In this document: in pieces, positions 1-51,851 of the stretch
Numbering within the stretch: the stretch's first letter is position 1
Layout: each line of letters opens with the position of its first letter
Source of the DNA: Burkholderiales bacterium
GTDB taxonomy: Bacteria > Pseudomonadota > Gammaproteobacteria > Burkholderiales > Casimicrobiaceae
NCBI GenBank assembly: GCA_020852555.1
Contig: JADZAQ010000159.1
Span: 1-51,851 of the forward strand
Reading direction: 5' to 3'
DNA: 51,851 nt
Notes under the pieces: model-generated
The model's database searches: none
What the model saw: only the letters and a program-made list of their open reading frames with translations
Told to the model about the DNA's origin: nothing
Translations under genes and position numbers: made by a program

Positions 1-87
1 CCGACAATGAAAGGTGATCGCGGATCGAGGCCACTCGACGCCAAGCACTGACCTGTAGCTGACAGAGCGATCGCCGATCGCCGCCGA

Positions 88-1320
88 CTACACCAACGTG
101 TACTCGCGCGCGAACGTCGCGCGGATCGCCTCGCGCGCCAGGCCGAAGTCGTCGAGCGCGTATGCGTGGCGCTCGCGTCTGCGCTTCGCATCGTCGGCGA
201 GGAAGCGCGCGACCGCGGCATCGACACCCTGCTGCGGCAGCGCGAAGTGCTCGAGAATCGCGTGCACCGTCGCGGCCGGTCGGGCGACGAGATCGTCGTA
301 GCGCACGTCGATGAAACGCGGGGCAGACGCCGGCCAGCGCTCGCGCACGGCATGCCCCGCGGCGAACATCCGCGGCAGGTTGCGCATGAGCTCGCGGCCG
401 ATCGCGTGCCCGTCCTGCACTGGCGTGACGAGGCGCCGCAGCGCGATCGTCAGCGCGCACATCGACGGCAATACCGCGAGCGGATCGCGATGCATGAAGA
501 CGACCCGCGCATCGGGATACGTCGTCAGCAGTTCCGCGAGCGACGCCATGTGCACGGGGGCTTTCAGCACCCAGGTGGCCGGGGGCGCGGCGAACGAGAG
601 CACCTGCAAGTGCCGCCGGTGCCATTCGTAGGCGTGCGCGAAGCGACTCGCGTACAGGTAGTCGTGATACGCGACGCTCGGGAAGAACGTCGTGAAGAGC
701 AGCGCGCGGAACGACGACATCAGGAGCGGATTGCACTCCTCGGGCAGCATCGCGCCGATCGGGTGCGCGAGCGGCAATCCGGGCGAGAGCCGGTTCGCAA
801 AGCCCGTCGCCGCCTTCGCGTAGCGCACCTGCGCTTTCACCTGGCGCTTGCCGGCGACCGCCGGCGGCACCGGGGTGAGGTCGGTCTCCCAGCGCAGCGG
901 CGTACGCAATCCGGGTTGCGCCGCGAGCAGTCCCTGCAGCAGGGTCGTGCCGGTGCGCGGCAGGCCCAGGATGAAGATCGGCGCGACGATCGGGAGGGCG
1001 GCGATCGCCGGGTGCTCGGTCAGCGCCTGCGTGATGAAGAGCCGGTTCTTGAGACTCGCCACCACCATCTGGAAGAAGAGTTGGCGGCCGGCCTCGTCGG
1101 CACCCGACACCTCGCGAAACTCGCGCAGCAGGAGTTCGAGCGCGTCGGTGAATTCGTCACCGCCCAGATCGTCGAGCCGCGCTTCCTTGCGCGCGGTGGC
1201 GATGAGGTGCCCGGCATCGAGCTCGGCGCCGCGCCAGCCCAGCCTCGACGCGAAGTGCAGGCCGCGGTTCCACGGCCGGCGCCACCAGACGGGGCGGTCG
1301 AAGGCGGCGGCCGAGCTCAC
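88..1320 (-). CDS. Sulfotransferase family protein (Sulfotransfer_3-like)
   Basis: This 410-residue protein probably transfers sulfate from PAPS to a hydroxyl group. The sequence shows the 5'-phosphosulfate-binding loop FILGLPRTGTTLLQGLL (about residues 116-132, with PRTGTT at 121-126). Further on, RVVFMHRDPLAVLPSM matches the 3'-phosphate-binding region of the family. It starts with GTG at 1320, and that codon overlaps the stop of the upstream glycosyltransferase (GTGA), so the two are probably translationally coupled. It is the last gene of the synthase operon, which suggests it modifies the operon's product. The acceptor cannot be read from sequence. No signal peptide or clear membrane segment is visible, so it is probably cytosolic. 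Confidence 0.85.
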   Translation of the reverse strand: MSSAAAFDRPVWWRRPWNRGLHFASRLGWRGAELDAGHLIATARKEARLDDLGGDEFTDALELLLREFREVSGADEAGRQLFFQMVVASLKNRLFITQALTEHPAIAALPIVAPIFILGLPRTGTTLLQGLLAAQPGLRTPLRWETDLTPVPPAVAGKRQVKAQVRYAKAATGFANRLSPGLPLAHPIGAMLPEECNPLLMSSFRALLFTTFFPSVAYHDYLYASRFAHAYEWHRRHLQVLSFAAPPATWVLKAPVHMASLAELLTTYPDARVVFMHRDPLAVLPSMCALTIALRRLVTPVQDGHAIGRELMRNLPRMFAAGHAVRERWPASAPRFIDVRYDDLVARPAATVHAILEHFALPQQGVDAAVARFLADDAKRRRERHAYALDDFGLAREAIRATFAREYTLV

Positions 1321-2471
1321 CGCGCCAGCACCTCGAGGATGGCGCGGGCGGCGGCGGGGGCGCCGCCGGCGTCGCGAAACGACGCCGCCACGCGCTGTGC
1401 CGCGGACCGAAATCCCGCGCCGTCGAGCACCGAGAAGACAGCCTCGTGGAGCGCGCGTGCGGCCACGCGATTCGAGCGTACGCGCACGCCAGCACCCGCA
1501 GTGACCACGAGTTCGGCGTAGATCGACTGCTCATGCGCCATCGGCGCGACCACGGCAGGTACGCCGAAGGAAAGCGCCTCGTTCACGATCACGCCGGCGT
1601 GACAGAGGATTGCATCCGTACGCGGCAGGAGGTCCATGAGCGGCAGCCAGGGACGGACGATGAAGTTCTTCGGTGGATCGCGCAGGAGATCGGGCGGCGT
1701 CCCGATCACCACCGTCACGTCCTCGTCGCGCAGCGCCTCGACGAGGCGGGCATAGAGCGGACGCACGCGCTCGGCGAAGAGAGTTCCGAACGAGACGACG
1801 AGCGTCTTGCGACCGGTCAGCCGTTCCCATGGGAATGCAACCGACTCCGCCCGATGAGCCAACGCCGGTCCCACGAAACGATAGCTCGCCGGATACGCCA
1901 CGGCGTCACCGGCGAGATAGCGCGAGGTGTAGATCAGCACGAGGTCCGGCGACAGGTCCGGGTGCGCCACCGGCACGAGGCCGATCTCGCGCTCCAGATT
2001 GGCGTAGAGGCCCGCTACCCACGCGGCGACCGCGGTGTACTGCGCGATGCGGTCGCGCAGCAACGACGCCGACGGCGCCGAGGTGACCCAGCGCAGGCGA
2101 TGCTTGCGCGCGACCAGCGCCGCGGCGATGGCTTGTTGATCGGCGATCACCACGTCCGGCCGAAAATCGGTCACCGCAGCCTCGACGATCGGGAGCATGT
2201 CGTGCGCCATCGGCACCAGAATGCGCTCGAACAGCGCCCGCATGCCCGCCAGCCATGGCGCGGCGGCGGCACGCCGCAGATCCGCCTCGGCAGCGACCAG
2301 CGTGGATTGCTGCACATCGTAGGCGCGCGCATCCGCTGCCAATAGCGGCCGCATCTGCGGATACGTCACCCAGGCGCACTCGTGCCCCGCGTCGGCGAGT
2401 TCCGTGGCGATCGATGCCGCCGGGTTCACGTGCGCCGCGAACGGCGGCACCACGAACAGGAACCGGCTCAT
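1317..2471 (-). CDS. GT1-family glycosyltransferase (UGT / macrolide glycosyltransferase type)
   Basis: This 384-residue glycosyltransferase has the GT-B fold pattern. The N-terminus, MSRFLFVVPPFAAHVNP, matches the acceptor-side start of MGT/UGT enzymes. The C-terminal domain carries the nucleotide-sugar signature CHAGVIVNEALSFGVPAV followed by VAPMAHEQ, equivalent to HxGxxxxxEAxxxGVPxxxxPxxxDQ. I chose the ATG at 2471 because homology begins there; the frame stays open upstream but reads as low-complexity sequence. Enzymes of this family glycosylate small lipophilic acceptors such as polyketides, carotenoids and lipids. The gene lies 61 bases downstream of a hydrolase and overlaps the sulfotransferase by 4 bases. 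I infer that it glycosylates the synthase product; sugar and acceptor are unknown. Confidence 0.85.
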   Translation of the reverse strand: MSRFLFVVPPFAAHVNPAASIATELADAGHECAWVTYPQMRPLLAADARAYDVQQSTLVAAEADLRRAAAAPWLAGMRALFERILVPMAHDMLPIVEAAVTDFRPDVVIADQQAIAAALVARKHRLRWVTSAPSASLLRDRIAQYTAVAAWVAGLYANLEREIGLVPVAHPDLSPDLVLIYTSRYLAGDAVAYPASYRFVGPALAHRAESVAFPWERLTGRKTLVVSFGTLFAERVRPLYARLVEALRDEDVTVVIGTPPDLLRDPPKNFIVRPWLPLMDLLPRTDAILCHAGVIVNEALSFGVPAVVAPMAHEQSIYAELVVTAGAGVRVRSNRVAARALHEAVFSVLDGAGFRSAAQRVAASFRDAGGAPAAARAILEVLAR

Positions 2472-2532
2472 CGAATGCGTGCTCCGTACCGGCGCCTCGC
2501 GGGCGTTCGGCGGTGGCGGCGTGCCCCACTGC

Positions 2533-3399
2533 TCACGAAACGAACTCCCGAACCGCCTCGACCACGCGCTCACGCACGAATTCGGTCGCGTGAAAGAGGA
2601 TCCCGTGCGCGCAACCGGGCACGATCACGAGCCGGCAGTGCGGCATGACGCCGGCGAGCCGCTCGCCCTCGGGACGCAAGTCCGATACCTCGCCGTAGAG
2701 CGCGAGCGTCGGGCAGGCGATGCGCGCGAGCGTCGCATCGTCGATCGGTGCGGTCCCGGTGAGGTCGCGCACGAAGGTCGTCTCGTCGCGCAGCCGCGTC
2801 GCGGTCTCGACCATCGGGCTGCGGCGGCGGCGCGCCAGACGTCCGGCGAACTTCGCGGTGGCGCGCCCGTCGGCGTCGAGGTCGTCGAGATCGACCGCAT
2901 CGAGGTCGACGTGACCGCGCGCGGCGTGCCTTGCGAGCCAGTCGCCGAACACCTCCTTGATCTTGCGATCGCGCGCCTCGCCCTCGAGCGCCATGCTGGC
3001 GCCGATCCGCGCGCCGATCTCGGCCACCCCCGACTGCGCATCGAGCAACACCAGCCCCTGCACGCGATCGGGGTGATCGGCCGCGAAGCGGAGCGCGACG
3101 TAACCGCCGAAGCTGTGGCCGACGACGATCACGCGCGACTCGCCGAGCGCCTCGACGATCGCCGCGAGATCGGCGGCCATCTCCTGTCCGGAATAGCCCG
3201 TAGCCGGCTGCTCGCTGCGGCCGTGGCCGCGCAGGTCGTAGAGCACGACGCGCGCGTGCTTCGCCACCTCGGGGGCGAGCGTCATGAAGAAGCTCGAGTG
3301 ATTGTCGAGCGGCAGGCCATGGACGAAGACGACCGCGGCCGCCCCTCGTCCCATGCGCAGGACATTGAAGCGAACGCCGCGGGCGAATACGTCAGCCAT
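2533..3399 (-). CDS. Alpha/beta hydrolase A of the synthase operon
   Basis: This 288-residue alpha/beta-hydrolase fold protein shows the oxyanion strand VVFVHGLP (residues 23-30), YDLRGHGRSE (54-63) and the nucleophile elbow GHSFGG with Ser96. The likely acid lies in YGEVSDLRPEGERL and the likely catalytic His in PGCAHGILF, so the triad looks complete. It starts 8 bases inside the end of the preceding hydrolase and is clearly its tandem paralogue (shared YDLRGHGRSE and GHSFG). Within a polyketide/lipid operon the natural guess is a type II thioesterase or product-releasing hydrolase, but the family is too broad to say. No export signal is visible. Confidence 0.85.
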   Translation of the reverse strand: MADVFARGVRFNVLRMGRGAAAVVFVHGLPLDNHSSFFMTLAPEVAKHARVVLYDLRGHGRSEQPATGYSGQEMAADLAAIVEALGESRVIVVGHSFGGYVALRFAADHPDRVQGLVLLDAQSGVAEIGARIGASMALEGEARDRKIKEVFGDWLARHAARGHVDLDAVDLDDLDADGRATAKFAGRLARRRRSPMVETATRLRDETTFVRDLTGTAPIDDATLARIACPTLALYGEVSDLRPEGERLAGVMPHCRLVIVPGCAHGILFHATEFVRERVVEAVREFVS

Positions 3400-4201
3400 C
3401 GCGCAGGAACGCCGTCACCGCCGCGGCGAACGGCGCCGCTACCTCGTTCAGCATGAGATGCCCGCACTCGAACATCCGCATCGTCGCGTCCGGCAGCACG
3501 GCAGCAAGACGCTTCCGCGTCGCCTCCATCGGCGGCAACGTGCGTGTGCCGTAGCAAAGCAGAACCGGACAATCGCAGCGCGCGATCTCGGCGTCGGGAA
3601 TGTCCTGGTCGTGCGCGAGGTCGGTGAGCAGCGCGGTGTCCTTCATGAGCGCCGACGTCCGCGAGCGCACGCGCCGCGTGCGCCGGCCCGTGCCGCGCAG
3701 CACGTCACGGGTCGCCGTGGGAAGGTGCGCCACGGCGTGCTCCTGCACGGCGAGGATGCTGGCGACCACCTCTTCGGCGTCCACCTCGACGAGCGCTGCC
3801 TCGTCGTCCTCGTCCTCGAGAAAGACCGGCAGCGGCCCCTCGGCGAAGACGAGCTTGCGCACGCGCCCTGGATGATCGAGCACGTAGCGCAGACCCACGA
3901 CGGCACCGAAACTGTGGCCGACGATGGCGAGCGGGCCGCTGGGCGCATAGCGCTCGACGATCGCCGCGAGGTCGCCCGCCATCGAGCGGATGCCGTAACC
4001 GGAAGGCGTCGCCTCGCTGCGCCCGTGCCCCCGCAGGTCGTACATGACGACACGGTGCTCGGCGGCGAGCGTCGGCGCGATGGTGAAATAGAAGCTCGCG
4101 AGCGAGGTCGTCATGCCGTGCACGAGCACCACCGTGCCCCGGTGCGGCTGACCGAGCGACTGGACGTGCAGGCGGACGCCGGCTATCGACTCGACTGGCA
4201 T
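3392..4201 (-). CDS. Alpha/beta hydrolase B of the synthase operon
   Basis: This is a 269-residue alpha/beta hydrolase. Seen in order are VVLVHGMT (24-31), YDLRGHGRSE (54-63), GHSFGA with nucleophile Ser97, and a C-terminal FECGHLMLNEV with the candidate catalytic His. The position where hydrolase A has an Asp (YGEVSD) reads YGTRTLPP here, so the usual acid is not obvious. The cap region contains an acidic run (EDEDDEAALVEVDAEEV). The ATG at 4201 lies inside the end of the ACP gene (19-base overlap), and homology begins exactly there. It is probably an intracellular esterase, thioesterase or acyltransferase-like enzyme acting on the ACP-bound or released product. The exact reaction is unknown. 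Confidence 0.83.
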   Translation of the reverse strand: MPVESIAGVRLHVQSLGQPHRGTVVLVHGMTTSLASFYFTIAPTLAAEHRVVMYDLRGHGRSEATPSGYGIRSMAGDLAAIVERYAPSGPLAIVGHSFGAVVGLRYVLDHPGRVRKLVFAEGPLPVFLEDEDDEAALVEVDAEEVVASILAVQEHAVAHLPTATRDVLRGTGRRTRRVRSRTSALMKDTALLTDLAHDQDIPDAEIARCDCPVLLCYGTRTLPPMEATRKRLAAVLPDATMRMFECGHLMLNEVAAPFAAAVTAFLRDG

Positions 4202-4479
4202 GCGGCAACGTAGTCGACGAGCTGGCCGACGGTGAGCGCGATGATCTCTTCGAGCTCCATACCGGAGAGCCAGCTCGGAAAATCGACCGCCTCGCCATAA
4301 CGTGCCTGGATCTTCTCCGAGAGCGCCACGAGCTCGATGCTCTCGACCTCGAGATCGGCGACGAAGCTCGTCTCCATGGTGATCGGCGTCTCGCGCACCC
4401 ATTCCTCGCCGATCACTTCCTCGATCATCGCGGTGATGTCGGCAAGTATCGTGGCCTTGTTCTCTTCGAGCGTGCTCAT
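4183..4479 (-). CDS. Stand-alone acyl carrier protein
   Basis: This is a 98-residue acidic protein with the ACP helix II motif ADLEVESIELVALSEKI. Ser47 in VESIEL is the expected 4'-phosphopantetheine attachment site. The N-terminus (MSTLEENKATILADITAMI) and the C-terminal stretch TVGQLVDYV are typical carrier-protein helices. The ATG overlaps the stop codon of the upstream synthase gene (ATGA), so translation is coupled. The motif differs from the SIDSIKRIEI motif of the ACP built into the large synthase. The two carriers may therefore have separate duties, for example starter loading or hand-over of the finished chain. The PPTase domain fused to the neighbouring synthase could activate it. 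Confidence 0.92.
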   Translation of the reverse strand: MSTLEENKATILADITAMIEEVIGEEWVRETPITMETSFVADLEVESIELVALSEKIQARYGEAVDFPSWLSGMELEEIIALTVGQLVDYVAACQSSR

Positions 4480-7400
4480 AGGGGGGTCCAGGCGATGATG
4501 TAGTCGGAATGGCGGCGGGTTGCGATCCAACGGCCGTTGACGCGCACGCGCTCGCCGTCGAGCGCCTCGACCACGAACCGCTTCGGCGCGTGCGCGAGCC
4601 CGGTACCCGCGGCCTTGCCGGCAGCCTCCTTGGCGGCCCACAGGCGGGTGAGCGTCTCGTCGCGGTCGCCGCCGGTGACGAGTACCAACTCGGCGGGCGA
4701 AAACGCGATGCCGGCAAAGCCCTCGCCGCGCGCCTCGATCTTCTCGATGTCGATGCCGGGCGTCACGCCTTCGGCGGCCAGCGCGACGCCGATCGCGTCC
4801 TTGTGCGCGATCGAGACGCGCACGTCGGCCCCCGACGGCACGCCGACCAGCGGCTCGCCGTTCGGCCCGGTGTCGATCGCGACCTCGATGGGGAACAGGT
4901 GTGCGCCGCCGCGCTCGCGTACGAGGCGCCGCACCGCATCCTTCGCAGCGATGCGCCCCAGAAGCCATTGCCGCTCGCGTTGCAGCTTCTTGATCCCGCC
5001 GGAGGCGTCTAGCTCGCGCTTCGAGTTGAAGCGGCGGGCGAGGAAGTCGATGGTGACGCTGCGCCAGCCCGGATCGGTGAGCATCGCGACGCCATGCTCG
5101 TCGAAGGTCGCCAACAGATATTCGCTGGGTTGCCGGATGACCTCGTAGATCCCGCCCGCCGTCTCGAACCGCCAGTCCTCCCAGCCGGTGATGCGGCAGT
5201 ACACATGATCGCCCTGCACCAGCTCCAGATCGGCGCGCACCTCGCGGCGGCCGAAGCGGCGCGAGCGTACCGTGCATTCGATGGACGTCCCCGGCGCCGG
5301 ATCGGGGCTGAAGAATTCGACCCGATCGATGCGCACCGGCATTGCCAGCCGATCCTCGTCGGCGCTGGCGACGACCCACAGCCCGTACACCTGCCCCGCG
5401 GCGTCGAGCAACGCGCCCTTGCCGGGAAGCGCGATCAGCGTCCCCCGCAAGCCGCCGGCACCATGGTCGCGCAGCGCGACCACGCCCTGGTACTGCGGGC
5501 CGTGGAAGAGCCAGCCGTCCCGATAGATGCGATCCATCGGCACCGGGAACGGCTGCGCGTCGGCGAGCGGTTCGGCCGATGGCGTCGGCGCCGCGGGGTA
5601 GCGCTCCGCCATCGTCACCGTGCCCTCGACGTAGCCCTCGATCTTGACCCGGATGCGGTGGGCGTCGAGGCGCGTCGCCACGACGTCGACGGTCACCGCC
5701 GGCTCGACGTACAGCCACGAGCTCGCGAGCACGTCCTCGACGACGACCGGCGTACGCGCCGGATCGAGACGCTGCGCCGCGTCCCTGAGCAGCGCGATCG
5801 ACATCGTCATCGGCACCGTCGGCGCGCGGTCGATCGGTTCGCGCCACCCCGGCGGCTGCGGCACCAGCGAGTGATCGATGAGCTCGGGATAGGTGGCGAG
5901 CGAGAGCTCGAGGCGATCGGTGCGCGTGGTGGGCGCCTCGGCGACCGCTGCCCGCGCGGCCCGCCCGGGCTGCGGACCCGGCCGCCGCTGCGTGAACGCC
6001 GCGACGACCGCCGCGTGCGCCGCGGCGAGCTCGCGCATGCTCTCGTCGAAAGCCGCCGCCACCCGGTGGCCGGCCGCCGCCGGCGTTACCGTCGGCGGCG
6101 CCAGCGCGCTGCGCAGCGGCGGCACCTCGACGCGGATCAGCGGCGCGCCGAGCTCGAGCGCCACCGTGCCGCGCGCCACCGGTCGGGATCCCTTCGCGGC
6201 AAGACCCACGCGAGCGAGATCGACGGGCGCCCCTTCCACGTAAAGTGCGGCGCAGGCGCGGCGCAACTGGTCCATCCCCGGGTGCTGCGCGGAGACGACC
6301 GAGATCGCGTGGTGCGGCTGCCCCGCCAGCACGTCGTCGACGAATGCGGTGAGGCTCCCGGTACCCACCTGCACGAACACCCGGGCCCCCGCCGCGTACA
6401 GCGCGAGGATCGTCTCGCGAAAGCGCACCGGCTGCACCAGGTGGTCGAGGAAGAGCTGCGCGATCGCCCGCGGATCCGCGGGATACGGCGCGCACGTCGT
6501 CGCCGACCACAGCGGCCGCTCGGGGGCGCGCAACGCGACCGTGGCCAGCGCGCCGGAATAGAAATCGAGATGCGGAGCGAGCGCGGGTGAATGGAAGCCC
6601 GAGCGAAACGGCAGCAACTCGAAGAGGATGCGTGCCTCGCGCAAACGCTCGCGCGCACGCGCCACCGCCGCCGGCGGCCCGCACACGATGGATTGGTGCA
6701 CGCAGTTGTCGTGGGTGATCACCATGCCGGGGATGCCAGCGACGAGCTCGCCCACCCGCGCGGCACCCGCACCGACCGCGAGATACTCGAGGTCGGCCAC
6801 GCGCAGCATCCCGGGCCGCAGGCTCGCGATGAGGTCGCGCAACGACTCACGCTCGAACATCCCCGCCGCGAGCATGCCCGACCATTCGCCGATGCTGTGA
6901 CCGGCGATCAGGTCAGGACGCACGCCGAGCGCCGCCAGCACGTCGGTCAAGAATGCATTGAGCGCGAAGACCTGGAAGCCTTGCTGCTCCAGGTTGGGCG
7001 ATTCCACTTCGGGCGCGGGCAGATCGAAGTGGCGCGCGATGTCGGCGACCTTCGGCGCGAATGCCGCCTCCACACCCGGATAGAGAAACGCCACCTTGCC
7101 GCCGCCGGCGGCGAGCCCTTCGGGCGAGAAGTACAGCCCGTCGCGGCCGCGGCGCGGACGCCCGGCCTGGATCGCTTGCACCGCGCTTTCGACGCGCCTT
7201 GCCGTGGGTGCGATGAGCGCGACACGGCAGCGACCCTCGCCGCCGCTCACTCCCGCCGCCACCGCCGCGGCGAGGTCGGCGCAGGTCGGCGCCGCCGCGA
7301 CCAACGCACCATGGCCGTCGTGACCTGCCGGCCCGCGCCTCGCACTGCGTCGCGGGGCCTCCGGCGCATCGACGATGACGTGCGCATTGATGCCGCCGAA

Positions 7401-8726
7401 GCCGAAGGCGTTGACCGCGGCGCGCCGCAGCGCGGCGTCCCAGGGCTGCGCGGTGGCCAGCGCCCGAAAGCGCGTGCGCGCGAGTAGGGGATGCGGGTCG
7501 TCGCAGTGCAGCGTCGGCGGCAGGGTACCGTGGTACACGGCGAGCGTCGCCTTGACGAGACCCGCGGCGCCTGCCGCCGGCATCGTGTGGCCGATCATCG
7601 ATTTCACCGACCCGAGCGGCACCCGTTCGCCGGTCGCCTCGCCGAAGATGCGGGCGAGCGTGGTGAGCTCGGCCGCGTCGCCAGCGGCGGTCGCCGTGCC
7701 GTGCGCCTCGACGAGACCCACCGTCGCCGGATCGAGCGCAGCGTCGCGCCACGCGCGGGTGAGCGCCAGTACCTGGCCTTCGACCCCAGGCGCCATGAGG
7801 CCGGTATCGCGGCCGTCGCTCGACGTGCCGGTACCGCGAATGACGGCGTAGATGCGATCATCGTCGCGGCGCGCATCGGCAACGCGCTTCAGCACGAACA
7901 TGCCGATGCCTTCGCCGATCAGCAGTCCGTCGGCGGCACGGTCGAACGGGCGGATCTGCTGCCTCCGTGACAACGCCCCCAACTGCGAGAAGACGCTCCA
8001 GAAAGCGATGTCGTGGCACAGGTGGACGCCGCCGGCGAGCACCAGGTCCGACCTGCCTTCGCGCAGCTCGCGGACCGCGAGATCGACCGCGAGCAGCGCA
8101 CTCGCGCAGGCGGCATCGATGGTGTACGCCGAGCCCCCGAGGTCGAGGCGATTCGCGACGCGCGAGGCGAGGAGGTTCGGCACGAGGCCGATCGCCGCAT
8201 CGGCGTTGTAGGTGCCGCAGCGCGCCTGGAAGTCCTTCCTGATCGCCTCGATCTGCCCCTCGCCGAGGTCGGGGAGCAGCGCGCGCAGCGACTCCACCAG
8301 CTGCTGCGTGCCGCGCGTGACGTCGAGCATGCGCACCATGCGCGGGCCGAAATAATGGCCGCGTCCGACCACCACCGAGGTCGTCGCGCGCGCAAACGCG
8401 CGCTCCGCATAACCGGCGTCGGCGAGCGCATCGGCCGCCACCTGCAAGGTGAGCAATTGCTCCGGCTCGGTGGCCTTGGCCGCCGCGGGCATGATGCCGA
8501 ACTTGCCGGCGTCGAACCTCGCGAACTCGTCGATGAAGCCGCCGCGCCGCGCGTAGACGCGATCGGGCGCCGCCGAGGTGGGATCGTAGTAGACGGGATC
8601 CCAGCGCTGGGCCGGGACGTCGGTGATCGCATCGACGCCGGCCTCGATATTGCGCCAGAACGAGGTGAGATCGGGTGCGCGCGGGAACACGCACGCCATC
8701 CCGATGATGGCAACGTCGCGCTCCAT
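4476..8726 (-). CDS. Type I PKS / secondary-lipid synthase, KS-AT-DH-PPTase
   Basis: This 1416-residue multidomain protein starts at ATG 8726 (MERDVAIIGMACVFP). The first domain is a ketosynthase (about 1-430) with active-site Cys207 in TIDAACASALLAV and both His motifs (VEAHGTATAAGD, SVKSMIGHTMPAAG). An acyltransferase follows (about 530-850; GHSIGEW, Ser611; GFHSPALAPH). A PS-DH/hotdog dehydratase-like region comes next (about 935-1230; LIDHSLVPQPPGW and FHGPQYQGV). The C-terminus is a Sfp-type phosphopantetheinyl transferase (about 1240-1416; GIDIEKIEAR and RLWAAKEAAGKA). The ketosynthase keeps its Cys, so it is not a chain-length-factor copy. A C-terminal PPTase fusion is known from enediyne PKSs, and this one could activate the operon's carriers. 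It is the second gene of the operon, 40 bases after the larger synthase. Confidence 0.9.
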   Translation of the reverse strand: MERDVAIIGMACVFPRAPDLTSFWRNIEAGVDAITDVPAQRWDPVYYDPTSAAPDRVYARRGGFIDEFARFDAGKFGIMPAAAKATEPEQLLTLQVAADALADAGYAERAFARATTSVVVGRGHYFGPRMVRMLDVTRGTQQLVESLRALLPDLGEGQIEAIRKDFQARCGTYNADAAIGLVPNLLASRVANRLDLGGSAYTIDAACASALLAVDLAVRELREGRSDLVLAGGVHLCHDIAFWSVFSQLGALSRRQQIRPFDRAADGLLIGEGIGMFVLKRVADARRDDDRIYAVIRGTGTSSDGRDTGLMAPGVEGQVLALTRAWRDAALDPATVGLVEAHGTATAAGDAAELTTLARIFGEATGERVPLGSVKSMIGHTMPAAGAAGLVKATLAVYHGTLPPTLHCDDPHPLLARTRFRALATAQPWDAALRRAAVNAFGFGGINAHVIVDAPEAPRRSARRGPAGHDGHGALVAAAPTCADLAAAVAAGVSGGEGRCRVALIAPTARRVESAVQAIQAGRPRRGRDGLYFSPEGLAAGGGKVAFLYPGVEAAFAPKVADIARHFDLPAPEVESPNLEQQGFQVFALNAFLTDVLAALGVRPDLIAGHSIGEWSGMLAAGMFERESLRDLIASLRPGMLRVADLEYLAVGAGAARVGELVAGIPGMVITHDNCVHQSIVCGPPAAVARARERLREARILFELLPFRSGFHSPALAPHLDFYSGALATVALRAPERPLWSATTCAPYPADPRAIAQLFLDHLVQPVRFRETILALYAAGARVFVQVGTGSLTAFVDDVLAGQPHHAISVVSAQHPGMDQLRRACAALYVEGAPVDLARVGLAAKGSRPVARGTVALELGAPLIRVEVPPLRSALAPPTVTPAAAGHRVAAAFDESMRELAAAHAAVVAAFTQRRPGPQPGRAARAAVAEAPTTRTDRLELSLATYPELIDHSLVPQPPGWREPIDRAPTVPMTMSIALLRDAAQRLDPARTPVVVEDVLASSWLYVEPAVTVDVVATRLDAHRIRVKIEGYVEGTVTMAERYPAAPTPSAEPLADAQPFPVPMDRIYRDGWLFHGPQYQGVVALRDHGAGGLRGTLIALPGKGALLDAAGQVYGLWVVASADEDRLAMPVRIDRVEFFSPDPAPGTSIECTVRSRRFGRREVRADLELVQGDHVYCRITGWEDWRFETAGGIYEVIRQPSEYLLATFDEHGVAMLTDPGWRSVTIDFLARRFNSKRELDASGGIKKLQRERQWLLGRIAAKDAVRRLVRERGGAHLFPIEVAIDTGPNGEPLVGVPSGADVRVSIAHKDAIGVALAAEGVTPGIDIEKIEARGEGFAGIAFSPAELVLVTGGDRDETLTRLWAAKEAAGKAAGTGLAHAPKRFVVEALDGERVRVNGRWIATRRHSDYIIAWTPL

Positions 8727-8766
8727 CACGCGTCCACTTCCATGCGATCCCCCGCAACCGCCGCGA

Positions 8767-11700
8767 TCAGGCCATCGCTCCGGGATCACCGCGCATGAGG
8801 ATGACCTGCGCGCGGGTGGCCGAGCCGTGCAAGAGCTCGTCGAGGAAGCTCGCCACTCCGGCGGCGGGCTCGATCAATCCGATGCCACGTCGCGCGTATT
8901 CGCGCTCGAGTTCGGGTGACATCATGCCGGTGGCGCCCCAGGGTCCCCAGTTGATGGAAACGACGCGCCCCTCGAGCACTCCATTGAGCTTGACCGCGAG
9001 CCGGTCGAGGAAGTCGTTGGCCGCGGCGTAATCCGCCTGCCCGCGACTGCCGAACGTCGAGGCGATGCTCGAGAAGAACACGATGAAGCCGATGTCGGGC
9101 CGCACGCTGCGGGCGATCGCCAGCGCGCCATTCACCTTCGTCTCGAAGACACGCGCGAACGAATCGGGTGTCTTGTCGCGGGCGAGCTTGTCCTCGATCA
9201 CGCCGGCGCCGTGGATCACACCGTCGAGGCGGCCATGGCGCGCGTACAGGTCCTCGATGAGCCGCCCGAGGGCGGCGCTGTCGCGCACGTCGAGCTGGTG
9301 ATACGCGACCTTCGATCCGGCCGCCGCGAGCGCCGCCATGGTCGAGCGCACCTCGCGCTCGGCGAGCACGCGCGCGCAGGCGGCCTCGATCTCGGCCGGC
9401 GTCTTCAGCGTGCCGCGAGCGATCAGCGCCTGTCGTACCGCGCGCGCATCGCGGGCCGCGACGAGATCGTCGGGCTCCGCTGCGGCCGGCAGCGGCGTGC
9501 GGCCGACGAGCTCCAAGCGGCAGCCGAAGCGCTCGGCCAGGGCGAGCGCCACCGCCGCGGTGATGCCCCGGGCCCCGCCCGTGATGAGGACCACCGAATC
9601 GGCGTCGAGGCTGACCGGCTTCTTGAAAGAGACATCGTGGGGATCGTGACCCGCGGCGGCTGCCGTGCCGTGGGGTCGATCGTGGCCATGCTCGCCACCG
9701 GTGCCGAGACTCGCCCGCACGATCCGTGGCCGCACGCGCTCGCCCTCTTCCGAGTAACCGACCTCACCGGCATCGTCGATGACGTTGAGTTCGCCCACGA
9801 GTCGCGCCGCGAGTTCCGGATCCGCCAGACGCGACGCGAAATTGGCGACGCGGATCTGCCGGTCGGGCCACTCCTTGCGCAGACTCTTGATCATCCCGGA
9901 CACTCCGCCAGCCGACGGATGCCCGTCGTCGCTCATCGGCGCCGGGTCGCTCGCCAGGTAGCCGTTGGCGGTGCCGGCCACGAGGACGTGGCTCGCGCCT
10001 TGCACCAGCGCGTCACGCACCCGCCGGAAGAGCGCGGGGACGTCATCCGCCCGCCAGTCGGAACGCAACGGCGTGAGGTCGACCAGCGCTTCGGTGGTGA
10101 TCGTCGTCGCGCGGTCGGCCACCACGGTGGTGGCGGTGCCGGCTGCGGAGAGCTCGCGCGCCAGCAGCGCATCGAGTTGCGGTATGCCGCCGACGATCGA
10201 GATGGCGCGATCGGCGAGTCCCCATTCGCGCGCGCGCTCGGCCGCCGGTGTGAGTTCGACGACGTAGCGATCGACTCCCGGCGCAATGGCACCTTCGGCG
10301 CCGGGGGCGGCATCCCCACCGCCGGGCAGCGCGACGGTCGCCGATACCTGCGCCGTCACCGCAATCGTCGCCGCGCCGCCCACGAGCGGCGCGAGGCTGT
10401 CGACGATGCCGCGCAGGGTCTTCACGGCAACCAGGTCTTCCGGAAGCTCGGCGGGCGCGTCGCCCGCCGACCCGCGCAGGCGCTCGGCGACGGCGCCCAG
10501 GATCTCGATCCGCTTGATCGAGTCGATCGACAGGTCCGCCTCCAGATCGAGGTCGAGATCGAGCATCTCCAGCGGATAGCCGGTGCGCTCGCTCACGATC
10601 GCGAGCAACGTCGCCTCGATGTCGAGCGGCCCGGCCGCCGGGATGGTCGACTCGATCTCGGCGGCGACGTCGACCGTGATCGCGGTGAGTGCCGGGATCG
10701 CCGCTTCCACGCGCGCGGCGGAAGCCCCGGCGTCGTCATGCACCAGCGGCGCGGCGCCAGGATCGCTGCCCAGGTACGAGAGCATCACGCGACGCTGGGC
10801 ATCGACGAGTTCGCGCACGTTGCGCAGGTAGTCGAGCACGGCGACATCGCGCTCCTCCGCGGGTCGCGCAACCTCGTGCGCCGCCGCGACGGCGATCGGC
10901 TCGACGATCGGCCGCAACGCATGGGCCGGTGGCTCACCGCGCATCGGCCACGCCCGCTGCCCGTTGACCCACCACGCGCTCGCCGAATGACGCGGCGCCG
11001 GCGGCGCATCGAGCGAAAGCTGCGCGATATCGCGCCGTGCGAACAACGCGTCGCCGTCGACGGGTACCCCGTGCACCGCGAGCTGGCCGAGCGCCAGCAG
11101 GAACTGCACGATGGCGTTTTCGCCGGGGCGATCGCAGGCAATCGCCACGTGCGGCCGCTTGCCGAGGATGCGTCCGACGAGGCCGGTGAGCACGCGCCCC
11201 GGGCCCGCCTCGACGAAGATGCGCGCACCGGCGGCGTACATCGCCTCGATCTCGGCCGCGAAGCGCACCGGCTCGCCGATGTGCCGCGCGAGGAGATCGC
11301 GGATGGCCGCCGGCTCGGTGGGATACGTGCTGCCGCTGGTATTCGCGTAGACCGTGATCGCCGGAGGGGTCACCTCGACGGCGGCGAGGTCGCGCGCGAA
11401 TGCGGCGCAGGCGCCGCGCACCAGCGGGCTGTGGAAGGCGCAGGCCACCGGGATCGGCTTGGCGGCGATGCTCGCCGCGAGGAGCTTCTCCACCGCCGCG
11501 GCCACCGCATGCTTGGGGCCGGAAATCACCGATTGCTCGGGCGAATTCTCGTTGGCGATCACCACCCCGTCGACGTCGGCGATCGCCGCGGCGATGGTGT
11601 CGCGATCGGCGGCCACCGCGGCCATCGTCCCCGCATCGTCGGCATCGGCGCAGGCCTCGAGGATTCGGCGCCCACGCAGCGCGGACAGCTCCGGCAGCGC

Positions 11701-14700
11701 CGCCTCCGGCAAGGCACCGGCGACGGTCAGCGCGACGAGTTCGCCGTAGCTGTGGCCGGCGACCAGGTCGGGTCGCACGCCCAACTGCCGCAGGAGACTC
11801 GCCACCGCGAGCCCGGCGATGCCGAGCGCGGGCTGCGCCGCGCGCGTATCGGTCAGTGCCGCCTGCTGCGCCTGCTCACCCTCCGGGGTCCACGCGGTGG
11901 GCGGAAAGACGAGGCCCTGCCACGGTGCGCCCTGCTCGAGATAGCGCTGCAGTTCGGGAAAGGCGACGAAGAGCTCGCCCAGCATGCCCACGCGCTGCGA
12001 GCCCTGCCCCGGAAAGACGAACGCGAGCTGCGCGTCGGCAGCCGGTTCGGGTGAGGCCAGGAAGACACCCGAGTTCTGCGCCTTCCCCTCGCGGGCGGCG
12101 GCGATGCGCTTGCCGAGATCGTCGGTATCGCGCGCGACGAGCGCGATCTGCACGCGCTCACGACCTTCCCCGGCGGCGCGCGCGAGCTCGGCGAGCGACC
12201 ACTCGCCGGTCGCGGCGATGCGCGCGAGACGCTCGGCGCGGGCCAGCGCGGCAGCGCGATCCACTCCGCGGATGAGGAAGAGCTCCGCGGGCCAACGCGT
12301 GACGCCGACCTTCGTCGCCTCGACGTCGTGCGATGCCAGCACCACGTGGAAATTGGTTCCACCGAAACCGAAGGCGCTGACCCCCGCATACCGACGACCG
12401 GCCGGCCACGGTCTCGCCACCGGCGACATGACGAACGGCGAGGCCGGAGTCCAGCCGGGATTGGGCTGCGTGATGTTGAGAGTCGGCGGCAGGACCCTGC
12501 GCTGCAGTGCGAGCGCCGCCTTGACGAGCCCCGCCACACCCGCGGCACATTTCGTGTGGCCGATCTGCGACTTGACCGAACCGAGCGCGATCGACGCGGC
12601 CGGTACGCCGGCGCCGCCGAAGAAGCGATTGAGCGTCTCGAGCTCGGTGCGATCACCCACCACCGTACCGGTGCCGTGCGCTTCGACGAGGCCCACGTCG
12701 CGCGGTGACACGCCGGCACGCCGGTACGCGCGCTCGAGGGTGCGCTGCTGCCCCTGCGCGCGCGGCGCGGTGAGGCCGAGACTCTTGCCGTCGCTCGCCC
12801 CGCCGACACCCTTGATCACCGCGTAGATGCGATCGCCGTCTCGCTCAGCATCGGCGAGACGCTTCAGCACGATCGCCGCCACGCCCTCGCCGAGGGCGAT
12901 GCCGTCGGCAGCGGCGTCGAAGGTGCGGCACTGGCCGGTGGACGAGAGCGCGTGCACGCTCGAGAAGGCGAGGTAATCGACGATGCTGTTGTGCATGTCG
13001 GCGCCACCGCACACCACCATGTCGCTGCTGCCGGCGACGAGCTCCTTGCAGGCGACGTCGACCGCGGCCAGCGACGACGCGCACGCGGCGTCGACGGTGT
13101 AATTGCTGCCGCCCAGATCGAGGCGATTGGCGACCCGGCCGGCGATCACGTTGGCGAGGATGCCGGGGAACGAATCCTCGGTCATCGACGGCAACGCTTC
13201 GGCGAGTTGCGGCGGCAGTTCCCCGACGTATTGTCGCCACAGGGCGCGGAAGCCATACGCGCTCGCGAGATCGGTTCCCGCCTCGGCACCGAAGATCACC
13301 GCGGCCGCGTCACGATCGAATTCGCGGCCCCCGACGCCGTACCCCGCATCGTCGAGCGCGCGCCGCGACGCCTCGAGGGCAAGCAACTGCACGGGCTCGA
13401 TCGCCGCGAGCGAGCGCGGCGGAATGCCGTAGGGCAACGGATCGAACGGGTACGGATCGAGAAACCCGCCCCACTTCGACGGCGTCATCTCGCCGCTGGT
13501 CGAGGTGGGATCGAAGAACGTCGCGGCGCGCCAGCGCTCGGCGGGAACCTCGCGAATGCTGTTGACGCCGTGCACGATGTTCGACCAGAACGTCTCGAGA
13601 TCCGGCGCCCCGGGCATGATCGCGGCCATGCCGACGATGGCGACGTCGTGGATGCGCGCGGTCGCTGCCGGCTCGTCGAGCAGCGGCAGCGCGGCAAGCT
13701 GCGCCACGCCGCCATCGGCCACGTCGCGGTGCAACTCGGCCACCGGCAGCACGGCATCCCGCAGCGCCGCGACCTGGCCCAGCATGACCATGCCCTCGCG
13801 CCGCTGCACGTCGGCGTCGACGTCGACCAGTGCGCCGCCTTCGCGCGTGATGCCCTTGGCGGCGATGCGCAACCGTCCGAGGTTCAATTCCTCCAATTGC
13901 TGCCACATCGTCTGTGGCGCCACGCCTTCCGTCTGCAAGCGCGCGCGCTCGCGCTGGAACATGCGCACGTACCCGGTATCGGCGCAACGCGTGGCATGTC
14001 CCGGCGCGGTCTCGAGCAGCACCGTCGCTGCGCAGGTGATTGCCGCCTCCTGGAATGCGGGCTGGATCGCGCCGCAGGCGACCGCTTCGGCGGAGAAGAG
14101 GTACGCGGTGCCGAGCAGCACGCCGACCGCGGCGCCGCGCGCCACGAGCGGTGCCGCCAGCGCCGCGACCATCGCCGCCGAGCGTGCGTCGTGAATGCCT
14201 CCCGCGAAGACCACTTCGAGGTCGTCGCACGACGGCTGCGCGAGCAGGCGTTCGACCTGCAGTTCCCACAATGCGAAGCTGGTGCGCGGACCGACGTGCC
14301 CGCCGCACTCGGAACCTTCGAACACGAACTTGCGCGCGCCCTGCTTGAGGAAGAGATCGAGGAGCCCGGGTGACGGCGTGTGCAGGAACGTGCTCGTACC
14401 CGCGTCCTCCAGCGGCTTCGCTTGCGCCGGGCGCCCGCCGGCGATGAGTGCGACCGGCGGCTTCCACTTCAGGACCGCCGCGAGCTGCTCGTCACGCAGC
14501 GCCTGCGGGACGAACCCGAGGATGCCCACCCCCCAGGTCTTGCCGGCGAGCCGCTGCGCAGCTTCGGCGAGCAGCGCGTCGACCTCGTCGCCGCGCATCA
14601 AGGCCAGGGAAAGGAAGGGCAGCGCGCCGGCGTCGGCAACCGCGGCGGCAAACGCCGGCCGATCGGACACCCGCGTCATCGGACCCTGGAAGATCGGGTA

Positions 14701-15585
14701 GCGCAAACCGTAGCGTAGGGCGAGCGGTCCACCCGCGGCCAACGCCCGTTGCTCACGGGCGGCCGTGAGATCGCGATCGATGGCGCCGACCAGACCACGC
14801 ACGATGCCGCCGGTGCTGCGAAAGCGCGCGGCGAGCGGGCGGGCAAAAGCGGCATCCTGACCGGCCGGCAGGAGTTCCCGGTGCAGATCGCGCGCGCCGA
14901 GGCACGCGGCGACGCCGCGCGCGGCGATCTCGCGCAACGGCAGGTCCGGTCGCGTGTACACGCGATGACCGTCGACGAGCGTGGTCTCGCTGCCGTCCAT
15001 CGCCGCCAGCGCGGCCTTGACGTCGGGACCGAGCGTCGATTCCTGCGTGAGTGCGAGTTGCGCATCGAGAACCACGCCGGCGGCGCCACCGGCGATACAC
15101 GCCGCCGCGGTCCGCAGGCCGATGCCGCCCTGCGCATAGATCGGGATCGATAGCTCGCGCGCCAGCGCCTGCAACAGCACGAACGTCGTTTCGCCGCCGA
15201 CCCGGCCGCCGCTCTCGGTGCCCTTGGCGATGATCGCGCTCGCGCCGGCAGCCACCGCGGCGCGCGCTTGCCCGAGGTCGGTGACCTCGACGACGACGGT
15301 GCGACCGGACCAGGGTGCGATCGCCGCGCCGGCCTCGACGATCACGGTATCGACGGCCGACGGCAGTTCCGCCGCGGCGAGCGCCACGCCGGTCGGAATG
15401 CGCACGCCGACCCCGGCAACGCTGCCGCCTTCGAGCGCGCGCAACGCCTCCCGATTGTCGCGGACGTTACGACCCAGCCCGACGACGCCGAGCGCACCCG
15501 CCCGCGCGGCGGCGATGGCCATGGCCGCATTCGGTTGCTCGAACGGCGTGACGACGACGACTCGGAACGACATGCGCTGCTGCAT
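8767..15585 (-). CDS. Giant synthase: flavin barrel x2-KS-AT-ACP-KR
   Basis: This 2272-residue first gene of the operon begins with two tandem TIM-barrel domains of the nitronate monooxygenase/FabK/PfaD type. They span about residues 1-270 (GTESGGRVGGE) and 285-600 (FEGSECGGHVGPRTSF). A ketosynthase follows (about 645-1070; Cys835 in VDAACASSLAAV; His motifs VEAHGTGTVVGD and SQIGHTKCAAG). An acyltransferase comes next (about 1150-1450; GHSYGEL, Ser1279; ACAFHSP). One ACP carries SIDSIKRIEI (Ser1689), the carrier motif of PUFA-type synthases. A ketoreductase ends the protein (about 1990-2250; LITGGARGIT, HGAGVIEDKL, FSSIAS, YAAANDFLD). PfaD is the enoyl reductase of PUFA synthases, so the barrels probably supply that step. 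The ATG at 15585 has AGGGGT about 4 bases upstream; ATG 15573 and the far ATG 15639 are alternatives. Confidence 0.9.
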   Translation of the reverse strand: MQQRMSFRVVVVTPFEQPNAAMAIAAARAGALGVVGLGRNVRDNREALRALEGGSVAGVGVRIPTGVALAAAELPSAVDTVIVEAGAAIAPWSGRTVVVEVTDLGQARAAVAAGASAIIAKGTESGGRVGGETTFVLLQALARELSIPIYAQGGIGLRTAAACIAGGAAGVVLDAQLALTQESTLGPDVKAALAAMDGSETTLVDGHRVYTRPDLPLREIAARGVAACLGARDLHRELLPAGQDAAFARPLAARFRSTGGIVRGLVGAIDRDLTAAREQRALAAGGPLALRYGLRYPIFQGPMTRVSDRPAFAAAVADAGALPFLSLALMRGDEVDALLAEAAQRLAGKTWGVGILGFVPQALRDEQLAAVLKWKPPVALIAGGRPAQAKPLEDAGTSTFLHTPSPGLLDLFLKQGARKFVFEGSECGGHVGPRTSFALWELQVERLLAQPSCDDLEVVFAGGIHDARSAAMVAALAAPLVARGAAVGVLLGTAYLFSAEAVACGAIQPAFQEAAITCAATVLLETAPGHATRCADTGYVRMFQRERARLQTEGVAPQTMWQQLEELNLGRLRIAAKGITREGGALVDVDADVQRREGMVMLGQVAALRDAVLPVAELHRDVADGGVAQLAALPLLDEPAATARIHDVAIVGMAAIMPGAPDLETFWSNIVHGVNSIREVPAERWRAATFFDPTSTSGEMTPSKWGGFLDPYPFDPLPYGIPPRSLAAIEPVQLLALEASRRALDDAGYGVGGREFDRDAAAVIFGAEAGTDLASAYGFRALWRQYVGELPPQLAEALPSMTEDSFPGILANVIAGRVANRLDLGGSNYTVDAACASSLAAVDVACKELVAGSSDMVVCGGADMHNSIVDYLAFSSVHALSSTGQCRTFDAAADGIALGEGVAAIVLKRLADAERDGDRIYAVIKGVGGASDGKSLGLTAPRAQGQQRTLERAYRRAGVSPRDVGLVEAHGTGTVVGDRTELETLNRFFGGAGVPAASIALGSVKSQIGHTKCAAGVAGLVKAALALQRRVLPPTLNITQPNPGWTPASPFVMSPVARPWPAGRRYAGVSAFGFGGTNFHVVLASHDVEATKVGVTRWPAELFLIRGVDRAAALARAERLARIAATGEWSLAELARAAGEGRERVQIALVARDTDDLGKRIAAAREGKAQNSGVFLASPEPAADAQLAFVFPGQGSQRVGMLGELFVAFPELQRYLEQGAPWQGLVFPPTAWTPEGEQAQQAALTDTRAAQPALGIAGLAVASLLRQLGVRPDLVAGHSYGELVALTVAGALPEAALPELSALRGRRILEACADADDAGTMAAVAADRDTIAAAIADVDGVVIANENSPEQSVISGPKHAVAAAVEKLLAASIAAKPIPVACAFHSPLVRGACAAFARDLAAVEVTPPAITVYANTSGSTYPTEPAAIRDLLARHIGEPVRFAAEIEAMYAAGARIFVEAGPGRVLTGLVGRILGKRPHVAIACDRPGENAIVQFLLALGQLAVHGVPVDGDALFARRDIAQLSLDAPPAPRHSASAWWVNGQRAWPMRGEPPAHALRPIVEPIAVAAAHEVARPAEERDVAVLDYLRNVRELVDAQRRVMLSYLGSDPGAAPLVHDDAGASAARVEAAIPALTAITVDVAAEIESTIPAAGPLDIEATLLAIVSERTGYPLEMLDLDLDLEADLSIDSIKRIEILGAVAERLRGSAGDAPAELPEDLVAVKTLRGIVDSLAPLVGGAATIAVTAQVSATVALPGGGDAAPGAEGAIAPGVDRYVVELTPAAERAREWGLADRAISIVGGIPQLDALLARELSAAGTATTVVADRATTITTEALVDLTPLRSDWRADDVPALFRRVRDALVQGASHVLVAGTANGYLASDPAPMSDDGHPSAGGVSGMIKSLRKEWPDRQIRVANFASRLADPELAARLVGELNVIDDAGEVGYSEEGERVRPRIVRASLGTGGEHGHDRPHGTAAAAGHDPHDVSFKKPVSLDADSVVLITGGARGITAAVALALAERFGCRLELVGRTPLPAAAEPDDLVAARDARAVRQALIARGTLKTPAEIEAACARVLAEREVRSTMAALAAAGSKVAYHQLDVRDSAALGRLIEDLYARHGRLDGVIHGAGVIEDKLARDKTPDSFARVFETKVNGALAIARSVRPDIGFIVFFSSIASTFGSRGQADYAAANDFLDRLAVKLNGVLEGRVVSINWGPWGATGMMSPELEREYARRGIGLIEPAAGVASFLDELLHGSATRAQVILMRGDPGAMA

Positions 15586-15953
15586 AAGACCCCTGCCAAC
15601 GACGAAGGAAACCACGGTCCGGCGCAAACCGGAATGCAATTTCGGGACGTGCCGGAACCGCTATGTTTCCGCAACTGCAATAGTACCGAAACTAGCCGTC
15701 TCCGTGCAGTGGGAAACCCCGATCTTGCCCCGTAAAACCAGAGGGTTGTGACGCACCGGCCACGCCGCCGGGAGCCCCGGTGCCGCCGCTTCCGCCGGAC
15801 CCTCGCCGCACCAGCACACGGCGACGACCGATGTCCGCACCCTCCTGGTGCGAGGCGCATCCGATGCGTGGCGGCGCGCCGCCGACGAACTGCCCGCCCC
15901 GATCGAACTGTCGACAGCGATTCGTAGCCTACGACTCCACCGCCCTCCGGGAG
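15586..15953. other. Intergenic region between greA and the synthase operon
   Basis: This 368-base gap should hold the end of the carA-carB-greA transcript and the promoter of the synthase operon. An AT-richer stretch at about 15660-15745 stands out from the surroundings. On the minus strand it contains TACTAT (15680-15685), a possible -10 box about 95 bases before the synthase start, but no convincing -35 box lies at the right distance. A 14-base palindrome, ggcggcgcgccgcc, is at 15870-15883. No terminator with a T-run was seen after greA, so read-through into the synthase operon is possible. No gene was recognised. Confidence 0.4.
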
Positions 15954-16427
15954 CTATTCGTAACGTATCACCAGGATCTCGTAGCTGCGCGCGCCCCCCG
16001 GCGCGGCCACGTCGGCGATGTCGCCCTCCGCGCGACCGATGAGTGCGCGCGCGGTCGGTGAGCTCACCGAGATCTTGCCGTGCTTGATGTCTGCCTCGTC
16101 GTCGCCGACGATCTGGTAGGTGACGCGCTCGCCGCTGACGCCACACTCGAGCACCACGATCGCGCCGAAGACGACGTGCTCGACGTCGAGGGTGGCGGGA
16201 TCGATCACCTGCGCATTGGCGAGCTTTCCTTCGATCTCCTGGATCCGGCCCTCGATGAAACCCTGTCGTTCCTTGGCAGCGTCGTAGTCGGCGTTCTCGG
16301 ACAGGTCACCGTGCGAACGCGCATCGGCGATCGCCTGGATGACGGCCGGGCGCTCGATCGACTTCAGTCGCGCAAGCTCGGCCTTCAGCTTCTTCTCGCC
16401 GGCGACGGTCATTGGAAACTTGTTCAT
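15954..16427 (-). CDS. greA: Transcription elongation factor GreA
   Basis: This 157-residue protein has the full length of GreA. The start [18 protein letters not shown], the coiled-coil region with [19 protein letters not shown], and the C-terminal core with [20 protein letters not shown] and ARALIGR are all recognisable. GreA binds the secondary channel of RNA polymerase and stimulates cleavage of backtracked transcripts. The two acidic residues at the coiled-coil tip (D and E of DLSENADYD) are present. The start at 16427 was chosen because homology begins there; the open frame upstream overlaps carB. It lies 8 bases after carB on the same strand, the usual betaproteobacterial carA-carB-greA order. 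Confidence 0.97.
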
Positions 16428-16435
16428 GAATCGGC

Positions 16436-19657
<3,222 letters not shown>

Positions 19658-19671
19658 CGCTCGATAAACCA

Positions 19672-19739
19672 TTCACAAAGAGACGCAGAGACACGGAGAA
19701 AATCTCATCCTTCTCGGCGTCTCGGCGTCTCATTGTGAA
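19672..19739. repeat. 68-base imperfect inverted repeat between carA and carB
   Basis: Two 29-base arms (19672-19700 and 19711-19739) are complementary at 25 of 29 positions and flank a 10-base loop. The left arm begins ttcacaaagagacgcagaga and the right arm ends tctcattgtgaa. The right arm contains the carA stop codon and supplies its last three codons. The purine-rich gagac/gagaa words resemble dispersed hairpin repeats found in many proteobacterial genomes, so this may be a mobile or REP-like insertion. In mRNA it would form a strong hairpin between carA and carB. There is no T-run, so it does not look like a simple terminator. Confidence 0.8.
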
Positions 19740-20923
19740 GAGACCTTTCGTTGCTCCATCGACTTCACGAAGCGGTCGAAGAGGTAGACCACGTCGTGCG
19801 GCCCGGGGCTCGCCTCGGGGTGGCCCTGGAAGCAGAACACCGGCTTGTCGCGCCACGCGAAGCCCTGCAGCGTGTCGTCGAAGAGCGAGACGTGGGTGAC
19901 GCGGATGTTGTCGGGTAGCGAGGCGGGATCGACGGCGAATCCGTGGTTCTGGCTGGTGATGAGGACCTGCCCGGTATCGCGGTCGAGCACCGGATGGTTG
20001 GCGCCGTGGTGCCCGAATTTCATCTTGAGCGTGCGGCCGCCGGCGGCGAGTCCCAGCAATTGATGGCCGAGACAGATGCCGAAGATCGGAACGTTGGCGT
20101 GCAGCAGCGCGCGAATCGCCGTGATCGCGTAGTCACAGGGCTCGGGATCGCCGGGTCCGTTCGACAGGAACACGCCGTCCGGCCGCATCGCCAGCACGTC
20201 GTGCGCCGACATCCGCGCCGGCACGACGGTGATCCGGCAGCCGCGCTCGGCGAGCCGGCGCAAGATGTTGTGCTTCACGCCGAAATCGTAGGCGACGACG
20301 TGGAAGCGCGGCTCGGTCAGCACGCGATAGCCTTCGCCCAGTGCCCACGCGCTGCCCGTCCACTCGTACGGTGCATCGCAGGTCACCACCTGCGCGAGAT
20401 CGAGCCCGGTCATCGACGGCACCGCCCGCGCCTGTTCGACCGCGGCATCCGCCGCTGCCGCGTCGAAGCCCGCGCCGGCGACGATGCAGCCGTTCTGCGC
20501 GCCCTTCTCCCGCAACAGGCGCGTGAGCCGGCGCGTGTCGAGATCGGCGATGCCCACGACATTCGCCGCGCGCAGGTACGCCGCGAGATCGCCGTTCATC
20601 CGCCAGTTCGAGGCGCGCCGCGGCAGGTCGCGGATCACGAGGCCGGCAGCGTGGATGCGATCCGATTCGACGTCCTCGGCGTTGACGCCGACGTTGCCGA
20701 TGTGCGGATAGGTGAGCGTGACGATCTGCCCCGTGTACGACGGATCGGTGACGATCTCCTGGTACCCGGTCATCGCGGTGTTGAACACCACCTCACCGGT
20801 GGCGACGCCGCCGGCACCGATCGCCCGCCCGCGGAATACCGTGCCGTCGGCCAGCGCCAGCACGGCGGGCACCACCGGCGCGAACAGCGCAGGGCGGGTG
20901 GTGGCTGGGTGAGGATGTTCCAT
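19730..20923 (-). CDS. carA: Carbamoyl-phosphate synthase small subunit (glutaminase)
   Basis: This 397-residue protein hydrolyses glutamine and channels ammonia to CarB. The N-terminal CPSase domain shows [15 protein letters not shown] and [21 protein letters not shown]. The class I glutamine amidotransferase domain has SNGPGDPEP, the nucleophile in [15 protein letters not shown] and the catalytic His-Glu in [12 protein letters not shown]. The start at 20923 ([11 protein letters not shown]) was chosen because the frame upstream crosses the promoter and does not resemble CarA. The last residues (SSQ) and the stop are contributed by the inverted repeat at 19672-19739, so the C-terminus may have been altered by insertion of that repeat. 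It has its own promoter at 21032-21060. Confidence 0.97.
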
Positions 20924-21031
20924 GATGTAGATGGTGCCGCACGCTGGCGCAGGCGACCCGCGCAGGCAGACGCCGGACACGGAAACGGGGAAGGCCGAAC
21001 GTCGATCGGCCTCCCCCGCTTGACAACCCTT

Positions 21032-21060
21032 ATTGTATCGCAGATCGCCGCCGCCGGCAA
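21032..21060 (-). promoter_or_regulatory. Sigma-70 promoter for carA-carB-greA
   Basis: On the minus strand TTGCCG (21055-21060) is followed after exactly 17 bases by TACAAT (21032-21037). This is close to the consensus and would start transcription near 21025, leaving a leader of about 100 bases before carA. It lies in the gap downstream of the SDR gene, so carAB need not depend on the dapB transcript. Confidence 0.65.
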
Positions 21061-21084
21061 AAGGCGGCGGCGCCCCCGCCGGCG

Positions 21085-21849
21085 TCAGTAGCTGGCGCTG
21101 AAACCGCCGTCGACGTAGAGGACGTGGCCGGTGACGAAATCGGCGGCGGGGGAGGCGAGGAACACCGCGGCGCCCGCGATCTCCCGCGGCGCGCCCCAGC
21201 GCGCCGCCGGCGTGCGCCGCAGGACCCACGACGAGAAGCTCGCGTTGGCCATGAGCGGCGCGTTCATCTCGGTCTCGAAGAAACCGGGGGCGATCGCGTT
21301 GACCTGCACGTTGTAGGCCGCCGCCTCCACGGCAAGCGCGCGGGTGAGCATCTTGATCGCGCCCTTGCTCGCGGCATAGGCGACGATGTTCGGGCGCCCG
21401 AGATCGGCGGCAATCGATGCGATGTTGACGATCTTGCCGCGGCGGCGCGCGCGCATCCCGGGAAGCACCGCCCGCGACACGAGGAACGGGCCGTCGGCGT
21501 TGACCGCCTGCACCTCGCGCCACTCCTCGAGCGTGTACGTCTCGAACGCCTTGCGGTTGTTCATGCCGGCGTTGTTGACGAGGATGTCGACCGCGCCGAT
21601 CGCCGCCTCGATCTCGGCTACCCCCGCGGGGACCGCCGTCTCGTCGGTCACGTCGAAGGCACACAGACTTGCCGCCTGGCCGGCCTCGGCGAGACGCTCG
21701 AGCGCCGCGTCGAGCTTGCCGCGATCGCGACCATTGATCACCACGCGGGCGCCGGCCGCGGCGAGCCCCTCGGCGATGGCGAAGCCCAGCCCCGAGCCGC
21801 CGCCGGTGACGAGCGCCACGCGCCCGGACAGATCGAAGGAAGGTGCCAT
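21085..21849 (-). CDS. Short-chain dehydrogenase/reductase (SDR)
   Basis: This 254-residue classical SDR has the cofactor motif TGGGSGLG (residues 15-22), NNAG (92-95), catalytic Ser145, Tyr158 and Lys162 (YAASK), and the C-terminal [17 protein letters not shown]. Its substrate cannot be told from sequence. It resembles gluconate 5-dehydrogenase and 3-oxoacyl reductase type members. The Asn at residue 40 and Arg at 41 after the second strand ([12 protein letters not shown]) suggest NADP(H) preference, which is an inference. Its start overlaps the dapB stop by one base, so it is probably co-transcribed with bamE-dapB. The gene is not part of the usual dapB-carA neighbourhood and looks like a local insertion. 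Confidence 0.88.
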
Positions 21850-22646
21850 CAGCGAAGTCCGAGGACGTCAGGCATGTCGAAGACGCCGGTCGCGCCCGCC
21901 GCGCGCTGGCCAGCGACGAATTCGGCCGCGCGCAACGCGCCGACCACGAAGAGCCGGCGAGACGTGGCGCGGTGCGTGATCTCCACGCGCTCCCCTTCGC
22001 CGGCGAAGATGACGGTGTGCTCGCCGACCACGTCACCGCCGCGCAGTGCGGCAAAGCCGATGGCGCCGGGACGGCGTTCGCCGGTCTCGCCGTGGCGGGC
22101 GTAGACGGCGGCCTGGGCGAGCGCGGTGCCCCGGCCCGCCGCCGCGGCCTCGCCCAGGCGCAGCGCGGTGCCGGAGGGCGCGTCGACCTTGTGGCGATGA
22201 TGCATCTCGACGATCTCGATGTCGAATTCCGCACCGAGCGCGCGCGCCGCCTGCTCGACGAGCGCCAGCAGCACCGTCACCCCGACGCTGGTATTGGCGG
22301 CGAAGACGATGGGGATCGCTTGCGCATGCTCGCGCAGCACCGCCTTCTGCGCATCGTCCATGCCGGTGGTGCCGACCACCGCGGCCACGCCGTGGCGCGC
22401 GCACGCGGCCAGATGGACGAGCGTGCCGGCGGGTCGCGTGAAATCGATGAGCACGTCGGCCGCGGCGATCGCCGCATCGACGTCGGTGCCGATCGTCACT
22501 CCCCCGGCCGGCGTGCCGACGGCGGTGCTTCCCGCGACATCGAGCGCGGCGACCAACGTGAAGTGCCGATCGGCCGCCACGGCAGCGACCAGCCCACGCC
22601 CCATGCGCCCCCCCGCCCCCGCCACCACGACGCGCAATGCGCACAT
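21849..22646 (-). CDS. dapB: 4-hydroxy-tetrahydrodipicolinate reductase
   Basis: This 265-residue enzyme of the lysine/diaminopimelate pathway shows the nucleotide-binding [10 protein letters not shown] near the N-terminus and VVGTTGMDD in the middle. The substrate-binding signature [20 protein letters not shown] carries the catalytic His and Lys, and the C-terminus has [21 protein letters not shown]. Length and motifs are normal. The gene follows bamE after only 8 bases and precedes the SDR with a one-base overlap, so the three probably form one transcript from the bamE promoter. The product supplies meso-diaminopimelate for peptidoglycan and lysine. Confidence 0.97.
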
Positions 22647-22654
22647 GGCGCCCG

Positions 22655-23209
22655 CTACCGCGTCGCGGCCGCGGCCGGATCGAGGACTTTCTTGAAGAAG
22701 TCGAGGACCTTCCCCATCATCCCCGCGTCCTGTCCGTACGGATCCGTCGGCATCGCTCTGCTGGCGGCGATGCGGTTCAGCTCCTGCGCCGATTGCGGCA
22801 TCTCGTCGCCCTCCCAGCGGGCCAGGAGGTCGTCCTTGAAATACACGGTGAACTGGCGATGTTCGCGCATCCGTCCGCCGCGCTGGAACTGGTAGACGTA
22901 ATCCCAGCGATCGTCACGAAACACGCTCGTGATGAGCGGCGTGCCGAGCGTGGCCCGGACCTGCGCCTTGGTCTGCCCTTCCTTGAGCTTGTCGACCATG
23001 TCCTGCGACAGATAATTGCCCTGATTGATGTCGATCCGGTACACGCCGAACTGGGTGATGATCGGCAGGTAGTTGTCGAGCGTTTGCGTGAACGAGCTCT
23101 GCGTCGAGCACGCCGCGAGCGCGCCGGCGAGCGCAAGCGCCGCGAGCCCACGCCGCGCGCCACGGGCGAGGCAAACGGGAAGGCCGGCAGGAAGGCTGGG
23201 CGAGGGCAT
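22655..23209 (-). CDS. bamE: Outer membrane protein assembly factor BamE (SmpA/OmlA)
   Basis: This 184-residue lipoprotein is part of the BAM complex that inserts beta-barrel proteins into the outer membrane. The N-terminus is a lipoprotein signal with lipobox LAAC (Cys34). The SmpA/OmlA fold follows: DINQGNYLSQDMVDKLKEG, KAQVRATLGTPLITSVFRDDRWDYVYQF and the C-terminal FTVYFKDDLLARWEGDEMP. The start at 23209 gives a standard signal peptide; the frame is open further upstream but would run through the promoter. The last 40 or so residues beyond the domain are poorly conserved in the family. It is divergent from fur, the standard arrangement in betaproteobacteria. Confidence 0.95.
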   Translation of the reverse strand: MPSPSLPAGLPVCLARGARRGLAALALAGALAACSTQSSFTQTLDNYLPIITQFGVYRIDINQGNYLSQDMVDKLKEGQTKAQVRATLGTPLITSVFRDDRWDYVYQFQRGGRMREHRQFTVYFKDDLLARWEGDEMPQSAQELNRIAASRAMPTDPYGQDAGMMGKVLDFFKKVLDPAAAATR

Positions 23210-23292
23210 CGGTACGTACACTTGGCGCGGCGCAGGCCGCGGACCCGAGAACCCGCGCGCTGACGGGCACCGTGACCGCGCGAGGGCCGCGC

Positions 23293-23299
23293 TATTATA
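23293..23299. promoter_or_regulatory. Overlapping -10 boxes in the fur/bamE divergent region
   Basis: The stretch tattata reads TATAAT on the minus strand (23294-23299), a perfect -10 box 85 bases before bamE. On the plus strand it reads TATTAT (23293-23298), 88 bases before fur. The -35 regions are weak on both strands. The best is GTGACC on the plus strand, with only a 15-base spacer. The two promoters may compete for polymerase. Confidence 0.5.
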
Positions 23300-23385
23300 G
23301 CTTCGCGCGCGCCACTCGCCGTCCGGAAACCTTCCCGCACCACCCGGTGGTCGGCGGCCGGCGACGCTGACCAGGAATCCCACGC

Positions 23386-23826
23386 ATGTCGTCACCGCAG
23401 GATCTGAAGAGTGCCGGCCTCAAGGCCACCTTGCCGCGACTCAAGATCATCAACGCCTTCGAGTCGTCCAAGGTGCGTCATCTCACCGCCGAGGACGTCT
23501 ACAAGCTGCTCCTCGCGGACGGGCTCGACATCGGGCTCGCCACGGTCTATCGCGTGCTCACCCAGTTCGAGCAGGCGGGGCTGCTCGTGCGCCACCACTT
23601 CGAATCGGGGAAAGCGGTCTACGAGCTCAACGAGGGCTCGCACCACGACCATCTCGTCTGCCTCCAGTGCGGCCACGTCGAGGAGTTCTATGACGCGGAG
23701 ATCGAGCAGCGGCAACTGAAGATCGCCCGCGAGCGCGGCTTCGAGATCCGCGAGCACGCACTGTACCTGTACGCCGACTGCACGAAGTTGCGCTGCCCGT
23801 ACCGCAAGGGAAGCGCCGGCGACTGA
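23386..23826 (+). CDS. fur: Ferric uptake regulator Fur
   Basis: This 146-residue metal-dependent repressor has an N-terminal winged-helix domain (KSAGLKATLPRLKIINAF, HLTAEDVYKLLL, GLATVYRVLTQFEQAGLL). The dimerisation/metal domain carries HHDHLVCLQCGHVEEF, with the Cys-x2-Cys zinc ligands, and a later DCTKLRCPYR. The ATG at 23386 gives the normal length. Fur represses iron-uptake genes when loaded with iron. I do not see a clear Fur box in its own upstream region. It is divergent from bamE and convergent with murJ. Confidence 0.97.
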   Translation: MSSPQDLKSAGLKATLPRLKIINAFESSKVRHLTAEDVYKLLLADGLDIGLATVYRVLTQFEQAGLLVRHHFESGKAVYELNEGSHHDHLVCLQCGHVEEFYDAEIEQRQLKIARERGFEIREHALYLYADCTKLRCPYRKGSAGD

Positions 23827-23841
23827 CGCCGCGTCCACGGG

Positions 23842-25377
23842 TCAGGACTCCCGGCGATTGAAATCGGCCAGGCGAAAGCCCAACGCGAAGAGCGTCGCGA
23901 AGTAGGCGATGCCGCCCGCGGCGACGAGGCCGGCGAGACGCGCCGCACGCTCGGCGAGGCCGGCAGCGAACCACACCGCTGCCGGCGCCGTGAGCCAGAC
24001 CAGCACGCCGGCGAGCACCACGAGCGCGACGCCAACCTTGGCCAGGAAGCGCCCCCAGCCGGGGGCCGGCCGGTAATGCCCGCGGCGACGCAGGAACCAG
24101 AAGAGGGCGCCGGCGTTCACAGCGGCGCCGAGGCTCGTGGCGAGGGTCAGCCCAGCGTGACCGAGCGGTCGCATGAGGATGAGCGCGAAGGCCAGCGCGA
24201 CGAGCACCGTCACGAAGGCGATGGTCACCGGTGTGCGCATGTGCTGGCGCGCGTAGAAGCCCGGCGCCAGGATCTTGACCAGGATGAGCGCGAGCAGGCC
24301 CACCGCGTAGCCCAGGAGCGCGGCGCGCGTCTGCCAGACGTCGGCGATGCCGAATTTGCCGTACTGGTAGAGCGTGGTGACGAGCGGCACCGACAGCAGC
24401 CACAGGGCGAGCGCGGCCGGCAGCGCGAGCAGGAAGGCGAGGCGCAGACCCCAGTCGAGGAGCGCGGAGTACTCGGTCGGATTGTCGTCGGCATGGTGCT
24501 TGGCGAGCGTGGGCAACAGCACGGTGCCGAGCGCCACGCCCAACAGCGCGGTCGGGAATTCCATCAAGCGGTCGGCATAGGTGATCCACGAGATGCGGCC
24601 GTCACCGAGCCAGGCGGCGAGTTGCGTGTTGATGAGCGCGGAGATCTGCGCCGCGGACACACCGAGCACGGCCGGCCCCATGAGCAGCAGAATCCGGCGC
24701 ACGCCCTCGTCGCGCAGGTCCAGACGCGGCCGGGGCAGCATGCCGATGCGTGCCAGCGGCACGATCTGGAACGCGAGTTGGGCGATGCCGCCCAAGAGCA
24801 CGCCCCAGGCGAGGGCGACGATCGGCGGGTCGAAGTAAGGGGCGAGGAAGATCGCCGCACCGATGATCGCGAGGTTGAGCAGCACCGGGGTGAACGCCGG
24901 GATCGCAAAGCGGCGGTAGACGTTGAGCACCCCGCCCGCCAGCGACACCAGCGACACGAACAGGATGTAGGGGAACACGATGCGGATCATCTGCGCCGTG
25001 AGGTCGACCTTGCCGGGGGTTGCCGCGAAGCCACTCGCCAGCACGTACACGAGCCACGGCGCGGCGAGCACGCCCAGCACCGTCACGCCGAGCAGGACGA
25101 GCGCCAGGAGCGCCGCCACGCGCCCGACGAGATCGCAGGTCGCCTCCTGGCCGCGCACCCGCTGGTACTCGGACAGGACGGGCACGAAGGCTTGCGAAAA
25201 GGCACCCTCGGCGAACATCCGGCGCAGGATGTTGGGGAGCCGAAAGGCGACCTCGAAGGCGTCCATCGCCGTGCCGGCGCCGAAGACCGTCGCCTTGAGG
25301 CTCTCGCGGGCGAGGCCGGTCACGCGCGAAACGAGCGTCATCCCGCTGACCGTGGTGAGCGTGCGGAGGAGGTTCAA
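23842..25377 (-). CDS. murJ: Lipid II flippase MurJ (MviN)
   Basis: This 511-residue polytopic inner-membrane protein flips lipid II for peptidoglycan synthesis. The N-terminus [24 protein letters not shown] is the family signature. [36 protein letters not shown] follows and contains the conserved Arg residues. About 14 hydrophobic segments are visible. I place the start at a TTG (25377), because homologues begin with MNLL at that point; the first ATG is 12 codons further in. No clear ribosome site precedes it. The open frame upstream runs through the rpsT promoter region and is not coding. It is divergent from rpsT, a common betaproteobacterial pair. Confidence 0.95.
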
Positions 25378-25444
25378 GGTCAGGGGCGGGCGCCACGCCG
25401 GCGGCGTGGCCCGGCCACGGCCGCCGCGCGGAGGTGAGAGAGAG

Positions 25445-25473
25445 TTGTCCGGTGGGCGAAAACGCGATATTAT
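25445..25473 (+). promoter_or_regulatory. Sigma-70 promoter for rpsT
   Basis: TTGTCC (25445-25450) and TATTAT (25468-25473) are separated by exactly 17 bases. Transcription would start near 25480, leaving a leader of about 118 bases before rpsT, long enough for regulation at the mRNA level. The same gap also has to contain the murJ promoter on the other strand. Confidence 0.6.
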
Positions 25474-25597
25474 TGCCGGCTTACCAGGATTTAACCAACC
25501 CGAGGGTTTACCGCACCGCCCGCGCCGCCTCGCCCGTGAGCACCGAGGCCGCGCCGGGGCCTCCCGGCTGACCCCCTTATCGACAGGAACCCGATCC

Positions 25598-25864
25598 ATG
25601 GCCAATTCGGCCCAAGCGAGGAAGCGCGCCCGCCAGGCGGAGACGACGCGCAAGCGCAACGCGAGCAAGAAATCGGAACTGCGCACCGCGGTGAAGAAGG
25701 TCCGCAAGGCGATCGCTGTCGGCGACAAGGCTGCGGCGACCAAGGTGATGCAGGAGTCGCAGGCGGTCATGGACCGCGTCGCCGACAAGAAGATCGTCCA
25801 CAAGAACATGGTCGCGCGCACCAAGTCACGCCTCGCGCAGGCGATCAAGGCGCTTCCCGCCTGA
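25598..25864 (+). CDS. rpsT: 30S ribosomal protein S20
   Basis: This 88-residue basic protein of the small ribosomal subunit has the typical N-terminus [19 protein letters not shown], the conserved core [13 protein letters not shown], and the C-terminal helix [22 protein letters not shown] sits about 8 bases before the ATG. The open frame extends far upstream but is antisense to murJ there, so the ATG at 25598 is the real start. A strong promoter precedes it and a hairpin terminator follows it, so it is probably monocistronic. Confidence 0.98.
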
Positions 25865-25890
25865 GCCGCGAACGGCGATCGACCCGCGGG

Positions 25891-25919
25891 CGGCGCCGAT
25901 ACGGCGCCGTCTTGCATTT
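25891..25919 (+). terminator. Rho-independent terminator after rpsT
   Basis: An 8-base perfect stem, cggcgccg (25891-25898), pairs with cggcgccg (25902-25909) around a 3-base loop. The T-rich stretch tcttgcattt follows. It lies 26 bases after the rpsT stop codon. Confidence 0.65.
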
Positions 25920-26021
25920 CACCGCCCGCACGCCGGGCGAGTGCTAACATCTGCGTTCGAATGACAATGAGGCCGGGCGCGTCGCGATGATCGGGACGGC
26001 TTGGCCCGGCGCTGCATTGCC

Positions 26022-26984
26022 ATGGCTTCGTCGCCGTCCGTACCCACCGCCGCGCCGGTCGCGGCCCCGAGGCACTTCCTGCAGTTCGCCGATTTCTCGC
26101 GCGACGAGATCGGTCATGTCTTCGAGCGCACGCGTTGGATCAAGGAGCGCTTCAAGCGCTACGAGCTCTACCAGCCGCTGCGCGACCGCACGCTCGCGAT
26201 GGTCTTCGAGAAGGCGTCCACCCGCACCCGCGTCTCGTTCGAGGCCGGCATGTTCCAGCTGGGCGGCATCGCGATCAACCTGAACCGCGGTGACACGCAG
26301 CTGTCCCGCGGCGAGCCCATCGAGGACGTCGCGCGCGTCATCTCGCGCATGGTCGACGTGGTGATGATCCGGACCTTCGAACAGGAGATCATCGAGCGCT
26401 TCGCGGCGCACTCGCGGGTGCCGGTGATCAACGGCCTCACCAACGAGTACCACCCCTGCCAGATCCTCGCCGACATCTACACCTACGTCGAGCACCGCGG
26501 CGACATCGCCGGGCGCACGGTGGCATGGATCGGCGACGGCAACAACATGTGCAACACGTGGCTCCAGGCGGCCGCCGTGCTGGGCTTCACGGTCCACGTC
26601 GCCACCCCGACGGGATACGCCGTGAACGACGCCATGGCCGCGCCGTATCGTGCGCACTACCGCACTTTCGCCGACCCGCTGGAGGCCTGCCGCGGCGTCG
26701 ATCTCGTCACCACCGACGTATGGACGAGCATGGGTTTCGAGGCGGAGGATGCCGCGCGCCGGACCGCGTTCGCCGACTGGATGGTCGATGCGAAGCTGAT
26801 GCGGCAGGCGCACCCCGAAGCGCTCTTCATGCACTGCCTGCCGGCGCATCGCGGCGAGGAAGTTGCCGCCGAGGTCATCGACGGCCCGCAGAGCGTCGTC
26901 TGGGACGAGGCGGAGAATCGCCTGCATGCGCAGAAGGCGCTGCTTGAATACCTCGTCTGCGGGCATAGCCGCGGCACCGATTGA
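26022..26984 (+). CDS. argF: Ornithine carbamoyltransferase
   Basis: This enzyme of about 320 residues joins carbamoyl phosphate to ornithine to make citrulline. It shows the carbamoyl-phosphate loop FEKASTRTRVSFEAGMF, the HPCQ motif (NEYHPCQILAD), WIGDGNNMCNTW, and the C-terminal ornithine-site motif FMHCLPAHRGEEV. The ATG at 26022 is preferred over an in-frame TTG at 26001. No clear ribosome site is visible, and the first 15 or so residues are not conserved. A possible -10 box, taacat, is at 25945-25950. It uses the product of carAB found earlier in the window. ArgG, the next enzyme of the pathway, is downstream on the other strand. Confidence 0.96.
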   Translation: MASSPSVPTAAPVAAPRHFLQFADFSRDEIGHVFERTRWIKERFKRYELYQPLRDRTLAMVFEKASTRTRVSFEAGMFQLGGIAINLNRGDTQLSRGEPIEDVARVISRMVDVVMIRTFEQEIIERFAAHSRVPVINGLTNEYHPCQILADIYTYVEHRGDIAGRTVAWIGDGNNMCNTWLQAAAVLGFTVHVATPTGYAVNDAMAAPYRAHYRTFADPLEACRGVDLVTTDVWTSMGFEAEDAARRTAFADWMVDAKLMRQAHPEALFMHCLPAHRGEEVAAEVIDGPQSVVWDEAENRLHAQKALLEYLVCGHSRGTD

Positions 26985-27059
26985 TTCCCGGCGCGACGCG
27001 GGCCCCCGCGAGCCGCATCGCCGATACGCACCCCCGACTCACTCCGGAGATAACCGACC

Positions 27060-28028
27060 ATGCGCTCCCGCTTCCTCGCCGCCGTCGCCGTCGCCCTCGC
27101 CCTGCCGTTCGCAGCCGGCGGCGCACTCGCCCAATCGTGGCCCGACAAGCCGGTACACATTCTGGTGCCGGCGCCGGCGGGCAGTTCGCTCGACGTGCTG
27201 GCCCGCGCGATCGGCGACAAGCTCCGCGAGAAATACGGCCAACCGTTCATCGTCGAGAACAAGCCGGCGGCGGGCGGCACCGTCGCCACGGCGGAGGTGG
27301 CGCGCGCGCCGGCCGACGGTAGCGTCATGCTGCTGGGTTTCAACGGCCCGCTCGCCACCGGACCGCTCATCACCAAGGTCCCCTATGACGTCAAGAAGGA
27401 CCTGGCGCCAGTCATCATCACGTCGAGCCAACCCAACGTGCTCGCCGTGAATGCCGCGCTGCCGATCAAGTCGGTCGCCGAGCTCGTCGCGTGGTCGAAG
27501 GCGAACCCCGGCAAGCTCAATTTCGCCTCGGTCGGCAACGGCAGCTCGTCGCACCTCAACGCCGAGTTGTTGAAGTCGATGGCCGGCATGGACGCGGTGC
27601 ACGTGCCGTTCAACGGCTCGCCGCCCGCGGTCCTGTCGGTCGTGCAGGGCGACACCCAGATGATCTTTGCGGTCATGCAACCGTTGCAGGCGCAGATCCA
27701 GGCCGGGAAGCTGCGCGCGATCGCGGTCACGACGCCGAAGCGCTTCCCCCTGCTGCCCGACCTCCCGGCGATCGCCGAGACGTATCCGGGCTTCGAGGCG
27801 CTCGCCTGGAACGGTCTCGTGGTTCCCGCGGCCACGCCGCCCGCGGTCGTCGCGAAGATCAATGCGGACGTCGGCGCGGTCCTCCGGGATCCGGAGATCG
27901 TGAAGAAGATGAACGGTTTCGGTTTCGACCTGGTCGGTGGCACCCCGGCCGACTTCGGCGCGCTCATCCAAAGCGAGGCGGATCGCTGGACGCCGATCGT
28001 CAAGAAACTCGGCATCAAGGCCGACTGA
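27060..28028 (+). CDS. Bug-family (TTT) periplasmic substrate-binding protein
   Basis: This 322-residue protein has a clear Sec signal peptide (cleavage likely after ALA at residue 24). The mature N-terminus, QSWPDKPVHILVPAPAGSSLDVLARAIGDKL, is characteristic of the Bug/tripartite tricarboxylate transporter receptor family. Later segments (VENKPAAGGTVATAEVA, VPYDVKKDLAPV, HVPFNGSPPAV, GKLRAIAVTTPKRFPLLPDLPAIAE) are also typical. Such proteins bind small carboxylates or related solutes in the periplasm. No TctA/TctB membrane genes lie nearby, so it is an orphan receptor, as is usual in Burkholderiales. A GGAG ribosome site precedes the ATG by about 10 bases. The ligand cannot be predicted. Confidence 0.93.
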   Translation: MRSRFLAAVAVALALPFAAGGALAQSWPDKPVHILVPAPAGSSLDVLARAIGDKLREKYGQPFIVENKPAAGGTVATAEVARAPADGSVMLLGFNGPLATGPLITKVPYDVKKDLAPVIITSSQPNVLAVNAALPIKSVAELVAWSKANPGKLNFASVGNGSSSHLNAELLKSMAGMDAVHVPFNGSPPAVLSVVQGDTQMIFAVMQPLQAQIQAGKLRAIAVTTPKRFPLLPDLPAIAETYPGFEALAWNGLVVPAATPPAVVAKINADVGAVLRDPEIVKKMNGFGFDLVGGTPADFGALIQSEADRWTPIVKKLGIKAD

Positions 28029-28076
28029 CCGCACCTGGCGCGCGCCGGGCCGCCGCGCGCGCTGCCGGGAGACGAA

Positions 28077-29537
<1,461 letters not shown>

Positions 29538-29613
29538 TCACCCAGCCTCTGCACGATCCGCTATTCTTGTAGTGTTCCCCGCCGCGTCGCGGGGCTCCCT
29601 CCTGCGAGCCGCC

Positions 29614-30105
29614 ATGCCCTCTTTCGACATCGTCTCCGAAGTGAATCAGGTCGAGGTCAACAACGCCGTCGACCAGGCCAACAAGGAAGTCTCGACGCGC
29701 TTCGATTTCAAGGGCTCCGATGCCCGCGTCGAGTACAAGGAAAAGGAGAAGGCGCTCACGCTCTACGCCGACGACGACTTCAAGCTCGGTCAGGTGTCCG
29801 ACATCCTGACCGGCAAGCTCACCAAGCGCGGCGTCGACGTCCGCTCGCTCAAGTACGGCGACGTGGAGAAAGTGTCGGGCAACAAGGTCAAGCGCACGGT
29901 GACCGTGCGCACCGGGGTCGATCAGGAGCTCGCCAAGAAGATCGTGAAATCGATCAAGGAGAGCAAGCTCAAGGTGCAGGGCTCGATCCAGGGCGACGCC
30001 GTGCGGGTGTCCGGCGCGAAGCGCGACGACCTGCAAGAGGCGATCGCGCTGGTGAAGAAGACCGTCACCGATTTCCCGCTGCAATACCAGAACTTCCGCG
30101 ACTAG
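29614..30105 (+). CDS. yajQ: YajQ family cyclic-di-GMP / nucleotide-binding protein
   Basis: This 163-residue protein belongs to UPF0234. It shows [25 protein letters not shown] at the start, [13 protein letters not shown] in the first domain, and the C-terminal [20 protein letters not shown] and [10 protein letters not shown], which closes all family members. YajQ proteins bind nucleotides, and in Xanthomonas a member is a c-di-GMP effector acting with a transcription factor; whether that applies here is unknown. The ATG at 29614 was chosen by homology. A possible -10 box, tattct, lies at 29562-29567, and no clear ribosome site is seen. Confidence 0.95.
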
Positions 30106-30114
30106 CGGCGCGGC

Positions 30115-30891
30115 TCAGCGCAGCGACGCCTCGAGCGTCTGCAGGTTCATCGGCGCCACGCGGATCACGCCGCTGCGCGGCGCGTCGATGTCGGCGATGA
30201 GGAAGAACGATCCGGCGATGATGAGCGGGAACATCGCTATCAGCCGCAGCTTGGCATCCGGGTGGCGCACGCCCAGACCCACGAGAAAACTGGCACAGAC
30301 GGCGAGCATGAGCATCAGGATCCACGCGCCGTGCGGGATGCGGTTCCACCAGGCGGCCTGCGTGTAGCCCTGCGCGTTGATGACGTCGTTGATGCTGGTG
30401 ACGACGAGTCCATGCACCGGCGTCGGCTGCTCATTCGCGACGTCGCGGACGATCGTCCACATGTCGCCCTGCAACTTGCCCGCGGATGCGTCCAGCGCTG
30501 CGATCTGCGCCGCATCGCGGGTGACGTAGAGGAGCGCACGCTCATGGGTGTATTGCCTGAGTGCCGCCTTGAGCGCGGCCGCGCGCTCCGCCGGCAGCAG
30601 TTCGGCACGCAGGTACGCGGTGCCGATCGCGTTGGCCTCCTCCTCCTCGAGATTCTTGCGCTGATCGTAGCGATTGAGCGCCATCGAGAACGTGAAGCCG
30701 ATGATGAGCCCGAGGAGCGTGAGCGTCGCGGTCTGGATGACGTTGAAGTCGTCGCGGCTCCCGTCGGCGAGGGCATCGCGCCGGCCCGCCAGCCACACGC
30801 CGAGCGCCGCGGCGAGCACGAGCACGACGAAGATCGTCGGCAACAACAGCATCAGTGGGTAATCGAGGACCAGCGTCATGGCGCCGCGCAT
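30115..30891 (-). CDS. DUF4239 (bestrophin-like) membrane protein
   Basis: This protein of about 258 residues has an N-terminal membrane segment (LMLLLPTIFVVLVLAAALGVWL), a second after FNVIQTATLTLLGLIIGFTFSMALNRYDQRKN, and two near the C-terminus (ILMLMLAVCASFLVGLG and AMFPLIIAGSFFLIADID). A soluble helical region lies between (EEEEANAIGTAYLRAELLP). This matches the DUF4239 / bestrophin-like family, whose function is not established. Two starts are possible, at 30891 (MRGAMTLV) and 30879 (MTLV). It is convergent with yajQ (9-base gap) and lies 29 bases after the DUF3501 gene on the same strand, so it may share that transcript. Confidence 0.82.
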   Translation of the reverse strand: MRGAMTLVLDYPLMLLLPTIFVVLVLAAALGVWLAGRRDALADGSRDDFNVIQTATLTLLGLIIGFTFSMALNRYDQRKNLEEEEANAIGTAYLRAELLPAERAAALKAALRQYTHERALLYVTRDAAQIAALDASAGKLQGDMWTIVRDVANEQPTPVHGLVVTSINDVINAQGYTQAAWWNRIPHGAWILMLMLAVCASFLVGLGVRHPDAKLRLIAMFPLIIAGSFFLIADIDAPRSGVIRVAPMNLQTLEASLR

Positions 30892-30920
30892 CGTACCGCA
30901 GGAGGGAGCCGCCCGCGAAA

Positions 30921-31511
30921 TTAGGCGAGATCCTCGACCAGCGCCTGCCGCACCGACCCGGCCAGCGCCGCAATCTGCGCCCGGTACGCGGGATGGTCGA
31001 CCCCCACGCCGAGCGCCGCGCCGGCCTGCAGCGCGGTAACCATCGCGGCATCGAGCTCGAAGCGCAGGAAGTGCACCGCCGAGGTCTTGTCCTCGTTCGA
31101 CCGCTCGAGGTCCTCGTCGGCGATCGCCCAAGCCTTGTCGTGACCGACGACCTCGACCCACACGCGGTCCTCGATGCCCTTCAGCCGCGCGAGCGCCGCC
31201 CGGCGCTCGTCGACGTCCTCGTATTCGATCAGCATCGTCGCCTTGAAGTTGCTGCCGTCGGGAACGAGTGGGCCATAGACGTCGAGCTCGTCCTGGATGC
31301 CCTGCTCCTCGAAGGTCTTCTCGATGCGCAGCATCTCCTGGATCTGGTAGCGCACCGTGAGCTCGTCCTCGAAGATGAGGGTGACGTGGTCACCGAGGTG
31401 CACCGTACGGGTGCGCTTGTGCGCGAGCACCCGCTCGCGGAAGTGCGGGCGCTCCTTCACGTACGCCTCGAGCGTCAGGAGGCTCTCGCGGGTTATCTTC
31501 CGGCTGGGCAT
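30921..31511 (-). CDS. DUF3501 family protein
   Basis: This 196-residue protein contains no cysteine motif or membrane segment. It starts MPSRKITRESLLTLEAYVKERP and contains HLGDHVTLIFEDELTVRYQIQEMLRIEK, which is the DUF3501 pattern. Its function is unknown. AAGGAAAG precedes the ATG by about 9 bases. It is 63 bases downstream of the Fe-S oxidoreductase and probably in one operon with it and rubrerythrin. This trio recurs in proteobacteria, which suggests a joint role, perhaps in peroxide or redox stress; that role is inferred. Confidence 0.9.
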   Translation of the reverse strand: MPSRKITRESLLTLEAYVKERPHFRERVLAHKRTRTVHLGDHVTLIFEDELTVRYQIQEMLRIEKTFEEQGIQDELDVYGPLVPDGSNFKATMLIEYEDVDERRAALARLKGIEDRVWVEVVGHDKAWAIADEDLERSNEDKTSAVHFLRFELDAAMVTALQAGAALGVGVDHPAYRAQIAALAGSVRQALVEDLA

Positions 31512-31574
31512 GATGGTCGCTTTCCTTGGTGGCGGGCGGCCGGCGGGCGTGCTTCCCGCGTGGCCGCCACCTCC

Positions 31575-32915
31575 CTAATCGAGGCCGTAGGCGATGCGCA
31601 GCAGCGTCAGCGGATGCTCCTTGCGCGCGCGCGACGTCCCGCTCTCGGTGATGCCCTGCATGATGCGCCGCCCCGCGATCGGACAGTCGGAGCTCACGAA
31701 GTCGGGATCGGGGGCGGCCATGCGGGTGAAGACGGGCTTGCCGATCTTCATCGACATCGCGAAGAATTCCGCCTTGACGCCGTAGGTGCCGTCGTGCCCG
31801 GCGCAGCGCTCGACGGTCTCGACCTCGGTTCCCGGCACCCACTCCAGCACCTCGCGCGTCTTCTGCCCCACGTTCTGCACGCGCGAATGGCAGGGGATGT
31901 GATAGCTCACCTTGCCGAGCGGCTTCGCGAATTCGCGCTTGAGGAGGCCGTCCTTGTCGCGCGCGACGAAATACTCGAACGGATCGAACATCGCCTGCGC
32001 CACGCGCTTCAGTTCGTCACGCTCGGGGAAGAGCAGCGGCAGTTCCTGCTTGAACATCAGCGTACACGAGGGAACCGGGGTGACGATCGCGTAACCCTCG
32101 GCGGCAAAGCGCACGAGCGACGGGAGGTTGCGCTCCATCAGCCGCTCGACCGCGGCGAGATCGCCGAGTTCGAGCTTGGGCATCCCGCAGCAGACCTCGC
32201 TGTCGGCGAAGAAGAAGGGAATCTCGTTGTGCGCGAGCAGCTTGACGAGATCGTTGCCGATCCCCGGCTCGTTGTAGTTGACGTAGCAGGTGGTGAAGAT
32301 GGCGACCTTTCCCGGAGTGCGCTCGCCATCGCGGACCGGCCACGGCCCCGGCGCCGGCAACCGCCGGCGAAACGGTCGTTTGGCGTAGGTGGGAAGCTCG
32401 GCCTTGGCCGCCACGCCGAGCGTGGATTCCAGCGCCTTGCGCAAGGATGGCGACGCATTGGCCGCATTCACCACCGCGGCCATGCCGGGGGCGGTCGCGA
32501 GCCGGCCCAAACGATCGGTCCCGGTGAGGAGCTTGTCGCGAAACTTGACGGGGCCGTCGGCGAATTTCTTCGCCTTGGCGCGCAGCATGAGGTGCGGGAA
32601 GTCGACGTTCCACGGATGCGGCGGAACGTACGGGCACTTCGTCATGTAGCACAGGTCGCACAGGTAGCACTCGTCGACGACCTTCGCATAGTCGGCCTTG
32701 GCGACGCCGTCGACCTCGCCCGTGCTGCTCTCGTCGACGAGATCGAAGAGCGTGGGGAACGAACCGCACAGACTCACGCAGCGCCGACACCCGTGACAAA
32801 TGTCGAAGACGCGGGCGAGCTCCTTGTCGAGCGCCTCCTGATCGAGGAACTCGGGGCTGCGCCAGTCGATCGGGTGGCGCGTGGGGCGCTCGAGGCTACC
32901 TTCGCGTGTGGTCAT
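31575..32915 (-). CDS. Heterodisulfide reductase-type Fe-S oxidoreductase (GlpC/CCG family)
   Basis: This 446-residue protein has two N-terminal ferredoxin-like [4Fe-4S] motifs: C40-x2-C43-x2-C46-x3-C50 (CHGCRRCVSLC) and C83-x2-C86-x2-C89-x4-C94P (CYLCDLCYMTKCP). The C-terminal half resembles the CCG domains of GlpC and HdrB. One motif is clear (CCGMPKLELGD) and one is degenerate (CAGHDGTYGVKAEF). A later SDCPIAGRRIMQGI contains another conserved Cys. The extra residue in the second ferredoxin motif is worth noting. It is probably a soluble or membrane-associated electron carrier paired with rubrerythrin, and its partner and substrate are unknown. The start at 32915 is the first ATG. Confidence 0.9.
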   Translation of the reverse strand: MTTREGSLERPTRHPIDWRSPEFLDQEALDKELARVFDICHGCRRCVSLCGSFPTLFDLVDESSTGEVDGVAKADYAKVVDECYLCDLCYMTKCPYVPPHPWNVDFPHLMLRAKAKKFADGPVKFRDKLLTGTDRLGRLATAPGMAAVVNAANASPSLRKALESTLGVAAKAELPTYAKRPFRRRLPAPGPWPVRDGERTPGKVAIFTTCYVNYNEPGIGNDLVKLLAHNEIPFFFADSEVCCGMPKLELGDLAAVERLMERNLPSLVRFAAEGYAIVTPVPSCTLMFKQELPLLFPERDELKRVAQAMFDPFEYFVARDKDGLLKREFAKPLGKVSYHIPCHSRVQNVGQKTREVLEWVPGTEVETVERCAGHDGTYGVKAEFFAMSMKIGKPVFTRMAAPDPDFVSSDCPIAGRRIMQGITESGTSRARKEHPLTLLRIAYGLD

Positions 32916-32970
32916 GGTGCGTCACCGCAGAACATCGAACGAACCGTGCGCCGCGCAGCGCACGTTGAAG

Positions 32971-32996
32971 CCGCGCGCCCGCTGCCGGGCGCGCGG
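32971..32996. repeat. Strong hairpin between rubrerythrin and Fe-S genes
   Basis: Perfect 11-base arms, ccgcgcgcccg (32971-32981) and cgggcgcgcgg (32986-32996), flank a 4-base loop. It starts 17 bases after the rubrerythrin stop and precedes the Fe-S gene by 56 bases. No T-run follows on the minus strand. It probably acts as an mRNA stabiliser or partial terminator that sets more rubrerythrin than Fe-S protein; this is inferred. Confidence 0.6.
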
Positions 32997-33012
32997 GTAT
33001 CGCGCTTACCGC

Positions 33013-33435
33013 TCAGTCGGCCAGCGTGTCGAGCGCCTTCTGGAAGCGGTTGGCGTGCGAGCGTTCGGCCTTGGCGAGCGTCTCGAACCAGTCGGCGATC
33101 TCGTCGAAGCCTTCGGCGCGCGCCGACTTCGCCATGCCCGGGTACATGTCGGTGTACTCGTGCGTCTCGCCGGCTACCGCCGACTTCAGGTTCGCGCGGC
33201 TTGCGCCGATCGGCAGATCGGTCGCGGGATCGCCCACCGCGGCGAGGTAGTCGAGGTGACCGTGGGCGTGCCCGGTCTCGCCTTCCGCCGTCGAGCGGAA
33301 GAGCGCGGCAACGTCGTTCTGTCCCTCGACATCCGCCTTGTTGGCGAAGTAGAGGTAGCGCCGATTTGCCTGCGACTCACCCGCGAACGCGGCCTTGAGG
33401 TTCTCGTGCGTCTTGGTGCCTGCCAGTGGTTTCAT
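33013..33435 (-). CDS. Rubrerythrin-type ferritin-like protein without rubredoxin domain
   Basis: This 140-residue four-helix di-iron protein shows the ligands and signatures [42 protein letters not shown] and [10 protein letters not shown]. The protein stops right after the bundle (KALDTLAD), so the C-terminal rubredoxin Cys4 domain of classical rubrerythrins is missing. It then needs an outside electron donor, and the downstream Fe-S oxidoreductase is the obvious candidate (inference). GAGGAG lies 5 bases before the ATG at 33435. Rubrerythrins reduce hydrogen peroxide. It is the first gene of the rubrerythrin / Fe-S / DUF3501 operon. Confidence 0.93.
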
Positions 33436-33572
33436 GGAATCTCCTCGGTGTTCGAGCGAGTCTTCGTGGACCCGCTGCCCTTCCATCTGATGGTACCTGC
33501 CCCATCAGGCTCACACGCATTGTGCCCATCGCCGGCGGGATACGTCCAATAAATTGTGCCAATGCGAACGAT

Positions 33573-33613
33573 AGGATTCGCTGGCGAATGGGAATCATTC
33601 GCCAGCGAATCCT
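33573..33613. repeat. Perfect 18-bp inverted repeat upstream of rubrerythrin
   Basis: The arms aggattcgctggcgaatg (33573-33590) and cattcgccagcgaatcct (33596-33613) are perfectly complementary around the 5-base loop ggaat. It lies 43 bases after the end of malate synthase and 138 bases before rubrerythrin. No T-run follows on the minus strand. It could be a factor-independent stop lacking the U tract, a repressor operator or a REP-like element. Confidence 0.85.
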
Positions 33614-33656
33614 CGGGCCGTAACCGCGGCACCGCGCGACGCGAAGACCCCCCGCT

Positions 33657-35258
<1,602 letters not shown>

Positions 35259-35353
35259 GAAAACCTCGCTTGCCGTGCGGATGAATGGCGCCGGGCGGAG
35301 CGCCGCCGGCGGTGCGGGTACGGAAGTCGACGACATCCGCGGTTGGCGACGGA

Positions 35354-35372
35354 TGTGAAAACGACTTTCACA
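35354..35372. promoter_or_regulatory. Palindrome in the malate synthase leader
   Basis: The sequence tgtgaaa-N5-tttcaca is a perfect 7-base inverted repeat (35354-35360 and 35366-35372). It lies about 7 bases downstream of the -10 box of the aceB promoter, overlapping the expected transcription start. That is a normal place for a repressor operator. The regulator is unknown. Confidence 0.55.
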
Positions 35373-35378
35373 AACGCC

Positions 35379-35406
35379 ATTCTACGCGAGTTTGCAGGTG
35401 CAGCAA
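35379..35406 (-). promoter_or_regulatory. Sigma-70 promoter for malate synthase
   Basis: On the minus strand TTGCTG (35401-35406) is followed after 16 bases by TAGAAT (35379-35384). The expected start is near 35372, giving a leader of about 115 bases before aceB. The palindrome next to it supports active regulation. Confidence 0.55.
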
Positions 35407-35427
35407 GAGGCGGCCGAGGCGCTCCGA

Positions 35428-35500
35428 GAGCGACGGCCGGGGGTGAGCGTCAGGCGTCGCACTCCAGGAGCGACGGCCGGAGGTGAGCGTCAGGCGTCGC
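35428..35500. repeat. Tandem 33-base direct repeat at the 3' end of the Ehr-like operon
   Basis: The unit at 35428-35460 recurs at 35468-35500 with a single mismatch and a 40-base period. It begins gagcgacggccgg and ends gagcgtcaggcgtcgc. The second copy contains the last codons and stop of the NuoB/HyfI-like gene. The first copy therefore looks like a duplication of the gene's 3' end. Confidence 0.8.
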
Positions 35501-36026
35501 GCGCCTGAGCGTCGGACGCGGGTCGCGCGCGGATCGCCGCCAGGATGCCCTGCAGCAGCGCCGTCGGCGTGGGTGGGCAGCCGGGAATCTCGACGTCCAC
35601 CGGAAGGACGTTGGCCACGGCGCCCAGGCTCGCGTAACTCTCGCCGAAGATGCCGCCGTGACACCCGCAGTCGCCGACCGCGACGACGAGCTTGGGCTCG
35701 GGCGTGGCGTCCCAGGTCCGCCGGAGCGCGGTCGCCATGTGCTTCGACACCGGCCCCGTGACGAGGAGCAGGTCGGCGTGGCGCGGGCTCGCGACGAAAC
35801 GGATGCCCATGCCTTCGATGTTGTAGTACGGGTTGCCGAGCGCGTGGATCTCGAGTTCGCAGCCGTTGCAGGAGCCGGCGTCGACCACCCGGATGGTGAG
35901 CGCGCGGCCGAGCACCGCGAGGATGTCGCCCTGCAGGCGCGCGACCTTCGCCATTTCGTCGGCCGGGGCGGGCGGCGTCTCGGTGCGCACGCCGACCTTC
36001 ACGATCTGCTTCAGCATCCGCAGCAT
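35490..36026 (-). CDS. NuoB/HyfI-like Fe-S subunit of an Ehr-type complex
   Basis: This 178-residue small subunit is related to NuoB and to the small subunits of group 4 [NiFe]-hydrogenases. Four ligands for one [4Fe-4S] cluster are seen: C53-x2-C56 (SCNGCELEIHAL), C120 (VAVGDCGCHGGIFGES) and C150 (EIPGCPPTPTALLQGI). The cluster site equivalent to N2 thus appears intact, in contrast to the degenerate large subunit. The start MLRMLKQIVKVGV at 36026 lies 2 bases after the large-subunit stop. It is the last gene of a six-gene operon. The C-terminal tail is encoded in a tandem repeat. Confidence 0.9.
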   Translation of the reverse strand: MLRMLKQIVKVGVRTETPPAPADEMAKVARLQGDILAVLGRALTIRVVDAGSCNGCELEIHALGNPYYNIEGMGIRFVASPRHADLLLVTGPVSKHMATALRRTWDATPEPKLVVAVGDCGCHGGIFGESYASLGAVANVLPVDVEIPGCPPTPTALLQGILAAIRARPASDAQARDA

Positions 36027-36028
36027 GG

Positions 36029-37585
36029 TCAGAGGTCCGGTCCGCTGTAGGAGAGGTTGAACGACTTGTTGATGAGGGGGAAGTCGGGAACGATGTTGCC
36101 GATTACCGCGTGCTCGATCACCGGCCAGTTCGCCCACGACGGATCGTGCGGATGGCAGCGGCGGATCGTGCCGCCCGCCCCGGTCTCGAGCGCGACGAGC
36201 ACCGGGCCGCGCCAGCCTTCGACGTAACCCAGCCCGAGCTTCGCCGGCAACGTCTCCGGCAGCGCCGCGCGAACCTCGCCGCCGGGCAGGCGGTCGGCGA
36301 TCGCGCGCACCAGCCGCAGCGACTCGACGAGCTCATCGAAGCGGACCGCGACGCGCGCGGCGACGTCGCCGCCGCCGGCGCTGAACTTGCGGACGGCGAG
36401 CGCATCCCAGGGGGCGGACGGGAAGTCGCAGCGCAGGTCGCGCGCCTGGCCGCTCGCGCGCCCCGCGAGGCCGCCAAGGCCGAGTTGCGCGGCAAGCTCG
36501 GGGGTCACCCGGCCGCAGGTGCGAAAGCGATCCTGCAGTCCGTCGTGCTCGTCGTAGATCGCGCGCAGCGTCGCGACCTCGCCGGCGATGCGCACGGCCT
36601 CGTCGGCCATCGCGGCGAGACACTCGCGCGCCACGTCGCACGCGACGCCGCCGGGCGCCACGAAATCCATCATGAAGCGGTGGCCGAACGCCTCGCGGTT
36701 CGCGCGCACGACGTCCTCCCGAAGCCGCGAGAACTGCGCCAGCCCGAACGCGAAGCCGCCGTCGTTGCCGATGGCGCCCAGGTCGCCCAAGTGGTTCGCG
36801 ATGCGCTCGCGCTCGAGGGCGAGCGCACGCAGCCACAACGCACGCGGCGGCACGCCGGCGCCCGCGATCGCCTCGAGGGCCTGCGCGTACGCCCACGCGT
36901 ACGCCACCGTGCTATCGCCGGACACGCGTCCCGCGAGCCGGTACGCATCGGCGGCGGACATCGCCTCGAAGCGCTTCTCGATCCCCTTGTGCGCGTAGGA
37001 AAAGCGCTCCTCGAGCCGCAGCACCTTCTCGCCGACGACCTGGAAGCGGAAGTGCCCGGGCTCGATGATGCCGGCGTGCACGGGTCCGACCGCGATCTCG
37101 TGCACGCCGTCACCCTCGACGCGGACGAACTCGTACTCCTCCTGGCCCGGCCCCCACTTCGGCGACGCCTCGAAGTCGCGGCGCAGCGGAAAGCAGTCGA
37201 TCGGCCAGCTCGCCATCCACGCCCACGGCCGCTGGTCGTCGGCCTCCGACGCGACGCCCATGAGGTCGAACGCGGCACGCTGCATGCGACCGGCGGCCGG
37301 GAAAATCGCCGAAACGTCGCCATAGCGCGCATCGGGCAGGTCGGGCAGCGTGGTCTCGAGCACCGCGAGCCCGGCGGCGCCGCCCAACGCGACGTGCACG
37401 ACGAAACCCCTGCCGCGATCGCGCCCGTCGCTCGTCCATAGCGCCACGAGGTGCGCCCCCTGCTCCTGCGCAATGCGGCAGGCGGCGACGAGCTGCCCCG
37501 ACCCCACCGGGATGCGCACGGCCGGTACCGCCGAGGGCAGCGTCGCGCCGGCGAGTCCGAGACGGGAGAGGTCCATTTCGCTCAC
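36029..37585 (-). CDS. NuoC-NuoD/HyfG-like large subunit lacking Ni-Fe ligands
   Basis: This 518-residue protein fuses a NuoC-like N-terminal domain (ending near WPIDCFPLRRDFE) to a NuoD/hydrogenase large-subunit-like domain (VGPVHAGIIEPGHFRFQVVGEKVLRLEERFSYAHKGIEKRFE). Hydrogenases have an N-terminal RxCGxC motif, but here the region reads RVSGDSTVAYAWAYA. The C-terminal DPCxxC motif is replaced by INKSFNLSYSGPDL. Neither Cys pair is present, so it cannot carry the Ni-Fe centre. This is the defining trait of energy-converting hydrogenase-related (Ehr) complexes. I chose the GTG at 37585 because it overlaps the previous stop (GTGA); ATG 37576 is an alternative. Confidence 0.88.
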   Translation of the reverse strand: MSEMDLSRLGLAGATLPSAVPAVRIPVGSGQLVAACRIAQEQGAHLVALWTSDGRDRGRGFVVHVALGGAAGLAVLETTLPDLPDARYGDVSAIFPAAGRMQRAAFDLMGVASEADDQRPWAWMASWPIDCFPLRRDFEASPKWGPGQEEYEFVRVEGDGVHEIAVGPVHAGIIEPGHFRFQVVGEKVLRLEERFSYAHKGIEKRFEAMSAADAYRLAGRVSGDSTVAYAWAYAQALEAIAGAGVPPRALWLRALALERERIANHLGDLGAIGNDGGFAFGLAQFSRLREDVVRANREAFGHRFMMDFVAPGGVACDVARECLAAMADEAVRIAGEVATLRAIYDEHDGLQDRFRTCGRVTPELAAQLGLGGLAGRASGQARDLRCDFPSAPWDALAVRKFSAGGGDVAARVAVRFDELVESLRLVRAIADRLPGGEVRAALPETLPAKLGLGYVEGWRGPVLVALETGAGGTIRRCHPHDPSWANWPVIEHAVIGNIVPDFPLINKSFNLSYSGPDL

Positions 37586-39033
37586 CCGATCAGCAGCGCC
37601 GCCTGCCGGTACCACGCGGCGAGGAACGGCGGAATCCACAGGCCCAGCATCAGGACGAGCGCGAGGTGCACGAACACCGGCACCATCGCCGGGCGGTGCG
37701 GCAGGCGCGCCGCCACCGGTTCACCGAACGCCATCGGCTGCACCTTCGAGAACACGGCGGCGAACGCGACGCCCAGCGCGACGAGCAGGAACGGCGTCGC
37801 CCACGGCTGCTCGCGCATCGCGGTCGTGAGGATCAGGAACTCGCTCGCGAAGACGCCGAACGGAGGCATGCCGAGGATCGCGAGCGTGCCGATCATGAGT
37901 CCCCAGCCCACGACCGGGCTCGTGGTGATGAGGCCGCGAATGCCGTCCATCAGTTGCGTGCCGCTCTTCTGCGTCGCGTGGCCGACCGCGAAGAAGATCG
38001 CCGACTTGGTGAGCGAGTGCACGGTCATATGCAGGAGCCCGGCGAAGTTGGCGATCGCGCCGCCCATGCCGAACGCGAACGTGACGATCCCCATGTGCTC
38101 GATCGACGAGTAGGCGAACAGCCGCTTGATGTCGCGCTGCCGCGAGAGCAGGAACGCCGCGACGACGACCGACAGCAGCCCGAAACCCATCATCAGGTTC
38201 TTCGCGAACGCGGTAGGGACTGCCCCCTCGACCAGCACCTTGCAGCGGACGACCGCGTAGAGCGCGACGTTGAGCAGGAGCCCCGAGAGCACCGCCGAGA
38301 CCGGCGTCGGCCCCTCGGCGTGCGCGTCGGGCAGCCAGTTGTGCAGCGGGACGAGCCCGACCTTCGTCCCGTAGCCGACCAGCAGGAAGACGAACGCGAG
38401 CGAGAGCACCGTGGGCTCGAGCTGCGCCTTCACCGCGTCGAGCTCGGTCCACAGGAGCGCGCCGCCGCCGGCGCCGAGCAGCTTCTCGGCGGCGAAGAAG
38501 AGCAGGATCGTGCCGAAGAGTGCCTGCGCGATGCCGACGCCGCACAGGATGAAGTACTTCCACGCCGCCTCGAGGCTCGCGGGCGTCCGGTACAGCGAGA
38601 CCAGCAGCACGGTGGCGAGCGTCGCCGCCTCGAGAGCGACCCACAGGATGCCCATGTTGTTGGCGAGCAGCGCCAGCAGCATCGTGAAGATGAACAGCTG
38701 GTACATGCCATGGTAGAGCCGCAGTCGCGCGGCATTCACGTGGCCACGCTCCCGCTCGATGCGCATGTACGGGCGCGAGAAGATCGCGGTCGTGAAACCG
38801 ACGAACGCGGTGAGCGCCACGAGGAACACGTTGAACGAATCGACGAAGAACGTCCTGTCGAGCGCGAGCAGCGGCCCGGCGGCGATCACGCGCGCGGTCA
38901 GCGCCGCCGCCGCGACGAACGTCGCCAGGCTCACGGCGATGTTGACCGTCGCCGCGGCGGCGCGCCCGCCCACCAGCGCGAGCACGAGCGCGCCCGCGAG
39001 CGGGATCCCCAGCACGGCCACGATCTCGATCAC
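37582..39033 (-). CDS. HyfF/NuoN-like antiporter-type membrane subunit
   Basis: This 483-residue polytopic protein has about 14 membrane segments and belongs to the Mrp antiporter / NuoL-M-N family. Conserved ion-path residues are seen: Glu in WVALEAATLATVLLVSLYR, Lys in GYGTKVGLVPLHNWLPDAHAE, the TPVSAVLSGLLLNVALYA block, and Lys in HSLTKSAIFFAVGHAT. The subunit can therefore probably pump or conduct protons or sodium. It overlaps the large-subunit gene by 4 bases. This is one of two antiporter-like subunits in the operon. Confidence 0.9.
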   Translation of the reverse strand: MIEIVAVLGIPLAGALVLALVGGRAAAATVNIAVSLATFVAAAALTARVIAAGPLLALDRTFFVDSFNVFLVALTAFVGFTTAIFSRPYMRIERERGHVNAARLRLYHGMYQLFIFTMLLALLANNMGILWVALEAATLATVLLVSLYRTPASLEAAWKYFILCGVGIAQALFGTILLFFAAEKLLGAGGGALLWTELDAVKAQLEPTVLSLAFVFLLVGYGTKVGLVPLHNWLPDAHAEGPTPVSAVLSGLLLNVALYAVVRCKVLVEGAVPTAFAKNLMMGFGLLSVVVAAFLLSRQRDIKRLFAYSSIEHMGIVTFAFGMGGAIANFAGLLHMTVHSLTKSAIFFAVGHATQKSGTQLMDGIRGLITTSPVVGWGLMIGTLAILGMPPFGVFASEFLILTTAMREQPWATPFLLVALGVAFAAVFSKVQPMAFGEPVAARLPHRPAMVPVFVHLALVLMLGLWIPPFLAAWYRQAALLIG

Positions 39034-39070
39034 GCCGCGCCCCCCCGCGCCGCACGATGCGCCCGGCGGC

Positions 39071-39742
39071 TCACTCGCTCTCCTCCTTCAGCGTCTCGAG
39101 GTGCTTGAGATCGAGGCTGTCGAACTGTTCGCGGATCTGAAAGAAGAACACGCCGAGGATCAGCACGCCGACGAGCACGTCGAGCGCGATGCCGAGCTCG
39201 ACCACCAGCGGCATCCCGTAGGTCGCGCTCGTCGCGGCGAAGAGGAGTCCGTTCTCCATCGAGAGGAAGCCGATCACCTGCGGGATCGCCTTGCGCCGCG
39301 TGATCATCATCAGGAACGACAGCATGACGCAGGCCAGCGCGATGCCCAGCGTCGAGCGGGTGACGGTGCTCGCGAGCTGCGAGATCGGCACCGCGAGGTT
39401 GAAGGCGAACACCACGAGCACGATGCCGATCAGCATCGTGGTCGGCACGTTGATGAGCCCCTCGACGTCCCACCTGACGTCGAGCTGCCGCATCAGCCGG
39501 TGGAGGATCCACGGCAGGACGAGCACCTTCAGCACGAAGGTGAGCCCCGCCGACCAATAGAGGTGCTCCTGCCCGGTCCCGTACGCGACGATCGCGGTCG
39601 AGGCGGCCAGCGCGAGCCCCTGCGCGGCGAAGAGGTCGATGAGCGACAGGACGCGCCGCTGCGCGAGCATCGCGAACGCCAGCAGGAGCAGGATCGCAGC
39701 GAGGAGGTTGATGAGCTGCGCGTAGAGCGGGAGCAGGTGCAC
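39071..39742 (-). CDS. HyfE/NuoK-like membrane subunit
   Basis: This 223-residue hydrophobic protein has about six membrane segments and matches hydrogenase-4 component E, which is related to NuoK. The C-terminal half contains IPQVIGFLSMENGLLFAATSATYGMPLVVELGIALDVLVGVLI, with the buried Glu residues expected for the family. It ends with a charged tail (QFDSLDLKHLETLKEESE). It lies 3 bases after the NuoH-like gene. Confidence 0.88.
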   Translation of the reverse strand: MHLLPLYAQLINLLAAILLLLAFAMLAQRRVLSLIDLFAAQGLALAASTAIVAYGTGQEHLYWSAGLTFVLKVLVLPWILHRLMRQLDVRWDVEGLINVPTTMLIGIVLVVFAFNLAVPISQLASTVTRSTLGIALACVMLSFLMMITRRKAIPQVIGFLSMENGLLFAATSATYGMPLVVELGIALDVLVGVLILGVFFFQIREQFDSLDLKHLETLKEESE

Positions 39743-39745
39743 GGC

Positions 39746-40696
39746 TTAGCTCCCCAGCAGCAGGTGGACGAGCATCGCCAGCACCGCGAGCAGGAACGCG
39801 GTGCCGAGGAACTCGGGGGCCCGGAAGATCCGCATCTTCGCCGACGCCGTCTCGATCAGCGCGAGCAGGAATCCGCCCGCCGCGAGCTTGCTGACCAGCG
39901 CCGGCACCGCGAGCGCGATCGCGACCCAGTCGTCACTGCCCTGCGCGATGCCGAACGGAAAGAACAGCGCGAGCCCGATGCACGAGTAGTTGAACAGCTT
40001 GAGCCACGACGCCCACTCGATGAGCGCGAGGTGGCGCGCCGAGTATTCGAGCAGCATCGCCTCGTGGATCATCGTGAGCTCGAGGTGGGTGGCCGGATTG
40101 TCGACCGGGATGCGGGCGTTCTCGGCGAGCGAGACCATCGTGAACGCGACGCCGGCGAACGCGAGCGACGGGTAGATCGCGAGCTCGCGGTGCGCGAGCG
40201 AGTCCACGATCGACGGCAGCGAGGTCGAACCCGAGATGAGCGACGCGGTGAACAAGACCATGAGCAACGCCGGTTCGGCGAGGAAGCCGACGAACATCTC
40301 GCGACGGGCGCCGAGCGAGCCGAACGCGGTGCCGATGTCCATCGCCGCGAGCGCGATGAACACGCGGGCGAGTGCGAAGAGGCCGACCAGCGCGATCGCG
40401 TCGGCCGCCGCCGCGAACGGCAGGTCGGTCGCGAGCGACGGGACGATCGCCGCCGCGCAGCACATCGCGCCGAACACGACGTAGGGCGTGAGCCGGAAGA
40501 TCGGCGAGGCGTTGCTCGCGACGACCGCGTCCTTGGTGAAGAGCTTGCGGATCGTGCGGTAGGGCAGCGTGAGCGGCGGCGCGCTGCGGTTCGACAGCCA
40601 CGCGCGGCACTGGTTGACCCAGCCGACGAGCAGCGGCGCGAGCACCAGGGCGAGCGCGACCTGCACGAGCTGCGAGAGGAGCGCCGTCACGCTCAT
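39746..40696 (-). CDS. HyfC/NuoH-like membrane subunit
   Basis: This 316-residue membrane protein is related to NuoH and to HyfC/HycD. It shows the N-terminal VNQCRAWLSNRSAPPLTLPYRTIRKLFTKD, then EMFVGFLAEPALLMVLF, and the strongly conserved charged loop NARIPVDNPATHLELTMIHEAMLLEYSARHLAL. In complex I that loop lines the quinone/coupling site. The ATG overlaps the previous stop (ATGA). The start at 40696 was chosen because the much longer open frame upstream is a shadow of the HyfB-like gene. Confidence 0.9.
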   Translation of the reverse strand: MSVTALLSQLVQVALALVLAPLLVGWVNQCRAWLSNRSAPPLTLPYRTIRKLFTKDAVVASNASPIFRLTPYVVFGAMCCAAAIVPSLATDLPFAAAADAIALVGLFALARVFIALAAMDIGTAFGSLGARREMFVGFLAEPALLMVLFTASLISGSTSLPSIVDSLAHRELAIYPSLAFAGVAFTMVSLAENARIPVDNPATHLELTMIHEAMLLEYSARHLALIEWASWLKLFNYSCIGLALFFPFGIAQGSDDWVAIALAVPALVSKLAAGGFLLALIETASAKMRIFRAPEFLGTAFLLAVLAMLVHLLLGS

Positions 40697-42693
40697 CGCA
40701 CGAAGAACAGCAGCGCCAGCAGCGTGACGAAACTGTAGACGAGATAGACGGAGATCCGGCCCTGCTGGATCAGGCCCACGAAGCGGGCGGCGAGGTCGGC
40801 GGCGCGCGCGATCGGCACGTAGACGGCGTGCCACCACGGGTCGCCGGGCACGACCCGGTAGCGGGGCTTGGTGTCGAACGGCGTCGGCAGCTCGCGCTCG
40901 ATGCGGAAGAACGGCTCGAACACCTGACGCACCGGCTGGCCGAAGCCCTCGGCCGTATCCTGCATGCGCGGCGTCTGCAGCGGGTAGCCGCAGTCCCAGG
41001 CGTCGGCGCGGCGGACACGCCCGTGGTAGTAGCGGTGGACGACCTGCATCGTCACCAGCACGACCGCGACGACGACGACGAGCACGACGAGCGGGCTGTA
41101 GCTTGACCGATCCGTGCCGAACGGCGCGAGCATGAGCCAGTGGCCGGCCGCCTCGCCCAGCGGCGCACCGACGAGGAGCGCGTTCACCGGGTCGAGCGCG
41201 CGAATGACGGCCACCGGAAAAAGGCCGAGCAGCACGCAGCCCGCGGCGAGAAAGGAAAGCGCGAACCGCTCGAGCCGGCCCGCGTCCTTGGCGTACGCGA
41301 GGTTGGCCTCGCGCGGACGACCGAGGAAGACGACGCCGTAGAACTTGACCATCACGTACGCGGCAAGCGCCGCGGCCAGCACGAGCGCCGCGGCGGCGAT
41401 CGGTACCAGCATGTTGACGAACGACTGCGGCAGCGTCGGCGTGAACAGAAACGCCTGCACGAGCAGCCACTCCGAGACGAAGCCGTTGAGCGGCGGCAGC
41501 CCCGCGATCGCCAGCGTGCCGACGAGCGCGAGCCATGCCACCCACGGCATCCGGTGGATGAGGCCGCCCAGCTTGCCGAGGCTGCGCTCGCGCGTGGCGT
41601 GCAGCACCGCGCCGGTGGCGAGGAAGAGGAGGCTCTTGAAGAACGCGTGGTTGAGCGCGTGGTAGAGCACGGCGGTCAGCGCGATCGCCGCGAGCAGCGG
41701 CTTGTCGTACGCCTTGAACAGGATCGCAAGGCCGAAACCGGCGACCAGGATCCCGATGTTCTCGATCGACGAGTAGGCGAGCAGCCGCTTCATGTCGGTC
41801 TGCGCTGCCGCGAAGATCACTCCGAAGAGCGCCGTCGCGAGACCGAATGCCAGTGCGATCGCTCCCCACCACCAGATCTGCAGCGGCAGGAGGTCGAACG
41901 CGACGCGCAGGAGGCCATAGATCGCGGTCTTCAGCATCACGCCGCTCATGAGCGCCGAGACCGGCGAGGGCGCCGCCGGGTGCGCTTCGGGCAGCCACAC
42001 GTGCAGCGGCATGAGACCCGCCTTCGCGCCGAAGCCGAACAGGGCCAGGAAGAATCCGATCGAGGCCCAGGCCGGCGAGAGCACCGTGCCGCGCATCGCC
42101 GCGAACGTGTAGTCGCCGCTCGCGCCCTGCAGCACGCCGAAGCACAGCAGGATCCCGATCGCGCCGACGTGCGCGATCAGGAGATAGAGGAAGCCGGCAC
42201 GGCGGATCTCGGGAATCCGGTGCTCGGTCGTGACGAGGAAATACGACGAGAGCGCCATCGCCTCCCACGCGACCATGAACGCATAGGCGTCGGCAGCAAG
42301 GAGCACCAGCGCCATGGAGGCGAGGAACACGTGGTACTGGAAGCAGACGAGGCCGGGGGCGGCCCCTTCGCTCGCGCGAAAGTAACCGGCCGAGAAGAGC
42401 GAAATCGCCGTCCCGGCGCTGCCGAGCAGCACGAGGAAGAACGCCGAGAGCGCGTCGAGGCGCAGGTGGAACGGGAGGTCGGGGAGTCCGAGCGGCAGCA
42501 CCGTCTCGCTCGCCGGCGCACCGATCGCGAGGAAGGCCGCGACTGCGAGCACGGCGCCCGCGGCGGCCCCCGCGGGGAACAGCACGCGGCTCACGACGCG
42601 CAGACGCCGCCACGCGACGATGCCGACCGTACCAATCGCGAGCCACGCCACGATCACGGCGAGGACAAGCGAGAGAGCGTCGACGCGCAGCAC
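40693..42693 (-). CDS. HyfB/NuoL-like antiporter-type membrane subunit
   Basis: This protein of about 666 residues is the first gene of the Ehr-like operon. It is a large NuoL/MrpA-like subunit with about 16 membrane segments. Key parts are AFMVAWEAMALSSYFLVTTEHR (conserved Glu), GFGAKAGLMPLHVWLPEAHPAAPSPVSALMSG (conserved Lys), KRLLAYSSIENIG and NHAFFKSLLFLATGAVLHAT. A long C-terminal extension with PFFRIERELPTPFDTKPRYRVVPGDPWW is typical of HyfB. No ATG lies near the homology start, so I place the start at a GTG (42693, reading VLRVDALSLVLAV); this is uncertain. The open frame upstream runs into repeats. Confidence 0.87.
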   Translation of the reverse strand: MLRVDALSLVLAVIVAWLAIGTVGIVAWRRLRVVSRVLFPAGAAAGAVLAVAAFLAIGAPASETVLPLGLPDLPFHLRLDALSAFFLVLLGSAGTAISLFSAGYFRASEGAAPGLVCFQYHVFLASMALVLLAADAYAFMVAWEAMALSSYFLVTTEHRIPEIRRAGFLYLLIAHVGAIGILLCFGVLQGASGDYTFAAMRGTVLSPAWASIGFFLALFGFGAKAGLMPLHVWLPEAHPAAPSPVSALMSGVMLKTAIYGLLRVAFDLLPLQIWWWGAIALAFGLATALFGVIFAAAQTDMKRLLAYSSIENIGILVAGFGLAILFKAYDKPLLAAIALTAVLYHALNHAFFKSLLFLATGAVLHATRERSLGKLGGLIHRMPWVAWLALVGTLAIAGLPPLNGFVSEWLLVQAFLFTPTLPQSFVNMLVPIAAAALVLAAALAAYVMVKFYGVVFLGRPREANLAYAKDAGRLERFALSFLAAGCVLLGLFPVAVIRALDPVNALLVGAPLGEAAGHWLMLAPFGTDRSSYSPLVVLVVVVAVVLVTMQVVHRYYHGRVRRADAWDCGYPLQTPRMQDTAEGFGQPVRQVFEPFFRIERELPTPFDTKPRYRVVPGDPWWHAVYVPIARAADLAARFVGLIQQGRISVYLVYSFVTLLALLFFVR

Positions 42694-43157
42694 AGCCAGG
42701 CCGTCAGCGGCGGTTCGGGCCGTGCATCCGGTCCTTGCGGTCCGTGGTGATGAACGGCGACTTTCGGGCGGCGGGCATCGATGACCTGGCAAACAGCGAG
42801 GCCAAGTATACGACTTTGCCAAAACGGCCGCCGGCCGGCGACGCCCCCAGGTGTCGAGCGTCTGTCGCGACGCCCCGCGCCGAGCGGACGCCGGGTAGCG
42901 CCGCCTGGGCGTTGCCGCAGCGCCATGTTGAGCCGGCATCGCGACGAACGTCGCAGGCGCCGCCGGGGTGCTGCCGCAGCGCGGTATTGAGCCGGCATCG
43001 CGTGATGGGTGGTGCCGACGGCCGGACCGTTGTTTCGGTCCGCCCCGAGCCACCGGGCACCCATAGCGATGCGCTTCGGCGAGCGACCGCGCGGAGGCAG
43101 CACCCCGGCGGCGCCACTCGGCGCCCTACGGCGCCGAAGCAGTAGACGCGGACCGCG
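42694..43157. other. Repeat-rich intergenic region between the Ehr-like operon and leuA
   Basis: This 464-base gap holds no recognisable gene, although a minus-strand frame stays open through it. A minus-strand TATACT (42805-42810) is a possible -10 box about 112 bases before the HyfB-like start. It sits in an imperfect palindrome (gccaagt-N5-actttgc), and no good -35 box is seen. The remainder is mostly the repeat cluster at 42898-43115, annotated separately. No terminator with a T-run follows leuA. Confidence 0.45.
42898..43115. repeat. Three-copy intergenic repeat (two direct, one partial inverted)
   Basis: A 46-base unit at 42898-42943 recurs imperfectly at 42957-43002, a 59-base offset. 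Both contain tgccgcagcgc and end in ttgagccggcatcgcg. A 29-base part of the second copy (42956-42984, starting ggcgccgccggggtgctgcc) recurs inverted at 43087-43115 with 27 of 29 matches, so the region can fold into a long-looped hairpin. It is probably a dispersed chromosomal repeat; two direct units are too few to call an array. Confidence 0.65.
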
Positions 43158-44993
<1,836 letters not shown>

Positions 44994-45107
44994 TTATGTG
45001 CGCGCGAGGCGCAGCAGCAGACCGCGCAGGATCAGCGCGAGCACGTGCAGGGACGGCGCCCCGAGGCTCGAAGAAGTGCTGACGGCGGTGGTGGATGTGC
45101 TGCTCAT
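44994..45107 (-). CDS. leuL: Leucine-rich leader peptide upstream of leuA
   Basis: This 37-codon open frame ends 117 bases before leuA. The peptide begins MSSTSTTAVSTSSSLGAP and ends LHVLALILRGLLLRLART. Nine of 37 residues are leucine, clustered near the stop, including three CTG codons in a row. This is the classic layout of an attenuation leader that senses charged leucyl-tRNA. An ATG two codons upstream (45113) is also possible. A promoter (45116-45144) would start transcription within a few bases of the ATG, so the leader mRNA may be leaderless. I see no strong terminator hairpin with a T-run before leuA, so the downstream mechanism is not settled. Confidence 0.75.
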   Translation of the reverse strand: MSSTSTTAVSTSSSLGAPSLHVLALILRGLLLRLART

Positions 45108-45115
45108 GACCATGA

Positions 45116-45144
45116 AGCCTAGCGCATTCGCGCCAAGGATGCAA
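45116..45144 (-). promoter_or_regulatory. Candidate promoter of leuL-leuA
   Basis: On the minus strand TTGCAT (45139-45144) and TAGGCT (45116-45121) are separated by exactly 17 bases. The -10 box is weak. The expected start, near 45109, is practically at the leuL ATG, suggesting a leaderless transcript, as known for some alphaproteobacterial attenuator peptides. The divergent glycosyltransferase promoter lies close by. Confidence 0.45.
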
Positions 45145-45177
45145 GACCGACCCCGACCGCGACGGGGTCGCGAGTGG

Positions 45178-45183
45178 CATAAT
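45178..45183 (+). promoter_or_regulatory. Possible -10 box for the glycosyltransferase pair
   Basis: CATAAT occurs on the plus strand in the sequence ggcataatccgcg, a common promoter context in betaproteobacteria. No good -35 box is seen. If it is used, the first gene must start downstream of it, which supports the TTG at 45244. Confidence 0.35.
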
Positions 45184-45243
45184 CCGCGTCGCATTTCCGC
45201 CGGCCCGCCGGCGGGCACGCCTTCCTTCCCGTCCCCGATCGCA

Positions 45244-46911
45244 TTGAGCGCCGCCGCCGCCCCGCCGCTACCCGGCAAGAAGCCGGGCGGCCGTCCCGCC
45301 GACCTCTTCTGGCTGCTGCTGTGCATCGCCGGCACCGGCTGGTTCTCGCTCCGCCGCGGGCAGGACGCGAACTGGGACCTGCAGAACTACCACTTCTACA
45401 ACCCGTGGGCGTGGGTGCACGGCAAGCGCGGCTACACGTTCGACATCGCGGCCGCGCAGCTCCAGACGTACCACAGCCCGATCCCGGATCTGCCGTTCTA
45501 CTGGATGGTCGCAGCCGGCTGGTCACCGCGCGCGATCGCCTTCGTGCTCGCGGTGCCCGCCGGCGTGGCCGCGTTCGTGCTGCTCAAGCTCCTCAACCTG
45601 CTGTTCGCGGACCTGCCGCCCCGCGAGCGCGGGTTCGCGGTGGGCATCGCGTTCGTCGTGAGCGCGACCTCTGCGATGGGCGCAGGCGTGCTCGGCACGA
45701 CGATGAACGAGTGGCCCGGTGCGCTGCTGGTACTGACCGGCCTCTGGGTGATCGTGCGCGCGATGGTGCGCGGCGGCGGTGCACCCTTGCCGGGCGGCGC
45801 ACTCGCCGGCGCCGGCCTGCTTTGCGGCCTGGCCGCAGGACTCAAGCTCACGTTCGGCCTCTTCGCGTTCGCGCTGTGCCTCGCCCTGTGGCTGCGGCAG
45901 TTGCGGCCGTTCGCGACGTGGCTGCGCCATTTCCGTGAGGCATTCCTGTTCGGCCTTGCCGTCCTGGCCGGCACCGCCATCGCCGGTGGCCCATGGCTGT
46001 GGGCGCTGTGGTCGCAGCTCGACAACCCGGTCTTCCCCTACGCCAACGTGTGGATCAAGTCGCCGTGGTGGGGCCAATACGAGGTGATGGGCCGGCCCTA
46101 CGGCCCGCACCGGCTCATCGAGTGGATCGAGTTCCCGTTCCGCATGCTCTCGCCGAAGCCGTTCTTCGTGGCCGAGACCGATTACCGCGATGGCCGCTTC
46201 CCGGTCCTGTACGGGCTTGCCCTCGCGGCGCTGGCGGCGTGGCTCGCGCGCCGGCTGCGCGTGCGGGGCGTCGGCGCACCGGTCGCGCCCGCGGTCGCCG
46301 GCCCGTTCAGCGCGAAGGCTTGGCGGCTGGTCGCGCTGTTCTTCCTGTTCGCATTCGTCCTGTGGACCGAGCAGTTCTCGATCTACCGCTACCTCGTGCC
46401 GCTCGAGATGCTGTCGGGCGCGCTGATCGTCGCGCTGCTCTACTATCTGCTGCGGCCTGGCTACGCGCTGCCCGCGGCGGCGGTGCTCGCGGCCGTGCTG
46501 GTGGCCTCCACCAAGGCGCCCGATTGGTGGCACCTCGAGTTCGAGAATCGTACGGCGTGGTTCGACGTGAAGGTGCCGCCGGTCGAACCCGGTGCGCTGG
46601 TGTTGCTCACCTCGGACGCTCCGATGGGTTACGTGCTGCCGTTCTTCCCGAAGGATGCACGCTTCTTCGGGATCAACAACAGCATCAACGACCCGAAGCG
46701 CGACACGCTGATGGCGAAGACCATCGTCGACGCGATCAAGGCGCACGGCGGCCCCATCTACTCGCTCACGTACCCGAAGGACACCGGGGTCGACGAGCTG
46801 CTCGCACACAACCTCCTGCGCCTGTCCGAGACCTGCCGGGACGTGGTGACCGACATGCGCACGAGCCCCATCCAGCTGTGCCGGCTCTTCAAGATCCCGC
46901 CGAAGTCGTGA
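45244..46911 (+). CDS. Polytopic GT-C-type glycosyltransferase or related membrane protein
   Basis: This membrane protein of about 555 residues has roughly 10 hydrophobic segments. The first lumenal loop holds RRGQDANWDLQNYHFYNPWAWVHGK, with acidic residues placed as in lipid-linked-sugar GT-C transferases (GT87/GT39-like). A soluble C-terminal part contains LLTSDAPMGYVLPFFPKDARFFGINNS. The substrate is unknown. The start is uncertain: a TTG at 45244 gives a sensible N-terminus before the first membrane segment. The ATG at 45139 would add a Pro/Arg-rich stretch and overlaps promoter elements. It overlaps the next gene by 4 bases (GTGA). Confidence 0.75.
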   Translation: MSAAAAPPLPGKKPGGRPADLFWLLLCIAGTGWFSLRRGQDANWDLQNYHFYNPWAWVHGKRGYTFDIAAAQLQTYHSPIPDLPFYWMVAAGWSPRAIAFVLAVPAGVAAFVLLKLLNLLFADLPPRERGFAVGIAFVVSATSAMGAGVLGTTMNEWPGALLVLTGLWVIVRAMVRGGGAPLPGGALAGAGLLCGLAAGLKLTFGLFAFALCLALWLRQLRPFATWLRHFREAFLFGLAVLAGTAIAGGPWLWALWSQLDNPVFPYANVWIKSPWWGQYEVMGRPYGPHRLIEWIEFPFRMLSPKPFFVAETDYRDGRFPVLYGLALAALAAWLARRLRVRGVGAPVAPAVAGPFSAKAWRLVALFFLFAFVLWTEQFSIYRYLVPLEMLSGALIVALLYYLLRPGYALPAAAVLAAVLVASTKAPDWWHLEFENRTAWFDVKVPPVEPGALVLLTSDAPMGYVLPFFPKDARFFGINNSINDPKRDTLMAKTIVDAIKAHGGPIYSLTYPKDTGVDELLAHNLLRLSETCRDVVTDMRTSPIQLCRLFKIPPKS

Positions 46912-48533
46912 CGCCGCCGCGCGCGGTGTGGCGCACGTGGCTCCCCTTCGTTGCGGTCGCCGCCGCGTACGCGGTGGTCGCGCTGCAGCAGGCAACGCTG
47001 CCCGGCATCTACATGGATGCCGTGAACCCGGACTACATGGTGGTGCTGCTGCTCAACCCCGACACGGCGTCCGTCCAGCCGTGGCTGCTGCCGGGCAACC
47101 TGCTGTTCGGCAAGGCCCCGGTCATGATCTCCTTCTACCACGGGTCGCAGCAGGTCTGGCTGGGGCTGCCCTTATTCTGGCTCTACGGCACCGACGCCTT
47201 CGGCATCCGCGCCACGCACGCGACGTTCGCACTGGGCATCCTCGTCGCGCTGTTCGCGCTGCTCACGCGCGCCGGGATGAAGCCCTGGCAGGCGGGACTC
47301 GCCTGCGGTGCGCTCGCGCTCGATCCCGCCTTCTCCTACGCGTTCCGCACGCAGAGCTACATCACGCTCGCGCCCGCCGCGTGGCTGCTGCTCGCGCTGT
47401 ACGCGCTGCTGCGCGCGCAGGCGAGCGAGGCGCGCGCGACCGCGTGGCTCTTCGCTGCGGGCGCGTCCTATGGCCTCGCGATCGTCGGCTACTTCATCTA
47501 CGCGTTCTTCGCGCCGGCGCTCGCCTTCGTCCTCTGGCACGGGCGGCCGGCGCACCTGCGGCCGGTGCGCGCGTGGCTCGCCGTGAGCGCCGGCGTCGCG
47601 GTCGGCGGCAGCGCGTACGTCGTGGGCTACGCGCTCCTCGCGCTCCAGCTCGGCGGCGTGCAGCCGCTGTGGGCGTACTTCCAGGAGACGCAGCGCGCGC
47701 TGAACGCGTTCTCCGAACAGCCGGACATGGCCACGCGCGCCGCGCACCTGTGGGCGACGATCGAGAGCGTGTTCGGCAACGGGTTCCACCACACGCTGAT
47801 CCACGGCGAGCACGGCGAGGTGCCGGGTACGGGCGTCAAGCTCGCGCTCCTGCTGGCCGCGCCGCTCCTCCTGTGGCTGCGCCTCGAGTGGCGGCGTGCC
47901 GCGCCGTTCGCGCTGCGCGCGCTCGTGGTCATGGCGCTCGCGTACGTCGCGGTCGGCGCGACGTTCGGCACGCGCCTATCCGGCCACCACTTCATGGTGC
48001 TGCTGCCGCTCGCCTACGGCGCGCTCGCGCTGGGCCTCGCCGCGACGGCCGTCGCGCCGCCGACGTGGCGGCGTGCGTCGACCGTATTCCTGCCACCGCT
48101 CGTCGTGCTCGTCGGGCTCAACGTCGCCGGACAGGTGACCGAGGCGATCCGCCTGCACGAGACGCGCGGCGTCGGGCTCTACTCGGACGCGATCAACCGG
48201 CTCGCCGCGGACCTCGACGCGCAGCGCACGAAGCCCTGGCTCCTCACGCCCGACTGGGGCCTGCAGATGCCGATGGCGCTCCTCACCGGCGGGCGCGTCG
48301 CGATCGACTCGACCGCCGGCGTGGCCGATGCGCGCAAGGTCCTCTGCACGGGTACCGACGTCGCGATTGCGTTCGTCGGCGGCGACCGCGCCGCGCGCAT
48401 CGAGGAGTGGCGGCAGGCGCTCGGCTGGGACGCACCCGCGGTGACGCCGTACGCGCAGGCGGACGGCAAGGTCGTGTTCGCGCTCGCGACGTTCGCCGGC
48501 CGCCGGAATGCGCCCGCCTGTGCGGCTCAATAG
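46908..48533 (+). CDS. Second polytopic GT-C-type membrane protein
   Basis: This protein of about 541 residues has around 10-12 membrane segments. Near the N-terminus it has LPGIYMDAVNPDYMVVLLLNP, an acidic lumenal loop like that of GT39/ArnT-type glycosyltransferases, followed by FYHGSQQVWLGLPLFWLYG. A lumenal C-terminal domain ends the protein (KPWLLTPDWGLQMPMALLTGG). The GTG at 46908 overlaps the stop of the preceding gene, so the two are translationally coupled. It probably transfers a sugar from a polyprenyl carrier to an envelope acceptor, by analogy only. It is convergent with the GT2 gene and overlaps it by 7 bases. Confidence 0.75.
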   Translation: MTPPRAVWRTWLPFVAVAAAYAVVALQQATLPGIYMDAVNPDYMVVLLLNPDTASVQPWLLPGNLLFGKAPVMISFYHGSQQVWLGLPLFWLYGTDAFGIRATHATFALGILVALFALLTRAGMKPWQAGLACGALALDPAFSYAFRTQSYITLAPAAWLLLALYALLRAQASEARATAWLFAAGASYGLAIVGYFIYAFFAPALAFVLWHGRPAHLRPVRAWLAVSAGVAVGGSAYVVGYALLALQLGGVQPLWAYFQETQRALNAFSEQPDMATRAAHLWATIESVFGNGFHHTLIHGEHGEVPGTGVKLALLLAAPLLLWLRLEWRRAAPFALRALVVMALAYVAVGATFGTRLSGHHFMVLLPLAYGALALGLAATAVAPPTWRRASTVFLPPLVVLVGLNVAGQVTEAIRLHETRGVGLYSDAINRLAADLDAQRTKPWLLTPDWGLQMPMALLTGGRVAIDSTAGVADARKVLCTGTDVAIAFVGGDRAARIEEWRQALGWDAPAVTPYAQADGKVVFALATFAGRRNAPACAAQ

Positions 48534-49465
48534 GTGCGGGCCGCACCGGCTGCGAGGAACGCCAACCGCTTCGCCTCGCGCCGCCCCCGCGCCACGCTGT
48601 CGAGGATCATCCCGCAGGCGAGGCACAGCGAGGCGAGCAGCATGAGGCCGGTGGCGAGCACCGCGGTCGGCAGGCGCGTGACGAGGTGGGTGTCGAGGTA
48701 CTCGATGATGACCTCCACACCCAGGCCCAGCCCCGCGAGCGCCAGCACGAGGGCGCAGCCGAAGAAGAACGGCAGCGGGCGCACGTCGCGGAAGAGCCGC
48801 GCCATGGTGTAGAGAATGCGCAGCCCGTCCTTGTAGGTGGAGAGCTTGCTCGTCGAGCCGGCGGGACGCTCGAAATAGCTCGTCACCACCTCGGCGGTGG
48901 GCACGCGCAACTCGAGCGCGTGCACCGTCAGCTCGGTCTCGATCTCGAAGCCCTTGGCCTCGGCGGGGAACGACTTCACGAAGCGGCGCGACATCACGCG
49001 ATAACCGGAGAACATGTCGGTGGGCCGCTCGCCGAAGAGGACGCCCAGGAGCCAGTTGAACGCGCGATTGCCGAACTGGTGGCCGCGCCGGTACGCGGCG
49101 TCGCGCTCGCCGTGGTCGCGCACGCCGGTGACCACATCGAGGTCGTCGCGCAGGAGCCGCTCGACCATCTCCGGCGCGCGCGTCGCGTCGTAGGTCGCGT
49201 CGCCGTCGGTGACGACGTAGAGGTCGGCGTCGATCTCGGCGAACATGCGCCGCATGACGCCGCCCTTCCCGGGACGCTCCTCGCGGCGCACGACCGCACC
49301 CGCGGCGCGGGCGATGTCGCCGGTGCCGTCGCTGCTGCGGTTGTCGTAGACGTAGACGACGCAACCGGGGAGCGCCGCCTTGAACTCGGCCACGACGCGG
49401 GCGACGGTGAGCGCCTCGTTGTAGCAGGGCACGAGGACGGCGATGCGTGGCGCCGGCGCCGACAT
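48527..49465 (-). CDS. GT2-family polyprenyl-phosphate glycosyltransferase
   Basis: This 312-residue enzyme has the DPM1/GtrB layout. A GT-A domain shows VLVPCYNEALTVARVV, YDNRSSDGTGDIA and the metal-binding VVTDGDATYDA. GERPTDMFSGYRVMSRRFVK and EIETELTVHAL follow, and the protein ends with two membrane helices (FFFGCALVLALAGLGLGVE and LPTAVLATGLMLLASLCLA). Such enzymes load a sugar on undecaprenyl or dolichol phosphate for use by GT-C enzymes, which are encoded next door. The start at 49465 is 4 bases after pssA, on the same strand. Confidence 0.88.
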   Translation of the reverse strand: MSAPAPRIAVLVPCYNEALTVARVVAEFKAALPGCVVYVYDNRSSDGTGDIARAAGAVVRREERPGKGGVMRRMFAEIDADLYVVTDGDATYDATRAPEMVERLLRDDLDVVTGVRDHGERDAAYRRGHQFGNRAFNWLLGVLFGERPTDMFSGYRVMSRRFVKSFPAEAKGFEIETELTVHALELRVPTAEVVTSYFERPAGSTSKLSTYKDGLRILYTMARLFRDVRPLPFFFGCALVLALAGLGLGVEVIIEYLDTHLVTRLPTAVLATGLMLLASLCLACGMILDSVARGRREAKRLAFLAAGAARTY

Positions 49466-49469
49466 GCGG

Positions 49470-50234
49470 TCAGTGCGCGCGCCCGGCGCGCCGTCGACGC
49501 AGATACAGCCACGCCGAGACGACATAGCCGGAGAGCGCGTACACGACGAAGCCGGCGAAGAGCACGAGCGGCGGCTGCAAGGCGGTGAGCGCGACAACGA
49601 CCGCGGCGAGCAAGATGGCGACGAAGGGCACGCTCTTGCGCAAGTTGATCGCCTTGCCGCTCCAGTACTTGAGGTTGCTCACCATGGTGAGCCCGGCGAA
49701 GACGGTCACGAAGAGCGCCCACCAGCGTACCGCCACCGGATCGATATCGTAGTCGTCCATGATCCACACGAACCCGGCGACGAGTGCGGCCGCGGCGGGG
49801 CTCGGTATGCCGGTGAACCAGCGCTTGTCGGCGACCTCGAGCATGGTGTTGAAGCGGGCGAGGCGCAGCGCCGCCGCCGCGCAATAGAGGAATGCCGCCA
49901 CCCAACCCCAGCGTCCCAGGTCGCGCAGCACCCATTCGTACATCACGAGCGCGGGAGCAGCGCCGAACGACACCATGTCGGCGAGGCTGTCGAACTCGGC
50001 GCCGAAAGCGCTCTGCGTCTTGGTCAAACGCGCGACCCGACCATCGAGACCGTCGAGGCCCATCGCGACGAAGATCGCGATCGCCGCCTGGTCGAAGTTG
50101 AGGTTCATCGCCTGCACGATCGCGTAGAACCCGGCGAAGAGCGCGGCCAACGTGAAGAGGTTCGGCAGGATGTAGATGCCGCGCCGGCGGACGCGATTCT
50201 TGAGCACCGCGCGGTGGTGATCGTAGTCCTGCAT
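49470..50234 (-). CDS. pssA: CDP-diacylglycerol-serine O-phosphatidyltransferase
   Basis: This 254-residue membrane enzyme makes phosphatidylserine from CDP-diacylglycerol and serine. The CDP-alcohol phosphotransferase motif is complete: DGLDGRVARLTKTQSAFGAE followed by FDSLADMVSFG. About six to eight membrane segments are seen (IYILPNLFTLAALFAGFYAIV, and others). It lies 33 bases after psd, so the two steps to phosphatidylethanolamine are in one operon. The usual betaproteobacterial neighbour leuA is separated from it here by glycosyltransferase genes. Confidence 0.96.
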   Translation of the reverse strand: MQDYDHHRAVLKNRVRRRGIYILPNLFTLAALFAGFYAIVQAMNLNFDQAAIAIFVAMGLDGLDGRVARLTKTQSAFGAEFDSLADMVSFGAAPALVMYEWVLRDLGRWGWVAAFLYCAAAALRLARFNTMLEVADKRWFTGIPSPAAAALVAGFVWIMDDYDIDPVAVRWWALFVTVFAGLTMVSNLKYWSGKAINLRKSVPFVAILLAAVVVALTALQPPLVLFAGFVVYALSGYVVSAWLYLRRRRAGRAH

Positions 50235-50267
50235 GGCGGTGGGCGTGCCAAAGATCGCCGAATCGCG

Positions 50268-50915
50268 CTACGCGAATTCGGCGAGGATCGTCTCGGTGGC
50301 CAAGACCTTGTCGCCCACCGCCACCCTGGGACGCGCCGACGGATCGAGATAGACGTCCACGCGCGAACCGAAACGGATGAAGCCGTAGCGCTGCCCGCGG
50401 GCGAGTTCCGCACCCGGCTCGACGTAGCAGAGGATGCGGCGCGCGACGAGCCCGGCGATCTGCACGCAGGTCACGTCCTGCCCGGCGGCGGTGCGCAGGT
50501 GCAGCGCGTTGCGCTCGTTCTCGAGCGACGCCTTGTCGAGCGCGGCATTGAGGAAGCTGCCGGCGTGGTACCAGCGATTCACGACCTTGCCATCCACCGG
50601 GCTGCGGTTGCTGTGGACGTTGAAGACGTTCATGAATACGCTGATCTTCAGCGCATCGCGGTCGAGGTAGGGATCGCGCCCCTTCTCGACCTTGACGATG
50701 CGGCCGTCGGCCGGCGCGAGCACCGCCTTGGGATCGACGGGAATCGTGCGCGCGGGGTCACGAAAGAACTGCAGCACGAAGAGCGCCGCGATCCAGGCGA
50801 GCACGGCCAGCACCGTCCAGCCGAGCCAGGTGAGGAGCGCCGCCACGACGACGGCGAGGGCCAGGAACGGCCAGCCTTCGCGGGCGATGACGGGGTGCGG
50901 GTAGGCGCGGGACAT
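50268..50915 (-). CDS. psd: Phosphatidylserine decarboxylase proenzyme
   Basis: This 215-residue short-form enzyme converts phosphatidylserine to phosphatidylethanolamine. It has two N-terminal hydrophobic segments ([19 protein letters not shown] and [19 protein letters not shown]), then [25 protein letters not shown] and the self-cleavage site RFGSRVD. Cleavage between Gly183 and Ser184 creates the pyruvoyl cofactor. All are typical of the archaetidylserine/PS decarboxylase type found in betaproteobacteria. It is the first gene of the psd-pssA-GT2 unit. Confidence 0.96.
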
Positions 50916-50944
50916 GCAGGCAAGGAACGAACGAGTCGGGCGGG

Positions 50945-50950
50945 ATTATG
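50945..50950 (-). promoter_or_regulatory. Possible -10 box of psd-pssA
   Basis: On the minus strand CATAAT lies 30 bases before the psd start within GGCATAATCCCGCC, the same context as at 45178. No good -35 box is seen at the normal distance. Confidence 0.38.
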
Positions 50951-51069
50951 CCTGACCCTGCCGCATGGCCGGCGCGGTTGCCGTCGGTGTCTCGAACCGG
51001 CGATTGGTATTGGCGATCGGGTCCGGCCGACATCCCATCGAAGGTGCGTAACCACGCAGCACGGGGGGC

Positions 51070-51098
51070 TTGCGGATATATAACATATTTGTTATGAT
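51070..51098 (+). promoter_or_regulatory. Toxin-antitoxin promoter with overlapping palindrome
   Basis: TTGCGG (51070-51075) and TATGAT (51093-51098) are separated by exactly 17 bases. The perfect inverted repeat ataaca-tatt-tgttat (51080-51095) covers the spacer and part of the -10 box. This is the typical site for autorepression by the antitoxin. The stretch is strikingly AT-rich compared with its surroundings. Confidence 0.7.
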
Positions 51099-51104
51099 TC
51101 GCCC

Positions 51105-51439
51105 GTGAGCTACGTCATCGAGCATTACAGCGAGACGGTTCAGGAGGAGATCCTGAGTCTGCCTGATTCGCTCGCCGCTCGATACGTGACTCTCACCCGT
51201 CGCATCACCGCCTGTTGGGTCCGAACTTGGGCAGCCCCCACACGGAGGCTCTCGGAGGCGGTCTCTTCGAACTCCGATTGAAGGGGCAGGAGGGTATCGC
51301 CAGAGTGTTTTTCTGTGCCCTGATCGGGCGCCGGGTGATGATGCTGCATTCTTTCGTCAAGAAAAGTCAGAAGACTCCGTCGAGAGAGATTGAAGTGGCG
51401 CGAACGCGCATGAAGGAAATCAAGCATGCGAACCCATGA
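51105..51439 (+). pseudogene. Frameshifted RelE/HigB-like (Gp49) toxin
   Basis: The first part, from GTG 51105, reads SYVIEHYSETVQEEILSLPD and then AARYVTLTRRITA. The matching continuation LGPNLGSPHTEALGGGLFELRLKGQEGIARVFFCALIGRR and HSFVKKSQKTPSREIEVARTRMKEIKHA lies in another frame. The shift occurs near 51213-51217, where one base appears to be missing; the total is 335 bases, one short of 112 codons. Intact relatives are mRNA-cleaving toxins of about 110 residues. The gene may be dead, or the base may be a sequencing error. The antitoxin gene begins inside its end. Confidence 0.72.
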
Positions 51440-51713
51440 TCAATTGATCGCAAGACTGATGCAGCGCCCGGGCGTACGGAAGGAGGTCGAACGCATCGAG
51501 CGAGACGAGGGTGCTCTCTTGGACCTCTTGCTGAAAGCAAGACAGGAAGCCGGCCTCACTCAAGCGCAGGTCGCTGAACGGATGGGAACGTTGCCGCCGG
51601 CCGTGGCTCGCCTGGAGAGGGCGCTCGCTACGGGAAAGCACTCGCCGTCGCTGGCGACGTTGCGCAAGTACGCTCGTGCGGTAGGGAAGAAACTCGTCCT
51701 GGATCTGACGTAG
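51426..51713 (+). CDS. XRE-family antitoxin (HigA-like)
   Basis: This 95-residue helix-turn-helix protein is the partner of the upstream toxin. The XRE motif is seen in LLLKARQEAGLTQAQVAERMGTLPPAVARLERAL, followed by SLATLRKYARAVGKKLVLDL. The ATG lies inside the toxin's 3' end (14-base overlap), the usual toxin-first order of HigBA-type loci. It probably represses the promoter at 51070-51098 by binding its palindrome. The reading frame is intact although the toxin frame is not. Confidence 0.9.
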   Translation: MRTHDQLIARLMQRPGVRKEVERIERDEGALLDLLLKARQEAGLTQAQVAERMGTLPPAVARLERALATGKHSPSLATLRKYARAVGKKLVLDLT

Positions 51714-51742
51714 CCTGGCAGCACGAATCCATCGGTTTGCAG

Positions 51743-51770
51743 GCCATGTTCGCAAGATCGCGAACATGGC
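51743..51770. repeat. Perfect 11-bp hairpin after the antitoxin gene
   Basis: The arms gccatgttcgc (51743-51753) and gcgaacatggc (51760-51770) are perfectly complementary around a 6-base loop. It lies 29 bases after the antitoxin stop. There is no T-run on either side, so it may be a bidirectional transcription barrier or a protein-binding site and not a standard terminator. Confidence 0.6.
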
Positions 51771-51803
51771 GCGAAAGAGGCGCACGGAGGGGCCCGTGGT
51801 GCC

Positions 51804-51851
51804 TCAATTGCCCCCGTCGCGCTTGCTGCTCTCCTGCCGCAGGAAGCCCTC
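51804..51851 (-). CDS. Possible 3' end of a gene cut by the window edge
   Basis: The last 48 bases on the minus strand read as an open frame ending EGFLRQESSKRDGGN and TGA, with codons typical of the rest of the window. It could be the C-terminus of a gene lying mostly outside. It is too short to identify. Confidence 0.3.
   Translation of the reverse strand, partial: EGFLRQESSKRDGGN

Follow-up and report, generated by a model that had tools for sequence, protein, structure and literature searches.

Gene content and setting of the operon

The window, the whole 51,851-nucleotide stretch of Burkholderiales DNA analysed here, begins where its contig begins, and the view of the operon ends at its sulfotransferase gene. 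Positions 88 to 15585 hold seven genes, all on the minus strand and forming one operon, with the following features.

15586..15953, minus strand: greA-A intergenic region, 368 bp
8767..15585, minus strand: gene A, 2272 aa, fused pfaD-pfaA-like synthase, predicted order ER(pseudo)-ER-KS-AT-ACP-KR
14716..15585 (boundary approximate), minus strand: first FMN/NMO barrel of A, Arg (GGR) at the catalytic-His position
13714..14709, minus strand: second FMN barrel of A, FabK/PfaD-like, ECGGH kept, TIGR03151 match below cut-off
12334..13647, minus strand: KS of A, Cys-His-His intact
11143..12030, minus strand: AT of A, GHSYG and ..FHS
10477..10611, minus strand: internal ACP of A, single, LSIDSIKR
8935..9594, minus strand: KR of A, K-S-Y-N intact, LDD-type Asp present
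4476..8729 (start about 8729), minus strand: gene B, KS-AT-DH-PPTase, fused pfaBC plus pfaE-like
5184..5876, minus strand: DH region of B, DH(S/C)..PQ...W His motif and LLDxxGQ Asp motif, PS-DH Pfam match around LLDxxGQ
4497..4757, minus strand: 4'-phosphopantetheinyl transferase (PPTase) domain fused in B, PF01648 and motifs
4183..4479, minus strand: free ACP, 98 aa, Pfam and NCBIfam matches
3392..4201, minus strand: H1, alpha/beta-hydrolase, GHSFG, Pfam match
2533..3399, minus strand: H2, alpha/beta-hydrolase, GHSFG, Pfam match
1317..2471, minus strand: GT, GT1 glycosyltransferase, MGT/YjiC/OleI-like (Pfam, NCBIfam, solved relatives)
88..1320, minus strand: ST, sulfotransferase (Sulfotransfer_3), PF13469, PRTGTT loop

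Recomputed gene ends bear out the initial annotation of an unbroken minus-strand operon with overlaps at 4 of 6 junctions (A/B, gap of 37; B/ACP, overlap of 4; ACP/H1, overlap of 19; H1/H2, overlap of 8; H2/GT, gap of 61; GT/ST, overlap of 4 nt), and the domain set claimed for the seven genes is recovered by Pfam and NCBIfam matches. Gene A starts with the ATG at 15585, further in-frame starts being available up to 15639. For GT, an alternative GTG lies at 2573; the frame of its counterpart at a related locus (L011) begins at the equivalent of 2471. No exporter gene is present among the seven operon genes.

All seven genes are found in the same order after carB-greA at L011 and at a second locus, L012, the A proteins of these two relatives being 84% and 64% identical to that of the window. 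The conserved seven-gene block to which the initial annotation had looked for support is present in three genomes including the window, and retention of the operon at the same site in two other MAGs rules out a contig artefact. At both L011 and L012, a gene for a Y_Y_Y-domain protein lies further downstream of the block. For several neighbour genes, no Pfam family was found.

A block of ~60 bp in the greA-A intergenic region is common to the window and L011 and is a possible promoter or leader; a promoter scan of the region found no sigma-70 consensus, with 0.7 expected by chance. GC content is 0.712 in the operon, 0.661 in carB-greA and 0.686 in the remainder of the window, a composition that does not settle the direction of transfer.

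Catalytic residues and the tandem flavin barrels

Among 44 aligned A proteins, the KS Cys/His/His residues are present in all, the ACP Ser in 42 (2 gaps) and the KR Tyr in 41 (3 gaps). The two flavin barrels behave differently. The second, for which the nearest solved FabK is 5gvh, keeps its catalytic His in 44/44 aligned relatives and 20/20 further loci, thus at all 64 loci. The first lacks this residue in 44/44 aligned relatives and in 19/19 readable further loci, that is, at each of the 63 readable loci. We predict that the first barrel is a pseudo-enoyl-reductase and the second an active enoyl reductase; given this distribution of the His, the tandem ER of the synthase family looks like a fixed pseudoenzyme-enzyme pair. 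Of the tandem barrels initially annotated as probable ER, only the second thus has the catalytic His. For enzymology, loss of the His from the first barrel in every readable relative provides a clear example of a pseudoenzyme domain retained across a synthase family. According to a passage of PMC13311796, the Schizochytrium ERb/ERc heterodimer likewise pairs related FMN enoyl-reductase barrels within a single synthase; there, however, the barrels are separate proteins that both carry the His motif, whereas those of the window are in tandem and the first is without it.

The DH of B and the free ACP score weakly (PS-DH, E 1.2e-6 over ~110 residues; PP-binding, E 7.5e-4, just under cut-off), but conserved residues speak for both. 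In the alignment of B (21 rows, 20 of them distinct, as one cluster appears twice, under L014 and L096), the DH and PPTase motifs are kept in most proteins, and the DH(S/C)..PQ...W and LLDxxGQ motifs are presumably catalytic. The free ACP has a 94% identical orthologue in L011. No second KS or CLF was found within B. Some relatives lack pieces of the set, which counts against the full scheme proposed below: the second KS is missing in two actinobacterial relatives (L110 and L112), B of L111 is without the DH and PPTase parts, and the PPTase motif of L074 looks broken. H1 and H2 are separate paralogues; H1 is a candidate offloading or esterifying enzyme, and H2 a candidate hydrolase that may release or re-esterify the chain.

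Relationship to described synthases and distribution

As judged from domain order, the synthase core is of an already described but uncharacterised kind, of which the window operon is a variant. The available text of PMC13291983 describes a fused pfaD-pfaA and a fused pfaBC-PPTase in Aquimarina and Flavobacterium, closely resembling the Renibacterium cluster, and both fusions match our genes in wording: gene A (NMO barrels-KS-AT-ACP-KR) and gene B (KS-AT-DH-PPTase). Renibacterium is listed as a Type M secondary-lipid synthase member together with Actinosynnema, Frankia and Streptomyces avermitilis, and no product is given in that listing (Shulse and Allen 2011). Type M synthases have been without a known product since then. 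Of the 343 Streptomycetales genomes sampled, 97 carry the marker of the family to which the window operon belongs. Close relatives of A occur in Streptomyces. The window operon differs from Type M in its Burkholderiales host, its two hydrolases and its terminal sulfotransferase, the likeness being one of description and not gene by gene. The statement that no characterised cluster has exactly this layout stands as far as literature searches go, as none with the seven-gene layout was found among the matches listed; an unprecedented layout is nevertheless rejected, because the core matches the Type M-like architecture described in PMC13291983.

The tree of A places the three sequences from Burkholderiales among actinobacterial ones, in a group of 31 rows whose support of 93 is below the starred level; G777, G703 and G356 fall outside this group. 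The KS of A groups with KS of Streptomyces and other actinobacteria (rows without named Type M members). Beijerinckia, Methylosinus and G810 together form the sister group to the 34-row clade in the A tree (100*). Beijerinckia indica is listed as Type P, the type of the Azotobacter vinelandii ars phenolic-lipid synthase; the product characterised for this type is a long phenolic-lipid chain. With Type P, the window shares one protein that aligns across barrels, KS, AT, ACP and KR, and a nearby PPTase gene. Unlike the window, the Beijerinckia and Methylosinus loci have 3-oxoacyl-ACP synthase III-like genes, a separate PPTase gene and ABC/efflux genes; no ST profile match was found at these loci, and the Beijerinckia locus also has an annotated glycosyltransferase. 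Type III PKS genes, which mark Type P, are absent among the seven operon genes.

Canonical PfaABCDE and hgl synthases share with the window the iterative FAS/PKS set of KS, AT, ACP, KR, DH and FMN-type ER, but the window has another fusion pattern, one ACP instead of a tandem, and neither a second KS nor a CLF in B. A scores 933.2 bits against TIGR02813, the canonical PUFA synthase subfamily, below the curated cut-off of 1010.1, and carries one SIDSI-type ACP motif where a canonical PUFA synthase has tandem ACPs.

A-B-ACP-hydrolase-GT is present in 20/20 Streptomycetales regions fetched, and a GT lies beside the synthase at 45/64 loci. An ST gene is found at or near 12/64 loci (a raw, uncontrolled count) and as an in-operon seventh gene at 3/64, in one small Burkholderiales clade. 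Homologous clusters consistently without GT and ST, which the initial annotation had named as evidence against its reading, were thus not the pattern found for GT; for ST as in-operon seventh gene, the loci come close to that pattern. The core, usually with free ACP, hydrolase and GT and with a final enzyme that can be exchanged between a sulfotransferase and a methyltransferase, outlines a testable glycolipid pathway.

Putative tailoring genes and the predicted product

GT scores 185.8 bits against TIGR01426 (MGT; E 1.2e-54), below the cut-off of 260, and is therefore named MGT-like only; UDPGT (50.3 bits, gathering score 19.5) and EryCIII-like_C matches are above cut-off. Six aligned GTs contain PPxxxHxxP and HxG..E.L..xxP......(D/E)Q, which we take to be the His and donor-site motifs of GT1, and the solved structures matching GT include YjiC and oleandomycin glycosyltransferases. 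GT, ST or both may have a substrate other than the synthase product, GT serving for instance in self-protection or scavenging and ST acting on another metabolite, so that the operon would yield a free very-long-chain acid. We consider this distinctly improbable: the NCBIfam matches of GT do include macrolide-inactivating and self-immunity glycosyltransferases, all below cut-off, and ST is variable across the family, but GT is a frequent partner of the synthase, located between core genes in one lineage (order A-B-ACP-GT-H1), and its reading frame overlaps that of ST.

ST matches PF13469 with 132.7 bits (gathering score 27, E 3e-38) and contains a PAPS-loop-like PRTGTT motif and HRDP. A second alternative draws on CurM/Ols chain termination, in which sulfation of a beta-hydroxyl is followed by decarboxylative elimination to a terminal alkene. 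Here, ST would sulfate the ACP-bound chain and a hydrolase would trigger elimination, leaving an alkene and not a sulfate. As in CurM/Ols, an ST and thioesterase-like alpha/beta-hydrolases occur beside a polyketide-type synthase, in one operon; among the solved structures matched by H1 is the 'polyketide synthase' hydrolase 3qit, presumably the CurM thioesterase (E 1.9e-11, 15th in the match list); and near the synthase of L093, a distant relative, an ACP is fused to an ST of CurM type. That ST, however, matches the CurM ST 4gbm and also 4gox at E ~1e-53, whereas the window ST matches 2zq5 and 2z6v near full length (residues 38-405; E 3e-40 and 4e-38) and the 'polyketide synthase' ST 4gox at the PAPS loop only (E 0.0016), which rules out a CurM-type ST in the window. 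Moreover, 3qit is absent among the best 60 matches listed for H2, and the gene with which ST overlaps is that of GT, not an ACP or hydrolase gene. We therefore hold the olefin outcome to be very improbable. As comparison with solved structures assigned three of the STs to different sequence types, recruitment of sulfotransferases to these loci looks repeated.

The initial assignment as an iterative secondary-lipid synthase with GT and ST genes is supported, catalytic residues being kept in KS, AT, ACP, KR, DH and PPTase. Gene content, gene order, these residues and the family relationships are direct observations. We regard it as reasonably probable that the operon iteratively builds a hydroxyacyl chain, very long and for the most part reduced, which is then O-glycosylated and sulfated. 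A and B would form one PUFA-synthase-like, Type M-like megasynthase, with the PPTase of B arming both the free ACP and the one inside A. A malonyl-derived chain would be extended by the two KS-AT pairs and reduced by the KR of A, the DH of B and the second ER barrel, with the first barrel, as a catalytically dead partner, probably folded against the active one. Some cycles probably stop at the hydroxyl, giving a mostly saturated (hydroxy)acyl chain. H1 and/or H2 may release or re-esterify it, the MGT-like GT would place a sugar on a hydroxyl, and ST would use PAPS to sulfate sugar or chain, resulting in an anionic amphiphilic glycolipid. Chain length, reduction pattern, sugar, sulfation site, order of steps and product location are what we infer, and glycosylation and sulfation of the chain itself are likewise suggested by sequence. 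The domains, the kept residues, the seven-gene block, the frequencies of GT and ST given above and the Type P sister group support a sulfated glycolipid, as does L090, where CysD, a sulfate-activation gene, lies two predicted genes from ST.

The hydrolases could instead join two glycosylated hydroxyacyl chains head to tail into a macrocyclic glycolipid resembling fattiviracin or cycloviracin, with a methyltransferase in Streptomyces in place of the sulfotransferase. A passage of the review PMC4365757 describes these compounds, from Streptomyces and Kibdelosporangium, as acylglucose dimers on long trihydroxy fatty acids with further glucose (C22-C28 and C23/C26 in its table), the non-cyclic sugars of cycloviracin being methoxylated. 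In the Streptomyces relatives, the synthase comes with a free ACP, a hydrolase and GT, and in most cases with a SAM methyltransferase. Products with a single chain are just as compatible, however, and the literature passages among the matches listed give no gene cluster for either compound, so we rate the macrodiolide as unlikely. Decidedly unlikely is the broader proposal that the window operon and its actinobacterial relatives, many of them from Streptomyces, are the missing biosynthetic family of such glycolipids, with Burkholderiales swapping a methyl cap for sulfate and all members built on the pseudoenzyme/enzyme ER pair. The SAM methyltransferase is present in 19/20 Streptomycetales regions (absent from L073) as well as at L095, and lies on the cluster strand in 17 of the 20.

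Gene content and insertion site of the operon

The operon comprises seven genes within positions 88-15585 of the window. The host is assigned to Burkholderiales on the basis of the closest named loci, which come from two Burkholderiales MAGs. Pfam and NCBIfam named the same domains that the initial annotation had read from the sequence:

A (fused pfaD-pfaA-like synthase), minus strand: NMO/FabK barrels, KS, AT, ACP (SIDSIKR), KR
B, minus strand: KS, AT, DH, PPTase
After B, minus strand: free ACP and two alpha/beta-hydrolases (H1, H2)
GT, minus strand: GT1 glycosyltransferase, resembling the MGT subfamily but below its cut-off
ST, minus strand: Sulfotransfer_3 sulfotransferase

The overlaps proposed at four of the six junctions were likewise recovered (4, 19, 8 and 4 nt), the remaining two junctions being gaps of 37 and 61 nt. 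The window begins at base 1 of its contig, the region 3' of the operon lying outside the sequence; the identity of the upstream neighbours carB and greA was confirmed by NCBIfam. In the greA-A intergenic region (15586-15953), a block of about 60 bp is highly similar between the window and L011, and is possibly a regulatory element. Positions 15954-44945 carry housekeeping genes, including greA, carB, carA, fur and genes for argininosuccinate synthase, malate synthase, NADH dehydrogenase subunits and isopropylmalate synthase.

The closest full-operon relatives, L011 and L012, keep the order A-B-ACP-H1-H2-GT-ST directly after carB-greA, with A proteins 84% and 64% identical to that of the window, respectively. 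Among the 64 genomes of the window's family, three contain A, and these belong to a single genus; in a sample of 300 genomes from the order, the tandem-barrel region was found in the window's genome alone. In this genus, 18 of 22 genomes yielded one greA-bearing locus each. Of these 18 loci, L121, L122, L123 and L124 contain the operon or traces of it. In L125, L127 and L136, a yhbY-like gene (a name we assigned, there being no family match at 1e-20) starts 574, 728 and 878 bp past greA, a spacing too short to leave room for the operon; in L125 and L127 it is followed by an rlmE-like gene, named from an NCBIfam match below cut-off. No yhbY match was found within the ~1.5 kb examined after greA in the other 11 loci. 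From this comparison of greA flanks across the genus, we infer that in one subgroup the operon is located between greA and yhbY-rlmE. In genome G049 (L139, contig C302, 4624-5802), a lone open AT of 392 aa, 65% identical to the AT of A, directly follows greA and is probably what remains of an operon since lost.

Downstream of ST, L012 and L011 share a Y_Y_Y/Ig-like domain gene (56% identity between them); the window contig ends before the position of such a gene, so none is visible there. Its coordinates are:

L120, 11552-14053, downstream of ST: Y_Y_Y/Ig-like gene
L011, from about 25660, downstream of ST: Y_Y_Y/Ig-like gene

Catalytic residues and product class

Among 44 aligned A proteins, the KS Cys/His/His triad is present in all, AT Ser/His in 43 (one gap), the ACP Ser in 42 (two gaps) and KR Lys/Tyr/Asn in 41 (three gaps). 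The xEAGGH motif of FMN enoyl reductases carries the proposed catalytic His, according to passages of PMC13311796. In the second barrel of A, this His is found in 44/44 A proteins and in 20/20 further loci. In the first barrel it is absent from all 44 A proteins, where the position is occupied by Arg (30), Trp (5) or other residues (9), and from 19 of the 20 further loci, the last (L166) being gapped. Because the His is kept in the second barrel and never in the first, the tandem is predicted to pair a dead barrel with a live one in all readable relatives, also in the Type P cousins. Most of the 21 aligned B rows (20 distinct) keep the KS triad, AT, the DH(S/C)..Q...W His motif, the LLDxxGQ Asp motif and the PPTase motifs. 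L111 has neither the DH nor the PPTase part, the KS is missing from L110 and L112, and the PPTase motif of L074 is altered. In L112 (2023-12090), A and B form one open frame of 3355 aa without a second KS.

In a quick KS tree of 93 rows with SH-aLRT support, 44 A-KS and 35 B-KS each fall on one side of a branch (97), and the other 14 KS (PKS, enediyne, cyanobacterial) lie outside both groups. A quick, midpoint-rooted tree of the 44 A proteins places the window in a clade of 34 rows (100), sister to Methylosinus, Beijerinckia and genome G810. Passages of Shulse & Allen (2011) place Beijerinckia in Type P, together with the Azotobacter phenolic-lipid synthase, and assign Actinosynnema, Frankia, Renibacterium and S. 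avermitilis to Type M, for which they give no product. PMC13291983 describes a fused pfaD-pfaA gene together with a fused pfaBC carrying a PPTase, in Aquimarina and Flavobacterium, as very similar to the Renibacterium cluster; the window has this architecture. The best reading of the sequence is a Type M-like iterative synthase, predicted to make a long, mostly reduced hydroxyacyl product that would receive a sugar and, in this lineage, a sulfate group. A more specific proposal, a fattiviracin/cycloviracin-like macrodiolide, serves as a lead and not as a test: a review (PMC4365757) describes actinomycete compounds of this type as dimers that are built from long trihydroxy acids and glycosylated, some with methoxylated sugars, and the passages found among papers naming them give no gene cluster.

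Distribution and gene order of the wider family

Searches that used the tandem-barrel region of A as marker detected the family in 97/343 Streptomycetales and 10/398 Pseudomonadota genomes (E 1e-40), the window's among the latter, and, at 1e-60, in 8/296 genomes of the phylum of L014, 22/278 of the order of G1283 and 6/279 of the family of G777. Of 64 loci compared for gene order, the window included, 45 have GT; several of the 19 loci without it end at contig ends (L088, L091, L156, L157, L158, L169). Within the window's A clade, GT was seen in 31 of 34 rows, the exceptions being L088 (cut by a contig end), L096 and L113. The order A-B-ACP-H1-H2-GT occurs in seven of the 64 loci (window, L011, L012, L109, L153, L164, L167). 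All 20 Streptomycetales regions examined have A-B-ACP-hydrolase-GT, followed downstream in 19 by a SAM methyltransferase gene, which is on the cluster strand in 17 of the 20. In a careful hydrolase tree, in which the tool flags long branches, H1 and H2 separate into two clades (100/99); the hydrolases of Streptomyces group with H2 and that of G777 with H1, and both types occur in G1283 and the window.

Four loci from the window's class (Gammaproteobacteria in GTDB) have the order A-B-ACP-GT-H1 (L086, L170, L171, L172), followed by an LCM-like methyltransferase gene, a weakly condensation-like gene (E 0.028, below cut-off) and HlyD. L118, an extension of L086, adds an ABC ATPase gene, whose scores for the LolD, MacB and heterocyst DevA families each fall below cut-off, and then an FtsX permease gene. 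An outer-membrane efflux gene also lies within L117/L118, alongside the ABC ATPase and FtsX permease genes, and this set of neighbours suggests an exported product.

Sulfotransferases of the related loci

A profile search placed an ST at or near 12 of the 64 loci, a count made at cluster loci. Pfam confirmed the matches, except that those of L011 and L012 were confirmed through their resemblance to the ST of the window. In the window, L011, L012, L092, L111 and L113 (the last by a partial match), the ST gene belongs to the gene run of the cluster and lies on its downstream side. L091 carries it upstream on the cluster strand, and L087, L089, L090, L093 and L153 have it in convergent or divergent orientation. 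Within the 24 Streptomyces-type loci (the 20 Streptomycetales regions plus L018, L022, L095 and L114), most of which cover only 2-4 kb past GT, the profile had no match.

Three STs were compared with solved structures. That of the window matches 2zq5 and 2z6v, which are mycobacterial Stf proteins, almost end to end and is of the 2zq5-like type. In L093 (1689-2978), beside a distant relative of the synthase, an ACP is fused to a CurM/Ols-type ST, possibly for olefin-forming chain termination. For the ST of L153, the closest structures, at weak similarity, are tyrosine sulfotransferases; 4gox is among the other matches. As the three match different structure types, it seems that recruitment of an ST took place repeatedly.

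Positions of CysD, ST and their neighbours in several loci derive from a simple GC-based gene picker. In L090, CysD (a sulfate-activation gene, sulfate adenylyltransferase) lies two predicted genes from ST, the two being clustered in the first 4.3 kb beside a related synthase. In L089, the first 4.3 kb, again next to a related synthase, hold an ST and a sulfatase-family gene; a type I phosphodiesterase-like gene lies downstream.
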